A DNA stretch of 64,000 nt from Planctomycetaceae bacterium (GTDB lineage: Bacteria; Planctomycetota; Phycisphaerae; UBA1845; UTPLA1), in contig WYBU01000059.1 in the NCBI GenBank assembly GCA_011525745.1, positions 1 to 64,000 on the forward strand. The letters run 5' to 3'. Of the stretch, positions 1 to 64,000 are shown piece by piece; the stretch's first letter is position 1, and each line of letters starts with the position of its first letter. The notes below the pieces were generated by a model. The model did not search any database. It was given only the letters and a program-made list of their open reading frames with translations, and was not told the origin of the DNA. Made by a program: the position numbers and the translations under genes.

Positions 1-166
1 GCGACGGAGGTGGTGGGTCGATTACGACCCACCCTACGCGGCTTGGTAGGGTGGGTTGTGCTCAACCCACCATTTCTGGTTGCGCGACGGAGGTGGTGGG
101 TCGATTACGACCCACCCTACGCGGCTTCGTAGGGTGGGTTGTACTCAACCCACCATTTCTCGATGC
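1..166. repeat. Tandem palindromic repeat (family A), two copies
   Basis: Two tandem copies of an 83-nt unit, each starting GCGACGGAGG, at 1-83 and 84-166. Each unit holds two perfect hairpins. One has arms GGTGGGTCG/CGACCCACC around ATTA. The other has arms GGTGGGTTG/CAACCCACC around a 4-nt loop (TACT in copy 2, TGCT in copy 1). The same unit recurs at 3058-3190, on the other side of the cytochrome gene. The rest of the gap to 435 (167-435) holds no convincing gene; it ends in the GGAGG ribosome binding site of the cytochrome gene. Confidence 0.85.
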
Positions 167-435
167 ACGACTGGCGCCTGCGGCTCGGAATTGCCGTGTG
201 GCCCGCCGCGAAGCGGCGGGTTTCCGATGAGACGAACCCGGATGATCCTCCGGACGTGCGTCCGCCGAATTCCTCGGCGACGCACGAAGACGATTGTGGA
301 GTTCACTTGCTGATGCGCCCCCCCGCGCGACGGTTCTCTTGCGCGGCCGGCGTGTGAGTTCGTATCGCTCGAATCGATATTTGAGAAATCAGCGACGGTA
401 CCGGGGGACAACGTCCGCGTGCAGACGGAGGCTCT

Positions 436-3057
436 ATGTCCGCTCGTTCGGTGACGCAGTACTGGCAGGCCGCGGCCGGCGCGACGCTGGCCGTCGTCGT
501 CGTCTTGCTGCTGGGCAACAGTCTCTTCCTCTATACCGTCGATGCGCCCGACGCAATCCTGGCCTTCATGATCGAGGCCCACGTCTGGCTCGGCTACGCC
601 TTGTGCGCGGCGATCGCGCTGTTCGCCGGACCGCACTACCTGCTTCACCGCAGGCACGCCAACCTCCGCGCCCGGCGACTGGGCTACACGCTCATCACCT
701 TGATCGTCGTCGGCTGCATTGCCGGCGTGCGCCTGCACGTCGTCGGCCACTCGTTGGCGGTCGCGTGGCTGGCACGGCTTCACGAGATCGCTTTCGTCCT
801 GGCACTGCTCGCCTACATGTTTCACCGCCTCGTCGCGCGCGCCACGCCCGTGCTGCACCTGGAGTTCGCCGGCGCGGCCGCCGCGATCGTCGTTTTTCTG
901 GTCGTCTGGAACGTGCATCGGCCCGAACCGCTGCGCAGCCGTCTCGCGGCGCCCGATCCGCGACCCGCCCCCGCTGCGCTGGTTGCCGACTTCGGCGCAT
1001 CGCGCGCCGCGACGACTACGGGCCACTGGCTGCGCGAGGACGATCTGAGCAATCCCGGCTATTGCGCGCAGTGCCACGTTGAAATCGCCGAACAGTGGGA
1101 CGGCTCGGCCCATCACTTTTCGTCGCTGAACGATCCGTTCTATGAGAAGACCTTCGAGTCGCTCCAGCGCGCCCGGCCGCCGGCCGCCGCCAAGTTCTGC
1201 GGCGGCTGCCACGATCCGCTCGTCTTCCTGACCGGACATATGGAGCAGACGGTGACCGGTCGGACGATCAACGCGCAGGAAGGCATCACCTGCCTGGCGT
1301 GCCACGCCATCACCGAGGTGCGCGATCGCGTCGGCAATGGCGGCTACGTACTGGCCGCGCCCGATCACTATCCGTTTTACGACAGCAAAGATCCCGAAGA
1401 GCAGGAGATGAACCGCCGGCTGATCCGCTCGAAGCCGGAGAAGCACAAGGCCGCGTTCCTCAAGCCGTTCCACCGCACGTCGGAGTTCTGCCTGGCGTGT
1501 CACAAGGCCAACCTCGACGTTGTCGTCAATCACTATCGCTGGAAGCGCGGTCAGAACGATTACGACCCCTGGCACGACAGCGCCGCCGGCATGAAGTCGG
1601 CCCTGACTTTCTACAACGCCGAAAAGCAGAAGCTGTGCCAGGACTGCCACATGCCCGACGTGCCCACGCAGGATCCGGCGGCGCGCGACGGCCTGAGCCG
1701 CGATCACAGCTTCGCCAGCGCCAACACGGCGCTGGCGATGATCAAGGACAAGAACGACTGGCTGCGCAAGGCGCAGGAGCTGCTCAAGGACTGCGTCAGC
1801 ACCGACATCTTCTCCGCCGTCGTCGATCCCGGCGGCCCCGACGCCCGGCGCATCTGGCCGCTGGAACATCCCGACGCGCGCGTGCCCGCCGGCACGCTGC
1901 TGCGCGTCGAGGTGCTGGCCCGCAATCGCAACGTCGGCCACCTCTTCCCCGGCGGGACCATCGACCTCAACGAAGCCTGGATGGAGTTCACCGTCGCGCG
2001 CGAAAACCACCCGCCGATGCTGGCCAGCGGGCTGCTCGACCGCTACGGCCGGCTCGATCCGTCGGCGCACCGTTTCAACGTGGTGATGCTCACGCGCGAA
2101 GGGCGCTTCGTTGACATTCACAACGTCGAGGACTTCTACACCATCCTCTACAACAACGCCCTGCCGCTGGGGCCGGCCGACGTCATCCGCTATGAATTCG
2201 TCGTGCCCGAACTGTCAGAGGGCGCGCGGCTGCGGCTGACGGCCCGCCTCAACTACCGCAAGTTCAGCCGGCAGTACACCGAGTTCGCCCTCGGACCGGA
2301 CGCCCCTCCCATGCCGGTCACGCTCGTCTCCGAAGACACGGTGGACCTGGTGATCGGACGCAACACGGTCGTCCCGTCGCCGGCGGCCGGCACCGATCTG
2401 GCCGTGCGCGTCAACGACTTCGGCATCGCCCACCTGCGGCAGGGCGATACGCGCACGGCGCGCTGGGCTTTCCGGCTGGTCGCCGAGATGAATCCGGCCG
2501 ACGCCGACGCCTGGGTCAATCTCGCCCGCTGTTCCGTGGTCGACGGGGCGTACGACGTCGAGATGGAAAAAAATCTGAGACAGGCCGACGCCGTTCGGCC
2601 GGGCTATCACAAGACCGCCTATTTCCTGGGCCGACTGCGCGCGGCGCAGGGGCTGTTCGATGAGGCGGTGAAGGCGTATGACGTGACGCTGTCGAAGTTT
2701 CCGGAGGATCGCGAGGCGCTGAATCAGAAGGGCACGGCGCTATTCAAGCAGGAGAAATTCCGCGAGGCCGTCGGCGTGTTCGAGCAAGTGCTGCGGATCG
2801 ATCCCGAGAACGTGACGGCGCACTCGTATCTGTTTCGCGCGCACGCGGCGCTGGGCGAATCGGAACTGGCCGCCAAATACGAAGCCCAGTACCTGCGCTT
2901 CCAGCCGCAGGAGGCCGAAAAAGCCGTGACAGAAATCTACCGCCGCAACAATCCCGACGCCGATCGCGAGGCCAATGCGCAGCACGTCCACCCGCTCTCG
3001 CCGCCCGGCGAGGCCGGTCGGGACCGCGCGCTGGTGTGGCTGGAAGCCATGCCCTGA
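436..3057 (+). CDS. Membrane-anchored pentahaem cytochrome c with C-terminal TPR domain
   Basis: An 873-residue protein in three parts. Residues 1-160 form about five hydrophobic segments containing several histidines (for example H49, H67, H105, H116, H130), the arrangement of a b-type haem membrane module, though I cannot assign a family. Residues 200-420 carry five CxxCH haem c sites (C210, C255, C286, C352, C401), resembling cytochrome c554/NapC-like multihaem proteins. Residues from about 655 to 835 are TPR repeats. ATG follows GGAGG at 4-5 nt. An electron-transfer role at the membrane with the haem domain outside the cytoplasm is inferred; the donor and acceptor are unknown. It stands alone, flanked on both sides by family A repeats. 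Confidence 0.85.
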   Translation: MSARSVTQYWQAAAGATLAVVVVLLLGNSLFLYTVDAPDAILAFMIEAHVWLGYALCAAIALFAGPHYLLHRRHANLRARRLGYTLITLIVVGCIAGVRLHVVGHSLAVAWLARLHEIAFVLALLAYMFHRLVARATPVLHLEFAGAAAAIVVFLVVWNVHRPEPLRSRLAAPDPRPAPAALVADFGASRAATTTGHWLREDDLSNPGYCAQCHVEIAEQWDGSAHHFSSLNDPFYEKTFESLQRARPPAAAKFCGGCHDPLVFLTGHMEQTVTGRTINAQEGITCLACHAITEVRDRVGNGGYVLAAPDHYPFYDSKDPEEQEMNRRLIRSKPEKHKAAFLKPFHRTSEFCLACHKANLDVVVNHYRWKRGQNDYDPWHDSAAGMKSALTFYNAEKQKLCQDCHMPDVPTQDPAARDGLSRDHSFASANTALAMIKDKNDWLRKAQELLKDCVSTDIFSAVVDPGGPDARRIWPLEHPDARVPAGTLLRVEVLARNRNVGHLFPGGTIDLNEAWMEFTVARENHPPMLASGLLDRYGRLDPSAHRFNVVMLTREGRFVDIHNVEDFYTILYNNALPLGPADVIRYEFVVPELSEGARLRLTARLNYRKFSRQYTEFALGPDAPPMPVTLVSEDTVDLVIGRNTVVPSPAAGTDLAVRVNDFGIAHLRQGDTRTARWAFRLVAEMNPADADAWVNLARCSVVDGAYDVEMEKNLRQADAVRPGYHKTAYFLGRLRAAQGLFDEAVKAYDVTLSKFPEDREALNQKGTALFKQEKFREAVGVFEQVLRIDPENVTAHSYLFRAHAALGESELAAKYEAQYLRFQPQEAEKAVTEIYRRNNPDADREANAQHVHPLSPPGEAGRDRALVWLEAMP

Positions 3058-3190
3058 GTAGGGTGGGTTGTACTCAACCCACCGTTTCTCGTTGTGCGCG
3101 GGAGTTACGCGACGGGAGTGGTGGGTCGAGTACGACCCACCCTACGTGGCTTCGTAGGGTGGGTTGTACTCAACCCACCATTTCTCGTTG
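3058..3190. repeat. Palindromic repeat (family A), downstream copies
   Basis: Immediately after the cytochrome stop codon are two GGTGGGTTG/CAACCCACC hairpins with loop TACT, separated by a GGTGGGTCG/CGACCCACC hairpin with loop AGTA. This matches the unit at 1-166. It lies between convergent genes (cytochrome on plus, mreB on minus), so it could act as a transcription terminator. There is no clear T-tract. Confidence 0.8.
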
Positions 3191-3221
3191 TTTGCGGGAG
3201 GCGGTGATTCGAGCGCTTTTC

Positions 3222-4274
3222 TTACGCTTCGTCTTCGTCCGACTCCATTGTGTCCTTCCAACGCGACAGGTTCTCGAGGTAAACGCTGGTGCCGCGCGCC
3301 ACGCAGGACAACGGATCGTCCACGATGCGCACCTCCAGCCCCGTCGCGTCCGCGAGGACCTGCCGTAGGCCGCGCAGCAGCGCGCCGCCGCCGGCCAGAT
3401 GCACTCCGTTGTCGACCAGATCGGCCGCCAGCTCGGGCTCGGCGCGTTCCAGCGTGCGCGTGACGGCCTCGATGATCTGGCTGACCGGCTCCTTCAGCGC
3501 CTCGCGAATCTCCTGTGACGTCACCACCGTCTTGCGCGGCAGCCCGCTGATCATGTCGCGGCCGCGCACCTCGCGGGTCAGTTCTTCATTGAGCTGGCAG
3601 GCCGAGCCGATTTCGATCTTGATCTGCTCCGCCGTCTGCGGGCCGATGTGCATGTTGTAGGTGCGCTTCATGTGGTTGATGATCGCATCGTCCAGCTCGT
3701 CGCCGGCGACGCGGATCGAGTCGCTGACCGATACGTCCGCCAGCGACATGATCGCCACCTCGGTCGTGCCGCCGCCGATGTCGACGATCATCGACGCCGT
3801 CGGCTCCGCGATCGGCAAACCCGCTCCGATGCCGGCGGCCATCGGCTCCTGCACGAGATAGACGCGCCGTGCCCCGGCCCGTTCGGCCGAGTTGTAGACC
3901 GCGCGTTTTTCAACGGCGGTGATGCCCGACGGCACGGCGATCACGACGCGTGGTCGTACCAGCCGGTTGCCGCCCGTCACCTTGCGGATGAAGTAGCTGA
4001 GCATCGCTTCGGTGATGTCGAAGTCGGCGATGACGCCGTTTTTCAGCGGGCGAATGACGGAAATGGAGCCGGGCGATTTTCCGAGCATTTCCTTGGCGAC
4101 GACGCCGACGGCGTTGCCGTTCTGAAGGACGCGGTTGGTGCCCTTGCGCACGGCGACGACCGACGGCTCGTTGAGCACGATGCCTTCGCCGCGCACGCAC
4201 ACCAGCGTGTTGCAGGTGCCCAGGTCGATGCCCATGTCGACGCCGAGCCAGCCGAACAACGAATCGAGAAACAC
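3222..4274 (-). CDS. mreB: Rod-shape determining protein MreB
   Basis: Actin-like cytoskeletal ATPase that organises cell-wall synthesis beneath the inner membrane. The actin-fold phosphate loop is seen in DMGIDLGTCNTLV near the start, followed by DIGGGTTEVA and a C-terminal LAGGGALLRGL motif. The open frame runs on upstream, but a GTG at 4274 gives VFLDSLFGWLG, the usual MreB N-terminus, and is preceded by AGAAAGGGA at 7 nt. This yields 350 residues, the normal family length. No mreC or mreD follows within the window, so the gene is separated from its usual partners. Its 5' gap has a candidate promoter. Confidence 0.95.
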   Translation of the reverse strand: MFLDSLFGWLGVDMGIDLGTCNTLVCVRGEGIVLNEPSVVAVRKGTNRVLQNGNAVGVVAKEMLGKSPGSISVIRPLKNGVIADFDITEAMLSYFIRKVTGGNRLVRPRVVIAVPSGITAVEKRAVYNSAERAGARRVYLVQEPMAAGIGAGLPIAEPTASMIVDIGGGTTEVAIMSLADVSVSDSIRVAGDELDDAIINHMKRTYNMHIGPQTAEQIKIEIGSACQLNEELTREVRGRDMISGLPRKTVVTSQEIREALKEPVSQIIEAVTRTLERAEPELAADLVDNGVHLAGGGALLRGLRQVLADATGLEVRIVDDPLSCVARGTSVYLENLSRWKDTMESDEDEA

Positions 4275-4767
4275 GACAGCGTCCCTTTCTGCGCGCCCTC
4301 GGCACTCCGTGAACACAGCGGCCGCCGGCTGCGCCGCGCGGCACGGGCTTGCAGCCGGTGATGCGTCACATCTCATGACGCGCGGCGTCGCGGTCCGCAC
4401 AGCGGATCGCACGGCAGCGACCGCAGGGGCACGGGAGTGTAACCCATTCACCGTGCTTGCGCAAGCAAGCGGCGGGCGCATTGCTTTTATCGGCCATTTG
4501 GCCTGAAAAAAAGCACATCCAAGCCACCGAGTGCAACGCCACGAAGCTGCGTCTACCCCGTTCGCCGGCGTGATGAATTGTCCGGCCTGGTTGCTGATCC
4601 GCGGAAAACCAAGCGGTACAAGGGCTGCAAGCCCTTGCCACGCGACGGCTCAACACGGCCAGGTCCTCGCGAGCGGCCTTCGCGGCATCAGCCCCGGCGT
4701 TTGTCCGCGCGACGACTTGACCGTGCCACACGGAAAAAGGCTGTCCATATAGTTCCCGCGCCGCGGC
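4275..4767. repeat. Intergenic region with family B and C repeats
   Basis: A 493-nt gap between mreB and the SWIM gene without a supported gene. Around 4618-4640 is an AAGGGCT/AGCCCTT hairpin of the B family followed by CCACGCGAC. From about 4649 to 4741 is a C-family element: CTCAACACGGCCAGGTCCTCGCG at the left and a GACTTGACCGTGCCACACGG end at the right. Confidence 0.6.
4437..4464 (-). promoter_or_regulatory. Candidate mreB promoter
   Basis: On the minus strand TTGCGC, 16 nt, TTACAC resembles a sigma-70 promoter about 160 nt upstream of the mreB GTG. The -35 overlaps a perfect GCTTGC/GCAAGC palindrome. The -10 match is weak. Confidence 0.35.
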
Positions 4768-6111
4768 TCACGGCGCTTCAATCGCAACGCCGACCAGCCT
4801 TGTTTCGACCCACGCGGCCAGCGGACGCAGGCGGTCGCCATCCCACTCGGCCGACAGATCCAGCGGCCGGCCGCCCGAAAGTGCCAGCAGCGTCCAGTGG
4901 TCGGCGCCCGCCAGCGGCAGCGTGCGGCCGGCGGCATCGCGCACCAGCCATCGCCCGTCGGGCATGTGCAGCGGCACGACGTCGCACAGGACGCCGCCGA
5001 AGCGATCCAGCAGCGGCAGCCGCTCCAGTAGCCGCGACACGTCGTCGAGAAATGCCTCGATCGTTACATGGCCCGGCGGCCGCTCCGTGATCGTCTGAAC
5101 CTCGCCGCGGCCTTCCGCGATGCGCGCTCGCTGCGGACCGGCCGACGGATGAAACAGCAGATCGCCTTGCCACTGCGTGCCGACGATGATCGACTCGGCG
5201 AACGCCGCGCCGCCGGCGGCGTATTGGAGCACGAGCGCCATTCGCCGCGTCATGCGGCCGCACAGCCACGTGCGCTGCACGCGCAGCCGATCTTCGTCTT
5301 CGACGATCTGTCCGACGGCGAGCCACTCGTCGGCAACGCGCTGCCCGACGGCGTCGAGTTCGTTCTTGTTGATCGTCCAGCCGATCATCGCGCGCAGATC
5401 GTGACGCAGCGGCTCATCCAACTTGTCGATGCGGCGAAAGGCATGAATGATCAGCGCCATGCGGCCGATGCGTTCGGTCAGCCGCGCCGGCCAGTCCGGC
5501 GAGGAACCCGGTATCGCGGCCATGGCGCGCAGGCGCGCCGCCAAACCCGGCGCCTGGGCATCGACGAGACTCTTGGCCTGGGCATCCCAGAACGAGAAAG
5601 GCTGGCGTTCGACGCCGGCCAGGCCGTTCCGCGCCAGGTCGTGCAACCAGCGTTCGAGACGATCGAGGCCGTCGGCAACGCGGCGCTCGCGCTGAACGGA
5701 GCGGCGCGCCGCGGCACGGGCAGCGCTGTCGGCTGCCTGCGGATCGGGCGGCGCATCGGCGGGCGCTTCGCGTTTTTCGACGCGGGCGCGACGCTGCGAA
5801 AGCCATTGCGTGACCCACTGGGGCGGATCGGTGAGCGGCACAGCCGAAACGTCGTCGGCCACGCGCAGCATCAGGCCCAGCACGTGCTTGCATGGGAACT
5901 TGCGACTGGGACAACTGCACTTGTACGCCAGATCGGCGGCGGCGATACGCACCTGATAGACGCTGGAGCCGAGCGCTTCGCCCCACACGGCATCTTCGCT
6001 GCGGCCGAGCGATTTCCAGTTCACCGGCGCGGCCAGCTTTTTCCCCGCGGCGGCCGAGGCCGCGTCGGGTGCGAGATCCAGCACTTGTGCGACAGTCCAG
6101 GAAACGCCCAT
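4768..6111 (-). CDS. SWIM zinc-finger family protein
   Basis: A 447-residue protein. The zinc-binding SWIM signature CxCx6CxH is clear: C65, C67, C74, H76 in CSCPSRKFPCKHVLGL. SWIM fingers bind DNA or protein. In bacteria this type often lies with a MoxR-like AAA ATPase, a VWA protein and DUF5691/DUF5682 genes, none of which is adjacent here. The frame extends further upstream, but the ATG at 6111 (MGVSWTVAQ) begins the conserved part. Residues beyond 100 are not recognised; they include an Ala/Arg-rich linker (about 95-140). Function unknown. Confidence 0.75.
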   Translation of the reverse strand: MGVSWTVAQVLDLAPDAASAAAGKKLAAPVNWKSLGRSEDAVWGEALGSSVYQVRIAAADLAYKCSCPSRKFPCKHVLGLMLRVADDVSAVPLTDPPQWVTQWLSQRRARVEKREAPADAPPDPQAADSAARAAARRSVQRERRVADGLDRLERWLHDLARNGLAGVERQPFSFWDAQAKSLVDAQAPGLAARLRAMAAIPGSSPDWPARLTERIGRMALIIHAFRRIDKLDEPLRHDLRAMIGWTINKNELDAVGQRVADEWLAVGQIVEDEDRLRVQRTWLCGRMTRRMALVLQYAAGGAAFAESIIVGTQWQGDLLFHPSAGPQRARIAEGRGEVQTITERPPGHVTIEAFLDDVSRLLERLPLLDRFGGVLCDVVPLHMPDGRWLVRDAAGRTLPLAGADHWTLLALSGGRPLDLSAEWDGDRLRPLAAWVETRLVGVAIEAP

Positions 6112-6584
6112 GCTCGGCGGCCTCGTGATGACCCGGCGGAAAATGTAACACAGCCGGGGGCGGCTGTGCTCCATGTGGGGTGGCCCACCGCGTTGCGGTG
6201 GGGGCATGATGATAGGAATGCGAGTGAACCGTCACGCCCGCGCAGGCGACGTGATGGCGTCACGCCCGCTCAGGCGGGGGTCCAGTGCGTTTTCTAGCGG
6301 CTTGGATTTCCGCCTGCGCGGGAATGACGAGATGAAACCACGGGCTGGAAGCCCGTTCCACGCGACACAGCCGGGGGCGGCTGTGCCACAAGGGCTGAAT
6401 GCCCTCGCCGCGCGGAGACTCAACACGGCCAAGCCCTCGCGAAAGTGCGACAAGACAGGCGGGGCGCCCGTACCACCCAAATCACAAAAGGCGCGCCCCG
6501 TGCGACGGCTGGCCCGTGCCACACGGCGACGCGGTACGGTGCACCCAGCGCGGCGAAATGAATCAGCTTTTTTCCAATTCATTC
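6112..6584. repeat. Mosaic intergenic repeat island
   Basis: A 473-nt gap packed with short palindromes. It contains a GTGGCCCACCGC/GCGGTGGG element near 6180-6206; GCCCGCGCAGGC and GCCCGCTCAGGCGGG elements at 6237-6280; a TTCCGCCTGCGCGGGAA hairpin near 6308-6324; an ACGGGCTGGAAGCCCGT hairpin near 6341; CAGCCGGGGGCGGCTG near 6368; an AAGGGCTGAATGCCCT hairpin near 6389; and a C-family element from about 6419 to 6530 with an internal GGGGCGC/GCGCCCC pair. No gene is supported. Confidence 0.7.
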
Positions 6585-9500
6585 CTACGGTTCGCGCCGG
6601 TCCCGCGCCATCTCGCGATAGTACGCTTCGAGCAGATCGCGGTATTCCGACGGCACGTCCTCCGGCGGCAGCTCGCGCAGCGTCGGACGCGTGCGCTCGG
6701 CCGCGATGTCGCCGCTCGCGCCGCGCAAGTCCGCGACGACCGAACCGCCCCGGCGCACCTGCACGTCGCCCGGCGTGCGCACCGCGACCTCGCCGCCGCG
6801 CGACGACGCGCCGGACGGCACTCCGTCTCGTTCATCCGGCGGCCGCGCAGCCTGTTTGAAACGTCGGATGAATCCGGCCGCCTGCGCCTTCGTCCAGCCC
6901 AGCTCTTTCAGCAGCGCCTCGTCCACCTCGCCTGCCCGCAAGCGGCGATCCAACTCGTTGACCGCCCGTTCGGCGCGGCCCATGTCGATCCCAAGGTCGC
7001 CGCCGTCGTCGCCGCCTTCGAAGGTCCCGTCGTTCTCGAGCGGCTCGGGCGTGGGCGGCACATCATCTGAATCGCCGCCCGTCCGTCTCTTCGCGCCGTC
7101 GCCCGGACGGCCGGCGTCATTCGATGAGCCGGCGTCGCGCGACGGTTCACCCTGACCCGAATCGCCGTTATCGCCCGACCGTGCATCGCTTTCCGACCCG
7201 CCGGATTCCTCGCCCTGCCCGTGGCCGGTCGCATCGGTCGCGCCTTCCGCGCCGGCTTGCGATTTCTTCCGGCCGCCGGAAGTCGCCGTGCCCGGCTCGC
7301 TCGGCTGCGAAGTCCCAGACTCGGCCGGCCGGCTGGCCGCCGTGGCACCGGGCTTGGCGCCGGTCGGTCCGTCGCCGTTCTCGGTTTGGCCCGAATCATC
7401 GGACTGATTATCGCCTCCGCCACTGCGAGTCGCTTCGGCGGGTTGAGTGGCAGATGGCTTTTGTCCTGAATCTGCTTCCGCCTCGGATTCGTGCCCGTTC
7501 GTCGACTGCTCCTCGGCCCCGCCCTTCGACCGCGGCGGCTGCTTGCCTGCCGATTGGTCTGAGCCTGCCTGCGTCGGCTCCGCCTCGCCTGCGTTGCCCT
7601 CATTCGGCGGCCGGCCGCGTGAATCAGCGGCGCCTTCGTCTCCGCTGTCGCGCTCGGAGCCGTCACGTTCGTCGCCGCCCATTTCCTCGATCAGGCGACG
7701 CAGCGACTCGCGATGGCGTCGCGCGAATTCCTCGCGGCTTTCGCCGGCTTCGCCCGCTCCCTTGCCGGCGCCCAGGCTGGAGTCGTCGGCGCCCGCAACG
7801 CCTGTCCCTTCACGCATGCGCGAACGAGGCTCGCTTCCCGCCTGTGACGCGCCGTCGCCGGATTGGTCCGCCTCGTCCGAAGCAGCACCCTCGCCGGCGC
7901 CGCGATCGCCGCCGCCGCCGGACAACTCCGCGTCGGTCGGCTCATCGGGTTGCGGCCCGCCCGCGTCGCCCCCGGCCGATTCCGGCTGCCCTTGCGTTCC
8001 TTCGACCGCCGTACCCTCGCCGGCCGGCCTTCCGTCCGCACCGTCGCCTCGCGGCTGATCGCCCGCCGATCCGCTCGCATCGCCCGAAGCATCGGGCTGC
8101 CCCTGTTCGTTCGACGGCGGCCGTTGGTCGGCCGGCTGAGTTGGCTCGAAAGCCTTTCCCGTCTTCGACGCCGGTCGTCGGGCCGTGCGCGAGGCGGCCG
8201 ACCGTGCGTCACGTTCGGCGTCATCCGCATTTGCCAATCGAACGCGAATGCTGCGCGTCGGCCCTACGCCGATGCGCGGATCGGGTCGGCCGCGCAGGTT
8301 GCGGCGGTTGTCGCGGGCTTCGATGCGCCACTCGATCACGTCGCCCGGCGCGGCGTGCATCGCCGCCAGCGACACGCTGCCGTTGACACGCACGCCGCGG
8401 CCGCCGAGCGAGGCGCCTTCGTTGAGCGACAGCCGCCCTTCGATGCGGCCGCGGCGATAAACCAGCGCGACATCCGTCACGCCGAAGTCGTCCGTCACCC
8501 GCGCGTCGATATCGAACCGATCGTTTGCAGCCAGCTCCAGCTCGTCCGTCGGAAGGGCGAGGCCGACGCGCGGCGGTTCGTCGCGCTTGACGCGCTGCCG
8601 GTGCGTGATCGGCACATTCGCGGCGCCCCAGCGATCGCGCAGCACGATGCGAAACTCTGCGTCGTCTTCGGCGATCCACTCCGCGCGCAAACGCGTCGCA
8701 TCGTCCGCCGACAGTTCCATGCGTCGCGCCGACGCGTTTCGCGCATCCTCGAGCTGAACCACGCCGTTGGAAACAGGAACATTGCTGCGCGCGCGCAGCT
8801 CAACCCGCGAACCTTCCCATACGTCGATGTCCGCGCCCACCCTCGTTTCGCTCGGCAGATTCATGTATGCCGGCGGGTATTGCGTCGTCTCGGCCGACTC
8901 GACCGCCGGCGCCGGACGCACTTCGATCCGTCGCGGCCGACTGATCGCGTCGCCGGCGACAATGCGACAGAGCATCGTGGCCTGCACGTCGCCGCCCGGC
9001 ATGCGGGCGCTCCAGAACGAGGTGCGTTGCGACGACGGCTCGTCGGGCATCAACAGCAGGCGCCGCCCGGCCGGCCACGTCGCGCCTTCGTCGATCGAGT
9101 ATTCGACCCACGCCTCGCGGGGTGTGCGTCCGCTCAGTCGCGCGGAAAACCCGATCGGCGTGCCGCGCGTCACCGATTCGCCGTCGTCGGGCGTGCGCCA
9201 CTCGATCTGCGTGCGCGTCGGCGCGGCCACGTCCATGCCGAATGCGCGTTGCAGCGACGGCCAGACGGCCTTGGGGGCAAATGCCCAGTAGATCAGCAAC
9301 AGCACGACCACGCCGCAGCCGGCCCGCGTCGCGCGCGTCAGCCGGCTCGTCGGTACGCAGACGCGCACGTCGCGGCGCGCCAGTTCCTCGGCCGATCGTT
9401 CGACCAGACCCAGCACGACGCCGGGATCGATGTCCGGCCGCGACTGCGACTCGACCGTCGTGACGACTGTGTTGCCCAGCTCCGGAAAGTGCTTCTCGAT

Positions 9501-9812
9501 CATGCGGGCCAGATAGCGGTCGCTCATCCGGCGCGTCAGCGAGGGAGTGACGCGCGTGGCCGACCAGAGCACGGCCACGGCGGCAACGCCGCAGGCGAGT
9601 GCGCGCCTCATTCCCAGCGAGAAGTCCTGATCGAGCAGATGTTCGATGACGACCGCCGCGACGACGTACACCGCGCCGCCAATGATCGCCCACAGCAGCG
9701 GCACCAGCGCGTCGAACAGCCGCGCCCGGCGCGCAACGGCGTCGAGCGCCTCGCGCACGAAGGCGTCGTAGTCGGATCGAGCAACCAGCGAGCGGCCGGG
9801 CAGCATGTTCAT
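6585..9812 (-). CDS. Large membrane protein with acidic Gly/Ser/Asp-rich low-complexity region
   Basis: 1075 residues. The N-terminus has two membrane segments (about 37-62 and 74-92) and a third near 168-188. Residues 200-520 look like beta-rich extracytoplasmic domains. Roughly 540-960 is extremely rich in G, S, D, E, Q and P. A short conserved-looking C-terminus follows, ending in an EYRDLLEAYYREMARD stretch. The architecture resembles the DUF4175-type membrane proteins that in Planctomycetes lie near MoxR/DUF58 operons, but those partners are not in view. The first two codons for Met are at 9812 and 9806; GAGG lies 2-3 nt before the first and about 7 nt before the second, so 9806 may be the real start. 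Function unknown. Confidence 0.75.
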   Translation of the reverse strand: MNMLPGRSLVARSDYDAFVREALDAVARRARLFDALVPLLWAIIGGAVYVVAAVVIEHLLDQDFSLGMRRALACGVAAVAVLWSATRVTPSLTRRMSDRYLARMIEKHFPELGNTVVTTVESQSRPDIDPGVVLGLVERSAEELARRDVRVCVPTSRLTRATRAGCGVVVLLLIYWAFAPKAVWPSLQRAFGMDVAAPTRTQIEWRTPDDGESVTRGTPIGFSARLSGRTPREAWVEYSIDEGATWPAGRRLLLMPDEPSSQRTSFWSARMPGGDVQATMLCRIVAGDAISRPRRIEVRPAPAVESAETTQYPPAYMNLPSETRVGADIDVWEGSRVELRARSNVPVSNGVVQLEDARNASARRMELSADDATRLRAEWIAEDDAEFRIVLRDRWGAANVPITHRQRVKRDEPPRVGLALPTDELELAANDRFDIDARVTDDFGVTDVALVYRRGRIEGRLSLNEGASLGGRGVRVNGSVSLAAMHAAPGDVIEWRIEARDNRRNLRGRPDPRIGVGPTRSIRVRLANADDAERDARSAASRTARRPASKTGKAFEPTQPADQRPPSNEQGQPDASGDASGSAGDQPRGDGADGRPAGEGTAVEGTQGQPESAGGDAGGPQPDEPTDAELSGGGGDRGAGEGAASDEADQSGDGASQAGSEPRSRMREGTGVAGADDSSLGAGKGAGEAGESREEFARRHRESLRRLIEEMGGDERDGSERDSGDEGAADSRGRPPNEGNAGEAEPTQAGSDQSAGKQPPRSKGGAEEQSTNGHESEAEADSGQKPSATQPAEATRSGGGDNQSDDSGQTENGDGPTGAKPGATAASRPAESGTSQPSEPGTATSGGRKKSQAGAEGATDATGHGQGEESGGSESDARSGDNGDSGQGEPSRDAGSSNDAGRPGDGAKRRTGGDSDDVPPTPEPLENDGTFEGGDDGGDLGIDMGRAERAVNELDRRLRAGEVDEALLKELGWTKAQAAGFIRRFKQAARPPDERDGVPSGASSRGGEVAVRTPGDVQVRRGGSVVADLRGASGDIAAERTRPTLRELPPEDVPSEYRDLLEAYYREMARDRREP

Positions 9813-9890
9813 GCCTCGGGGGGGACCATCTGGCGTGTCGGTACATTGTACCGTGGTTTCGAGGAGGTCGCCGGATGAACTTGCGGAGCG

Positions 9891-10709
9891 TTACAGAAGG
9901 AAGGGCAGCAGCCAGACAATGCCCGAGGTCAGCAGCGTTGCGATGGCGACCAAGCCCGCCATCCGCCGGCCGCGCGGGCCGACGCATCGGAAGGGGGCGT
10001 TCAGCGCCAGCAGCAGCAGGATGGGCCATGCCAGCGGTCCGCCTGGCAGGGGCAGGAGCGGGGCTTCGGCTTCGACGGGCGCATGATCGGCTTGTGCGGC
10101 ATCATCGGCCCGTGGCGCTTCGTGCGAATCGTCGCGGTGTTCAAGTGGCTCCGTTTCGGCCGAGGAGTCCGACGCCTCGGATGATGGCTCGGTCGCCGGC
10201 GCTACGGTAGCGGCCGGGGTAGGGGGTTGTCCCGTAAGCTCTGTTTCGGGCTTTGAGATGGCATCGCCCAGCGTTGCGGTGTCGGCGTCCGCGCCTGGCG
10301 CGAAGATGGCCGGCCGCTCACGCGTCGCGGGCACTTCGTCGCGGACCGCGGGCGCTGCCACGTCGATCGACGCCGGACGACTCGGTGCGTCGTCGGCGGT
10401 GGTGGTTGCATCGACGTTCGCCGGCGGCGAATCGTCGACAGAGGCCGCCCAAGCGGACGCCTCGATGTTGGCCTGTGCGACGAGCGCCGCGACTTCGTCG
10501 AGCTGCTCTTCGACGATGGCCGGACTGACCGGCCGCGACAGATCGATGGGACGGGACGGCGCTTCGGCATTGAACTGATCGCCCAGCTCATCCGCCGCTT
10601 CGCGTACGAACTGCTCCGCCTGCGCCAGCAGCGCCTCGATGTCCGCCGGCGGCAGCTCGAGCGCTGCATCATCGGGTGAATCGGAGGGCGGCGGAAAATC
10701 GGAGGCCAT
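9891..10709 (-). CDS. Acidic Ala/Pro-rich protein with C-terminal membrane segments
   Basis: 272 residues, not recognised. The first 200 residues are acidic and Ala/Pro/Asp/Thr-rich with no predicted fold. The C-terminus has two hydrophobic segments (about 216-235 and 249-270), the second ending at the C-terminus. It lies 78 nt upstream of the large low-complexity membrane protein on the same strand, so the two are probably co-transcribed and may act together at the membrane. Its compositional bias makes homology calls unsafe. Confidence 0.6.
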   Translation of the reverse strand: MASDFPPPSDSPDDAALELPPADIEALLAQAEQFVREAADELGDQFNAEAPSRPIDLSRPVSPAIVEEQLDEVAALVAQANIEASAWAASVDDSPPANVDATTTADDAPSRPASIDVAAPAVRDEVPATRERPAIFAPGADADTATLGDAISKPETELTGQPPTPAATVAPATEPSSEASDSSAETEPLEHRDDSHEAPRADDAAQADHAPVEAEAPLLPLPGGPLAWPILLLLALNAPFRCVGPRGRRMAGLVAIATLLTSGIVWLLPFLL

Positions 10710-10934
10710 GTCACGCGGTCCGAAGCGACGCGTCGGCGTCGAATGTCAATGGATTCACAATCCTGAAATCGAGTCACACACAGGGCGGAGGTTCGATGAT
10801 GCGGCCCGCCGTTGAGCCGCGCTCACACTTACTATCGGTATTACATCCGTTCAAAATTCCGGCAAAACGCCGCGAGCCGCGGAGTGCGTACCGGCCGGCT
10901 TGCGACGCCGCGTCCGGCCCGCCAACATTACAGC

Positions 10935-11672
10935 GTGTCTGTGCCGCGATACTTCCATCCCGCGCTTGAAGACGAAATCATCGGACTCGCAGGCGACGAA
11001 GCCCATCATGCCCTGCGCGTTCGCCGCGTTCGCGTCGGTGAGATCGTCTCGCTTTTCGACGGCAACGGCGGCGAAGCGGTCGGCGTCGTCAGCGAGGTTT
11101 CGCGGTCGGCGTTGCAGGTCCTCGTGCACCAGCGGTTCGTGGCGGCCGAACCAACCGGTCGGCGGCTCACGCTCGCCGTCGCCGTTCCCAAAGGCGAGCG
11201 CGGCGACTGGATGATTGAAAAGGCCGCGGAACTCGGCGTCGTCGCCGTATGGCCGTTGCTGACCGCGCGCGGCGTAGTCCGCCCCGGCTTGGGGCGACTG
11301 GCCAAGTGGCGACGGATGACGATCGAATCCAACAAGCAATCCGGCCGCAGCCGATTGATGGAAATCTGTGAGCCGCTCGACATCGACGAGGCGCTGCGGC
11401 GCTTCGCGCAGTTCGCGCGCGTGTGGCTTGCTTCGCCTGACGCAGCAGATTCGAGCGATGCCTCCGCCATGGTTGCGGACTCGTTTCAATCGCAGGCCGA
11501 TCTCGCGCTCATCGGCCCCGAAGGCGGCTGGGAGGAAAGTGAACGAGCGTGCCTTGTGAACGGCGGCGCGCGTCCGCTGCGACTGGGGCCGCACATTCTG
11601 CGGGTCGAGACGGCCGCCGTGGCGGCCGCAGCCGTGTGGGCCTTTCGGCGGCGCGCGCCACATCGAGATTAG
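10935..11672 (+). CDS. rsmE: 16S rRNA m3U1498 methyltransferase RsmE
   Basis: SPOUT-class methyltransferase that methylates N3 of U1498 in 16S rRNA. The N-terminal PUA-like domain begins VPRYFHPAL. The SPOUT knot is marked by the GPEGGWEESE motif (about residue 193) and the LRVETAAVAA cofactor loop near the C-terminus. GTG at 10935 gives 245 residues, the usual length; GTG at 10941 is equally possible. The reading frame continues upstream to 10812, but that part lacks family similarity. Stands alone. Confidence 0.92.
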   Translation: MSVPRYFHPALEDEIIGLAGDEAHHALRVRRVRVGEIVSLFDGNGGEAVGVVSEVSRSALQVLVHQRFVAAEPTGRRLTLAVAVPKGERGDWMIEKAAELGVVAVWPLLTARGVVRPGLGRLAKWRRMTIESNKQSGRSRLMEICEPLDIDEALRRFAQFARVWLASPDAADSSDASAMVADSFQSQADLALIGPEGGWEESERACLVNGGARPLRLGPHILRVETAAVAAAAVWAFRRRAPHRD

Positions 11673-11920
11673 AATTTCTCGGACGGGGCGGCTTGCTTTG
11701 CGTTTTTTTGCGGTCCGCGTTATACTGGGACTTGCGGTCACGGTACATCCAGGTCGACGGAGCAGGCGAATCGGCCCACGGGTCAAACCGCCGGTCGGTT
11801 CGCGGCGCCACGCGGACGCCAACGGTCCCTTCGCGATTCCAAGCTCCGCCCGGTCGGCCGGATGGTCTGGGCAGTCGCTTCGGCTGCGTCAGGCGACAGG
11901 ACGTAGGAACGGGGAGCGAC

Positions 11921-12634
11921 ATGGCGATAGAAACGGCGTGTACACTGCGCATGGGCCGGGAGCAATACGCGGGCAAAGCCCGCCTGGAGGCCGAACACAT
12001 CGACTTTTCCGGCGGAATGAAATTCCGCTTTCGGTTCTCCGAAATCCGCAACCCGGCGCGCGCGAACGGCAATCTGACGTTCAACTTCCACGGCCATTTC
12101 GTGCAGCTCGACCTGGGCGGGCGCGAAGAAAAATGGCTTGAGTCGATCCTGCATCCCAAGACGCTCAGCGAAAAGCTCGGCGTGCGGCCCGGCCACTTCG
12201 TGCGCCTCATCAACGTCGAAGACTCCGTGCTGACGGCACAGCTTGCCGAGCGCAAGGCGCGGATCGTCGGCAAGGACAAGAGCGTTGCGTGCGACGTGAT
12301 CGTGTTCGCCGTCGAGCGGCCGGCCGAGCTGCGCCAGCTTGCGACGCTGATCGACGACCTGCGGCCGGATGGGATGATCTGGGTGCTGCTTCCGAAGTCG
12401 AGCAAGACAGTGACGCACGCCAACGTCGCGGCGGCGGCGCGCCAGGCCGGACTGTCGGAGACGCAGAGCATCAGCTATTCGGAGGCCCACTCGGCCCACA
12501 AGATCATGATCGCGCCGGGTAAGCGCCGCGCGGTTCGCAGCGGCAACGGCAAGGCGACTCCCGAAACGGGTTCGCACGTCGCGACGGCCGGCGCCGGTTC
12601 CGGCATTCGACGCGCTTCGCGCAAGAGCACTTGA
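11921..12634 (+). CDS. DUF3052-like protein with unrecognised N-terminal domain
   Basis: 237 residues. ATG at 11921 follows GGGGAG at 4-5 nt. Residues about 80-200 match the pattern of DUF3052: a KTLSEKLGVRPGHFVRLIN segment, a central VIVFAVERPAEL strand, then a PDGMIWVLLPK strand. The first 75 residues (FSGGMKFRFRFSEI and following) form a separate small, apparently beta-rich domain not normally present. The last 35 residues are a basic, Gly/Ala-rich tail. Function unknown; DUF3052 proteins are small cytoplasmic proteins of uncertain role. Upstream, 11673-11920 holds no supported gene. Confidence 0.7.
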   Translation: MAIETACTLRMGREQYAGKARLEAEHIDFSGGMKFRFRFSEIRNPARANGNLTFNFHGHFVQLDLGGREEKWLESILHPKTLSEKLGVRPGHFVRLINVEDSVLTAQLAERKARIVGKDKSVACDVIVFAVERPAELRQLATLIDDLRPDGMIWVLLPKSSKTVTHANVAAAARQAGLSETQSISYSEAHSAHKIMIAPGKRRAVRSGNGKATPETGSHVATAGAGSGIRRASRKST

Positions 12635-13168
12635 TTGCCAATTCGTCGATCCGCGGCGAACCTCGCTCGGGTGAGCGGGTGCGCGCAGAATGCCCGCCCG
12701 TTTTTGTCACACCGCGTCATCCGCATCGCGGAAAATTCCGTACTCACTGTGAGATTTTCCACGCGCGTGTCAGCGTTGCGCTTGTATTGCGGCGCCGGCG
12801 ACGTGTGTGAAAACCCCGTTACCGGGCAATCAAGCCATTGGGTACGTGTCGATTTCCTCGAAGACCGCTCGCCGCTCCCTCATCGTCGCGGTTCGCTTGA
12901 GTCATTTCATGCATGTTCCGTCGCTCTACACGCGACGCGAGGCGCATGGCACGGAAGTTGCCCGCCCGTAGCTGCGAATTCTCGGGCGCGGACACGCGGT
13001 GCACATGCGCATCAGGGCCGACTTGTAAACGATCGCCCATAGTGGTATGGGATTTCGCGCGGGGCACGCGGCCGGGCGGCGACGATCGGCGACCGGTTGC
13101 CTGGCGGCACGGCATCCGTCGGCGAACACGCGCCCGAAGGCCGGACCCGCTGACAGCGAGGCTGTCGA
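12635..13168. other. 534-nt gap without a supported gene
   Basis: Upstream region of the cbb3 oxidase operon. I see no convincing coding sequence or confident promoter. TTGATTGCCAATTCGTCGA at the left end only weakly resembles an FNR-type site. Short open frames here are arginine-rich and look like chance frames of GC-rich DNA. Confidence 0.5.
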
Positions 13169-13792
13169 ATGGATCACGACGCTCAATGGCTCGAGTTGCA
13201 GCGCCTCAAGGCGCAGGTCGCGGCGATGGAAGCCGAACTGGCCGCCTCGGCGCCCGGCGGCGAGTGGCCGCCGCGATCCTACTACACCACGTATCACATT
13301 CTGGGCGGCATGGTGCTGGGCCTCGTCGGCGCGGCGGCGAGCCTGCTGTTCAACATCATCGGCGCGGCGATGGTCGGCCGCCATCCGCTGGAGCTGATCC
13401 GCGTCTATCTGACGTTTCCGCTCGGCGAGAAGGCGATGGAAGTGCAGAGCGGCTTCGTGCTGGCCGCGGGCTGCTGCCTGTACCTCGGCACGGGCATGAT
13501 CGGCGGCATTCCGTTCCATCTGATTCTCAGCCGCTTCTTCGGCGAAGCGTCGATGCTGCGGCGCTTCATCGTGACGACGATCCTGGCGATCGGCGTGTGG
13601 CTGATCAATTTCTACGGCGTGCTGTCGTGGCTGCAACCGCTGCTGATCGGCGGCAACTGGATCGTCGAGCAGGTTCCCATTTACGTGGCGATCGCCACGC
13701 ACCTGGTGTTCGGCTGGACGTTGTTGCTGGTCGATCAGTGGGGGCGGTTCGAGCCTTATCGGCCATACGGAGCGCAGGAGCAGAGAGCGTGA
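13169..13792 (+). CDS. Polytopic membrane protein, first gene of cbb3 oxidase operon
   Basis: 207 residues with a short N-terminal coiled region (1-28) and about four membrane segments (about 48-72, 90-115, 130-155, 172-192). Not recognised by name. Histidines occur in or near the membrane segments (YHILGGMVLG, PFHLILSRFF, THLVFGWTLL). Its stop codon overlaps the GTG start of the next gene by 4 nt (GTGA), tying it translationally to the dihaem lipoprotein and so to the oxidase. A structural or assembly role in the oxidase is inferred from position only. Confidence 0.7.
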   Translation: MDHDAQWLELQRLKAQVAAMEAELAASAPGGEWPPRSYYTTYHILGGMVLGLVGAAASLLFNIIGAAMVGRHPLELIRVYLTFPLGEKAMEVQSGFVLAAGCCLYLGTGMIGGIPFHLILSRFFGEASMLRRFIVTTILAIGVWLINFYGVLSWLQPLLIGGNWIVEQVPIYVAIATHLVFGWTLLLVDQWGRFEPYRPYGAQEQRA

Positions 13793-14859
13793 GCGTGCGA
13801 GTGGGAGAATTCGATCGCGCCGGGTCTGCGGTTCGCTCGCGCGTCGCCGTGCTCATCGCGGCGATGCTGCTTCTCCCGGGCTGCGACGCCTCGGAAGAGC
13901 GCGACGTCGACACGTCGAAGCCGCACGGTGCGCAGTTCGGCTTTCAGACCGACATTGCCACCTCGCTCGTCGAGGAAGGCCGCATCGCCTATCAACAATA
14001 CTGCGTCGGCTGTCACGGCGCGGCGGGCGACGGCAACGGCGAGGCGGCGATTTTCCTTGATCCCAAGCCGCGCAATTTCGTGCTGGCCAATTTCAAATTC
14101 AGTTCGACGCGCTCCGGGCAACTGCCCACGGATGCGGACCTGAAACGCACGCTGCGCACCGGCCTGCGCGGCAGCGCCATGCCGCCGTTCAATTTGTTGT
14201 CCGAGCGCACACTGGACGGACTGGTCGCCTACCTCAAGACCTTTTCGCCCAAGTGGACACAGCGACGGCCGGCCGCCGCCATCCCGATCGTCGAAGACCC
14301 CTTCCGCGACGCGGCGGACAAGAGCGATGCGATACGCCGCGGCGAGGCGGTTTACCACGGATTCGTCACCTGCTGGTCGTGTCATCCTTCGTACGTCGAA
14401 GAGTCGAAGATCAACGTCTACCTCGAGCAGTTCGGCAGTGCGCGGCGCGCAGGCTTCCGGCCCGATCTGCACCTGGCCGTCGCCAAGCCCAACAGCGAAG
14501 GGCAGTTGATTTATCCGCCCGATTTTCTGCGCGATTACGTGCGGGCCGGCGCGAGCGTCGACGATTTGTATCGCTCGATCGCCGCCGGCATCACCGGTAC
14601 CGCCATGCCGACCTGGATCGACTCTATCGATGTTCCAGCCGAAAGTGCGGACGAGCCGCCGATCGTGTCGCGGTCGGACCTGTGGGCCGTCGCGTATTAT
14701 GTGCGCGATCTGATTGCCAAACGGCCGCCGCTGCTGGCGGAAGGCAAGTTCGACGTGCGCGAGCGCCCGACACCGATCTATCTGTACGGCGCGCCGCCGC
14801 CCGCGACCGCGCCGGCCGAGGAGGCGGAAGAAGCGCCGGAGATCGAGCTGGATGAGTGA
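13789..14859 (+). CDS. Dihaem cytochrome c lipoprotein (CcoP-like role)
   Basis: 356 residues from a GTG at 13789, which overlaps the previous stop by 4 nt and follows AGGAG at 9 nt. The N-terminus is a lipoprotein signal with lipobox LLPGC. Two class I cytochrome c domains follow, with CVGCH at C72 and CWSCH at C195; candidate axial methionines lie in SAMPPF and TAMPTW. Known cbb3 oxidases carry a dihaem CcoP with a membrane helix. Here the dihaem unit appears to be lipid-anchored and encoded before CcoN. The C-terminus is a Pro/Ala/Glu tail. An electron-delivery role to the oxidase is inferred from operon position. Confidence 0.8.
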   Translation: MSVRVGEFDRAGSAVRSRVAVLIAAMLLLPGCDASEERDVDTSKPHGAQFGFQTDIATSLVEEGRIAYQQYCVGCHGAAGDGNGEAAIFLDPKPRNFVLANFKFSSTRSGQLPTDADLKRTLRTGLRGSAMPPFNLLSERTLDGLVAYLKTFSPKWTQRRPAAAIPIVEDPFRDAADKSDAIRRGEAVYHGFVTCWSCHPSYVEESKINVYLEQFGSARRAGFRPDLHLAVAKPNSEGQLIYPPDFLRDYVRAGASVDDLYRSIAAGITGTAMPTWIDSIDVPAESADEPPIVSRSDLWAVAYYVRDLIAKRPPLLAEGKFDVRERPTPIYLYGAPPPATAPAEEAEEAPEIELDE

Positions 14860-14882
14860 ACGACGTTGTGGCTGATCTCGCG

Positions 14883-14905
14883 CCGCGACGCCTGAGCCGT
14901 CGCGG
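14883..14905. repeat. Hairpin between dihaem cytochrome and ccoN
   Basis: Perfect 8-bp stem CCGCGACG/CGTCGCGG with a 7-nt loop in the 65-nt spacer. It has no T-tract, so an mRNA processing or stabilising element is more likely than a terminator. It overlaps the region 20-40 nt upstream of the ccoN start. Confidence 0.45.
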
Positions 14906-14924
14906 TGAACTTTGCAGGTAAACA

Positions 14925-16361
14925 ATGACGCAAGCCAGCGCCGCCGCTGTTCCGAAGGAACCGCCCGCCACGTCGGACCTTGTCGACGTGCGGCTCGTCC
15001 TGTGGCATTTCACGGCCGGGATGGTGTTCCTCGCCGTCGCCATCCTGGCCGGCTTCTTGTTCTCGCTGCAATTCATCCAGCGCTATCCCGTCGCCGGCAT
15101 CGAGTTGTTCTCTCCCGGACGCTGGCGCATGGTTCATACGAATGGCGTGGCGTACGGGTTTCTCGCCAACGTGTTTCTCGGTGCGCTGTACTGGGCCGTT
15201 CCGCGCCTCACGCTGCGGCCGGTCTACAGCCGCAGGCTCTCATGGTTCATATTCTTCGCCTGGCAGGCGGTGGTGCTGGCGACCGCGGTCGGCCTGGTGC
15301 TGGGTCATGCACAGGCGCTGGAATGGGGAGAAACGCCGGTCTATGTCGACCCGGTCGCACTGCTGGGCCTGATGCTCGTGGCCGTCAATTTCCTTGCGCC
15401 GATTTTCCAGACCAGCGGACCGATGTACGTCTCGCTGTGGTACTTCATCGCCGCGTTTATCTGGACTGTTCTTGTTTATGCGATGGGCAACTTTTTACCG
15501 CAGTATTTCGTCGGCGGCGCGGCGGCCGGCGCGATCGGCGGACTGTTCATCCACGACCTCGTCGGCCTGTTTGTGACGCCGCTGGGCTGGGGGCTGATGT
15601 ACTATTTCGTGCCGATCATCCTCAAGAAGCCGATGTGGAGCCACGGGCTGTCGCTCGTCGGATTCTGGGGGCTGGCGTTCTTTTATCCGCTGACGGGCAT
15701 TCACCACTTTCTCTACAGCCCGATTCCGCTCTTCTTGCAGCACGGAGCGGTGATTACGACCATCGCCATCGAATTCGTCGTCACGACGGTCATCATCAAC
15801 TTCTTCGGCACGCTGGCCGGCCGCGGTGACACGCTGCGCACGAACTTGCCGATCCGTTGGTTCTACACCGGCATGGTGTTCTATTTCGTCACTTGCCTGC
15901 AATGTTCGTTTCAAACGACGCTGACGTTCCAGAAGATCATCCATTTCACCGACTGGGTGGTCGGCCACGCGCACCTGGTGATGCTCGGCGTCTTCGGATT
16001 CTGGCTGCTCGGCATCATCCTGTACCTGTGGCCGCGGCTCGTCGGCTCGAACGCCTGGTATTCCGACGTGCTGAACAGTTGGCACTACTGGCTGACGATG
16101 CTGGGCACGCTGATTATGTTCCTCGATCTGCTGGTGGCCGGGCTGATTCAGGGCTATCTGTGGCGCGATCTGTCGCCGTGGGAAGACTCGCTGCGGGCGT
16201 CGATGCCGTTCTGGCTGGTGCGGACGTTTAGCGGCGTGATGATCACGGTCGGTCAGTTCATGTTTTTCTGGAATTGCTATAAGTCTTGGCGCCTGGGCGC
16301 GCCGGCCGGCGCCCCGCGCCGCGAGCCGAGCCGCGGCTCGATGGCGCCGGCGACGGCGTGA
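14925..16361 (+). CDS. ccoN: cbb3-type cytochrome c oxidase subunit I
   Basis: Catalytic subunit of the high-affinity terminal oxidase, in the inner membrane. 478 residues with about twelve hydrophobic segments. All expected ligands are visible: H71 and H350 (in VVGHAHLV) for the low-spin haem, H348 for the high-spin haem, and H210, H260 and H261 (TGIHHFL) for CuB. The cross-linked tyrosine equivalent is Y254, six residues before H260, as in cbb3 enzymes. It is followed after 110 nt by ccoO. Low-oxygen respiration is the known role of this family. Confidence 0.95.
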   Translation: MTQASAAAVPKEPPATSDLVDVRLVLWHFTAGMVFLAVAILAGFLFSLQFIQRYPVAGIELFSPGRWRMVHTNGVAYGFLANVFLGALYWAVPRLTLRPVYSRRLSWFIFFAWQAVVLATAVGLVLGHAQALEWGETPVYVDPVALLGLMLVAVNFLAPIFQTSGPMYVSLWYFIAAFIWTVLVYAMGNFLPQYFVGGAAAGAIGGLFIHDLVGLFVTPLGWGLMYYFVPIILKKPMWSHGLSLVGFWGLAFFYPLTGIHHFLYSPIPLFLQHGAVITTIAIEFVVTTVIINFFGTLAGRGDTLRTNLPIRWFYTGMVFYFVTCLQCSFQTTLTFQKIIHFTDWVVGHAHLVMLGVFGFWLLGIILYLWPRLVGSNAWYSDVLNSWHYWLTMLGTLIMFLDLLVAGLIQGYLWRDLSPWEDSLRASMPFWLVRTFSGVMITVGQFMFFWNCYKSWRLGAPAGAPRREPSRGSMAPATA

Positions 16362-16380
16362 GCCGTCGGAAGGACGAACG

Positions 16381-16479
16381 ATGATTCGGCACGTGTGGCA
16401 CGACCAACGGCGCTTCGTTGATCCTGGCTCTGCGGCGGCATCGTGCATGGGTTTTGTGGGAATGAAAACTAATGTTTGA
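16381..16479 (+). CDS. Possible 32-codon leader ORF overlapping ccoO start
   Basis: An ATG at 16381 is preceded by GGAAGGA at 6-7 nt, a stronger ribosome binding site than that of ccoO. The frame encodes 32 residues beginning MIRHVWHDQRRF and stops with TGA at 16477-16479, five codon positions past the ccoO ATG in another frame. It could couple translation into ccoO or be a chance frame. No similarity is recognised. Confidence 0.3.
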   Translation: MIRHVWHDQRRFVDPGSAAASCMGFVGMKTNV

Positions 16480-17215
16480 ATCCCGATCAGGCGTGTTTCT
16501 CATCGCGGGGCTGGGCTTCTTCGGCCTGTCGTTTCTCGTCATGGCCGTGCTGCCGTGGGCGATCTACTACAAAGAGCCGGAGCAGACCGTCGAGCAGCTC
16601 GCCGCGCGCGGGATCATTCCCGAGTTCGTCGACCTGGCCGAGCGTTATCCCGAGCAATTCAAGCAGTATTTCGGTGCGCCGACTTATGCGACCTATGTCG
16701 AGGCGCTGCGGCTGGGTCATCAGGTCTACGTGGCCGAGGCCTGCTGGCATTGCCACTCGCAGTTCATTCGGCCCGTCTCCAACGAGGACCTGCGCTGGGG
16801 GCCGGTGTCGCACGCCCTTGAATATCAGAACGAATTGCAGCGGCCGGTGTTGTTCGGGACCCGCCGCGTCGGTCCCGACTTGTCGCGCGAAGCGGGACGC
16901 CGCAGCAACGACTGGCACGTGGCCCATTTCTGGCAGCCGACGTCGGTCGTGCCCAGTTCCGTCATGCCGCCGTACCGCTGGTTCTTCGATGGGCAGGGCT
17001 ATCCCAACAAGCGCGGCTTGGCCGTGATCACGTACGTTCAGTTCCTCGGCAGTTGGCTGAAGGAATATCCCTACTTCCACGGCGAAGGGCCGCTGGGACC
17101 GCTGCCCGCCCCGACGCCCGCTGACGCGCCGATCGCACGCGGCGCGACGTCCGGTGAAACGGATTCAGTCGATGCGCCGATCGTCGGGGCGGCGACGGCG
17201 GGAGTCTTGCCATGA
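16472..17215 (+). CDS. ccoO: cbb3-type cytochrome c oxidase subunit II (monohaem)
   Basis: 247 residues with one N-terminal membrane anchor (about 8-30) and one haem c site, CWHCHSQF at C91, the usual CcoO signature. The axial methionine is in SSVMPPYRWFF. It passes electrons to CcoN. The family signature and its place after ccoN make the call secure. The C-terminus has an Ala/Pro-rich tail. It overlaps the next gene by 4 nt (ATGA at 17212-17215). Confidence 0.93.
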   Translation: MFESRSGVFLIAGLGFFGLSFLVMAVLPWAIYYKEPEQTVEQLAARGIIPEFVDLAERYPEQFKQYFGAPTYATYVEALRLGHQVYVAEACWHCHSQFIRPVSNEDLRWGPVSHALEYQNELQRPVLFGTRRVGPDLSREAGRRSNDWHVAHFWQPTSVVPSSVMPPYRWFFDGQGYPNKRGLAVITYVQFLGSWLKEYPYFHGEGPLGPLPAPTPADAPIARGATSGETDSVDAPIVGAATAGVLP

Positions 17216-17529
17216 TCGTTCGATCCGAATCGCGCCTCAAGCGCATCGTGCTGTGGTTCATCGCCATCGGCATTCTCGCGCCGGCCTGCTACGGCTTTAC
17301 CGAAAAACTGATCCTGTTCATTCTGGCCGTGCGCCGCGATCAGATCGCCGGATTTACGATCATTCCCATCGCCAACTATCTCATCGTGACGGCCGGCATG
17401 TTCTGCCTGCTGATCTGGGCCGCGAAGCACGGCATGTTCCGCAATGTCGAGCAACCCAAGTACGACATGCTTCGCCGCGAGGCCGAGCTGGACCGCCGCG
17501 AAGGGCGGCCGTGGAGCGAAGAGCCATGA
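17212..17529 (+). CDS. Small two-helix membrane protein of oxidase operon
   Basis: 105 residues with two membrane segments (about 10-35 and 45-68) and a charged C-terminal tail. It overlaps ccoO by 4 nt and the next gene by 4 nt. It may be an accessory subunit of the cbb3 oxidase, but it is longer than CcoQ and not clearly homologous to it. Role inferred from position. Confidence 0.7.
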   Translation: MIVRSESRLKRIVLWFIAIGILAPACYGFTEKLILFILAVRRDQIAGFTIIPIANYLIVTAGMFCLLIWAAKHGMFRNVEQPKYDMLRREAELDRREGRPWSEEP

Positions 17530-17690
17530 ACCCGCCGAACGACGGTTCGCCGCAGGAAGACGCCCGCTATCACAGCTATGTGACGCATCACATCCCGTGG
17601 TACGTTCGCGCGATGTGGATTGCTTTCTGGATCGGACTCGTTTGGTACGTCGTGAAGTACGCGATCCCGATGGCGCGGAATTATTTTTGA
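17526..17690 (+). CDS. 54-residue single-helix membrane protein of oxidase operon
   Basis: Too short to be obvious, but strongly supported by the ATGA overlap with the preceding gene. It starts MNPPNDGSPQED and has one membrane helix (about residues 25-47) preceded by HHIPWYVRAMW. This resembles the N-terminal anchor of CcoP or a CcoQ-like subunit without any haem domain. With the dihaem lipoprotein upstream, it suggests that the usual CcoP anchor and haem parts are encoded separately. That interpretation is inference. Confidence 0.65.
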   Translation: MNPPNDGSPQEDARYHSYVTHHIPWYVRAMWIAFWIGLVWYVVKYAIPMARNYF

Positions 17691-17729
17691 CGGCGTTCCG
17701 GGCGGCTTACGCGGCGCGCGAAAGCGGAT

Positions 17730-18542
17730 TCAGATGGCCACGCCCATGGGCTTGCGCAGCAGGAGCACCGCGGCGAGCATGAAGGCGAACGAGTCGATCC
17801 ACCAGATCGACAGCCACCAGCGGCGCTGCGGGTATTGCACGTGAATCGAGCGGACCGGTCCGTCGGCCGGCAGGGGCGGATCGGCGACCGGATCGTCCCA
17901 GAATTCCAGCCGATTCCAGAAGCCGAAGACGCGCCGCGTCGCGGCGATGCGCGCGGCGTCGCCGCCGACGCTCAGCGGCATGTCGATCGTCACGCCGCCC
18001 ACGTCGAACCGAAGCGGCTCGCTCGTCGTTTCGCGGCAGGTCAGTCGCCACAGCACCTCGCCGCGAGACTTGTCGACATGAGCCGCGTCGACGTTGACGC
18101 CCGCCGGGGGGCGCAACACCGCGCCGATCTGCTCGGGCGGGACCGATTCGGCAAAGCTCATTCTCACGAGCGTCGACTCGCCCGGCGACAGCGGGCGGTA
18201 GGCGTACCAGGCGTTCATCTCCGTCAGCGTCAGGCACATCGGGATGGCGATAATCAGCAGCGGCAGGATGCTCAGCCCCAGGTAGTGAAACCCGTGCAAC
18301 GTGGCGGCGAGCTGGCAGCGGCCGATCATGCGCGGCTGGTCGCGATAGAGCCACACGCCTAGCACGCAGGCGGTCATGCGGTCCTTGACGACTTCGATGT
18401 GTCGCTGAAGCGAGATGTATTTGAACAACAGCAGCAACAGCGCGACAATGATCGTCGACAGCAGGGCGCAGCTCGCTTCGGGATGCAGGCCTGCCAGCGG
18501 CCGCATGAGGGTGTTGAACAAGTTTTGCATCGACTGAGCCAT
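17730..18542 (-). CDS. Membrane protein of unknown function
   Basis: 270 residues from ATG 18542 (a TTG lies two codons upstream). There are three to four hydrophobic segments: about 25-42, 82-105 and 240-262. Between the last two is a soluble domain of about 130 residues. The first third has a pattern (KYISLQRHIEVVKDRM and following) faintly like the Oxa1-superfamily EMC3/TMCO1 group, but I cannot confirm this. It is convergent with the oxidase operon across a 39-nt spacer. Confidence 0.6.
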   Translation of the reverse strand: MAQSMQNLFNTLMRPLAGLHPEASCALLSTIIVALLLLLFKYISLQRHIEVVKDRMTACVLGVWLYRDQPRMIGRCQLAATLHGFHYLGLSILPLLIIAIPMCLTLTEMNAWYAYRPLSPGESTLVRMSFAESVPPEQIGAVLRPPAGVNVDAAHVDKSRGEVLWRLTCRETTSEPLRFDVGGVTIDMPLSVGGDAARIAATRRVFGFWNRLEFWDDPVADPPLPADGPVRSIHVQYPQRRWWLSIWWIDSFAFMLAAVLLLRKPMGVAI

Positions 18543-18587
18543 GCGCAACGCCTGTGTCAGCGGTTAACGGACGCATTCCTTACGGGT

Positions 18588-18676
18588 GGCATGGTCAAGC
18601 CCTTGCGCCAGCCGGTCCAGGCAACAGCAAGAATCGCGGCTCGCCAGGGCCTGGCCATGTTGAGTCCCGTCGGGTG
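18588..18676. repeat. Family C long imperfect inverted repeat
   Basis: Left arm GGCATGGTCAAGCCCTTGCG, right arm CGCCAGGGCCTGGCCATGTTGAG, loop of about 40 nt. Related copies are at 4649, 6419, 41599 and 48260. It lies between two minus-strand genes. Confidence 0.65.
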
Positions 18677-18720
18677 AACAAGATAATTCGCATCACTTGG
18701 CTCCAGAGAACACTCTGTGC

Positions 18721-18912
18721 CTATTCGATGTATCCCAGCCCCTGGAGGCGCTTGACGACTTCGGGATCGTCTTCCTGGACTTCGGTGTTCAGCTCGCGCT
18801 CGATCAGTCGCGCGATGAAATCGTCGACCGAAGGGTACTTCTTGGCCGCGGCGTAGGCTTTGGCGCGCTCGTACAGGTCTTTGTCGATCTTGATTTTCTG
18901 GCTCGAAAACAC
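18721..18912 (-). CDS. 63-residue helical protein, ribbon-helix-helix-like
   Basis: Starts at GTG 18912, with GGAGA 8 nt upstream. The pattern is a short beta strand (QKIKIDKDLYERAKAYA) followed by two helices, as in ribbon-helix-helix proteins. It ends in an acidic linker and a VKRLQGLGYIE tail. This tail resembles C-termini of sulfatase/phosphatase-superfamily proteins, and the gene lies on the same strand as the two phosphodiesterases upstream. It could be a DNA-binding regulator or a partner of those enzymes. Function unconfirmed. Confidence 0.7.
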   Translation of the reverse strand: MFSSQKIKIDKDLYERAKAYAAAKKYPSVDDFIARLIERELNTEVQEDDPEVVKRLQGLGYIE

Positions 18913-19395
18913 GATTCATTCTCCATGTTGCCATTGTCGCGTGTCACGGGCTTGCAGCCTGTAAATCTGGCACAGCCTCTTTTGTTCGCGTGTCACGGGC
19001 TTTCAGCCTGTTTATCTGGCACAGCCTCTTTCGCTCGCGTGGCACGGGCTTTCAGCCCGTGCGAATCATTCGTCATCAACGCCGCGCAACGTCCCATGCG
19101 CGTTGCTTGTTCTGCGTTCAGTTGCGTCGTTCCATCGCCCGCGTGCGACGCACGCCTGCCGGCGCTCCCGACTGCGGTTTCGCCATCGCACCGTCGCACG
19201 CCGGCCCCGGCCGCCGCATCCCGCTCGCTGACGCTTCGCGGCTCGGTTTTCGCACGGGCTACAAGCCCGTGCCACGCGACAAGGTTTGCGGCCTGCAAGC
19301 CCATGCCACGCGACAAGGTCCGCGGGCTGCAAGCCCATGCCACGCGCGCATCCCCGGGCTTGCGCCCCGGGGTTCCGATGGCGGCGTACGTTCTA
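18913..19395. repeat. Tandem and palindromic repeats of family B
   Basis: A 483-nt gap. At 18937-19070 a 49-nt unit (GTGTCACGGGCTTTCAGCCTG, then a TCTGGCACAGCCTCTTTCGC segment) is repeated nearly three times, with starts at 18941, 18990 and 19039. At 19253-19375 a unit of about 36 nt (GGGCTGCAAGCCCATGCCAC, then GCGACAAGGTC) is repeated three times and ends in a CCCCGGGCTTGCGCCCCGGGG hairpin. The middle (about 19080-19250) holds no recognised feature. Confidence 0.8.
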
Positions 19396-21618
19396 TCACT
19401 GCCCGCCGCTTTGCGGCGCGACGACCGGCGCGCCGATCATGTCCGCCGGCTTCGCGATGCCGAATTCCTGCAAGATCGTCGGCGCCATGTCCGTCAGTGA
19501 AGCATCCGCCTTCGTGATCGGTCGATTCGCGATCAGCGTACCGGGCACGTGCACCGGATCGCAGCAGTGATCGCCGCTCCAGCGGCTGCGCACCGTGCGC
19601 ACCCAGGTCTTGATCTTGCGGCCGTCCTTCTCGACCTCCAGCGCGGGCGGAAATCGTCCCTGCCCGCTCGAGCCGGTCGTGCCGAAGGTGCGGTTGTAGC
19701 CGACGATGATGTCGGGCGCCTCGTCGACACAGGGGCCGTGATACGCCTCCTCGCGCGTGTAGGCGTGCGTAATCACGCGCTCGCCGTCGAGCGGATCGAC
19801 GATCTGTTCCAGCGCGGCGCACAGCTCGCGCACGACCTGCTCACGCTCTTCCGGCGGCACCGAGCCTTCCGCCTCGCGGCCCTGAAGGTTGATGTAAAGC
19901 CCGTTCAGCCCCGCCGCATACGCGCGCGTCTTCTCCCAGTCGACCACGGACTTCTCGGTGATGTCGTCGTACTCGCGCTCGGCCCAGGGATACAACACCA
20001 GCCAGCCGTTGTCGGCCAGCCAGGAGTTCAGCATGAAGTCCTTGTAACGCGGGGCGAAGCCGTGGTCGGACATGACGATGAACAGAACGTCGTCGCCGAC
20101 GCGACGGCGGATTTCGCCGACTTTTTCGTCCAGCCAGACATAGCAGGTTTTCAGCGCGTCGCCGTAAATGCGGGCCGCCTCGGGGTCATGGGCGGAGTGA
20201 TTCGGGTCCCTTAGAAACCACGTCATGTGTCCCATGACATCGCTGGTGCGGAAATAGGTGAAAAACAGTCCGCCACGGTAGCGGTCCAGCTCGTAGCTCG
20301 TGGTTCGCCAGACCTCGTCGAGGATCTGCTTGCACTGGCCGAGGAACCCTTCCTCGTTCAGCGGTCGCAGCCGTGAGCGAAACGCCTTGTCGTCCTCGGG
20401 CATCCCCAGCGTGCTGAAACGTCCCAGCCGGTCGGCCAGTTCCTGGGCATATTCCGGCGGGTTGGTGATCGGCATGGCCGGCGCGGTGGGGTCGAAGTGA
20501 ATCGCCGTGGCGTACAGCTCGACATTCGGCTCGACGGCCTTGAGCCAGAAGCGCACCTGCCCGTGCGGGTTGCCCCAGAAGTAGTCATTCATGACGAAGA
20601 CGATCGGCATCCACTCCGACCAGTCGCCCGGACGCAGCACCGCGTCGTTGCCGTTGAGGTGAACGCGCATCGTGCCGTTGGCGCGGTCGAGCGACATCTC
20701 GAACGGCAGCTCCATCTTCCGCTCGCGCTGACCGCCATCGGCCAACAGCGAGTTGGGCGGCCCGAACAATCGCGGCGGTCGCGTGCCGCCCTCGGGCAGC
20801 ACGACGCGGGCGGCGCCGTCGGCTTCGAAGAAGAGTTGCTCGTTGGTGCCGGCCTCGTCACGGTCGCGCTGCGAGAGCGTGCGGTCGGTCCAGAAGTAGT
20901 GGCTGCCGGTCGAGCCGGTCAAGTCGGGCGTGCCCATGCCGGAAAGCTGGCGCGTTTTGCCGGGAGGTGGCGGGAAATTGGACGGCAGGCGCAGTACAAC
21001 GGCGGGCACGTCGGCCTTGTCGAGATATTCCCAGAACGGCGTGCCCTTGCGGTTGAGCGTCACGCTGCCGCCCTTGAGCGGCAGGCGCCACTGGCCCACG
21101 TCGATGTAGGGATCCATGCGCCCCATCAGCGGCAGGTGAATGTCGCCGGCGGCGGCGGCGGTGACCATCGACTCGTACGGAGCGTAATCTTCCCGGCGTC
21201 GATGAACAAAATCGAAGATGCCCGTGCCGCCCGGGTCCTGGCCCGTGGCGAAGACCGACCAGGCGACGGGGCTTTGCGGCGGGTTCGAGGTTGCCAGCGG
21301 CGACATGCCGCCTTCGTCGGCCAGTTTCTTGAGATTCGGCAACACGCCTTCTTCCATCCACTGCCGGACGAGATTCGGATCGAGGCCGTCGAGTCCGACG
21401 ACAACGCAGCGGGTGGGATGCGCGGAAGGCTCAGGTGTGCGCGTCCACCACCAGACGCCGGCCGCCACGACGACGATCAGCGCCGCCGGTTTGACCCACG
21501 CATGGCGCGTACAGCGCCGCGCGGCCGGAGCGCGGGCCGAATGCGACGCCGCGGTAGTTTGCGACGGCGTGCGACGCGTGCCGATTCGCCTTGCGGGTTG
21601 GATGTATCGTTCTCTCAT
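19396..21618 (-). CDS. Type I phosphodiesterase/nucleotide pyrophosphatase family protein, membrane-anchored
   Basis: 740 residues from ATG 21618; an upstream GTG at 21657 lies in repeat DNA and is less likely. A single membrane segment (about 45-60) anchors a large alkaline-phosphatase-superfamily domain outside the cytoplasm. Seen: the first metal site in VVGLDGLDPN, the nucleophile region SPVAWSVFATG, the VMSDHGF metal site and a C-terminal GDHCCDP metal site. The substrate is unknown; the family hydrolyses phosphodiesters, or transfers phospho-groups to lipids or glycans. It is a clear paralogue of the next gene upstream on the same strand (84-nt gap). Confidence 0.85.
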   Translation of the reverse strand: MRERYIQPARRIGTRRTPSQTTAASHSARAPAARRCTRHAWVKPAALIVVVAAGVWWWTRTPEPSAHPTRCVVVGLDGLDPNLVRQWMEEGVLPNLKKLADEGGMSPLATSNPPQSPVAWSVFATGQDPGGTGIFDFVHRRREDYAPYESMVTAAAAGDIHLPLMGRMDPYIDVGQWRLPLKGGSVTLNRKGTPFWEYLDKADVPAVVLRLPSNFPPPPGKTRQLSGMGTPDLTGSTGSHYFWTDRTLSQRDRDEAGTNEQLFFEADGAARVVLPEGGTRPPRLFGPPNSLLADGGQRERKMELPFEMSLDRANGTMRVHLNGNDAVLRPGDWSEWMPIVFVMNDYFWGNPHGQVRFWLKAVEPNVELYATAIHFDPTAPAMPITNPPEYAQELADRLGRFSTLGMPEDDKAFRSRLRPLNEEGFLGQCKQILDEVWRTTSYELDRYRGGLFFTYFRTSDVMGHMTWFLRDPNHSAHDPEAARIYGDALKTCYVWLDEKVGEIRRRVGDDVLFIVMSDHGFAPRYKDFMLNSWLADNGWLVLYPWAEREYDDITEKSVVDWEKTRAYAAGLNGLYINLQGREAEGSVPPEEREQVVRELCAALEQIVDPLDGERVITHAYTREEAYHGPCVDEAPDIIVGYNRTFGTTGSSGQGRFPPALEVEKDGRKIKTWVRTVRSRWSGDHCCDPVHVPGTLIANRPITKADASLTDMAPTILQEFGIAKPADMIGAPVVAPQSGGQ

Positions 21619-21633
21619 GCGGCTGCGACTCTG

Positions 21634-21708
21634 TTCACTTTCATCCCGCCTCTTCACGTCTTATTTCGACTTTCGATTTTCGATCTTCGACTTTCTCACT
21701 TTCATCCC
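21634..21708. repeat. TCGAAA-rich tract (family D) between 12-bp direct repeats
   Basis: On the plus strand the tract reads as several TTCGACTTTCGATTTTCGAT-like steps. It is bounded by CACTTTCATCCC at 21636-21647 and 21697-21708. The right copy contains the stop codon of the upstream phosphodiesterase gene. Similar TCGAAA tracts occur at 24554, 49497, 58019 and 62994. Confidence 0.7.
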
Positions 21709-23819
21709 ACGTGCGTCGCCACCGGCTCATCCTTCTTTTCCGGCGCCGACTTGCTCGGCGAGATGACCGCCGGCTCGGCAGCGCTTCCCCCGGTTGCCGC
21801 GCCGGTGTCGACCAGCGGCCGGCCATCCATGTGCGGCGGCGCTTCGACGCCCAGGAGGCGGAGCACCGTCGGCGCGACGTCGACGATGCGCGGCGCGTCG
21901 CTTTCGATCGGAATCGAGCTGAGCAGCACGCCCGGCACCAACGGCGGATAGAAGCAGTGATCCCCGCTCCAGTGCCGCTTGTTATCGGCAAACACCGGAC
22001 CCATGCACTGTCCCTTGGCCGACTCCCACGACACGCGGTAACCCGGCCGCCAGCCGACGATGATGTCCGGCGCGGCGTCGGCGTAGGGCGATCCGGCGTA
22101 AATCTCGGCGGCGTCCTGTGCCTTGGCGATCGGTTTTTCGCCCGTGGCCGGATCGACCAGCGCTTCGAGATCGGCGATCAGCCGCTTCTTGAGCTGCGCC
22201 GCGTTCTGATCGTTCAGCACGCCCGCCGCGAAGAAGCTCTTGCGATTGATGTGGATGCCCGCCAGGCCGAAGCCGAAAGCGACGGTCTTGCTCAGGTCCA
22301 TGCCGCGCAGCCAGGTCGGATCGTCGCCGGCGCCGTCGCCGTCACCACCGGCGGGCGCCTTGCGGACGATGTAGCCCTTCTCGCGAAGAAAGCTGTTGAT
22401 GTTCACCTGCCGCCGGAAGGCGTTAAAGCCATGATCGGACATGACGAGCAGGACCGTGTCGTCGTCAATCGCCGCCCGCGTGCGTCGGACCAGGTCGTCC
22501 ATGCGGCGGTACATGTCGCGGAGGGTCTGATCGCCGGCGTCGTGCTCGCGCCAGAACATGTGCTGCACGCGGTCGGGCGTGTCGAACACGCAGACGACCA
22601 GTCCTTCTCGCGTCGCCCGCAGCGCGTGAAAGAACTGTTTCTCGCGTTCTTCGTGCGCCAGGTAGCACTGCTCCAACATGCCCGGGCCGTCGATCGCGCC
22701 GTTCTCGTAGGCGCTGGTGTCCTCGGCGATGCCCAGCGTGGCATACCGGCCGAACAGCTTGGCGAGGAAGATGCCGAACGTCGTCGGATGCGAAACGGGC
22801 AGCGCGGGCTTGGCCGGGTCGATGTGTACCGGCGTGGCATAGAGCTTGACGTGCGGCTCGATTTGCGACAGATAAAAGCGGCACATGCCGCCGACGCCGC
22901 CGAAGACGCTCTTGAAGTCGATCGGCACCCACTCGCTGTGCCTGCACAGCTTCAGCCGCACGCGGCGGCCGCCGACTTGCAGCACGGCGCTGCGCCGGTC
23001 GCCGGCGAGCGTCAGCTTGAGGTCGACCTTCATCGGCCGCTCGTCGACGCGATAGGGATCGGCCGCGCCGGTCAGCGGGCAGATCGCGGCGCCGTCGCGC
23101 ACTTCGATGCGGACGACGCGGCCTTCTTCCTCGTCGTCGATGCGGGCCGGCGCGTCGGTGAACAGCGTCGAAATGCCCTGCGAGCCGAGCAGATCGGGCA
23201 CGCACATTCCGGACAGCAGGTGTCCGCGCTTGGCTTTCGCGGGAAACGTGATCGGCACGCGCAACACGGTGCTGAAGACGCCGTGGCGGCCGAGGATGTC
23301 CCAGAAGTGCTCGCCCTTCCACAGCGGCTTCATTGTCCCGCCGCCGAGTGGAATGCGGATCGAGCCGAGCCGAATGGCGCGCGAAGCGCCGCGCACCTCG
23401 ACCGATGACAGATAGGGCTGATAGTTGCGCGGATTGCAGTGTACGAAGTCGAAGATGCGATGGCTGCCGGGATAGGTTCCCGTGGCGAAGCTGCTCCACG
23501 CCACCGGCGACAGCGGCGGAGCGATCGTGGCCAGCCGGCCGCGCCAGGTCATCGAGGCGAGATGGGGCAGCTCGCCGGCGGCGATCATTTGCTCCATGAC
23601 GTTCGGATCGAGGCCGTCGAGGCCGAGCACGACGACGCGGCGGGTCATGCGGCGGCGGCGCACGCCGGCGTAACGAATCCAGTGCCACAGCCAGCGGAAC
23701 GGAAAGACCAGCAGACTGGGGATGGCGATGAGGATCGTGATGAAGACGACAAAGAACGACGAGACGACGGCGAATCCGCCCCCCGGACCGATGTACGCCA
23801 GCAGGTGAGGTTCAGACAT
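21702..23819 (-). CDS. Type I phosphodiesterase/nucleotide pyrophosphatase family protein, membrane-anchored
   Basis: 705 residues from ATG 23819 (a TTG two codons upstream is possible). A membrane segment lies at about 15-40. Then come the alkaline-phosphatase-superfamily motifs VVVLGLDGLDPN, SPVAWSSFATG, VMSDHGF and WSGDHCF, in the same order as the neighbour at 19396. The two share the pattern of the whole catalytic domain and are probably an ancient tandem duplication. The likely site of action is the periplasmic face of the inner membrane. Substrate unknown. Confidence 0.85.
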   Translation of the reverse strand: MSEPHLLAYIGPGGGFAVVSSFFVVFITILIAIPSLLVFPFRWLWHWIRYAGVRRRRMTRRVVVLGLDGLDPNVMEQMIAAGELPHLASMTWRGRLATIAPPLSPVAWSSFATGTYPGSHRIFDFVHCNPRNYQPYLSSVEVRGASRAIRLGSIRIPLGGGTMKPLWKGEHFWDILGRHGVFSTVLRVPITFPAKAKRGHLLSGMCVPDLLGSQGISTLFTDAPARIDDEEEGRVVRIEVRDGAAICPLTGAADPYRVDERPMKVDLKLTLAGDRRSAVLQVGGRRVRLKLCRHSEWVPIDFKSVFGGVGGMCRFYLSQIEPHVKLYATPVHIDPAKPALPVSHPTTFGIFLAKLFGRYATLGIAEDTSAYENGAIDGPGMLEQCYLAHEEREKQFFHALRATREGLVVCVFDTPDRVQHMFWREHDAGDQTLRDMYRRMDDLVRRTRAAIDDDTVLLVMSDHGFNAFRRQVNINSFLREKGYIVRKAPAGGDGDGAGDDPTWLRGMDLSKTVAFGFGLAGIHINRKSFFAAGVLNDQNAAQLKKRLIADLEALVDPATGEKPIAKAQDAAEIYAGSPYADAAPDIIVGWRPGYRVSWESAKGQCMGPVFADNKRHWSGDHCFYPPLVPGVLLSSIPIESDAPRIVDVAPTVLRLLGVEAPPHMDGRPLVDTGAATGGSAAEPAVISPSKSAPEKKDEPVATHVG

Positions 23820-24346
23820 CGTCAACGCGCGCGATCCTTGGAAGCGGCGGCCCGATGCGCGACAGGCGTTCGTCAGCCGCGCGCAACTTTTTTTCCCGAA
23901 TAATCCTATGCGTTTCGGACGACAAGCCCGTCGAATTCCGGATACGCAGGTACGGCAAGCGTGTTCACACCGGTACGAGGCCGCGGCGCCGCAGGTTCGT
24001 CTTGATGCGCAGAAAGCCCCGAGACGGCACTGTCCCCCCGCGGTTGTTTATCGGCAGAACCGTGCGTGTACTCACCCCTGGGGGAATCGAAGTATTGAAG
24101 GTCCGGCGCGCAAAGTCAAGAAACGCACGATTCGCTGGGGAATTCACACCGACTTCGGGCAATACTGCGCGGCCGCGCGTCCCCGAACAAATAAAAAATA
24201 TCGGTCCTTGGCGGGATGGCGGACGCCGCCGTTTTTGGGAACGGCTTTATGGGCGACCGAGCGTTTGCGTGCGGCGGCGACTCCTGGCACGGGCGTTGCT
24301 CTTCGATGGGGCGATCGCCGATCGTGCCGAGGAGGAAAATAGACGC
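23820..24346. other. 527-nt gap without a supported gene
   Basis: Divergent region between the phosphodiesterases (minus) and the small membrane protein (plus). It holds AT-richer patches (CGAACAAATAAAAAATATCGG near 24186) not typical of the surroundings. Short open frames on both strands (for example 23965-24162 minus) have no recognised similarity or ribosome binding site. It may carry promoters for both sides, but I cannot pick them with confidence. Confidence 0.4.
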
Positions 24347-24556
24347 ATGTTGTCCTATTTGCTGGCGGTCGTGGGTTTGGCGCTGTCGGTCCTGGGCGGC
24401 GTAATTCGCGAGATGGGCGTCGAGAAGGTCTCGCGCGAGTTGAGCTGGCTGCCGAAATGGGAGCTGCTCGCCGCGCATCCGACACTGGCACTGGCCGCGG
24501 GCGTGGTGCTGTTTGCGGTGGGATTGACGATCGGCGCCGAGCGGACGGCGAAATAG
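24347..24556 (+). CDS. Small two-helix membrane protein
   Basis: 69 residues from an ATG at 24347, with GAGGAGG about 11 nt upstream. Two membrane segments: about 2-20 and 45-63. Between them is a short charged loop (REMGVEKVSRELSWLPKWE). It is unrecognised and has no obvious partner. The frame continues upstream, but the region before the ATG has no coding character. Confidence 0.5.
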   Translation: MLSYLLAVVGLALSVLGGVIREMGVEKVSRELSWLPKWELLAAHPTLALAAGVVLFAVGLTIGAERTAK

Positions 24557-24800
24557 AAAGTCGAAAGTCGAAAGAGGCAATGAAGCGTCGAAGTGTCGAA
24601 ACAAGACGCTCACGCAAAGGCGCAGAGTTCGCGGAGGCATGGATTTTCGCTCGCTTGGGGTTGACGGACCAACAACGGCACATCAGAAACGACAACTGAC
24701 GACTGCTTTCAGATCATGGCTTGCGGCCTACGGCTCTTGGCTTGGGTCCCGCACATCGGCCCCTGCGGGCTTACGGCGGACGCCTGCCGGCCGACCGCAT
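24554..24800. repeat. TCGAAA tract plus other short repeats
   Basis: The 480-nt gap between the small membrane protein and prkA. AAAGTCGAAAGTCGAAAGAGG begins at the end of the membrane-protein gene. A CACGCAAAGGCGCAGAG segment follows (compare CACGCAGAGGCGCGGAG at 58180), then ACAACTGACGACTG and a GGGTCCCGC...CTGCGGGC segment. The remainder up to 25036 has a TATAAT at 24845-24850 without a convincing -35, then the GGGAGGTAGAGCGAC ribosome binding region of prkA. Confidence 0.6.
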
Positions 24801-25036
24801 CGGCGTCCCCCTTGAGCAAGAAACTCCCATCTAATTGCCGTTCATATAATGTGTTACACAATTCGACCGCAAGCGCACGCGGCTTCGACCGATATTATGC
24901 GCAGGGCGCATGTTGCGCGTCGGACGAAGCCCGCGTAGAATGTATGACGATTTCGGACCGATGCGCCCGTGACAGCGCCGCCGCGGGCGGCGGCAGGTTG
25001 ACACCAACGAGCGTGCCGATCGGGAGGTAGAGCGAC

Positions 25037-27097
<2,061 letters not shown>

Positions 27098-27134
27098 GAA
27101 TCACGCACGAACAACCGACACGTTCTTCCTGGGG

Positions 27135-27157
27135 GGCACGGGCATCCTGCCCGTGCC
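27135..27157. terminator. Hairpin between convergent prkA and aconitase genes
   Basis: Perfect 10-bp stem GGCACGGGCA/TGCCCGTGCC with loop TCC, followed by a CCGGGCGGAAGCCCCGG hairpin. It lies midway in the 115-nt spacer between convergent genes, a natural place for a two-way terminator. There is no T-tract. The sequence also belongs to the B/G hairpin families seen elsewhere. Confidence 0.5.
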
Positions 27158-27212
27158 GGGCGGAAGCCCCGGTCGGCCATGCCGCGCGACATCGGCGATG
27201 CGCCACCGCGCC

Positions 27213-29972
<2,760 letters not shown>

Positions 29973-30013
29973 GATCTGTATCTCGCCGGTATCGCGTTAC
30001 ACGCGGAAAACAG

Positions 30014-30019
30014 ATTATA
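30014..30019 (-). promoter_or_regulatory. Candidate -10 element of aconitase gene
   Basis: TATAAT on the minus strand, 42 nt upstream of the aconitase ATG. No convincing -35 is present at 16-18 nt, so this is a partial promoter call. Confidence 0.4.
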
Positions 30020-30055
30020 CGGACCGCCGCGCGTTTCGTCGCGCCGCGGCCCTCC

Positions 30056-30853
30056 TCACGCTCCAACCGCCGAATAATGCCGCACGCCGCGTCGCCACGC
30101 GCGGCGAAACGCCACGACTCCTCCGACCAGCCAGACCGCCTGCCAGGCCAGTCCACTCGAGACGGTCGCTGCATCCAGGCGGCCCATCAGCAGTTCGGAC
30201 GGAAAAGCGAGCATCCAGCGAAACGGCAGAATCCACGTAATCGCGGCGAGCGGGCCGGGCAGCCACTCGATCGCGGCGAAGCGCCCGCCGAAGACCAGCA
30301 TCGCGCCGTAGTACAGCTCGCCGACGGCATCCATGCGCGTGATGTAGAACGCCAGACACGAAACAACGTAGCCCCAGACAAACGCGATCACGGCCGCCAT
30401 CAGTAACGCCGGAATGCCCAGCAGCAAATCGATCGCACGCGTGTGAAACGTGGGCCGCACCGCCAGGCCGACGGCGATCCAAAGCGGCAGCAGAATGACG
30501 AGCGTCAAAACCTTGTAAGCGACGTTGTCGGCCAGGCTTTCCCAGATCGGCAGCATCGGGCGCAGCAGCTTGGGCGACAGCAGCCCCGACTGCACGTAAT
30601 GGCCGATCTCGAAAATGTCCCACGCGGCCGTGACATGTCCGACGAACATGGTCAGCAGGAAATAGGCGGCGATGTCGCCCTGCGAGAACTGGCCGACGCC
30701 GTGGCCCTTGCCGGCGACGCGCCACATGGCCATCGACACGGCCGGAAAGACGACGCCCCACAATGCCCAGAGCACGATCTCGCCGCGATATTGCAGCATC
30801 GTCGCCAGCGAGGCGTTCATCATGTGAGGCATGGCTCGCAGGATGGCGCGCAT
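30056..30853 (-). CDS. ABC-2 family transporter permease
   Basis: 265 residues with about six membrane segments, fitting the ABC2_membrane_6 (COG4587-type) permease group. These normally work with a second permease (COG3694) and an ATPase (COG4586) in one operon. None of those is adjacent here, so the gene is either an orphan or a relic, or is served by components elsewhere. ATG at 30853. Substrate unknown. Confidence 0.8.
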   Translation of the reverse strand: MRAILRAMPHMMNASLATMLQYRGEIVLWALWGVVFPAVSMAMWRVAGKGHGVGQFSQGDIAAYFLLTMFVGHVTAAWDIFEIGHYVQSGLLSPKLLRPMLPIWESLADNVAYKVLTLVILLPLWIAVGLAVRPTFHTRAIDLLLGIPALLMAAVIAFVWGYVVSCLAFYITRMDAVGELYYGAMLVFGGRFAAIEWLPGPLAAITWILPFRWMLAFPSELLMGRLDAATVSSGLAWQAVWLVGGVVAFRRAWRRGVRHYSAVGA

Positions 30854-31157
30854 GTCGGCGTGAGTTCCCTATGTCGCCGGTCCGCGTGACGCGGCATTGT
30901 GGGTTTCGTCGTTTTCGTTTCGACGCGCGGCTGCCCGATCCTGATCGCAGCGTGCAACCATCCGCCGCAACCGCTCCGCGGTTGCTTTTAGTCGATCCTC
31001 CACCGGATTTGAAGGCGGGACTGGACCGCCAGGGCAAGGACGGCGTAAGATGCCCGCCGGGCTGACCGGCCGGTCCTGCCAACGACGATTCCGGCGACCC
31101 AGTTGCCGAAGCCGTCGGGGCCGGTCCGTCTTTTCCGGTGCTGCAAAGGAGATGGCC
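30854..31157. other. Divergent intergenic region, no gene seen
   Basis: 304 nt between the ABC-2 permease (minus) and the BamE-like lipoprotein (plus). It should hold promoters for both. The only notable site is GTAAGAT at 31045-31051, a possible -10 for the lipoprotein, without a matching -35. Confidence 0.4.
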
Positions 31158-31490
31158 ATGACAAGGCGATGGTCGATCGGCGGATGCCTGGTCGCATTGG
31201 TGCTTGCGGGCGGTTGCGCTCAGAAGCTGACGTACGAGCGCTGGAGCACGATCGAAAACGGGGCATCGCCCGAGGAGGTCGAGGCGGTGCTGGGCACGCC
31301 CTGGCAACGGACGGGAGATTCCTGGATATACCAGGACACCGACCGCGGGATCACGGCCAACATTTACTTCAAGGAAAAGCAGGTCATCGGCAAGAAATGG
31401 GGCGATCCGGAACGGGGGATTGAGGGCGGCAGCCCCTACGTGACCCAGCCCGGAGAGGAGCATTCCATCCGGGCACGTACGATCGAATAA
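31158..31490 (+). CDS. Small lipoprotein, SmpA/OmlA (BamE)-like
   Basis: 110 residues. Of two close ATGs (31152, 31158) the second is preferred because AAAGGAG ends 6 nt before it. The signal peptide ends in lipobox LAGGC (C20). The mature part has the short SmpA/OmlA-like pattern: ENGASPEEVEAVLGTPWQRT, then strands with W and Y (WIYQDTDRG, YFKEKQVIGKKW). BamE is an outer-membrane assembly accessory. Here there is no Bam gene nearby, so only the fold is proposed. Confidence 0.7.
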   Translation: MTRRWSIGGCLVALVLAGGCAQKLTYERWSTIENGASPEEVEAVLGTPWQRTGDSWIYQDTDRGITANIYFKEKQVIGKKWGDPERGIEGGSPYVTQPGEEHSIRARTIE

Positions 31491-31507
31491 AAAGTTGCGG
31501 GGGCCTC

Positions 31508-31536
31508 TTGCAAACTGCCGGGCGGGACGATAATAT
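31508..31536 (+). promoter_or_regulatory. Sigma-70-like promoter for 31629 gene
   Basis: TTGCAA, 17-nt spacer, TAATAT, located about 90 nt upstream of the ATG of the 78-residue exported protein. Confidence 0.55.
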
Positions 31537-31628
31537 TTTGTGAGCTACAAGCCTGCCATGCAGCGGCGGCGCGACGCCGTCCAACCCGCGGTGTGTTCCG
31601 TTATTGCCAACCTTGGGAGTCCGAAGTC

Positions 31629-31865
31629 ATGAGGAAATTCCGGTCGCGATTGACCGTGGTGGCCGCCGTCGCCCTGTGCAGCACGGTCCTTCAATTGGGC
31701 GGCTGCATGACCGCCGGCATCAACGGCCTGTTGGCCACGTTCGACTTCTGCGCCGTACTCGGTCCGGATTGCACGCTGGGACCGATCGCTCCGTGCGGTG
31801 ATCCTACGACCGATGAAGACGACCTTTTGCTCGATTGCCCGCCGCCGACGGCCATCGCACCGTAG
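31629..31865 (+). CDS. Small Cys-anchored exported protein
   Basis: 78 residues. A basic N-terminus (MRKFRSR) and a hydrophobic stretch end in LGGC (C26), a lipoprotein-like cleavage site. The mature part is short and acidic with three more cysteines (FDFCAVLGPDC and a later DCPPP). It resembles the next gene: both start MRK, both have Cys26-Met27, and both follow with a C-x-V-type pattern and PD. Function unknown. Confidence 0.6.
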   Translation: MRKFRSRLTVVAAVALCSTVLQLGGCMTAGINGLLATFDFCAVLGPDCTLGPIAPCGDPTTDEDDLLLDCPPPTAIAP

Positions 31866-31904
31866 CGGCCGACGAAGCGAGGCCCCGGCGTTGGTATCGG
31901 CCGG

Positions 31905-31934
31905 TTGCGTCGAGTTGAGCGAGTCGGGTAGTAT
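31905..31934 (+). promoter_or_regulatory. Candidate promoter for 31998 gene
   Basis: TTGCGT, 18-nt spacer, TAGTAT, about 64 nt before the ATG at 31998. Moderate match to sigma-70 consensus. Confidence 0.4.
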
Positions 31935-31997
31935 TTGTTCTGGCAAACAGGTGATGGCCCGTGCTGAATTCAGCAGGGCATTGACACAGGTGATCTT

Positions 31998-32360
31998 ATG
32001 AGAAAGTTGCTCAAAGCTCGTCGATCGCTGTTGGTGTGTGTGCTGGGCGGCGGCCTCGTCTTCAGCAACGGCTGCATGAACGCGCTGCTGTCGATTCAGA
32101 TTTGCGGCGTGGTTGTACCCGACACGATCTGCACGCCGCAGGACCAGTTGCTGCTGACGTATCAGTTCCTCGAAGTGCCCGATTTCGATATCGATCCGTC
32201 GTGCACCATTCCGTTCGGTTGCTCCGGCGACGGGGACTTCTCTTTCCCGTTCGGCGGCGGGAATCCCGAGCAGCCGCCTGAGGGCAGCGGCGGGGGCGGT
32301 GGCGGCGGCGGCATCGGTGGCGGCGGCGGCGGCGGCATCGGTGGCGGTGGCGGCATCTAG
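31998..32360 (+). CDS. Small exported protein with glycine-rich tail
   Basis: 120 residues. The signal-like N-terminus ends in SNGC (C26), a non-standard lipobox. The middle has paired cysteines (IQICGVVVPDTIC and a later SCTIPFGC). The last 35 residues are almost all glycine with a few isoleucines. AGGTGAT precedes the ATG. It is probably a paralogue of the 78-residue neighbour by its first 50 residues. Function unknown. Confidence 0.6.
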   Translation: MRKLLKARRSLLVCVLGGGLVFSNGCMNALLSIQICGVVVPDTICTPQDQLLLTYQFLEVPDFDIDPSCTIPFGCSGDGDFSFPFGGGNPEQPPEGSGGGGGGGGIGGGGGGGIGGGGGI

Positions 32361-32460
32361 CCCGGCCTTCCTCCGTTCGGCCCGAACCGAGTTTCGATTC
32401 GACTATCCAAGGCGGGGCGTCGCGTGGCGGCGTTCCCGCCTTGTTTGCTTCGGACGCGCG

Positions 32461-33234
32461 ATGCCGGTTCCACGATCACCGCTCGGACGAATCTGGCACG
32501 GAATTCCCGACGTCGTTTTTCGCGTGCTGGGCGCCGGGTTCTTTCTCGCGTATGTCGCCTTCCGCGTCCGGTACTATCTGGCACACTGGCCCTTCCTGGG
32601 TCTCTTCTACTACGACGGTGGGCGGCGCGTGCCGCTGCCGTTCGTGCACGTTCTCGTCGACGCGACATTTCTGCTGATTGCCATCGGATATCTGGTGCGG
32701 ACCCGTCCGCGGCAGCGGGCGTCGGGGATTTCCGAAGTCGTGCTGCCGTTCATCGCCGCGTTTTGGCCGATGATGCCCTCGGCGTTTCAGTGGCTGGATC
32801 GCAGCCGTTGGCTCGCAGAGACCGAAAGCGGCACGGCGGGCTGGGTGACCGCTTGGCTGCGGCCGCTGTGGGCCGAGGGCGAAGTCGGGCCGGTGCGATT
32901 CTGGGCGGCGTGCGGAGCGATGGTCTTCGGATCGGTGCTGGATTTGTGGGGCTACTGGACGTTGCGGCGGTCGCTCTCGATTGTGGCCGAAGCGCGTGAG
33001 ATGGTAACGCACGGCCCCTATCGGTGGGTTCGCCATCCCGTGTACCTGGGGCAGTTCATCGCCCAGGCGGGCGTTTGGCTGTTGTTGCGGCCCTGGCACC
33101 CGTTACGGGCATGTTACTACCTGATATTCGTGTTGATGCAACTTTTTCGCGCCCGCGTGGAAGAGCGTGTGCTCGAGCGGCACTTCGGCGCCCCCTTCGA
33201 GCAGTGGAAGCGCCGCACATGGTGGTTTCCTTGA
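32461..33234 (+). CDS. Isoprenylcysteine/phospholipid methyltransferase-like membrane protein
   Basis: 257 residues with about five membrane segments. The C-terminal part matches the ICMT/PEMT pattern: GPYRWVRHPVYLGQF, then LFRARVEERVLERHFG, the two regions that bind SAM and the lipid in this family. The substrate in bacteria is usually unknown. The 140 N-terminal residues are an extra membrane region. ATG 32461 is chosen because the frame upstream overlaps the glycine-rich gene. Confidence 0.8.
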   Translation: MPVPRSPLGRIWHGIPDVVFRVLGAGFFLAYVAFRVRYYLAHWPFLGLFYYDGGRRVPLPFVHVLVDATFLLIAIGYLVRTRPRQRASGISEVVLPFIAAFWPMMPSAFQWLDRSRWLAETESGTAGWVTAWLRPLWAEGEVGPVRFWAACGAMVFGSVLDLWGYWTLRRSLSIVAEAREMVTHGPYRWVRHPVYLGQFIAQAGVWLLLRPWHPLRACYYLIFVLMQLFRARVEERVLERHFGAPFEQWKRRTWWFP

Positions 33235-33364
33235 TTTCGGAGCTTTCTTGCGCTGCCGGTGTTTTTCCGGCTTGAATCATTCGAACGAGCCGATACGATG
33301 AAAGTCAATCCGAGTTGCCGTCCGCGCGGCGCCGTAGCGACTTCACATATACCCAAGCGGCGGT

Positions 33365-34348
33365 GTGATTGTGGGAAAAGGCGAGCGACCCCGTATTGTC
33401 GTGGCGGAACCTCTGGGGCCGGAGGTCATCGACCGCCTGAAGCGGTTCGGGACCGTCGTCGAATTGGAGGATTCGTCCCCCAACAGCCTGATCAACGCCT
33501 TGTCCGACGCCGACGCGCTGCTCGTCCGCACCCGTTCTCACGTCACTGCTCGCATTATCGACGCCGCGCCGCGACTGCGCGTCATCGGCCGCGCCGGGGC
33601 CTCGCTCGACCACATTGACATGAAGGCCGCCGAGCGGCGCAACATCACCGTCGTTTATACCCCGACGGTGCAGGTTGTTTCGATCGCCGAATTCACGGTG
33701 GCGATCATTCTGGCGACGTCGCGCCGCATCCTGTGGTACGACCGTCAGGTTCGAGACGGTCAGTTCGATACGCTGCGCACGCCGTACGGTCGGGAGATGC
33801 GCAATCAGACCATTGGTTTGCTGGGCGGCGGGCCGGTCGCCGATGAAGTTTGCCGGATCATGCGAGAAGGTTTTCACGCGCGGGTCATTGCGCACACGCC
33901 CGAGACGTCGGGACCGCCGGTCGATGCGGCCGAGGCGGTCGATCTGCGGACTCTCTTGCGCGAGAGCGACGTGCTGTCGATTCACATGCCGCCGCTGGAG
34001 AAGTTCAATCGCATGATCGGCGCCGAGGAGTTGGCCCAGATGAAGCACACCGCATGTGTGATCAACACCTCGCGCGGCCGCGTTATCGTCAACGAGGCGC
34101 TGGCCGAGGCGCTCAAGACGCGGCAGCTTGCCGGCGCCGCGCTGGACGTTTTCGACGCCGAACCGCTGCCCGTGGCTCATCCGCTGCGCAACGCGCCCAA
34201 ATGCATCCTCACGCCGCACATCGCCGGGCTGACCCTGGACGTGGCCTACGGCTACGCCGGCGTGGCGGATGATGTGATTCGTGTCTTGCAGGGCGAGTCG
34301 CCGCAGTTTCCGGCGCCCTATCGAGCGCGCGGTGCGGATTCGGACTGA
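33365..34348 (+). CDS. D-isomer 2-hydroxyacid dehydrogenase (SerA-like)
   Basis: 327 residues. The catalytic Arg, Glu and His are in NTSRGRVI, FDAEPLP and TPHIAGLT, in the order expected of the family. The nucleotide-binding loop reads LLGGGPVADEV rather than the usual GxGxxG, so the third glycine is replaced by alanine. It lacks the C-terminal ACT domain of full-length SerA. 3-Phosphoglycerate dehydrogenase is the nearest guess, but substrate is not certain. The start is GTG 33365 or 33371. No partner serine gene is adjacent. Confidence 0.82.
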   Translation: MIVGKGERPRIVVAEPLGPEVIDRLKRFGTVVELEDSSPNSLINALSDADALLVRTRSHVTARIIDAAPRLRVIGRAGASLDHIDMKAAERRNITVVYTPTVQVVSIAEFTVAIILATSRRILWYDRQVRDGQFDTLRTPYGREMRNQTIGLLGGGPVADEVCRIMREGFHARVIAHTPETSGPPVDAAEAVDLRTLLRESDVLSIHMPPLEKFNRMIGAEELAQMKHTACVINTSRGRVIVNEALAEALKTRQLAGAALDVFDAEPLPVAHPLRNAPKCILTPHIAGLTLDVAYGYAGVADDVIRVLQGESPQFPAPYRARGADSD

Positions 34349-34453
34349 CGTTCAATGAAAAACCCGCTCGTACGGCAGCCCGCGCGGCCGTTCATGCTCG
34401 GAAATGCCTCCGCCCTTTCGACCGTGACGACAACCTTGACACATGAGGCTTAC

Positions 34454-35257
34454 ATGAATTCCGGCCGTTCGATCATGCTTACTCGCTTCTCCATGAGGCG
34501 CCGACTCGTCGGGAAACGCGCTGCCGGCCGTTCTCCGTCGTCAGTGCCGCGATTGCTCTCGCTGCTGTTTGCGGGGGCGGTCGCGCCGGTTCTGGGCGGA
34601 TGCGCCCGGCCAGTCTCGAATGTTGAGCCATGTCCGGCGTCGACGGCCACGGCGCCGGCCGGGCACTCGGGATCGCTGACCGATCGCGAGCGATGGAACC
34701 AGGTTTTCAGCCGCACCGATCCACCGTTTGAGACCGGGCCGAACGCGTTCCTGAGCCGATGCCTTGATCGCATCGAAACGCGCGGCGCCGCGGTGGATAT
34801 CGCGATGGGCCAGGGCCGAAACGCCGTGCTGCTCGCGCAACGGGGCTTCGACGTCACGGGCATCGACATCAGCGACGTCGCCATCGAGCAGGCCCACGAA
34901 AACGCACGTGCGGCTGGCGTGAGCATCCACGGCGAGTTGGCGGACGTGTTTACATATGACTACGGCGAGTGGCGGTGGGACCTCGTCAGCCTCATTTACT
35001 TCAACCCGGCCAAGTCGATCCTCGAACGGCTGAAGCAGGCAGTCAAGCCGGGCGGTTACATCGTCATCGAGGGATTCGGCGTCAACGCGGTCGGCGGACC
35101 GCCGCAGTCTTCCAAGTATGGAGCGAACGAGTTGCTGCGCATTTTCTCGGATTGGACGATTCTTGAATACCAGGATGGATTGTTCGACGCCGACTGGGGC
35201 GCCGAGCGAAAACAACGGCACGTGGTGCGGCTGCTGGCGCAGCGGCCGGCCGAATAG
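34454..35257 (+). CDS. Class I SAM-dependent methyltransferase with lipoprotein-like signal
   Basis: 267 residues from ATG 34454 (GAGG 5 nt upstream). Residues 28-50 form a hydrophobic stretch ending in VLGGC, a good lipobox (C50), after a basic segment. Residues 75-267 form a Rossmann methyltransferase domain: motif I is VDIAMGQGRN and motif II is GIDISD. The fold is of the TehB/SAM-MTase group. A SAM-dependent enzyme outside the cytoplasm would be odd, because SAM is cytoplasmic. The signal may therefore not be used, or the true start may be further downstream. Confidence 0.75.
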   Translation: MNSGRSIMLTRFSMRRRLVGKRAAGRSPSSVPRLLSLLFAGAVAPVLGGCARPVSNVEPCPASTATAPAGHSGSLTDRERWNQVFSRTDPPFETGPNAFLSRCLDRIETRGAAVDIAMGQGRNAVLLAQRGFDVTGIDISDVAIEQAHENARAAGVSIHGELADVFTYDYGEWRWDLVSLIYFNPAKSILERLKQAVKPGGYIVIEGFGVNAVGGPPQSSKYGANELLRIFSDWTILEYQDGLFDADWGAERKQRHVVRLLAQRPAE

Positions 35258-35441
35258 CGGCGGGCGGTTTGTTCACATTCTCATCATCGTTAACGCACCG
35301 TAACGCGATGAGCCAGCCGACTTAATCCGAGCCGCAAGCGCCAGCGCTGCGGTCACGCCGCGAAGTGAGGGCGACCCCATCGCTTGCGATTGAGGCTCGG
35401 CACAGAAAACACGCTGAAACGCGGTCGGCCGCTCCCGCCCA

Positions 35442-36563
35442 TCATCCGCCGGCCAGTTCACACAGGATGCGGCAGCCGCGGCGAAGCGCATCGTCCGGTG
35501 CGGCGAAGCTGACGCGGAAGTGCGTATCGCGGCTCGAAAAGATGCCGCCGGGGATGACGAAAACGTTTCGCTCGGCGGCGGCGTCGCAGAACGCGCTGGC
35601 GTCGGCAAAGCGCGCCGGCGCCCTGGGAAAAACGTAGAACCCCCCGCCCGGGCGCACGAGATCGAACGCGTCCGACAGCCCCTCGACGACCAAGTCGCGC
35701 TTTCGGGCGTAGTCGCGCGCGTGATGCGCGACGTCGGTCCGCATCGCCGTCAGCATCGCATGTTGAAACGGCGTCGGCGCGCAGACGAACGTGTATTGCT
35801 GCATCTTTGTCATCTCGTGAATCAGCGCCGCCGGCCCCGCCACGTAGCCCAGCCGCCACCCCGTCACGCCGTAGGTCTTGCCGAAACCGCCCAGCAGGAT
35901 CGTGCGTTCGGGAGCGAAATCGGCGGCACTGGCCGGCCCGGCGTCGAACGTCAGGTCGCGATATATTTCATCAGAAAGTATCAACAGATCGCGCCGCCGC
36001 GCCAGTTCCGCCGCCGCCTGCATCTCCGCCGGCGGCATGACACGCCCCGTCGGATTGGCCGGCGAGTTGATCAGCAGCAGCCGCGTCCGCGGCGTCAGCG
36101 CCTGTTCGATTGCGCCCGTGGGGAACGAAAAATCGGGATACGAGGGAACTGCAATCGGCTTGCCGCCCAGCATCGTGACGAGCTGGCGGTATGAGACGAA
36201 GTAGGGATCGGCGAAGGCGACCTCGTCGCCGGGGTTCAACAGCGCCAGCAGGCTCAGGACCAGCCCGCCCGATACGCCCGAGGCGATCAGGACTACGGGC
36301 ATCCAGCCCGGATGGCGCTCCGCCAGCGTGGAGCGTATCTGCTCGCGCAGTGCGGGAAGCCCGTCGGTCGGCGTGTAGCGGTTGCGACCGGCTCGAATGG
36401 CCGTCGCGGCGGCGTCCTTGACCGCGTCCGGCGCGTCGTAGTCCGGCTGCCCGATCGACAGGTCGATCGGATCCTTCGCCCGAAGCGCCAGTCCGAAGTA
36501 CTTGCGAATGCCGGAGAATTCGACGGCACGGCAACGATCGGCCAGGAATCGCTCGACTTCCAT
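35442..36563 (-). CDS. Pyridoxal-phosphate aminotransferase, class I/II
   Basis: 373 residues from ATG 36563; a GTG at 36596 would add 11 residues. The Schiff-base lysine is in GGFGKTYGVTGWRLGY. PLP contacts are in NSPANPTG and LSDEIYRDL. This is the AspC-like fold type I group (aspartate/methionine/aromatic aminotransferases), and substrate cannot be told. It is the last of a set of minus-strand genes, 45 nt after the small basic protein. Confidence 0.9.
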   Translation of the reverse strand: MEVERFLADRCRAVEFSGIRKYFGLALRAKDPIDLSIGQPDYDAPDAVKDAAATAIRAGRNRYTPTDGLPALREQIRSTLAERHPGWMPVVLIASGVSGGLVLSLLALLNPGDEVAFADPYFVSYRQLVTMLGGKPIAVPSYPDFSFPTGAIEQALTPRTRLLLINSPANPTGRVMPPAEMQAAAELARRRDLLILSDEIYRDLTFDAGPASAADFAPERTILLGGFGKTYGVTGWRLGYVAGPAALIHEMTKMQQYTFVCAPTPFQHAMLTAMRTDVAHHARDYARKRDLVVEGLSDAFDLVRPGGGFYVFPRAPARFADASAFCDAAAERNVFVIPGGIFSSRDTHFRVSFAAPDDALRRGCRILCELAGG

Positions 36564-36608
36564 GCGAGGCCCCCGATTGACAGGACTGAGTCGCACGGGC
36601 GCGGACGG

Positions 36609-36920
36609 CTACTTGCCGGCCTTGCCCGCAGGGGCCTTTGCGGCGGCCTTCTTGTCGGAAGCCGGCGCTGCGGCTGCGGCAGGTGCGGCGCCGGGCGCCG
36701 GGGCTGCGCCGGGCGCGGCTTCGCCTTCGGCCGCCTTCTTCTCTTTCTTCTTGCCGCCGACGGCCGCCTTGCGGTTGGCGATCTTGGGAAGGCCGAAGAT
36801 CGACCGGCCCTCGGTCCATCGCTCGTCATCCATCAGGCGTTTGATTCGCTCGTTGCGGCTCAAGACGTTGCGATGCCGCGTGAGGGCGGCCTTGGTTTTC
36901 AGTGAACGATCCATCGACAT
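36609..36920 (-). CDS. Small basic protein (TIGR04137-like) with Lys/Ala/Pro tail
   Basis: 103 residues. The first 55 match the small basic protein family known in Chlamydiae, Verrucomicrobia and Planctomycetes: MSMDRSLKTKAALTRHRNVL, RNERIKRL and GLPKIANRK. From residue 56 on it is a lysine-, alanine- and proline-rich tail. A ribosome association was proposed for this family; nothing in the sequence proves it. GGAG lies 9 nt before the ATG at 36920. It follows the preceding gene after 25 nt. Confidence 0.8.
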   Translation of the reverse strand: MSMDRSLKTKAALTRHRNVLSRNERIKRLMDDERWTEGRSIFGLPKIANRKAAVGGKKKEKKAAEGEAAPGAAPAPGAAPAAAAAPASDKKAAAKAPAGKAGK

Positions 36921-36945
36921 CGGCAGCTACTCCAGCAGTCGAACC

Positions 36946-37926
36946 TTACTTCCAGAAACAACTCTTGAAAGAATACTGGCCGCCGCGCTGCTGGTAAAGT
37001 CGCCCGAGTCGCTGAACCCGCAGTTGAAGCGCCTCGCGATCGGCGTTTCCGGCTGCACCGGCCGGAAACGCCTCGCGGCTGACAATGATAATGCCGTTAG
37101 AGACGGTTTCGATGTCGGTTTCGACGCTCTCTTGGCGCAGGAATTCCTGAATCTTGGCGGCTTCTGACATTGCGGCCCGTTTCTCGGCGGCGGTTGCCGC
37201 ACGAATGGACTCGATCCACAGCCGAAGCTGTTTTTTACCGGACGACGGATCGGGTTTCTGCTCGTCGCCCGAGGCCGCCTGTTCACGCTTTTCTGCGCCC
37301 GACGGCGCGACCGGTCTGAGAAGCTGTTCGACACCGCCGCCCGACCCGGGCGGCGGGGACGCGGCGGGCGAACCGCTCGATGCGGCTTCGGCGGACGGAT
37401 CAACGGCTTGCGGCGTTTCGTCGGTCGCGCCGGACGACGGCCCGGGAGCGGCAATCGTTCGATAGGGTGCGTCCGGTGCCCCTTGAACCGAAGCCCGGCC
37501 GATCCAGTAGGCGCCGAGAACCAACGCCGCGCAGCAGCCGCCCAACAGAATGATCGTTTGCGCCGTCCAACGAATCATGATGGCGCCGCCGCTGATCTGA
37601 ATCGGCGATCGTGGATCGCTGATCGAACCGCCGCTCTGAACGGGCGGCTCGGTGGGCGAGGGCGACGTCGGTTGAAGCGCCGACGCTGCTTCGCTCGTGT
37701 CGCGCGCGGTGGAAACCTGCTGCGTCTCGCGTTCGACCGCGGCTTCGGCGATGGCCGGCTCTGCTTCTTCGATTGCCTCCCCGGCGGTGGGTTCGTGACT
37801 GGCGCGTTGCGCTAATGAGTCGGCTCCGGACCACCACGTTCGGCGCGGTCGTCGCCGGCTGACGGGCGCGGCGTCGGGCTTGGCCATCAGTTCGTACAGC
37901 ACGGTTCGTCGCGAGGATTTTTTCAT
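36946..37926 (-). CDS. Single-pass membrane protein with SPOR-like C-terminus
   Basis: 326 residues from ATG 37926 (GGAGG 6 nt upstream). N-terminal 115 residues are charged and disordered, starting MKKSSRRTVLYELMAKPD. A membrane helix lies at 121-146. Then come a Pro/Ser/Gly-rich linker and a C-terminal domain of about 90 residues that could be a SPOR-like fold (VETDIETVSNGIIIVSREAF). SPOR domains bind denuded septal peptidoglycan; the match here is only pattern-level. Downstream, after 25 nt, is the small basic protein. Confidence 0.65.
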   Translation of the reverse strand: MKKSSRRTVLYELMAKPDAAPVSRRRPRRTWWSGADSLAQRASHEPTAGEAIEEAEPAIAEAAVERETQQVSTARDTSEAASALQPTSPSPTEPPVQSGGSISDPRSPIQISGGAIMIRWTAQTIILLGGCCAALVLGAYWIGRASVQGAPDAPYRTIAAPGPSSGATDETPQAVDPSAEAASSGSPAASPPPGSGGGVEQLLRPVAPSGAEKREQAASGDEQKPDPSSGKKQLRLWIESIRAATAAEKRAAMSEAAKIQEFLRQESVETDIETVSNGIIIVSREAFPAGAAGNADREALQLRVQRLGRLYQQRGGQYSFKSCFWK

Positions 37927-38142
37927 GGCGGGCCTCCGGGCGCATGTCGGTTTTCTGCGCCTCGGCGTGCATCGATTGCGTTTGCGGGCGGTCGCGTGGC
38001 GCGAATGGCGCCGCCCGAGAACGGTCTCGTTCAACCTATCATAATCTCGGCGAAACGCAACGGCGTTTTCGGGAATGCGCTGATTTTGCTCGCGGTTTTT
38101 GAGGGCGGGAAGCGGGGCGCAGGAATCGCGCCGTCGGCGCCA

Positions 38143-38661
38143 TCAGTCGCGCAGCGGCCGGCCGTCCGAATCGTGCATTCGACCCAGCAGGCACAGCACA
38201 CCTTCGACGATGCACCAGATGGCGCCGATGCCGCAGACGGGCGTGAGCAGAATCTGAAGTATCGCGATGCCCGGAAACCCCAGGTAGAAACGGTGCAGGC
38301 CGAAGCCGGGAAACAGCAGCGCCAACAGTGCGGCTGAGACCTTGCTTTTGGTACCCGCCGCCTCGGCGTACCTCGGATTTGGAACGGCCGCATAGGGCGC
38401 CGCGGCGTAATCATTCGCGCGCCGCTGATTGGCATCGAACGCGCGCGGTTCGACGCGGACTGCCTCGGGACCCGGTGTCGGCGTGCCGCGGATGGCCGCC
38501 GCCAGGCCGGGTATGTCGGCCGCCTGGTACTCGCGTCCGGAGGCGGCGTCGATCAGAACGGTGTCGGCGACGATGCGCCGTTCGCGCGTCCAGCGAAGGA
38601 GCGTGGGCATCTCTTCAGGGCCGTAACGCTGCCGGTCGGCGCCGATGACGTAGAACTTCAT
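38143..38661 (-). CDS. TM2-domain membrane protein with N-terminal GYF_2-like domain
   Basis: 172 residues from ATG 38661 (GGGGGAG upstream). Residues 1-60 look like a GYF_2 domain: MKFYVIGADRQRYGPEEM and following. A short linker leads to the TM2 domain with two helices: LLALLFPGFGLHRFYLG, then ILQILLTPVCGIGAIW. TM2 proteins are small inner-membrane proteins of unclear role. The gene starts 44 nt after the stop of the SH3b gene and is probably in the same operon. Confidence 0.85.
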   Translation of the reverse strand: MKFYVIGADRQRYGPEEMPTLLRWTRERRIVADTVLIDAASGREYQAADIPGLAAAIRGTPTPGPEAVRVEPRAFDANQRRANDYAAAPYAAVPNPRYAEAAGTKSKVSAALLALLFPGFGLHRFYLGFPGIAILQILLTPVCGIGAIWCIVEGVLCLLGRMHDSDGRPLRD

Positions 38662-38704
38662 GATCGCTGCTCCCCCGCAACCGTACGAGCCGCCGGCGGT
38701 GCGT

Positions 38705-40054
38705 TCAGTCATCGGCCTGCGTCGCCGGCGCCGACGCGGGCACACCCGTTTTCGGGTCCACGACGTCGATCCATTCGGCCACGACCACCGGCAACCTCAA
38801 TGCCGCATCGAAAACGCGACTGCGGGCGCGAACACCCACGTATTGTCCGACCCACTGCGGGATATTTCCGCTCAGTTCGACCGGCAGATCGACGTAGGCG
38901 ATCGTCCGACCACCGTCGGCCGGATTCACCAGCCGATAGCGCCGTTGCGATTCCGTGAACAGCGGGCTGACGCGCAGCTCGCCTTTGAAATCGTAACCCG
39001 GCTGCGACGCCGCCGAAGTCCGCAGACCGATGCGGCTGCGGTCTTCGCCAAGCTGCCGGCGGTAGATTTCGAGGTCCTTCTGCTCGTCGAGCATCCGCGT
39101 GCGCGAACCCAGCAGCTCGATGCGGCTGTTGATCTGCCGAACGCGCGCCCGCGCGACGGCCTGTGCGATGGGTTCGTCATCCTGCGCCGCGATGGTCTCG
39201 TATTCGTGCATCAGGCGCTCCAATGCCGCCGTGTCCGCCGAAGTCGCCGCGTCGAGCAAGCCGCGCAGTTCGTCTTCGAGCTGTTGGACGCGGACGCCGC
39301 GCGGTCCGCTTTCCTGGAGGTACTGGGCGATGCGCTCCGCGGCGCGGCCGCGGCCCGTACGAACCGTGACGCGCGTTCCTTCTCCTTCAGCCGGCTGAGT
39401 CGTGGCCGGAGCGGCTGCCGGCGGCGACGTCTTCGGTGGTTCGTCACGTGCGACGGATGTCTCTTCGGCCAGAGACGCCACGATATCGGCATCGCCGGGT
39501 TGCGACCCTGGCGTGCCCGGCCGCGTTGCGGCGGCGCGCGTCGCCGCAGGTTGCGTTGTCATCGCCGGCCCGCCGTCCAGCGGTCGCACATACTGGGAGC
39601 TGATCCACAGGCACGCGTCTTTCGGCGGGAGAATCTTGTAGAACCCGTCGGCTTCGCCCTGAATCGTGACGGTGTCACCCTTGTGCAGCTTGGTCTGCAC
39701 CTCGTTTTTCCGCGTCGACAGCGTGCTGCCGGCTCGGACCAGGACGTTGTCGCCGGTGACGATGCCACGCTGCGCATCCTTCTTCTCGACAAAGCTCATG
39801 TCGATGTAGCTGAAGCTGCCGGACGGCGGGGCGATGCGCAGCCAGCCGAACTGCTCGCCCAGCACGCGGATGTGCTGGCCGGTCTTGAGCTTGGTGGTGG
39901 GGTAATAGTTGACGCCGGGACCGCTGCGAACGTAGACGTCGTCGCCCGTCACTTCGCCCTCGTAGGGGAACGCGGGTTGTGTCGACTGAGCGTGCGCGGC
40001 GGCGGCGATCAGGCCGAGAACCGCGGCCGTCGGAATCAGGCGATAAGCGCTCAT
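38705..40054 (-). CDS. Exported SH3b-domain protein
   Basis: 449 residues from ATG 40054 (AAAGGA 7 nt upstream). A signal peptide is seen (residues 1-22, ending AAAHAQ). Two SH3b-type domains lie at about 32-90 (VYVRSGPGVNYYPTTKLKTG) and 95-162 (VLVRAGSTLSTRKNEVQTKL). Next is a low-complexity Pro/Ala/Thr segment, a coiled-coil-rich region (about 230-340), and a C-terminal beta domain. Bacterial SH3b domains bind peptidoglycan or peptides, so the protein probably acts in the periplasm. Confidence 0.8.
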   Translation of the reverse strand: MSAYRLIPTAAVLGLIAAAAHAQSTQPAFPYEGEVTGDDVYVRSGPGVNYYPTTKLKTGQHIRVLGEQFGWLRIAPPSGSFSYIDMSFVEKKDAQRGIVTGDNVLVRAGSTLSTRKNEVQTKLHKGDTVTIQGEADGFYKILPPKDACLWISSQYVRPLDGGPAMTTQPAATRAAATRPGTPGSQPGDADIVASLAEETSVARDEPPKTSPPAAAPATTQPAEGEGTRVTVRTGRGRAAERIAQYLQESGPRGVRVQQLEDELRGLLDAATSADTAALERLMHEYETIAAQDDEPIAQAVARARVRQINSRIELLGSRTRMLDEQKDLEIYRRQLGEDRSRIGLRTSAASQPGYDFKGELRVSPLFTESQRRYRLVNPADGGRTIAYVDLPVELSGNIPQWVGQYVGVRARSRVFDAALRLPVVVAEWIDVVDPKTGVPASAPATQADD

Positions 40055-40286
40055 GGGAAGTCCTTTCGGCGGACGCCGTGCGACAAGTCGGTTGCGGCAA
40101 CCGGCCGGCCAGGCGGCAATCAGGCATCGAACCCCGAACGCCACCCGGTATTGCGGCCGGAGGCGTCCGCCGCGCAGGCGCGCGGCGCCATCCGTGGCGG
40201 GTCTTTCCGAAAAACACGATAGGAACGCGTGAAAGGCGTGTCAAATGCCGGTCATGCGCCCCGCTCGGCCGCATTATGATACGCTC

Positions 40287-41558
40287 ATGCAGCGAATCCG
40301 ACGCCGCTCGTCGACAACCGCCGAAACACGCGACGCGACGCATCGTCCGTCGGCCGGCGCTTTTGCATCGCCGTGGGTCCAGCTTCGCTCGGCCCGCGCC
40401 CATCCGTTCATTTTCGATCGCATGATCTCCGCCTCCGATCCCGCGGCGCGGCCCGGCGACGTTGTCAGCGTCTATGACAAGTCCGGCCGGATTTTCGGCC
40501 GCGGGCTGTTCAACCCGCGCTCGCGCATCGCGCTGCGCATGCTCACGTTCGACGACACGTCCGTGGACGAGGCGTTCTGGCGAACGCGGCTGGCGGCGGC
40601 GGTGGAATTGCGCCGGACGCTGGGCCTCGACCGCGACACGGACGCCTATCGGCTGGTTCATGCCGAGGGCGATCGCCTCAGTGGACTGATCGTCGAACGC
40701 TACGCCGACTGCCTGGTGTTCGAGGTGTTTTCGCTGGGCACGTACCAGCGGCTTGATCTGCTGTCGCGCCTGCTCACCGAACAGCTCGGAGCGCCCTCGC
40801 GCCTGGACCAGCCCGATCGCGCTTTGTCATCCTGGCGCATCGTCGTCCGCGCCGACGACCGCGTCGAAGCGATGGAGGGCTTCCGCGTTCCGCCGCCGGC
40901 CGATCGCACCGCCGGCCGCGTCACGATCCGCGAGCACGGCGTGCGCTACTGGGTCGACATGGCCGGCGGGCACAAGACGGGCTTCTTCTGCGATCAGCGC
41001 GACAATCGCCTGCGCTTCGCGCGCTGTTGCGCAGGGGCCGCGGTGCTCGACTTGTGCTGCTACACCGGCGGCTTCGGACTGTGCGCCATGCTGGCCGGTG
41101 CAGCGCGCGAGGTGACGTCGGTCGATCTGGACGAGGCGGCGCTGAGCGTCGCGCGCGAGAACGCCCATCTGAACCGCGTGCGGATCGAGTACGTTCACGC
41201 CGATGCGTTTGCCTACCTGCGACAGATGATCGCCAACGGACGCAGATTCGACCGCGTTGTGCTCGATCCGCCCAAGCTGGCCGCCACGCGCACCGATCTG
41301 GACGCCGGGCTGCGCAAGTATCACGATCTCAACGCCCTGGCCGTGCAGGTCGTGCGGCCGGGCGGCCTGCTGCTGACATGCAGTTGCAGCGGGCTGGTGT
41401 CGCGCGAGGCGTTTGCCGAAGCGGTGTTCCGTGCGGCGCGGCGGGCGGGCCGCGCCGTGCAGGTGCTCGGCGTCGGCGGCGCGGCGCCGGACCACCCGGT
41501 CGCGCCGGAGTGTCCCGAGACGGCGTATCTCAAGGCGATGTGGCTGAGTGTGACGTGA
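40287..41558 (+). CDS. Class I SAM-dependent rRNA methyltransferase, RlmI-like
   Basis: 423 residues. The N-terminal 90 residues include a PUA-like module (AHPFIFDRMI, GDVVSVYDKSGRIFGRGLFNPRSRIALR). The Rossmann domain has motif I VLDLCCYTGGFGL and the catalytic LDPPK motif (VLDPPKLAATRTD). RlmI methylates C5 of C1962 in 23S rRNA, and this protein is of that group, though the exact base is not proven. Start at ATG 40287. A frame extending to 40245 exists but is less likely. Confidence 0.88.
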   Translation: MQRIRRRSSTTAETRDATHRPSAGAFASPWVQLRSARAHPFIFDRMISASDPAARPGDVVSVYDKSGRIFGRGLFNPRSRIALRMLTFDDTSVDEAFWRTRLAAAVELRRTLGLDRDTDAYRLVHAEGDRLSGLIVERYADCLVFEVFSLGTYQRLDLLSRLLTEQLGAPSRLDQPDRALSSWRIVVRADDRVEAMEGFRVPPPADRTAGRVTIREHGVRYWVDMAGGHKTGFFCDQRDNRLRFARCCAGAAVLDLCCYTGGFGLCAMLAGAAREVTSVDLDEAALSVARENAHLNRVRIEYVHADAFAYLRQMIANGRRFDRVVLDPPKLAATRTDLDAGLRKYHDLNALAVQVVRPGGLLLTCSCSGLVSREAFAEAVFRAARRAGRAVQVLGVGGAAPDHPVAPECPETAYLKAMWLSVT

Positions 41559-41598
41559 GGACGCACGCGGAAATTACGTGCGGACTTTGGTGAGGGGC

Positions 41599-41676
41599 GG
41601 CATGGTCAAGCCCTCGCGCGAGAAAGGCCCGACTTTGCCGAGGATCGTTTCTCGCGAGGGCTTGGCCATGTTGAGC
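41599..41676. repeat. Family C long inverted repeat
   Basis: Left arm CATGGTCAAGCCCTCGCG, right arm CGCGAGGGCTTGGCCATG, nearly perfect over about 23 bp with a loop of about 30 nt. The best-preserved copy of this family in the window. It lies in a gap between the RlmI-like gene and corA. Confidence 0.75.
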
Positions 41677-41769
41677 ACCGTCATCCGCGCACGGCGCTGA
41701 TCCGTTCAATCCGTTTCCGCGCGGTTCCTGGGAACGCGGGCCGCGGCCGCCTTCGTGCAAGGACCCCAT

Positions 41770-42891
41770 ATGCCTCGCTCCAGTCGAAAACGACGCCGTG
41801 CCGAGTTCCGACGGCGCACGCTGCCCGGCGCCCCGCCGGGCGTGCTCATCCCCGATCCCGACGCCCCGCGTCCGGCGATCCAACTGATGGCCTTCGGCCC
41901 CGACGCCTACGAAGAACGCCCGCTCGACGACGTTCAAACGGTGCGGGCCGCGCTGGCGCGCTGGCCCGTCACCTGGGTCAACGTCGACGGCGTCGGCGAT
42001 ACGACCACCGTCGCGGAGATCGGCCGCATGTTCGGCTTCCACCGGCTGGCGATGGAAGACGCGGTTCACGTACACCAGCGGGCGAAGGTCGACCAGTATC
42101 CCGGCTACTACTTCATCGTGGCCCGCATGCCTCCGCGTGAAATGGGCGGTGACACCGAGCAGATCAGCATTTTTCTGGGCGACAAGTACGTCGTGACGTT
42201 TCAGGAGCGGTCCGGCGGCGACTGCCTCGATCCGGTGCGCCTGCGGATTCGCACCGGCATCAGCCCCGTGCGCCGCGCCGGTCCGGACTACCTGGCCTAC
42301 GCCATTCTCGACACGATCGTCGATCATTTCTTTCCGCTGATCGAGGAGTCGAGCGACCGGCTCGAAGCGCTGGAATCCGACGTGTTCCCGACGCCGCGGC
42401 GCGACGTCATGGCCCGCATCCACTCCATCAAGCGCACGCTGCTGACGATTCGCCGTGCCGTGTGGCCGCTCCGCGACGCCATGAACACGCTGCTGCGCGA
42501 GCAGTCGCCTCTGATCACAAACGAAACGCGCGTTTACCTCCGCGACTGTCACGATCACACGATTCAGATCATCGACCTCGTCGAAACCTGCCGCGACATG
42601 GCCTCGGGCCTGCACGACGTTTATCTGTCGACGCTCGGCCACCGCACCAACGAAATCATGCGCGTGCTGACGGTCTTCTCGGCGATGTTCATTCCGCTGA
42701 CGTTCATCGTCGGCCTGTACGGCATGAATTTCGATCCCGCCACCTCACCCTGGAACATGCCCGAACTGCGATGGTACTGGGGCTATCCGCTGGCCATGCT
42801 GCTGATGGCCGCCGTCGCCGCGACGCTGCTGGTCTACTTCCGGCGCAAGGGCTGGCTGACGTCGCAGGCCGCGCCGCCGGAGGAGAAATGA
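41770..42891 (+). CDS. corA: CorA-type magnesium/cobalt transporter
   Basis: 373 residues. The soluble N-terminal domain precedes two C-terminal membrane helices (about 305-325 and 342-362) joined by the GMN signature in VGLYGMNFDP. CorA forms a pentameric Mg2+ channel in the inner membrane. ATG 41770 has AAGGA 6 nt upstream. A GTG at 41755 lies five codons earlier in the same frame. Confidence 0.93.
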   Translation: MPRSSRKRRRAEFRRRTLPGAPPGVLIPDPDAPRPAIQLMAFGPDAYEERPLDDVQTVRAALARWPVTWVNVDGVGDTTTVAEIGRMFGFHRLAMEDAVHVHQRAKVDQYPGYYFIVARMPPREMGGDTEQISIFLGDKYVVTFQERSGGDCLDPVRLRIRTGISPVRRAGPDYLAYAILDTIVDHFFPLIEESSDRLEALESDVFPTPRRDVMARIHSIKRTLLTIRRAVWPLRDAMNTLLREQSPLITNETRVYLRDCHDHTIQIIDLVETCRDMASGLHDVYLSTLGHRTNEIMRVLTVFSAMFIPLTFIVGLYGMNFDPATSPWNMPELRWYWGYPLAMLLMAAVAATLLVYFRRKGWLTSQAAPPEEK

Positions 42892-43156
42892 AGTTAATCG
42901 CGCCGCGCGTGACCTGTCAGGGTGGTACGGGCGTCCCGCCCGTGCTAATGACGGGCGAAACACCCATGCCACACAAGAAGCACCAACGCTGACAACCGAC
43001 GGCAGCATGCGCCGCGGCCCGATTGAATCGCGATTTCTCAGGCCGCGCCCGGCATCGTCGCTGCGCCACTTGCTACGCGTTGCCCCCATGCCAACGCCGC
43101 CGCGACCGGCTAAGATGCCTGGTTTTCTCGAATCGCCATAACGAACAGGACGCACC
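42892..43156. repeat. Short hairpin repeat and proS leader
   Basis: 265-nt spacer. Near 42920-42945 is a GGGCGTCCCGCCC palindrome (GGTACGGGCGTCCCGCCCGTGC), a family also met at 63240. CTAAGATGCC at 43110 may be a -10 for proS without a convincing -35. Confidence 0.5.
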
Positions 43157-44980
43157 ATGCGCTGGACCGAGTTCTTTATCCCCACCACCAAGGAAGTCCC
43201 CAAGGACGCCGTCGTCGCGTCGCATCAACTCATGCTGCGGGCCGGTCTGATCCGCCAGCTCGCCGCCGGCGTCTATGCCTATCTGCCGCTGGGCTACCGC
43301 GCGCTGCGCAAGATCGAGAACATCGTACGAGAGGAGATGAACAGCGCCGGGGCGATCGAGCTGCACATGCCGTGCCTTCAGCCGCTGGAACTCTGGGAGC
43401 AGACCGGCCGCACGCAGGCCATGGGCGACGTGCTGCTGCGCCTGGCCGGACCGGCCGGCGACTGGCGCACCCAGACCTGCCTCGGTCCGACGCACGAAGA
43501 GAACGTGACCGAGATCGTGAAGGCCTACGTCAGCAGCTACAAGCAGTTGCCGATCAATCTGTACCAGATTCAGACGAAATTCCGCGGCGAGGCGCGGCCC
43601 AAGAGCGGCGTGCTGCGCACGCGCGAGTTTCTCATGAAGGACGCCTACAGTTTCGACCGCGACAAGGCCGGTCTCGACGTCAGCTATCAGAAGATGTACG
43701 ACGCCTACTGCCGCATTTACACCCGCTGCGGCCTGCCCTATATCGCCGTCGAGGCCGAAAGCGGTCCCATCGGCGGCGACGCCTCGCACGAGTTTATGGT
43801 GCTGACCGAGGCGGGGGAGGACTACGTCGCCATGAGCGAAAACGGCGACTACGCCGCCAACACCGAGCGCGCCACGTGCGCGCCGCCGCGCATCAGCGCC
43901 GCGCCGTTGACCGGATCGGGCGCCGCGCTGAGCGAAATCCACACGCCCGGCGCGGGACGCGTCGAGGACGTGTGCAAGCTGCTCGGAACGACGCCGGCGC
44001 ACATGATTAAGACGCTGATCTATCGCACCGCCACCGTCGAAGCGACATCTCATCGCAAGGGGGCGGCGTCCGGGCCGCCGGCGCGCGTCATCGCGCTGGT
44101 GCGCGGCGACCACGACATCAACGATCACAAGCTGGCCAAGATCAGCGGCCTGCGACTGGAGCTGGCCGATCCGCGCACCATCGAGGAACTGACCGGCGCG
44201 GCTGTCGGGTTCGCCGGCCCGCAGGGTCTTTTTGACCGCCTGCGTCCCGGCGAGCAGCTCATCATCGACCGCGACGTGGAGGTGATGACGTCGGCGGCGA
44301 CCGGCGCGAACCGCACCGATTACCACGTCGATGGCGTCGTGCCGGGCCGAGACTTTCCGCTCGAGTCGCGCGGCGAGAGCGGCGCGGCCGTCAAGGTCGC
44401 CGACATCCGCAACGTCGTCGATGGCGATGCGTCGCCGACCGGCAGCGGTTCGCCGCTGCGCCTGCGGAAGGCGATCGAGGTCGGCCACGTCTTCAAGCTC
44501 GGCACGAAGTACACGGCCAAAGACTCGCTCGACGCCACGTTCCTCGATGCCGACGGCAAGCCCAAACCGTTCATCATGGGCTGCTACGGCATCGGCCTGA
44601 ACCGCATCATGGCCGCGGCGATCGAGTCGCGTCATGACGATGGCGGCATCATCTGGCCGATGAGCATCGCGCCGTTCGAGGCGCTGATCGTCGCGCTCGA
44701 TCCGCGCGATGCGCAGGTAATGAGCACCGCGGCGAAGATTCACGACGAGCTGGCGGCCGCCGGAGTCGACGTGCTGTACGACGATCGCGACGAACGCGCC
44801 GGCTTCAAGTTCAAGGACGCCGATCTGATCGGCATTCCGCTGCGCATTGTCGTCGGCCGCAAGAGCCTGGCCGAGGGCGTCGTGGAGATGGGCCGCCGCG
44901 CCGGTGGCGAGGCCGTCAAGCTCCCGCCGTCGGAGGCCGTGGGCCGGGCGACGGCGCTGGTGCGCGAGCTGCGGGGGTAG
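43157..44980 (+). CDS. proS: Prolyl-tRNA synthetase, bacterial type
   Basis: 607 residues, class II aminoacyl-tRNA synthetase that charges tRNA-Pro. Catalytic motifs are present: YLPLGYRALRKIENIVREEM, the RTREFLMKDAYSF loop and GCYGIGLNR. The YbaK/INS editing domain sits between motifs 2 and 3 (about residues 220-405, with VRGDHDINDHKL). This insertion marks the bacterial-type enzyme. ATG 43157. It is followed by tRNA-Gln after 158 nt. Confidence 0.97.
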   Translation: MRWTEFFIPTTKEVPKDAVVASHQLMLRAGLIRQLAAGVYAYLPLGYRALRKIENIVREEMNSAGAIELHMPCLQPLELWEQTGRTQAMGDVLLRLAGPAGDWRTQTCLGPTHEENVTEIVKAYVSSYKQLPINLYQIQTKFRGEARPKSGVLRTREFLMKDAYSFDRDKAGLDVSYQKMYDAYCRIYTRCGLPYIAVEAESGPIGGDASHEFMVLTEAGEDYVAMSENGDYAANTERATCAPPRISAAPLTGSGAALSEIHTPGAGRVEDVCKLLGTTPAHMIKTLIYRTATVEATSHRKGAASGPPARVIALVRGDHDINDHKLAKISGLRLELADPRTIEELTGAAVGFAGPQGLFDRLRPGEQLIIDRDVEVMTSAATGANRTDYHVDGVVPGRDFPLESRGESGAAVKVADIRNVVDGDASPTGSGSPLRLRKAIEVGHVFKLGTKYTAKDSLDATFLDADGKPKPFIMGCYGIGLNRIMAAAIESRHDDGGIIWPMSIAPFEALIVALDPRDAQVMSTAAKIHDELAAAGVDVLYDDRDERAGFKFKDADLIGIPLRIVVGRKSLAEGVVEMGRRAGGEAVKLPPSEAVGRATALVRELRG

Positions 44981-45065
44981 CGTTGGCGCCCGAAAACCTC
45001 GAAAGTCGTTAACGATCGCGCAGCGCGGTCGATTATTGCCCACCGGCGGATCGCCGCGTTTCGAG

Positions 45066-45094
45066 TTGACCCGCCGCGAAATGCAGGCTATTTT
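45066..45094 (+). promoter_or_regulatory. Promoter of tRNA-Gln
   Basis: TTGACC, 17-nt spacer, TATTTT; the -10 ends 44 nt upstream of the tRNA. A good sigma-70 match and the clearest tRNA promoter in the window. Confidence 0.65.
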
Positions 45095-45138
45095 CAAGGC
45101 ATCGGAACCATCGGCCCGCGACTGTTGCCGGGCCACGA

Positions 45139-45209
45139 TGGGGAATGGTGTAACGGTAGCACGAGTGGCTCTGGACCACTTAGTCTAGGTTCGAATCCTA
45201 GTTCCCCAG
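45139..45209 (+). tRNA. tRNA-Gln (CUG)
   Basis: 71 nt with the acceptor stem TGGGGAA/TTCCCCA, the T-loop TTCGAATC, and anticodon stem AGTGG/CCACT enclosing the loop CTCTGGA, so the anticodon is CUG (reads CAG). The discriminator is G. The CCA end is not encoded. Confidence 0.95.
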
Positions 45210-45681
45210 TCGCGTTGATGCGATTGCCTTCGAGGCGCGCCCTTGCTCAAGCCCGGCGAACTGGGATGAGCGGTCGAGAAGGCACTGACGCCCGCGCCTG
45301 ATCGCGAGCAATTTGCACTATTTTATATCATAATGTCCGGCGGCGAATCGATCGGCGTTCACGACACCGGCGTCGTCGTATTCAGGCGTTCGCGCGACTC
45401 CGCGGCACGACCCGATTCCGATCGCGCGAGCTACGTTTTCTTGCCGCTGCACCTGTCGCCCATCGACATGCTGAACCACGGCCACCCGACCGGTCGGCCC
45501 GTCCGTCGGCGAAGACGCCGCCGAAGTGTTTCTCGTCAAACCGCAAGGAAATCACCGGGCCGCACCGACCCATCCCGGATACCCGTGAGGAACATCTCAC
45601 GGCAAACTTGGCGAGACACGCTTGATGACGCATGGCCCTTCAAGAGGCATTCAGCTTCAACGGTTCGGCCCGCGGCCCGAT
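45210..45681. other. 472-nt gap, no confident gene
   Basis: An ATG-led frame at 45333 follows an AT-rich patch (TTTTATATCATAATG) and reads MSGGESIGVHDTGVVVF; the first 50 residues look plausible as coding but no family is recognised and the rest is arginine/serine-rich. It would also run into the CcbP-like gene on the other strand. A decayed gene is possible. Confidence 0.35.
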
Positions 45682-46062
45682 TCAGAACTCGTAGCCCATC
45701 CCGACCCAGTAATGCCAGTCCGCCACCGCTTCTTGCGTCTGTTCGTCCGCGTCCGGACCCGGCTTCAACTGGGAAAGCGGGACCGCCAGTCCTTTCTTTC
45801 GATCCCAGCGAATGAGCACGAGCATCTCGTGCGGACATTCATCCTGGCCGGCCATGCCGATGACTTCGACTTCGTCACCCCTGCGGAGCGGCGACGTTAC
45901 TCGTTCACTCACGCAGGTGGCCGTGAACGGAAATCGAAGCCGATCTTCCAGGTAGCAGTACCAGCCCATCACGCGCTCGTCGCTGTCGTGACAGTCTACG
46001 ACGATCTCTGACTCGATGCGCTCGTCCCGTTCCTTGTTGGTTTTCGGTCGCTTGCTTGCCAT
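45682..46062 (-). CDS. CcbP-like calcium-binding protein
   Basis: 126 residues. Closely resembles the cyanobacterial calcium-binding protein CcbP family: a conserved core with GWYCYLEDRLRFPF, GDEVEVIGMAG, the ECPHEM motif, LAVPLSQL and C-terminal DWHYWVGMGYEF. It is acidic (EVEVIGMAGQDE), as expected for calcium binding. CcbP buffers calcium in heterocyst-forming cyanobacteria. Here the host role is unknown. Divergent from the BNR-repeat gene. Confidence 0.85.
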   Translation of the reverse strand: MASKRPKTNKERDERIESEIVVDCHDSDERVMGWYCYLEDRLRFPFTATCVSERVTSPLRRGDEVEVIGMAGQDECPHEMLVLIRWDRKKGLAVPLSQLKPGPDADEQTQEAVADWHYWVGMGYEF

Positions 46063-46211
46063 CGCATTCCGTCACGAAAGTTGCGAGTCGCTTTGCCGGC
46101 AGTCGGGTTCTCGAAGAGAATGCCTACTTGCCGCGCCCCGCATCCGCGCTCGAGCCGCTGGTCGGTCGCGCGCGGCTGCGCCACGATCCGTTGATCGACG
46201 GTCCTTTGTGG

Positions 46212-47702
46212 ATGCACATCATGGCACACGTGCGTATGTTTGACACATGCCCATCGGACTCGCCGGCCGCCTCCATCTCACCGGCGTCGAAGGCGCGCGA
46301 CGAACGCCGCTCGCGCCGGTCGCCGCCCATTCGAGACACGGGACTTCGGTCCGGGCCGAAGCGCAGCCGCCGCCCATGCCGCTGCGCACGGATCGCCGCG
46401 GCGCTGCTGGCGCTGGCCTTTTTTGCGTGCGATGCGCGATCGCCCGAGCGGCCGGTACAGGGCAACCCGCGGCTCGTGCCCGTCGGGACCGGCTGGGCCG
46501 GGACCGCGATCAACGCCACGACGTTCCGGCAGCACGCGCTGGCGTCGCACAACGACACGCAATATCTGGCGTTCTACGACCCCGACGGCCGTGTCGTGCT
46601 CGCGCGGCGCACGCTCGGCGGCAACGACTGGCAGACGCATCGCACCGAGCTGACGGGCGACGTCCGCGATGCTCACAACGCCATCTCGATCGCGATCGAC
46701 GGCGACGGCGTGCTGCACATGGCGTGGGACCACCACGGCCGCCCGCTGAACTACGTTCGCGCGACGGCGCCCGGCGCATTGAGTCTCGGCGAGCGCCGAG
46801 CGATGACCGGAGAGCACGAAACGCACGTGACGTATCCCGAGTTCTACAACCTCGACGACGGCGACCTGCTGTTCATGTATCGCTTCGGCGCGGGGCCTGA
46901 GGGCTGGACGATGCTGAACCGCTACGTCCGCGCCCGCGGCGAGTGGACGATCGTGCAACATGCGCTGCTTGACGGCGAGCACGTGCGTGTGCCCTACACC
47001 AATCAGCTTGCCATCGATGCGCAGGGCCGCTGGCACGTGTCGTGGGTGTGGCGCGAGAATCGCGGCGTCGAATCGAATCACGATCTGTGCTACGCCCGCT
47101 CCGACGATCAGGGCCGCACGTGGCTGAGGTCTGACGGCGGGGCCTATTCGCTGCCGATCACGCAGGCGACATCTGATATCATTTGTCCGATACATGAGAA
47201 CAGCGACCTGATGAACCAGTGCTCGACGGCGGTTGATTCCCGCGGTCGACCGATGGTCGCCTCCTACTGGCGTCCGGCCGGCAGCGAGGTGCCGCAATAT
47301 CACCTGGTGTGGTTCGACGGCGCGGCTTGGCAGGTGCAGCAGGTTTCGCGTCGCACGACGCCGTTTCGGCTTGGGGGCGCGGGCAGCAAAAGCGTTCCGA
47401 TTGCGCGGCCCAAGCTGGCGGTCGATCGGCGCGATCGTGTTTTCATGTTCTTTCGCGACGACGAGCGCGGCGGGCGCATCAGCGTGGCCATCTGCGACGA
47501 TCCGCAACGCCGCGACTGGCGCTTCATCGATTTGACCGACGAATCGTTCAAACGCTGGGAGCCGCTGTTCGACGCGCCGTTGTGGCGCCGCCGCGGCCTG
47601 CTGCACCTGTTCGCGCAGCCTGTCGGGCAGGGCGACGCCGAGACGACGGCCGCGGTCGGCCCGCAGCCGGTCGCCGTGCTGGAGTGGACGCCGCCGCCGT
47701 GA
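46212..47702 (+). CDS. BNR_4-family exported protein (putative neuraminidase/lyase-like propeller)
   Basis: About 496 residues. Residues 60-75 (CARIAAALLALAFFACDA) look like a signal or lipoprotein signal after a long basic stretch, so the start may be further downstream than the ATGs at 46212, 46221 or 46236. From about 90 the sequence matches the BNR_4 propeller pattern, with DAHNAISIAIDGDGVLHMAWD and YARSDDQGRTW. Such proteins often act on polysaccharides in Planctomycetes. Activity is not established. Confidence 0.75.
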   Translation: MHIMAHVRMFDTCPSDSPAASISPASKARDERRSRRSPPIRDTGLRSGPKRSRRPCRCARIAAALLALAFFACDARSPERPVQGNPRLVPVGTGWAGTAINATTFRQHALASHNDTQYLAFYDPDGRVVLARRTLGGNDWQTHRTELTGDVRDAHNAISIAIDGDGVLHMAWDHHGRPLNYVRATAPGALSLGERRAMTGEHETHVTYPEFYNLDDGDLLFMYRFGAGPEGWTMLNRYVRARGEWTIVQHALLDGEHVRVPYTNQLAIDAQGRWHVSWVWRENRGVESNHDLCYARSDDQGRTWLRSDGGAYSLPITQATSDIICPIHENSDLMNQCSTAVDSRGRPMVASYWRPAGSEVPQYHLVWFDGAAWQVQQVSRRTTPFRLGGAGSKSVPIARPKLAVDRRDRVFMFFRDDERGGRISVAICDDPQRRDWRFIDLTDESFKRWEPLFDAPLWRRRGLLHLFAQPVGQGDAETTAAVGPQPVAVLEWTPPP

Positions 47703-48390
47703 AGATGCGTGAGGCTTCGCGCAGGATGAATGGACATGAAGCAGTCTTTGGGCGCTACGACAAAGAGGCGTTCCGTGTCGCTCTCGAATTCGCGATATCA
47801 ACCGCCGGAGCAGAGGCGCAATTGGTGAGACGGAGCTTCGCAGTCAGCGTTTCAACGCCAACGGCGTTGCGTCCTCCAGCCCGGGGTCGGAGCGGCGCGT
47901 CACGCCGCGACAACCCTGGGACCATCGCACCCGCAAGGCCGATCGACCCCAACGGGGTCGCGAAACGTCTCCTCCCGCCCGCCGGGAGACCGTTGGGATC
48001 CGTTTGAAACTTCGCCCGCTGACTCCCGGGGTTGCCGCGCCATTTCATGGCGCTCCAACCCCGGGCCGAAGGCCGGGACCCCGTCGGGGTCGTCGTTCTT
48101 CCACAATAATGGTGCAAACGATATTCGTTTCGACCATGCCCGTGAGGAATCCCGAAAGAATAGCATGCGCGCGGAATGGCATCATCTTCGAGGGTCATTG
48201 ATCAATGGCCGCGCCCATTCTGATGCGCTCCACGGGCTGAAAGCCCGTGCCACGCGAGCACTCAACACGGCCAGGCCCTCGCGGATCGGATGACGCCAAA
48301 AATCGAGGTCGATTTTTCGCGAGGGCGTGACCGTGCCAACCGAGCGAGCCCCGACGGTCGCGGTTCGGATCATGCGTCTCTTGCACAGGT
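47703..48390. repeat. Repeat-rich gap (families H, B and C)
   Basis: 688 nt. At 47850-48100 is family H: CAACGCCAACGGCGTTGCG, TCGACCCCAACGGGGTCGCG, CCCGCCGGGAG and GACCCCGTCGGGGTC hairpins separated by short unique text. At 48223-48253 is a CACGGGCTGAAAGCCCGTG hairpin (B). At 48260-48340 is a C element: CTCAACACGGCCAGGCCCTC and a CGCGAGGGCGTGACCGTG right arm. No coding sequence is supported. Confidence 0.75.
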
Positions 48391-49284
48391 TCATTCCCGG
48401 TCGGCGGCATCCTTGATGAACGCCGGCGGCGGAGCGGCGCGGCGGCGCTTGCCATCCATGAGAAACTGGATGCGCTCGGCGTCGGCCGGCGACAACATCT
48501 TCGTCAGCGTGGCCTTGGCCTCGCGCACGCTCGTCCGCCGCGTCACGTGCGTCAGCAGCACGCGCTCATTTTCCATCCGCGGCAGAATGCGGGCCACGTC
48601 GCGGGCGTGCAGGTGATAGCCGGCCCGCGCCCGCTTGACGTGCTCGGGATCGAAAAAGGTGCATTCGAGGATCAGCACCTTGGCGCGGCGCACCATGTCC
48701 AGCTCCAGATACGCCCCCTCGGCCGTGTCGCCGCAGTAGGCGATCAGCGGAACCTCCAGCGCGTACTGAATCTCGACGCCCTGCTTCTTCAGCGCCACCA
48801 GCTCCGGACCCGACTTGTCGATAAATTCCGGCCGCAGCTTGTGTCGCACGTCGATCACCGCGTAGCCCAACGCCGGCACGCCGTGATTGACCGCGAACGC
48901 CCGCACGACCAGTCCCTTGCGCACCGCGTGCTCGTCCCCCGGCCGCATCGGCACGACCACCGCCGGCGTCATGTGCCCCTCCAGCTCGCACCAGACGCGC
49001 AGCAGATTGCGGATCGGCTGCTCGAGCGCCGCCGGCGCCAGAACGCAGCCCGGTGCGTTGCCGACGAAGTTGCGCTGGCTGAGGTAGTAGGCCAGTCCGG
49101 CGGCATGGTCCATGTGCCCGTGCGACAGCAACACGTGATCGACCGAGAGGATTTCCGACGGCGCCTTGCCCACGTCGAAGCAGACGTTCAACTCCGGCGC
49201 GGCCACGACCGACTCTTCTCCCGCCAGGCTGTAGCCCACCAGGCGAATGCCGGCCAGCGTGTGTTCAACCAGATGTTCGGCCAT
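48391..49284 (-). CDS. RNase Z-like metallo-beta-lactamase-fold hydrolase
   Basis: 297 residues. Metal ligands seen: HGHMDH (motif II), a second His in the NHGVPALGY segment, D in YCGDT and the last His in LLTHVTRR. The overall layout is of the tRNase Z/ElaC group, but it is not certain that tRNA 3' ends are the substrate, since many MBL-fold enzymes look like this. Close to the family length. ATG 49284. It lies alone, upstream of a MOSC gene on the other strand. Confidence 0.8.
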   Translation of the reverse strand: MAEHLVEHTLAGIRLVGYSLAGEESVVAAPELNVCFDVGKAPSEILSVDHVLLSHGHMDHAAGLAYYLSQRNFVGNAPGCVLAPAALEQPIRNLLRVWCELEGHMTPAVVVPMRPGDEHAVRKGLVVRAFAVNHGVPALGYAVIDVRHKLRPEFIDKSGPELVALKKQGVEIQYALEVPLIAYCGDTAEGAYLELDMVRRAKVLILECTFFDPEHVKRARAGYHLHARDVARILPRMENERVLLTHVTRRTSVREAKATLTKMLSPADAERIQFLMDGKRRRAAPPPAFIKDAADRE

Positions 49285-49690
49285 TCGGTTTTCTCGAATC
49301 TTCAGGCGTGGTCCGCCGTGCGAACCCTTTTTTTGCGTGGCACGGCCTTGCGGCCCGTGCCAATTAAAGCGGCGAAGCGCGAGCCGGCAGATTCCAGGCG
49401 CGCCGCCATCCCGTCGTCAACGCTTACTCACGTGCGCGTCTCGTTTCGTTGGCCTCGACTTCGCGGGGGGGCTCTCCCGCTTTTTTCTGTCACCTGTTCC
49501 ATCGCCTTTTGTTTCGACGCTTCGACGTTTCGACGTTTTCTTCCCGCATTGTCCGATCCTGCTCCAATCGGTCAACCGTGCCGCTATGATCCCCGCCATC
49601 CTGGAGCGGCTGGTGTATAGCGCGCGTTTCGACGCGCCGCAGCCGCACGAGGAACCGCACACAGTCCCCCGCCCGGGCCGGGAGCCAGTA
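49285..49690. repeat. Intergenic region with B hairpin and TCGAAA tract
   Basis: 406 nt between divergent genes. A GGCACGG/CCGTGCC hairpin lies at 49339-49361. TTTTGTTTCGACGCTTCGACG (D family, reverse sense) lies at about 49507-49545. The remainder carries no recognised feature. Confidence 0.6.
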
Positions 49691-50347
49691 ATGCGCATCG
49701 TTTCGCTCAACGTCGGCCGGCCGCAGCTCTTCATGCGCAACGGCCGGACGATCAGTTCCGCCATCAATCGCAGGCCGGTCGCCGGGCCGGTGACGTTGAC
49801 GCCGAGCGGTCTGACCGACGACCGCGTGTCGAACAGCAACGTTCACGGCGGGCCGGACAAGGCGGCGTGCTGTTATCCGATCGAGCACTACGCGACGTGG
49901 CGCGATCGGCTGGGCGCCGAACTGCCGCCGCCATCCTTCGGCGAGAACTTCACGACCGAAGGGCTGCTCGAAACGGCCGTGCGCGTCGGCGACGTGTATC
50001 GCATCGGCGGCGCGGTCGTGCAGGTCAGTCAGCCGCGGCAGCCGTGCAACACGCTGGCCCTGAAGCACAACGAGCCGCGCCTGCCGCGCTGGATCAACGA
50101 GCTGGGTTACACCGGCTTCTACCTGCGCGTGCTGACGCCCGGAGCGGTGCAAACCGGCGACGTCTGGACGCTGGAGCAGCCCGGCGCGGCCGATCTGACG
50201 ATCGCGACGCTGACGCGCCTGCCGCACGATCCGGCCGCCGACCGGTCGATGCTGGCCCGACTGGCCGAGCTGCCGGAGTTGTCGCGTTCGTGGCGCGGGC
50301 ATATGCGGCGGAAGTTGACGGGAGGGGAAGAGGATGATGCGGAATGA
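49691..50347 (+). CDS. MOSC domain protein, YiiM-like
   Basis: 218 residues from ATG 49691 (GGGAG 7 nt upstream). The MOSC core runs from VNSNVHGG-like SNVHGGPDKA (about 57) to VQVSQPRQPCNTLALKHN, whose Cys is the molybdenum-sulfur-carrier-type residue. YiiM-like C-terminal helices follow. The family handles molybdenum-cofactor-dependent detoxification of N-hydroxylated compounds. No molybdenum genes are nearby. Confidence 0.87.
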   Translation: MRIVSLNVGRPQLFMRNGRTISSAINRRPVAGPVTLTPSGLTDDRVSNSNVHGGPDKAACCYPIEHYATWRDRLGAELPPPSFGENFTTEGLLETAVRVGDVYRIGGAVVQVSQPRQPCNTLALKHNEPRLPRWINELGYTGFYLRVLTPGAVQTGDVWTLEQPGAADLTIATLTRLPHDPAADRSMLARLAELPELSRSWRGHMRRKLTGGEEDDAE

Positions 50348-50470
50348 TTGGCGCGCGCACGCGCCGCCCCTTCACGTTGAAATGCCTCGGAATGGCAGGC
50401 CGCGCCGCACGGGTGACGGCCTGCCCTCGTCCGAGTCAGTGAGTCATGTCCTGCATTTGGGGCGCGTCGC

Positions 50471-50893
50471 CTACGGCCCGACCAGCGCCGTCACGAACAG
50501 CGGCACATCCTCATCGCCCACGCTGCCGTTGCTGTCGAGATCGGCGCACGGGCAGTTCGTGCCGCCGGCGCCGAACAGGCAGGTGACGAACGCCTGCACG
50601 TCGTCGCCGTCGCGCTGGCCGTCGCCGTTCATGTCGCCGGGCAGCACACAGATTTCCGCCGCCGTGAACCAGAATCCACCGCGCAACGCGTAATCGCCGC
50701 CGCTCATGATCGGCGGCGGCTGAGCGTCGGGCTGGCCGATCGTGCCGGAGACACCATACGCGCCGCCAAAACTCGACCCGCCGCCGTCGTCGAAGGTGAA
50801 CCAGTCGACCCGATAGTCCTGCGCCCAGGCGGCGACCTGCACGCTGAGGAGCAGCAACATCACTGCGAACACGCGCGTGATGAATGACTTCAT
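50471..50893 (-). CDS. Exported protein with dockerin/EF-hand-like repeats
   Basis: 140 residues from ATG 50893 (GGGAG upstream). Signal peptide 1-25 (ends AAWAQ). The body reads like planctomycete surface-associated proteins (GGDYALRGGFWF). The C-terminus has two dockerin-type calcium loops: GDMNGDGQRDGDDVQAFV and ADLDSNGSVGDEDVPLFV. It could be cell-surface-bound or part of a secreted complex. First in a cluster of exported-protein genes on the minus strand. Confidence 0.75.
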   Translation of the reverse strand: MKSFITRVFAVMLLLLSVQVAAWAQDYRVDWFTFDDGGGSSFGGAYGVSGTIGQPDAQPPPIMSGGDYALRGGFWFTAAEICVLPGDMNGDGQRDGDDVQAFVTCLFGAGGTNCPCADLDSNGSVGDEDVPLFVTALVGP

Positions 50894-50976
50894 GTTCGTC
50901 TCTCCCACCGCGGCCGGCGTCCGCGCTGTTTCACACGGAGCGCCGGCGCGCGATACTTCGATTCAGCGCATTTCCG

Positions 50977-52521
50977 TTAATCGCCGACGGTCACGGCGCC
51001 GCTGCATGGCGTAATCGTCATGCGTTTGGTGATCGAGCCGGTCCAGGACGTCGTTCCCGTGCGAACGTACAAGTTCGGGATGTCCGCCGCGCCGGTGCTG
51101 GGAACCGCGATGGCATTGATGCCTTCGGTCATGGTGTTGTAGGGCTGAGCGTACGTGCCGTTCTCGGCGCCCGCCCACGCGAAGTTGACGTAGATGTCAA
51201 AACGCGTCAGCTCGAAGTCCTCGACCGTATTGTCGTTGTCGGTCAGCACGCGCGCGTTGTAGGCTTCGCCCGGCTGCCCGATGGGAATGCCCGTGGGCGT
51301 GCCCTGGTACGATACATTGGGGTTCGAGTAGTGCTGAACGCGCGCGTGCGTGAAGTCGGGGTACGCCATCATGGTGCAGTAGCCGTTGCCGTCGGTACCC
51401 GTAAACAGGTGACCCACGCCGTATGACGGTCCGCACGCGCCGCCGTTGGCGACGTCGTGCCCGCCGCCGAGGTTGTGTCCGGTTTCGTGCGCGTGTGTAA
51501 ACGTCGCGGCGGCGCGCCACCAAGCTACGGTACAGAACATGAATTCGTAGGGCGGCACTCCATCGGGACAGTAGCCGAGGCCGCTGCCCTGGTTGTTGTA
51601 CAGAATGACCATGTCGGCGTTGACGTTGTCGCGCGTGGTATGCACGCCATCCATGTAGCCGTCGTCGGGGTCCTGTAGCCGCTCGAGATCGGTATCTTGA
51701 TCCGGACCTTCGGTGTAGGAAATCACGTTGCAGTACACCAGCCGTGCGCGCGTCGACATCGCCGAGTTGGCGTACGACTGGTTGGCGATTTCCACCGCGG
51801 CGGCCGCTTCGGCGCGGATCGCCGCGTCGCCGCCCATTGCGTCGCGCGCGGCGGGCGTATAGACCACCAGATGGTCGAGAATGGGCGTGCCGCCGGTGCA
51901 GCCGCCGCCTTCGCGCGGTTCGGACCCGTCGTCGGGCGGTTCCCATTTGTCGTCGGGTTGCCAGTCATCGTCGCCCGGCAGCCGGACCATTGGCGGACCC
52001 GGCGGAGGCGCCAGCGGGTGCGCCTCGGGCGGCAGCGCGGCTTCGTCGAGACGCCACACCTGGTAATCGCCGTTGCCCATGTAGTGAAGCCGGTAGCGCA
52101 GGCGCAGGGAAGGCACGCTCAGCACCATCGCGACGGCGGGGTCATACATGGCGAAGACCACGGTTCCTTGCGGGTCATTCTCTGTTCGCGCCGTAATGAC
52201 GAGCGTATGTTCCACGTCTTGGCGCGCCGTGGCGACGACGCACGATATGACCACGCCCGGTTCCGGCGTCAACGTGAAGCGGCGTCCCGGAACAAGGACC
52301 GCGCGCAGGTCGATCGGCATGCGCACGCCGTGTACGACCGCGCAGCCTTGCGGGATCATGCCGGCGCGCGGGACGTCGGCCGCAGGCTCGAACAGTTCCA
52401 CGATGGGCATCGCCTCGGCCGGCTGCTCCGGCGGTTCGTCCGCGTCGCCGGGCTGGCCCTGGGCGGCGGTCGCGTAGATCGTTAGCCCCAGCGCCGCGAG
52501 AAGGAAATGTCTTGTTGACAT
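50977..52521 (-). CDS. Exported metzincin-type zinc metalloprotease
   Basis: 514 residues from ATG 52521 (AAGGAG 8 nt upstream). Signal peptide 1-22. The catalytic zinc motif HETGHNLGGGHD (HExxHxxGxxHD) is clear. The Met-turn is YCTMMAY. These mark a reprolysin/M12-like metzincin. The N-terminal 200 residues are probably a propeptide. The C-terminal 90 residues are beta-rich and may be a substrate or cell-binding domain. Located between two other exported-protein genes. Confidence 0.85.
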   Translation of the reverse strand: MSTRHFLLAALGLTIYATAAQGQPGDADEPPEQPAEAMPIVELFEPAADVPRAGMIPQGCAVVHGVRMPIDLRAVLVPGRRFTLTPEPGVVISCVVATARQDVEHTLVITARTENDPQGTVVFAMYDPAVAMVLSVPSLRLRYRLHYMGNGDYQVWRLDEAALPPEAHPLAPPPGPPMVRLPGDDDWQPDDKWEPPDDGSEPREGGGCTGGTPILDHLVVYTPAARDAMGGDAAIRAEAAAAVEIANQSYANSAMSTRARLVYCNVISYTEGPDQDTDLERLQDPDDGYMDGVHTTRDNVNADMVILYNNQGSGLGYCPDGVPPYEFMFCTVAWWRAAATFTHAHETGHNLGGGHDVANGGACGPSYGVGHLFTGTDGNGYCTMMAYPDFTHARVQHYSNPNVSYQGTPTGIPIGQPGEAYNARVLTDNDNTVEDFELTRFDIYVNFAWAGAENGTYAQPYNTMTEGINAIAVPSTGAADIPNLYVRTGTTSWTGSITKRMTITPCSGAVTVGD

Positions 52522-52552
52522 TGAATATCTCCTTGAAATCGGTCGCATGGGT

Positions 52553-54835
52553 CTATTGCAGGTTGACCAGCACGAGAACCAGTCCCTTTTCGCCTTTCGC
52601 GAGCCGGGACATCGCCTTGCCGATGACGGCGCCTTGTGCCCGCGCATAGTCGGTTGCCTTCATGGCATAGCCGGGCGTATCGGAGGTCGTCAGCAGGTCG
52701 CCCGGCTCCACGCCTTCGCCACCGGCGTCCACGTAAGTCCATACGCGGCCGGTCAGTGCCACCGGCCGGGCGTCCTTCTGGTCGTCGAACTGTCCCAGGA
52801 TCATGCCGGCCTGAAGTTCCTTCGCACCCGATACGACGCCCGCCACGCATTTGTTGTAAGCGCCGCGTGCCAGCGTCACGCCGCCGGGATTGTCCGCGTC
52901 GATCATAACCAACATGCCGGGTTTGACTTCCTCGGGTTTGGTGGCGACCTCGAAGTTTTCGGCGAGGTCAGCGCCGCCGCGGATCGTGATGACGCCGACG
53001 CTAGCGGTGCCGACGACGTAGAGAGCCGCGCCGCCGCCTACGCCCGTATCGAAGTAGCCGCCGTAGCCGCCGGAGCTGTACCCAAAGACGCCGATTCCCG
53101 CGCCTGAAACGGTTCCATACACGCCTCGGCTGCTGTCGCTGTTGCCGCCGGAGAAGTATCCGCCGTAGCAGATTTCGGTCGTCGTGCTTGGGCTGGCGAT
53201 GCCATAGACGCCTTCGCCGTCAACCGTCGCGCCGTAGACGCCTTCGCCCTCCCCTATCACTGAGCCCCACACGCCTCGACCCGCGCCGAGGTTCTCACCG
53301 CGAAGGGCCGCCGATGAGGTGCTGGCCGAAGCGCTGTTCATCCGCCCATGAATGGCGAACGCGTCGCTGGTGGTCGAGTCCGACCGGCCGTAGATGGCCG
53401 GACCGGTTCCCGTTGATGCGTCGTGCAGCGCGAACAACCCATACCCATCGGTGCTGTTGTTCTCACAGTAGAGGCCATACGTCGTGCCACTGCCGGCGGT
53501 ATTGTTGAAATAGCCACCGTAGCCGTCGGTGCTGTTGTTCGACACGTACACGCCGTAGGTCGTGCCGGTTCCGGTCATGCTGGCGTAATAACCACGGCCG
53601 GCCGGCGACGCGTTCGTGCTCCAGACGTTGTACCCGGAGCCGCTCGTTCCAAGGATGTCGTTGACTATGCCGTATCGGGTCGTCGTACCTTCGACGTCCA
53701 AGCTGATGCCGTAGGCGATCAGGCCGCTGCCGGTCGCGTCGTTGTCGATCCAGACCGACGTGCCGCCGCCGTTGTTCACTTCGAGCGCGTAGCCTCCCGA
53801 AGTGGTGTCGTTAATCGTGATCGGATTGCCCGAACTGAACGTCTTGTTCGCCGTGAACGTCTGAACCGCGTTTAGCAGCGCTACGTTGCTTGACAGCCGC
53901 GCGTCCGACAGCGTACCGGCATTCTGATTGCCTGAATTCTGGTAGTACGATCCGTGCTGCCCGTCGAGCAGATCGGCATTCAGGTTCGAGACCAGCGAGA
54001 TGCTCGACACGCTCATCGGCGCGCCGGCGGCGGTGAAGCTGGGTGCGGCGGAAAAAGTCTTCGCGCCGGTGAATGTCTGCGAATTGTTGAGCAATGCCAC
54101 GTTCGAGGACAACCGCGCGTCGGCCAGCGTGCCGGCGTTCTGATTACTCGAGTTCACGTAGTATGACCAGTGCTGCCCGTCGAGCAGATCGGCATTCAGG
54201 TTTGTCACGAGTATCGAGCTGCTGACGCTCATCGGCGCGCCGGCCGCCGTGAAGCTGGGAGTGGTCGCGAAAGTCTTCGCGCCCGTGAACGTCTGGGCGT
54301 TGTTGAGCAACGCGACGTTCGAAGACAGCCGCACGTCCGCCAGTGTTCCGGCGTTCAGGTTCGAGGCGTTGCAGTAAAACGCGCCGGTCTGGCCGCCCAG
54401 CGCTCCGGAGTTGACGGACATGACGGAGTATGGCGCCGAAGTGATCGTCTGATTGGGCGCCAGAATGGTGTAAGTTCCGGGGCTTAACGAGCAATCCGCG
54501 GCAGCCCCGCCGGGGCGGACGCCGATCTCGAGGAACCGCGGAGCACCGGTGAAAACATTGCCGAAGTCGAGCGACACGGTGAACAGGCCGCCCGCCGGCG
54601 TCACGTTGTCGAAGCAGAGCGTCGGTCCCTGTTGTACGTTGCCGGCGTCCAGCACGCGGAATCGCAGGTCGTATTCGTTCGATTCCGGGGGAATGGCCCC
54701 GTTCTCTCTGAGCTGTCCCTGATAGGTGAACGCGGTCGTCTGGGCCGCGACCTGTCCGCACCACAGGCAGGCGAGGAAGGGCGCCAGGCAGACAGCGGCG
54801 GCAATGCCGCGGCCATGTTTGGTTCGATGTCTCAT
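52553..54835 (-). CDS. Large exported protein with tandem 72-residue repeats
   Basis: 760 residues from ATG 54835 (AAAGGAGG 6 nt upstream). Signal peptide 1-31. Residues about 155-335 hold nearly three tandem repeats of 72 residues (216-bp period), each with NAGTLADARLSSNVALLNN, QTFTGAKTF and NADLLDGQH-type segments. This tail-fibre-like pattern is also seen in exported proteins of many Planctomycetes. A Gly/Ser-rich middle with many GYGGYF-type elements follows. The last 130 residues (AENFEVATKPEEVKPGMLV and so on) resemble a widespread C-terminal domain in such proteins. Role unknown. Confidence 0.8.
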   Translation of the reverse strand: MRHRTKHGRGIAAAVCLAPFLACLWCGQVAAQTTAFTYQGQLRENGAIPPESNEYDLRFRVLDAGNVQQGPTLCFDNVTPAGGLFTVSLDFGNVFTGAPRFLEIGVRPGGAAADCSLSPGTYTILAPNQTITSAPYSVMSVNSGALGGQTGAFYCNASNLNAGTLADVRLSSNVALLNNAQTFTGAKTFATTPSFTAAGAPMSVSSSILVTNLNADLLDGQHWSYYVNSSNQNAGTLADARLSSNVALLNNSQTFTGAKTFSAAPSFTAAGAPMSVSSISLVSNLNADLLDGQHGSYYQNSGNQNAGTLSDARLSSNVALLNAVQTFTANKTFSSGNPITINDTTSGGYALEVNNGGGTSVWIDNDATGSGLIAYGISLDVEGTTTRYGIVNDILGTSGSGYNVWSTNASPAGRGYYASMTGTGTTYGVYVSNNSTDGYGGYFNNTAGSGTTYGLYCENNSTDGYGLFALHDASTGTGPAIYGRSDSTTSDAFAIHGRMNSASASTSSAALRGENLGAGRGVWGSVIGEGEGVYGATVDGEGVYGIASPSTTTEICYGGYFSGGNSDSSRGVYGTVSGAGIGVFGYSSGGYGGYFDTGVGGGAALYVVGTASVGVITIRGGADLAENFEVATKPEEVKPGMLVMIDADNPGGVTLARGAYNKCVAGVVSGAKELQAGMILGQFDDQKDARPVALTGRVWTYVDAGGEGVEPGDLLTTSDTPGYAMKATDYARAQGAVIGKAMSRLAKGEKGLVLVLVNLQ

Positions 54836-55048
54836 GGGAATCCTCCTTTTGCTGTCGACATGGTGTCGGTCGGGTCTCGGTGTGATCCCTCCCGCTCCCG
54901 CGGAAACGACATGAGAGATCGCTCTGCACCGAGCCTAACGGCACGTTCGTACCGTACCGTTGACGGCGGCGCGCGGCTCAAAAAAACGACCGGGCCTGAG
55001 ATGTACAAAGACGTTCTGAGAATTACTGCGCAGAATAGTGCACCACGT

Positions 55049-55954
55049 TCAGTCGGCGTGGCCGGCGCGGCGGGCCTGATGCCGGTAGCCCTGGGGCGTC
55101 AGGCCCGTGCACCGCGCGAAGAGGTGGCAGAACCAGTTCGGATGGGCGAAGCCGACGGCGCGGGCGATCTCCTTGATCATGCCGTCCGTCCTGGTCAACA
55201 ACACCTTGGCCCGATCCATGCGGCGTTCGAGAATGAAACGACCGAGCCGCTGCCCGAGGCGATCGACGAACAAGCCGCTGAGGTAGTTGGGATTGAGGCT
55301 CAGCGCGCGTGCGACGCCGGCGACGCTCAGGTCCGGTTCGGGCAGATGATCTTCGACATATTCTATCGCCTGAGCGATTCGCGGATGATATGGCCGCGGC
55401 GAAATCGACGGATGGGGAGCGTCCGCAGCAACGGGCGATTGCGGCGGGAGCGTGCGGCCGCAAACGAGGCGATCAAGAAAATCGGCCTGTGGAATCACGA
55501 AATGTTCGATCAGGAGGTCGAGCAGCTTGACGTGATGTTCCAGGGCGCGGTGGGACTGATCGCTTGGGCAGGTCAGTCGCACGATCGCCAGGCACGCGCC
55601 GCAGTGCACGACCGGCGCAATCGCGCAATAGACGGCGTAATCGCAGACGTGCCAGTGGGCCTCGGAACCGCGTCCGATCTCGGCCAGGTGCAGCTCCCGG
55701 CAGCGGCGGCAGCGGTTGCTGCCGGCGTGCGACGCGCAAATCGGATGGACCGCGATCGTCCCCAGGTCGGGAAATCGACCCGCGGCCATCGACCCCAGCC
55801 CGACGACGGCGTCGCGGAGTACACAGAGTCGTTCGAAAGGCTCGATCACGTGCCGCGTCAGCAGCGCGCACAGGCCGCCGGGATCGGGATTCGCCTCCGT
55901 CCCACGATCGTTTCGCGCGCGTTCAATACGCCTGAAGCTCGTTACGTGGCGCAT
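55049..55954 (-). CDS. AraC-family transcriptional regulator
   Basis: 301 residues from ATG 55954 (GAAAGGAGG at about 5 nt). The C-terminal 100 residues are the AraC double helix-turn-helix: DLSVAGVARALSLNPNYLSG, then GMIKEIARAVGFAHPNWFCH and the PQGYR end. The N-terminal 170 residues contain spaced cysteines (CRRC and a later CGAC), reminiscent of PocR-type sensory domains that bind iron-sulfur or small ligands, but this is weak. It precedes the exported-protein cluster on the same strand with a 213-nt gap. Confidence 0.87.
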   Translation of the reverse strand: MRHVTSFRRIERARNDRGTEANPDPGGLCALLTRHVIEPFERLCVLRDAVVGLGSMAAGRFPDLGTIAVHPICASHAGSNRCRRCRELHLAEIGRGSEAHWHVCDYAVYCAIAPVVHCGACLAIVRLTCPSDQSHRALEHHVKLLDLLIEHFVIPQADFLDRLVCGRTLPPQSPVAADAPHPSISPRPYHPRIAQAIEYVEDHLPEPDLSVAGVARALSLNPNYLSGLFVDRLGQRLGRFILERRMDRAKVLLTRTDGMIKEIARAVGFAHPNWFCHLFARCTGLTPQGYRHQARRAGHAD

Positions 55955-56257
55955 GCCCCCTCCTTTCCGGCCGGCCGATCAGGCGCTGCACAGCACGATT
56001 GTGAAACACAGCGAAGAAAGCCGGCAAAAAGTTTTTATGGATGCGTGCGATGACGGGGACCGATCGGTCGAGCGTTTCCCCGCGCGATAGGAAGCATGTA
56101 CATTGCAGTATAACGTCTAGACGGCCCAGTGGAAGATGCTGCCGGGAAAGAACCGCTCAGGCCGCATCCGCGTGCAGCGGTTCGCGGCTGACCCGGCGCG
56201 CGAAACTGCACGCGCAACGAAGCGCACCTCGGCCGAGGATGTGCCAACGCGCGCCGT
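55955..56257. other. 303-nt gap, no feature seen
   Basis: Between the AraC gene and the ABC permease, both on minus. There is an AT-richer patch (GAAGCATGTACATTGCAGTATAACG, about 56091-56113). No gene, clear terminator or promoter is recognised. Confidence 0.4.
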
Positions 56258-57073
56258 TCACGCCGTGCGGATGTCGCGGCGGGTGAAGACGACCAGGCCG
56301 ATCAGCCATGCCAGCAGGGCGGTCAGGGCGAGGATGCTCAGATCGTGCAGCGGCCAGCGGTCTTCGGCGATTGTCGGCAGCGGCTGGTAGTAGTGCAACA
56401 CGCTGAGAAAGGCGATGCGCTCGGCCGGCGGCCAGATGGCCGACAGAAAATTCACGACAAACGCCGTCAGCATCAGCGTCACCAGCAGCGCGATGGTCCG
56501 CCAGCGGCGCGACATCATGGCCGAGAACATCAGCGACGTCGCCCCGACGGAAACGTAGAGCGCGAAGAGATTGACGCACACCATCGCCAGGCGGTCCATC
56601 TCGAACGGCCCGCGCTGCCAGAATCGCTGCGCGATCCACACGCCCAGCAGCGGCGCCGTACACAGGCACAGTCCCGCAACCGCCCAGACGGCCGTCAGGC
56701 TGACGTACACGCCGGAACGGCGCAGCGGCAGCGTCAGCAGCAGATCGGCGGTGCCCGCGTCGATCTCGCCGGCCAGCACGCGCGAGCAGTATGCAAACGA
56801 GAACACCGACAGCACTGCCAACAGGAACGGATGGGCCAGGCCGATCGACATCAGCCCGGTGGGCGTGAGGTGCGAGAAGATGTCGGCGCCTGCCATCAGG
56901 CGCATCATGCGCTTGGCGAAGGGGGGAATGATGTTCAGATAGGTGTGTAGCTCGTCGCGATGCGTGTCGACCGCGAAGACGAACAGGTACTCGAACGCGG
57001 CAATGGCCGCGGCGGCCGCGATCAGCGGGATGCGCGTGTCGCGCAGGGTCTTTCGAATCAGCGCGAGCCTCAT
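56258..57073 (-). CDS. ABC transporter permease, ABC-2 type
   Basis: 271 residues from ATG 57073, which overlaps the stop of the ATPase gene by 4 nt (ATGA). Six membrane segments with an extracytoplasmic loop after the first, as in ABC-2 permeases of the ABC-2/Nod factor-type group. It acts with the ATPase as an exporter in the inner membrane. Substrate unknown. Confidence 0.85.
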   Translation of the reverse strand: MRLALIRKTLRDTRIPLIAAAAAIAAFEYLFVFAVDTHRDELHTYLNIIPPFAKRMMRLMAGADIFSHLTPTGLMSIGLAHPFLLAVLSVFSFAYCSRVLAGEIDAGTADLLLTLPLRRSGVYVSLTAVWAVAGLCLCTAPLLGVWIAQRFWQRGPFEMDRLAMVCVNLFALYVSVGATSLMFSAMMSRRWRTIALLVTLMLTAFVVNFLSAIWPPAERIAFLSVLHYYQPLPTIAEDRWPLHDLSILALTALLAWLIGLVVFTRRDIRTA

Positions 57074-57972
57074 GTCAGCGCCTGCCCTTCGGTCCGCGGC
57101 TCGTCGCCGTAGTAGGTCATGAACAACGTCTCCAGATCGGGCGGGCTGATCGTCACATCCGTCACGGGCGACCGCGCCAGCCACGCCAGCAGCGGCTCGA
57201 CCGGGCCGGTCCACGATCCGATGAGCCGGCCGTTCTCGCCCGCCGCGGCGCGCAGCCCGGGCGGCGGATCGGGCCGCGGGCCGTCGGCGAAGACGCACTC
57301 GACGCGTCGCACGGCGCGGGCGCGCAAGGTGTCGATTCGCTCGCACTCGACCAGCCGGCCGGCGCGGACGATGGCGACGTGCTCGCACAGGGCTTCGACT
57401 TCCGAAAGCGTATGGCTGGAGAAGAGGATGGTCGTACCGCGCGCGGCGGCTTCGCGCAGTTCTTCATAGAGCGTGCGTTGCATGAGCGGATCGAGCGAGG
57501 CGGTGGGTTCGTCGAGAATCAGCAGCTCCGGGCGGTGCATGAGGGCCTGAATCAGGCCGATCTTCTGGCGATTGCCCTTGGAATAGGCGCGGACGCGGCG
57601 GCCGAGGTCGACCTCGAACCGTGCGGCCAGCCGCTCGATTTCCGCCCGACAGTCGCGGCGTCGCGCGTCGGCGAAGAACGTCAGCGTGCCGCGGCCGGTC
57701 AGCCCTTCGTGCAGACGTAGATCGCCCGGGAGATAGCCGACGCGTTCGCGGATGCGCAGCGAGTCGCGCCAGGCGTCGAGGCCGAAGACGGTGGCGGTTC
57801 CGGCCGTCGGCCGCATCAGGCCGAGCAGGATTCGAATCGTGGTGGTTTTGCCAGCACCGTTGGGACCAAGGAATCCGAAGATCGCACCGGCGGGCACGCG
57901 GAGGTGGAGGCCATCCAGCGCACGCACGAGGCCGTAATGCTTGCGCAACTGATCGGCGGCGATGACATCCAC
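57070..57972 (-). CDS. ABC transporter ATP-binding protein
   Basis: 300 residues from GTG 57972 (VDVIAADQLRKHYG). Walker A GPNGAGKTT, the signature YSKGNRQKIGL, Walker B LLILDEPTASLD and the H-loop SSHTLSEVE are all present. The signature is degenerate (YSKGNRQ), as in CcmA/BcrA-like exporters. Upstream frame is repeat DNA, so the GTG is preferred. Translationally coupled to the permease. Confidence 0.9.
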   Translation of the reverse strand: MDVIAADQLRKHYGLVRALDGLHLRVPAGAIFGFLGPNGAGKTTTIRILLGLMRPTAGTATVFGLDAWRDSLRIRERVGYLPGDLRLHEGLTGRGTLTFFADARRRDCRAEIERLAARFEVDLGRRVRAYSKGNRQKIGLIQALMHRPELLILDEPTASLDPLMQRTLYEELREAAARGTTILFSSHTLSEVEALCEHVAIVRAGRLVECERIDTLRARAVRRVECVFADGPRPDPPPGLRAAAGENGRLIGSWTGPVEPLLAWLARSPVTDVTISPPDLETLFMTYYGDEPRTEGQALT

Positions 57973-58278
57973 GCATGAATTAGAGGCGGATCGCGGCAAC
58001 GGGGCAACGGCGGGGAAAGTCAAAAGCCGAGAGTCGAAATCGAAACGTCGAAACAAAGGCAAGGGAAAAGGGAACAGGGAACAGGGAACAGTCGAGCGGC
58101 GAAGCGACGACGGGGGAAAAAGTCGAAAGTGGAAAGTCGAAATCAAACGTCGAAGCGTTGAAACGGGGAAACAAGAGTTTCACGCAGAGGCGCGGAGGCC
58201 GCAGGGGACCTGGATTCCCGCCTGCGCGGGAACGACAGTCGATGACTGTCGGCTCAGGGTCCGCACGGCGGACCCTAC
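57973..58278. repeat. TCGAAA tract and other repeats between ABC and LpxB genes
   Basis: 306 nt. At about 58019-58160 are many TCGAAA steps with GGGAACAGGGAACAGGGAAC simple repeats. CACGCAGAGGCGCGGAG follows at about 58180, then TTCCCGCCTGCGCGGGAA at 58214-58231, then a GGTCCGC/GCGGACC hairpin at 58258-58274. Confidence 0.75.
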
Positions 58279-59481
58279 TCATCTCTTCCGGCTTGCCAAC
58301 AATTGCTCCAGCTCGTCGGCGACGGCGGCGGAGACGTCGGTCCTCACGAGCGGTGCGATCAACTCGGCCAACTCGCGCTGGCGCGATTCGAGACCCGCAG
58401 TGTCCGAAAGCATGGCGATCGCCTGCTCGGCGATCGGTTCGACCGAGACGTAAAATGGCATAAACTCCGGCACGATGTCGCGGCCGGCGATGATGTTGGG
58501 CAGCGACAGCCGGGGCGTGCGCAGGAACTTGCGTCCGAACAGGTTGAAGGCCCACGTCAAGAACGGATACAGCAGCCGACCGTGGTTGTACATCACGATC
58601 ATCGGCGTGGCGTGGTAGGCGACTTCGAGCGTGGCGGTGCCGGACGCGACGAGCGCCAGATCGGCGGCGGCGATCATCTCGGGCCGAAAGCGGTGATCGA
58701 AAAAGAACCGCTGAAGCGGCACCGCCAGGCCGGCGCGGCTCAGACGGGACGTGATGGCGCGGGCGATATCTTCGGTCTGAGGCGACGCGGCGGCCACGAG
58801 GAAGTAGGCCTCGGGAAAGTGGTGGGCGATGCGCACGGCAATCTCGACCTGGCCGGGGAAGACCTCGTGAACGACCTGTCGGCGTGAACCGGGCATCAGC
58901 GCGATTAGCGGCAGGCCGCGCGCGGCGAAATCGGCGAGGCGCGCCTCATCGAGCGGCGCCGCTTCGAGCGACTCGAACAGCGGATGGCCGACGAAGCGGG
59001 CCGCAATGCCGTGGCGACGGAAATAGTCCTCTTCGAACGGCAAAATGACGGCCAGCTTGTCGACGCGGTCACGAATTTTTGCGACCCGGCCTTCCGCCCA
59101 GGCCCACGTCTGCGGCGCAACGTAATACAGCACAGGAACTTGGAAGCGTTTACAGAGCTTGGCAAGCGGCAGGTTCAGGGCCGGCGAGTCGATCAGTACG
59201 GCGGCATCGGGTGGGCTTTCACGAAAGCTACGCTTCAGCCGCTGAAGAACCCACCATGCCTCGGGCACGCGGCCCAATGCGCCGACGAGCATGGCCGCGC
59301 CGGTTGTCATGTCGTGAAAAGTCTCGGCGCCAGCATTGCAGGAGAGCGGACCGGACAGTCCGAAAAAGGTTGATTCGGGGTGGCGACGGCGGAACTCGGA
59401 GATCAGGCTTGCCGCATACAGGTCGGCGCTTCGCTCCGCGACGCTGAAGAAGACGCGGAAAGCGGAGGAAGCGGTGGGCAT
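58279..59481 (-). CDS. lpxB: Lipid-A-disaccharide synthase
   Basis: 400 residues from ATG 59481. GT-B glycosyltransferase that joins UDP-2,3-diacylglucosamine and lipid X to form the lipid A disaccharide at the inner membrane face. Conserved parts include the N-terminal AERSADLYAA segment, YYVAPQTWAW and the MPGSRRQ motif. Presence implies a lipid A-containing outer membrane. No other lpx gene is nearby. The first Met has no strong ribosome binding site. Confidence 0.92.
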   Translation of the reverse strand: MPTASSAFRVFFSVAERSADLYAASLISEFRRRHPESTFFGLSGPLSCNAGAETFHDMTTGAAMLVGALGRVPEAWWVLQRLKRSFRESPPDAAVLIDSPALNLPLAKLCKRFQVPVLYYVAPQTWAWAEGRVAKIRDRVDKLAVILPFEEDYFRRHGIAARFVGHPLFESLEAAPLDEARLADFAARGLPLIALMPGSRRQVVHEVFPGQVEIAVRIAHHFPEAYFLVAAASPQTEDIARAITSRLSRAGLAVPLQRFFFDHRFRPEMIAAADLALVASGTATLEVAYHATPMIVMYNHGRLLYPFLTWAFNLFGRKFLRTPRLSLPNIIAGRDIVPEFMPFYVSVEPIAEQAIAMLSDTAGLESRQRELAELIAPLVRTDVSAAVADELEQLLASRKR

Positions 59482-59806
59482 GGGTTCAATGGGGACTACG
59501 AGCCATCCCAGGGTCGGTGTTGCGACTTTACGTCGGCTGGGCGGGGCGGGCAAGGGGCGTTGCTCGGCGGCACACGCGCGCCCGAATATTGCCGATTCGG
59601 CGCGTTGACGGTTGCCGGAACGTGGGTTAGATTTCGTGGTTCGCGTCCGACGCGGAGCCCGCTTCGCTCGGAGTGCGCATACGTCGGGATTACGGCGGCT
59701 CGCGCGGTACGGGCCGGCCCGGGGGATGATTTTGTCGACGAGGCGTGGGCCGTTCCCGCCGGGGGCGGTCGTTGTTTCGAATGTGCAGAGCGTAGGGAGG
59801 TGACGT
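59482..59806. other. Divergent lpxB/rpsB intergenic region
   Basis: 325 nt. It contains the rpsB promoter at 59605-59633. The 173 nt between promoter and start could form the structured leader seen for S2 genes in other bacteria, but no defined element was recognised. Confidence 0.5.
59605..59633 (+). promoter_or_regulatory. Sigma-70 promoter of rpsB
   Basis: TTGACG, 17-nt spacer, TAGATT, giving a leader of about 170 nt before rpsB. Good consensus match. Confidence 0.65.
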
Positions 59807-60775
59807 TTGGCGTCGGAGTTGGTCCGCGAGCTGATCGAGGCGGGCGTGCATTTCGGCCACCGTACCAGCCGGTGGAATCCGAAGATGCAGCCGTTCATCT
59901 TCGGCAAGCGGAATCTGATTTACATTATCGACATTCGCGAGACGGTTCGCGGACTTCTGCTTGCAAAGAAGTTCCTCTCGGCGGTCGTTTCGCGTGGACA
60001 GGACGTACTGTTTGTGGGCACGAAGCGTCCGGCGCGGGACGCCATCAAGGCCCAGGCACAACGCTGCGGGATGCCGTACGTCTGCGAACGCTGGTTGGGC
60101 GGCACTCTGACGAATTTTCGCACGATTCGCTCGCGATTGAGCCGGCTGGAGGAGCTGGAATCGCTGGAGTCGACGGGCAAGATTCACGAATACAGCAAGA
60201 AGATGATCTCGACGCTGCAACGTCAGCGGCGGCGCATCTTCCGCAACCTCGAAGGCATCCGCAAGATGACGCGGCTGCCGGGCGCGCTGTTTCTGGTCGA
60301 CGTCTCGCACGAACACATCGCGGTGAAAGAGGCCCGCAAGCTGGGCATTCCGACCGTGTGTCTGGTGGACACCGACGGCGACCCCAATCTGGTCGACGTC
60401 GTGGTTCCCGGCAACGACGACGCGATGCGGGCAATCAGCGTCGTTGCGCGACACGTCGCCGACGCCATCGAGGAAGGCAAGCGCAGTCGTCCGGCGGATT
60501 GGAAACCCCCGCCGGAGGCAGGACCCGAAGCGGCCGAAGGCGGCGAGCGGGGCGAACGCGGTGGACGACGCCGTCGTGGTCGTGGAGATCGGGGTGACCG
60601 CGGTGGCCGGGGCGAGCGGGGCGAGCGAGAAGGCCGCGCCGCGCGCGGCGGTCCGCCGACCGCCACCGAGACCGAACCGCCGGTTGCGGCTCCAGCCGCG
60701 CCGGAGCCGAGCGGCCCGGGCGAAAGCATGGGCGACACGACCCCGAGCGATTCGTCGGCTGGCGTGGCGACGTAA
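59807..60775 (+). CDS. rpsB: 30S ribosomal protein S2 with RG-rich extension
   Basis: 322 residues. The S2 core (1-230) is standard: GVHFGHRTSRWNPKMQPFIF, WLGGTLTNF and GIPTVCLVDTDGDP. It starts at TTG 59807, with AGGGAGG 6 nt upstream; no ATG is in reach, so the TTG is well supported. Residues about 245-290 form a Gly/Arg-rich tail with RG and RGG-like repeats, then a Pro/Thr/Ala end. Such a tail is unusual for S2. Confidence 0.95.
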   Translation: MASELVRELIEAGVHFGHRTSRWNPKMQPFIFGKRNLIYIIDIRETVRGLLLAKKFLSAVVSRGQDVLFVGTKRPARDAIKAQAQRCGMPYVCERWLGGTLTNFRTIRSRLSRLEELESLESTGKIHEYSKKMISTLQRQRRRIFRNLEGIRKMTRLPGALFLVDVSHEHIAVKEARKLGIPTVCLVDTDGDPNLVDVVVPGNDDAMRAISVVARHVADAIEEGKRSRPADWKPPPEAGPEAAEGGERGERGGRRRRGRGDRGDRGGRGERGEREGRAARGGPPTATETEPPVAAPAAPEPSGPGESMGDTTPSDSSAGVAT

Positions 60776-60934
60776 CACCCGAATCGCGAATGTGCCGGGC
60801 GAACGTGATCGCAAGCCCCTCTGAAGTGGCAGAGTTGCCGCATTTCGGCGATGATCCAACGCCCATTCCGGCGTCGGATCCTCTCGAAATCGCGCGATTG
60901 AAAACGAATTTCCTACGGAGGCAGCACGGACTAC

Positions 60935-61756
60935 ATGGCTGAGATATCCGCCAAACAAGTACAGTCGTTACGCGAAAAAACGGGCCTGCCGTTGATGGAC
61001 TGCAAGCGCGCGCTGGTCGAGGCCGGCGGCGACGAGACGCAGGCGACCGAGCTTTTGCGCAAACGGTTCGCCGACAAGATGGTTTCCAAGGCCGATCGCG
61101 TGGCGGCCAAGGGGCGCATCGGCGCATATGTGGCGCCCGCGCGCGGGGCGCTGGTCGAGGTGCGTTGCGAGACCGATTTCGTCGGGACCAACGAGGTATT
61201 TGTCCGATTCGCCAACGAACTGGCGCGGCAGGCGGCCGAGACGGGCGTGACGACGGCGGCGGAACTGCTGGCCGGCAAGGCGGCGTTCGCCGGCGGCAAG
61301 CCGGTCCAGGCGCTGCTGGAAGAGGCGTTCAGCAAGCTGGGGGAAAAGCTCGAAGTCAGCCGCATCGTTTTCCTGGACGGAAACTGCACGAGCTACGTCC
61401 ACCATAACGGCCAGATCGGCACGCTGGTCGCGACCGATAAGCCGAATGCGGAATTCGGCAAACAGGTCTGCATGCACGTCTGCTCGCAGACAGGCGAGTT
61501 CTGGATGACGCGCGACGAAGTTCCGGCGGCGCAGGTCGAGGCCGAGCGGGAGAAGGCGCGCAACGAAGTTCAGGGCAAACCGCCGCAAATTGTCGATAAG
61601 ATCGTCGACGGCAAGATGAACAAGTGGTATTCGGCGATTGTGCTGCCCGAGCAACCGTTCGCCCTGGATGACAAGAAGAGCGTCCAGCAGGCGGCCCGGG
61701 AGGCGGGCGTGACGATCGTCGGGTTCCGGCGGCTCGAAGTCGGCCGACTGTCCTAG
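60935..61756 (+). CDS. tsf: Elongation factor Ts
   Basis: 273 residues, guanine-nucleotide exchange factor for EF-Tu. The N-terminal UBA-like domain has VQSLREKTGLPLMDCKRAL and the core has CETDFVGTNEVFVRFANELA. The rpsB-tsf order is the usual bacterial one, here with a 159-nt spacer that could hold a promoter or attenuator. Start at ATG 60935. Confidence 0.96.
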   Translation: MAEISAKQVQSLREKTGLPLMDCKRALVEAGGDETQATELLRKRFADKMVSKADRVAAKGRIGAYVAPARGALVEVRCETDFVGTNEVFVRFANELARQAAETGVTTAAELLAGKAAFAGGKPVQALLEEAFSKLGEKLEVSRIVFLDGNCTSYVHHNGQIGTLVATDKPNAEFGKQVCMHVCSQTGEFWMTRDEVPAAQVEAEREKARNEVQGKPPQIVDKIVDGKMNKWYSAIVLPEQPFALDDKKSVQQAAREAGVTIVGFRRLEVGRLS

Positions 61757-61997
61757 CGTTCACCGCTTGCGGCGTGCCGGTTCGTGCTCTTGTCGCACGG
61801 GCTTTCGCGGTTCATACTGTTGGGGCGCCGGCGGATTCGCCACTTTCCGACACATAAGCGGCGGCGCACGTGATCCGACCTGACCGGAAGGCGCGAGCCT
61901 CGGTTACGGGCGTAGCGGGCAGCATGTACAGCCGTCGTCGATTCTCAGGCGTTCCCGGCGTCCGCGGGCGGTCTGCACGCGCGGAGTGACACCCTTC

Positions 61998-62990
61998 ATG
62001 CCGACTTCGCGTTCGCCGCTACGAATCCTGTTCAGTTGCGTGGGCCGGCGTGTGGAGCTGGTGCAGGCGTTTGCGCGAGCCGGCAAGGCGCTGAAGCTGC
62101 CGCTGGAAATCTGGGGCGCCGATGTCTCGAAGTCGGCGCCCGCCATGAGCTTCTGCAATCGTTCGCACGTCGTGCCGCCGATTGATGATGCCGGCTACAT
62201 CCCGGCGCTGGCGGAACTGGTCCGCCGGCGCGGCATCCGATTGCTGATTCCACTGATCGACAGCGACCTGCTGCCGCTGGCGGAGAGCAAGCGGCTTTTC
62301 TCCGAAGTCGGTTGCACGGTGCTGGTTTCGACGCCGGCGACCGTCTCGACCTGCCGAGACAAGCTGGTGACTTATCAGCACCTCAGCGCGGCCGGGATCG
62401 ACACGCCGCGAACGTGGACGCTCGAGGAGGTGCTGGCGGCCACGCGACGGCACTTTCCGTATTTTGTCAAGCCGCGCCGGGGCAGCGCGGGGGCGGGCTT
62501 GCACGTCATCGATAGTGACGCCGATCTGGCGCAAGTGCGGCGTTGGGTTGACGATCCCATTTTGCAGGAATACATCCGCGGCCCCGAGTTCACGCTGGAC
62601 GCCTATACGGGCTTCAACGGCAACCCGACCTGCGTCGTTCCGCGCAAGCGGCTGCGGACGCGCGGCGGAGAGGTGAGCGAGTCGCAGGTGCAGATCGAGC
62701 CGGATTTGCTGGAGCTGGGCCGGCGCGTGGTCGCGTCGCTGCCCGGCTGCATGGGGGTCGTCACGATACAGTGCATGAGACGCAACGGCGGGCGACCGGC
62801 CGTGATCGAGATCAATCCGCGCTTCGGGGGCGGGGTTCCGCTGTCGATCGAGGCGGGCGCGGACATGCCGAAGTGGATTCTTCAGGAGCTGACGGGGCGC
62901 AAGCCGCGCATCCCTCCGACCGCGCGGCGCGACGGGCTGCTGATGACGCGGTACGATCAGTCCGTATTCGGCGCGGCGGCGAAGCGGTAG
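61998..62990 (+). CDS. ATP-grasp domain protein
   Basis: 330 residues. ATP-grasp features: RDKLVTYQHLSAAGIDTPRT at the start of the ATP-binding part, FPYFVKPRRGSAGAGL (Lys that binds ATP) and the magnesium-binding EINPRFGGGVPLS. It resembles carbamoyl-phosphate-synthase large-subunit-like or PylC-type enzymes, which make carboxylate-amine bonds. Substrate unknown. A GTG at 61986 is an alternative start. After tsf by 241 nt. Confidence 0.8.
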   Translation: MPTSRSPLRILFSCVGRRVELVQAFARAGKALKLPLEIWGADVSKSAPAMSFCNRSHVVPPIDDAGYIPALAELVRRRGIRLLIPLIDSDLLPLAESKRLFSEVGCTVLVSTPATVSTCRDKLVTYQHLSAAGIDTPRTWTLEEVLAATRRHFPYFVKPRRGSAGAGLHVIDSDADLAQVRRWVDDPILQEYIRGPEFTLDAYTGFNGNPTCVVPRKRLRTRGGEVSESQVQIEPDLLELGRRVVASLPGCMGVVTIQCMRRNGGRPAVIEINPRFGGGVPLSIEAGADMPKWILQELTGRKPRIPPTARRDGLLMTRYDQSVFGAAAKR

Positions 62991-63328
62991 CGTGGAAAGT
63001 CGAAACGTCGAAACAAGGGAACGGGGAACCGCGCGAGGACGAAGCACGCCGACCTCATATTTCAGATTCTAAATATCAGATTTGCGATTTGAAACCGAGA
63101 TCCCAGGCCGAAGTCTGGCAACAGAGAACCGACGACTGTCAACTTCCTCCGGCTGATGGCCACTCGGTCCGCACGGCGGACCCTGCGGGCCTGGACATCG
63201 CGCGGAGATACGGTGAACGAATGGCAGAGGCGTGGCGCCGGCGTCCCGCCCGTCCGGAACGGGCAAAATGGCCGTACCACCCTGCACAATAGTTCCGGCT
63301 ATTTGTGCGCGACTCCTTAGGGGCACGG
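62991..63328. repeat. Mosaic intergenic repeat island
   Basis: 338 nt. GTCGAAACGTCGAAACAAGGG at about 62999, AT-rich CAGATTCTAAATATCAGATT at about 63063, ACGACTGTCAACTTCC at about 63132, a GGTCCGC/GCGGACC hairpin at 63167-63183, and GGCGTCCCGCCCGTCC with GGTACCACCC text at about 63239-63282. The first and third of these recur in the same order in the 24554 and 58019 gaps. Confidence 0.75.
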
Positions 63329-64000
63329 TCACCGGCCGTCGGCCGGTTGCTCGTTCTCGGGCGGAGGAGCGTTTTCGCGCGCCCATTTGATCCATGCGTC
63401 GGCGTCGAATCCGAAGTTCTGGCCGGTGATCTCGATCAGCGCTTCCTGCACGTCAGTGCGCAGAAGCTGAACATTTTCGATCGCATCCACCCACGTCGTT
63501 CCCACCACGGTTCCGTCGCGCAGCACGCTGATGTCGTTGGCGTGATAGTTCAGCACCTGTTGGTTTCGCCGGATGATCATCGGCCGGCCGAACACGTTGA
63601 TCAGCTCGCCGATGATCTCTCGGCGGGCGTAACGGACGCGCTGCCGTTGCATGGTGTAGAGCACCGAGGCCATGTCCTCGACCGCTTCGCGTGCCTTTAG
63701 CGCGCCCAGGGCGCGGGCGGCGTTGCGGATGATGGCGTCTTCGTCGCTGAAGAGCGCCTTGCGCAGCCGCTGGATGACGCGCTCGTCGCGCCGCGGAATC
63801 AGCGCATCGGCGGCGGCGCGGCGGATCGTGGGATGCGGATCGAGCAGCGCGACGACGAGCAGGTTCATGGTGGCCTCGTCGGCCTCGAACGAGGCGAGGG
63901 CGTCGACCAGCAGTCGGCGCACCGGTACGTCGCCGCGCGAGAGCACGGCCGACAGTGCGGGAATGGCGAGCGGATCATGGATGGCCAGGATCTGGCTGCG
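63329..64000 (-). CDS. HEAT-repeat protein, partial at window edge
   Basis: The open frame continues without a stop to the right edge, so the gene is incomplete at its 5' end in this window. At least 223 residues are visible. Several HEAT-type helix pairs are seen (for example PTIRRAAADALIPRRDERVI, then DAIIRNAARALGALKAREAV), followed by a non-repeat C-terminal domain of about 90 residues. HEAT proteins are scaffolds; function unknown. Confidence 0.8.
   Translation of the reverse strand, partial: RSQILAIHDPLAIPALSAVLSRGDVPVRRLLVDALASFEADEATMNLLVVALLDPHPTIRRAAADALIPRRDERVIQRLRKALFSDEDAIIRNAARALGALKAREAVEDMASVLYTMQRQRVRYARREIIGELINVFGRPMIIRRNQQVLNYHANDISVLRDGTVVGTTWVDAIENVQLLRTDVQEALIEITGQNFGFDADAWIKWARENAPPPENEQPADGR

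Follow-up and report, generated by a model that had tools for sequence, protein, structure and literature searches.

CbcL unites a di-haem b membrane domain and a periplasmic multihaem c domain in a single chain (PMC9129911, PMC6295460). The CbcL/MtrH/MtoC group, found in Geobacter and others, comprises inner-membrane quinone oxidoreductases linking the quinone pool with periplasmic cytochromes, in which an N-terminal multihaem c part precedes a C-terminal membrane b domain of the HydC/FdnI-like type (PF01292), usually with six helices. In CbcL itself, the c haems come first and the six helices last, with nine haems in total.

A second set of counterparts is formed by pentahaem cytochromes. 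Cytochrome c552 and ExtKL were grouped with the cable-bacteria pentahaem cytochromes (PHC) bearing an Ig-like domain, some of which are fused to truncated haemoglobin (PMC11976967). In Thermochromatium tepidum c552 (5ze8), ExtKL/MccSep and PHC, a pentahaem core is followed by an Ig-like or beta domain, an arrangement also predicted for the protein analyzed here; the described c552, ExtKL and PHC proteins have neither a di-haem b membrane module nor TPRs. Geobacter encodes its cytochrome b, ExtP, by a gene of its own within the ext cluster (PMC5877670).

The analyzed DNA, herein referred to as the window, is a stretch of 64,000 nucleotides from a Planctomycetaceae bacterium (contig WYBU01000059.1). 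One of its genes encodes a protein that shares with CbcL, MtrH and MtoC the proposed combination of di-haem b and multihaem c parts in one chain, but in the reversed order: a five-helix domain stands first and is followed by five haem c sites of another family, a beta domain and TPRs. The membrane domain has five helices and does not match PF01292. Because the domain order, haem number and haem family all differ, membership in the CbcL family is not claimed. With a probability of roughly 60%, we propose that this protein is a one-chain inner-membrane quinol:multihaem-c oxidoreductase, which would follow the logic of CbcL with the reversed domain order and a different pentahaem core.

Gene and domain layout

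The gene is a single open reading frame, and its features are listed in Table 1. The five membrane helices were confidently predicted in an AlphaFold2 model of the N-terminal part (40-row alignment, mean pLDDT 82.6). The number of CXXCH motifs is far beyond chance, since 20,000 shuffles of the 873-residue protein contained 0.008 motifs on average and 2 at most. The TPRs were recognized by the Pfam model TPR_16 (3.6e-16, best stretch at residues 765-826), and the matches that Foldseek listed for the whole model were all TPR proteins. The helices with their histidines, the five haem c sites and the TPRs reported in the initial annotation are all present in one chain; the beta domain between haems and TPRs had been overlooked. 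This domain appears to resemble the C-terminal part of c552 and MccSep, and its alignment to 5ze8 and 9wt8 is weak.

Table 1. Features of the fusion gene and its product. Fractions are counts among 97 homologues.
Feature	Position (nt)	Strand	Residues	Remarks
Whole gene	436..3057	+	873 aa	ATG start; di-haem b-type membrane module (proposed), pentahaem c, beta domain, TPR
TM helix 1	442..537	+	3-34	AF2 model, hydropathy
TM helix 2	550..645	+	39-70	Bears H49 and H67; AF2 model, conservation
H49	580..582	+	49	Proposed ligand of periplasmic-side haem b; 94/97
H67	634..636	+	67	Proposed ligand of cytoplasmic-side haem b; 57/97, usually with H130
TM helix 3	664..744	+	77-103	Bears G83 and G97; AF2 model
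TM helix 4	754..834	+	107-133	Bears H116 and H130; AF2 model
H116	781..783	+	116	Proposed ligand of periplasmic-side haem b; 95/97
H130	823..825	+	130	Proposed ligand of cytoplasmic-side haem b; 64/97
TM helix 5	853..915	+	140-160	Leads to the proposed periplasmic part; AF2 model
Haem c site 1, CAQCH	1063..1077	+	210	Cys and His in 96-97/97; CX4CH spacing in over a third
H226	1111..1113	+	226	Candidate distal haem ligand; 97/97
Haem c site 2, CGGCH	1198..1212	+	255	97/97
Haem c site 3, CLACH	1291..1305	+	286	97/97
H337	1444..1446	+	337	Candidate distal haem ligand; 97/97
Haem c site 4, CLACH	1489..1503	+	352	97/97
Haem c site 5, CQDCH, then M	1636..1650	+	401	96-97/97
H424	1705..1707	+	424	Candidate distal haem ligand; 97/97
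Beta domain	1795..2355	+	~454-640	Between haems and TPRs; AF2 strands, weak 5ze8 and 9wt8 alignment
H502	1939..1941	+	502	In GHxFP(G/T)G of beta domain; candidate distal ligand; 97/97
H545	2068..2070	+	545	Possible fifth distal ligand; 84/97, replaced in TPR-less relatives
TPR array	2392..2949	+	653-838	~5 repeats/hairpins plus cap helix; Pfam, AF2 full model

The gene is flanked at positions 12-154 and 3058-3179 by palindromic repeats, either GTAGGGTGGGTTGTACTCAACCCACC or a variant with GTCG, that are confined to these two places within the window. This pattern has 125 matches genome-wide, against 0 for the reversed control pattern. The repeats are often tandem and located near contig ends, and they are also found just downstream of a paralogue of the window gene on contig C13.

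Other cytochrome genes were found in the window and elsewhere in the genome. At positions 12913-16361 of the window, a cytochrome c-containing reading frame is followed by one for haem-copper oxidase subunit I (PF00115). A multihaem gene cluster with 11, 11, 13, 13 and 5 CXXCH motifs (L186, C72:1-12000) begins with a CbcL-like fusion, whose C-terminal PF01292 membrane domain scores over the cut-off and which is separate from the window protein.

Pentahaem core and beta domain

Essentially all of the 97 homologues carry the five haem c sites at corresponding places, and the genome encodes a cytochrome c assembly protein. A profile of the haem and beta region, built from 37 sequences, matched the T. 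tepidum pentahaem c552 (5ze8, 1.9e-12, best stretch at haem sites 1-3), followed by MccSep and cytochrome c554. The ExtKL model NF040886 is matched by 33 of the 37 members at an E-value of 0.01 or better; the full window protein reaches 14.2 bits, under the curated cut-off of 250 bits. For the Cytochrome_C554 domain (PF13435), the window protein scores 30.4 bits, over the gathering cut-off of 20.8. The whole protein also scores 31.0 with the domains II/IV of MtrC/MtrF (PF22113, cut-off 30), over haems 1-3. It lacks the decahaem layout of MtrC/MtrF and is not a lipoprotein, and this match probably reflects general multihaem similarity.

These relatives are also the starting point of the main rival to the oxidoreductase reading. 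The protein could be a quinol-fed periplasmic reductase, in which the di-haem b module supplies electrons and one open c haem reduces a small molecule, be it nitrite, hydroxylamine, selenite or a sulfur compound. Kinship of the core with c554, c552 and ExtKL/MccSep, and a distant one with nitrite reductase subunits, fits this reading, and a role in selenite reduction was proposed for ExtKL (PMC5877670). Moreover, only four free histidines are invariant in all 97 rows (H226, H337, H424 and H502), so one haem could be without a distal histidine. However, H545 is nearly invariant in the long, TPR-bearing forms and would permit five bis-His haems there, neither CXXCK nor another catalytic-haem signature is present in the protein, and no clear function has been assigned to the matched c552 (PMC11976967). 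We consider a reductase unlikely. Operation of the same chain in reverse, in which quinone is reduced by electrons drawn from periplasmic donors or the exterior, appears less probable again.

Membrane-module histidines

Cytochrome b typically displays His pairs on two parallel helices, with 14-residue His and Gly spacings. Ten histidines are located in residues 1-165 of the window protein, and only H49, H67, H116 and H130 are conserved among the 97 homologues; each of the other six is kept in at most six. Since the median N-terminal column is conserved at just 30%, strong selection on the four positions is indicated. H49 and H116 are retained across 12 phyla, and none of the four histidines is substituted in the window protein or in the 16 homologues encoded by its own and related genomes. 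The haem b proposal of the initial annotation therefore survives comparison with the homologues, where H49/H116 are near-universal and H67/H130 are kept in most. On helix 3, G97 is found in 94 and G83 in 72 of the 97 homologues. H116 and H130 are 14 residues apart, as are G83 and G97; H49 and H67 are separated by 18 residues, not 14.

Both H67 and H130 are present in 53 of the 97 rows and both absent in 29, and 15 rows are mixed; in a 94-row tree, the mixed rows all belong to Poribacteria, which often hold one histidine without the other. This co-occurrence is suggestive, not proof, of a coupled pair: the tree contains only 4 and 3 changes, and a test of co-loss by independent pairs is underpowered at these numbers. 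Clades with H49/H116 and without H67/H130 include L052, L059, L072 and most of the Acidobacteriota loci (L080-L123). Such members would have one predicted b haem instead of two.

The proposed cytoplasmic loops contain 2.9 Lys and Arg residues each (family mean), compared to 0.6 and 1.5 in the periplasmic loops. Such charges agree with an N-terminus in the cytoplasm and a C-terminal part in the periplasm, and would thus place H49/H116 on the periplasmic side and H67/H130 on the cytoplasmic side of the membrane.

A comparison of the N-terminus with b-type cytochromes and DUF4405-like families had been suggested. The N-terminus of the window protein alone returned nothing significant in sequence searches of Pfam, NCBIfam and PDB. 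Relatives matched DUF4405 (6.5e-4 and 1.9e-4) and PF01292 (5.4e-4), all below the cut-offs: the best members reached 20.6-24.7 bits, compared to the gathering cut-offs of 26.7 (DUF4405) and 30.1 (PF01292). The family profile scored 32.8 against DUF4405 and 24.5 and 24.9 against reversed controls, a marginal similarity. In this alignment, helices 3-4 fall on the TG/His-His hairpin, and H116/H130 on the DUF4405 His pair. For PF01292 as a parent family, the profile score (25.4) was no better than that of the reversed control (27.3), and this candidate was rejected. The features shared with DUF4405 (PF14358) and prokaryotic cytochrome b561 (PF01292) are two histidines 14 residues apart on one helix and a TG-containing helix before it; the difference is that every family member tested is under the cut-off and the window protein has no match at all. 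A Foldseek search with the N-terminal model gave no significant E-value to any solved structure; among the 50 matches listed, the top query TM-scores were those of a cytochrome bc1 supercomplex chain (0.43), NOX5 (0.43 and 0.45), STEAP2 (0.41) and cytochrome b561 (0.40).

The possibility that the bundle is a mere membrane anchor or metal-binding module, its conserved histidines holding no haem b, agrees with the missing haem-b family match of the window protein and the loss of H67 and H130 from a large clade, but is very improbable given that H49/H116 persist amid variable columns, sit close to the ends of two parallel helices in which glycines are conserved, like bis-His haem sites, and that the weak similarities from Foldseek, DUF4405 and PF01292 all point toward b-type cytochromes. 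The idea of haem b in the bundle is well supported, and we regard the bundle as a putative di-haem b-type module; no membership in DUF4405 or PF01292 is claimed.

Family distribution, partner gene and proposed electron path

The exact architecture, not recognized in the initial annotation, is not a one-off but belongs to a widespread, apparently unnamed family. A search of genome contigs returned 80 distant loci, and the architecture was found in at least 12 phyla (NCBI names on the tree). Cultivated species with a homologue include Neorhodopirellula pilleata, Rhodopirellula europaea and Enhygromyxa salina. Within the class of the window's bacterium the trait is patchy, with a strong match in 9 of 150 genomes. 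The paralogue on contig C13 is 66% identical to the window protein and represents an operon copy with a CRTAC1-like partner. These two proteins form a supported clade with sequences of Enhygromyxa (Myxococcota) and one unclassified MAG; this mixed-phylum composition suggests transfer between phyla. Shorter relatives lacking TPRs, with CX4CH as the first haem site, were also found (L036-L041). In the vicinity of one homologue, a few kb away, genes for a four-haem and an eleven-haem cytochrome are located (L032:13948-16322).

The CRTAC1-like partner, an FG-GAP/UnbV_ASPIC protein of ~600 residues, is encoded within 1 kb on the same strand at 39 of the 80 distant loci. Coupling of the two genes is common, and in many cases the stop codon of one overlaps the start codon of the other. 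A CRTAC1-like gene adjoins the homologues of related genomes and the C13 paralogue; it is located upstream in the clade of the window protein and downstream in most others. For the window copy, neither a partner gene nor a remnant was found in the sequence at hand, in which the contig starts 435 bases upstream of the gene. Docking of a partner had been ascribed to the TPRs. For the CRTAC1-like protein this idea is weakened, because five of six TPR-less relatives retain the adjacent partner gene; docking of this protein would accordingly not require TPRs.

Two UnbV_ASPIC genes were found in the window's genome. An FG-GAP/UnbV_ASPIC gene on contig C82 (L042, 48291-51503) extends into a thioredoxin-like stretch (WCAPC) and is broken by an in-frame TGA in ...DDL(stop)SFFWRR, which may be a mutation, an assembly error or recoding. 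In some bacteria, a CRTAC1-like gene also adjoins hydrazine-synthase homologues (PMC12758564); the neighbouring cytochromes at those loci differ from the family described here. An 820-residue reading frame on contig C117 (L188:5877-8336), which combines a c554 domain at its N-terminus with a beta-propeller and two more CXXCH motifs, resembles the beta-gamma hydrazine-synthase homologues (PMC12758564).

The single domains are of known kinds. Their combination and the conserved pairing of a multihaem cytochrome with a CRTAC1-like (UnbV) protein were not found described in the open-access literature, outside of which most subscription papers lie.

In the proposed oxidoreductase, the N-terminus would be cytoplasmic, and helices 2 and 4 of the five-helix bundle would hold two b haems, one between H49 and H116 near the periplasmic face and the other between H67 and H130 near the cytoplasmic face. 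Helix 5 would lead to the periplasmic pentahaem c domain of the cytochrome c552/ExtKL type, to whose haems the beta domain would donate at least one ligand. Electrons would move between the quinone pool and the c haems by way of the b haems and on to an envelope partner. In many relatives, this partner probably has a link to the CRTAC1-like protein encoded alongside. The TPR tail would be an optional protein-binding appendix. No quinone site was identified in the protein.

Extended to the whole family, this scheme becomes more tentative, and we hold it at somewhat below even odds. The family would then represent an unnamed respiratory module of at least 12 phyla, in which a one-chain di-haem b/pentahaem c quinone oxidoreductase and a co-encoded extracytoplasmic CRTAC1-like beta-propeller move electrons across or along the envelope, with one large clade having shed the cytoplasmic-side haem and kept the periplasmic-side one.

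In many uncultivated bacteria of soil, sea and groundwater, links between quinone and multihaem cytochromes are usually sought solely as homologues of CymA, CbcL or ImcH. If the proposal is true, the family would add a new single-chain route between the quinone pool and multihaem cytochromes in these bacteria. It would also provide the first testable role for bacterial CRTAC1-like (FG-GAP/UnbV) proteins, which recur beside multihaem cytochromes, and the role of the second haem could be probed with the natural variants, which are predicted to hold one or two b haems.
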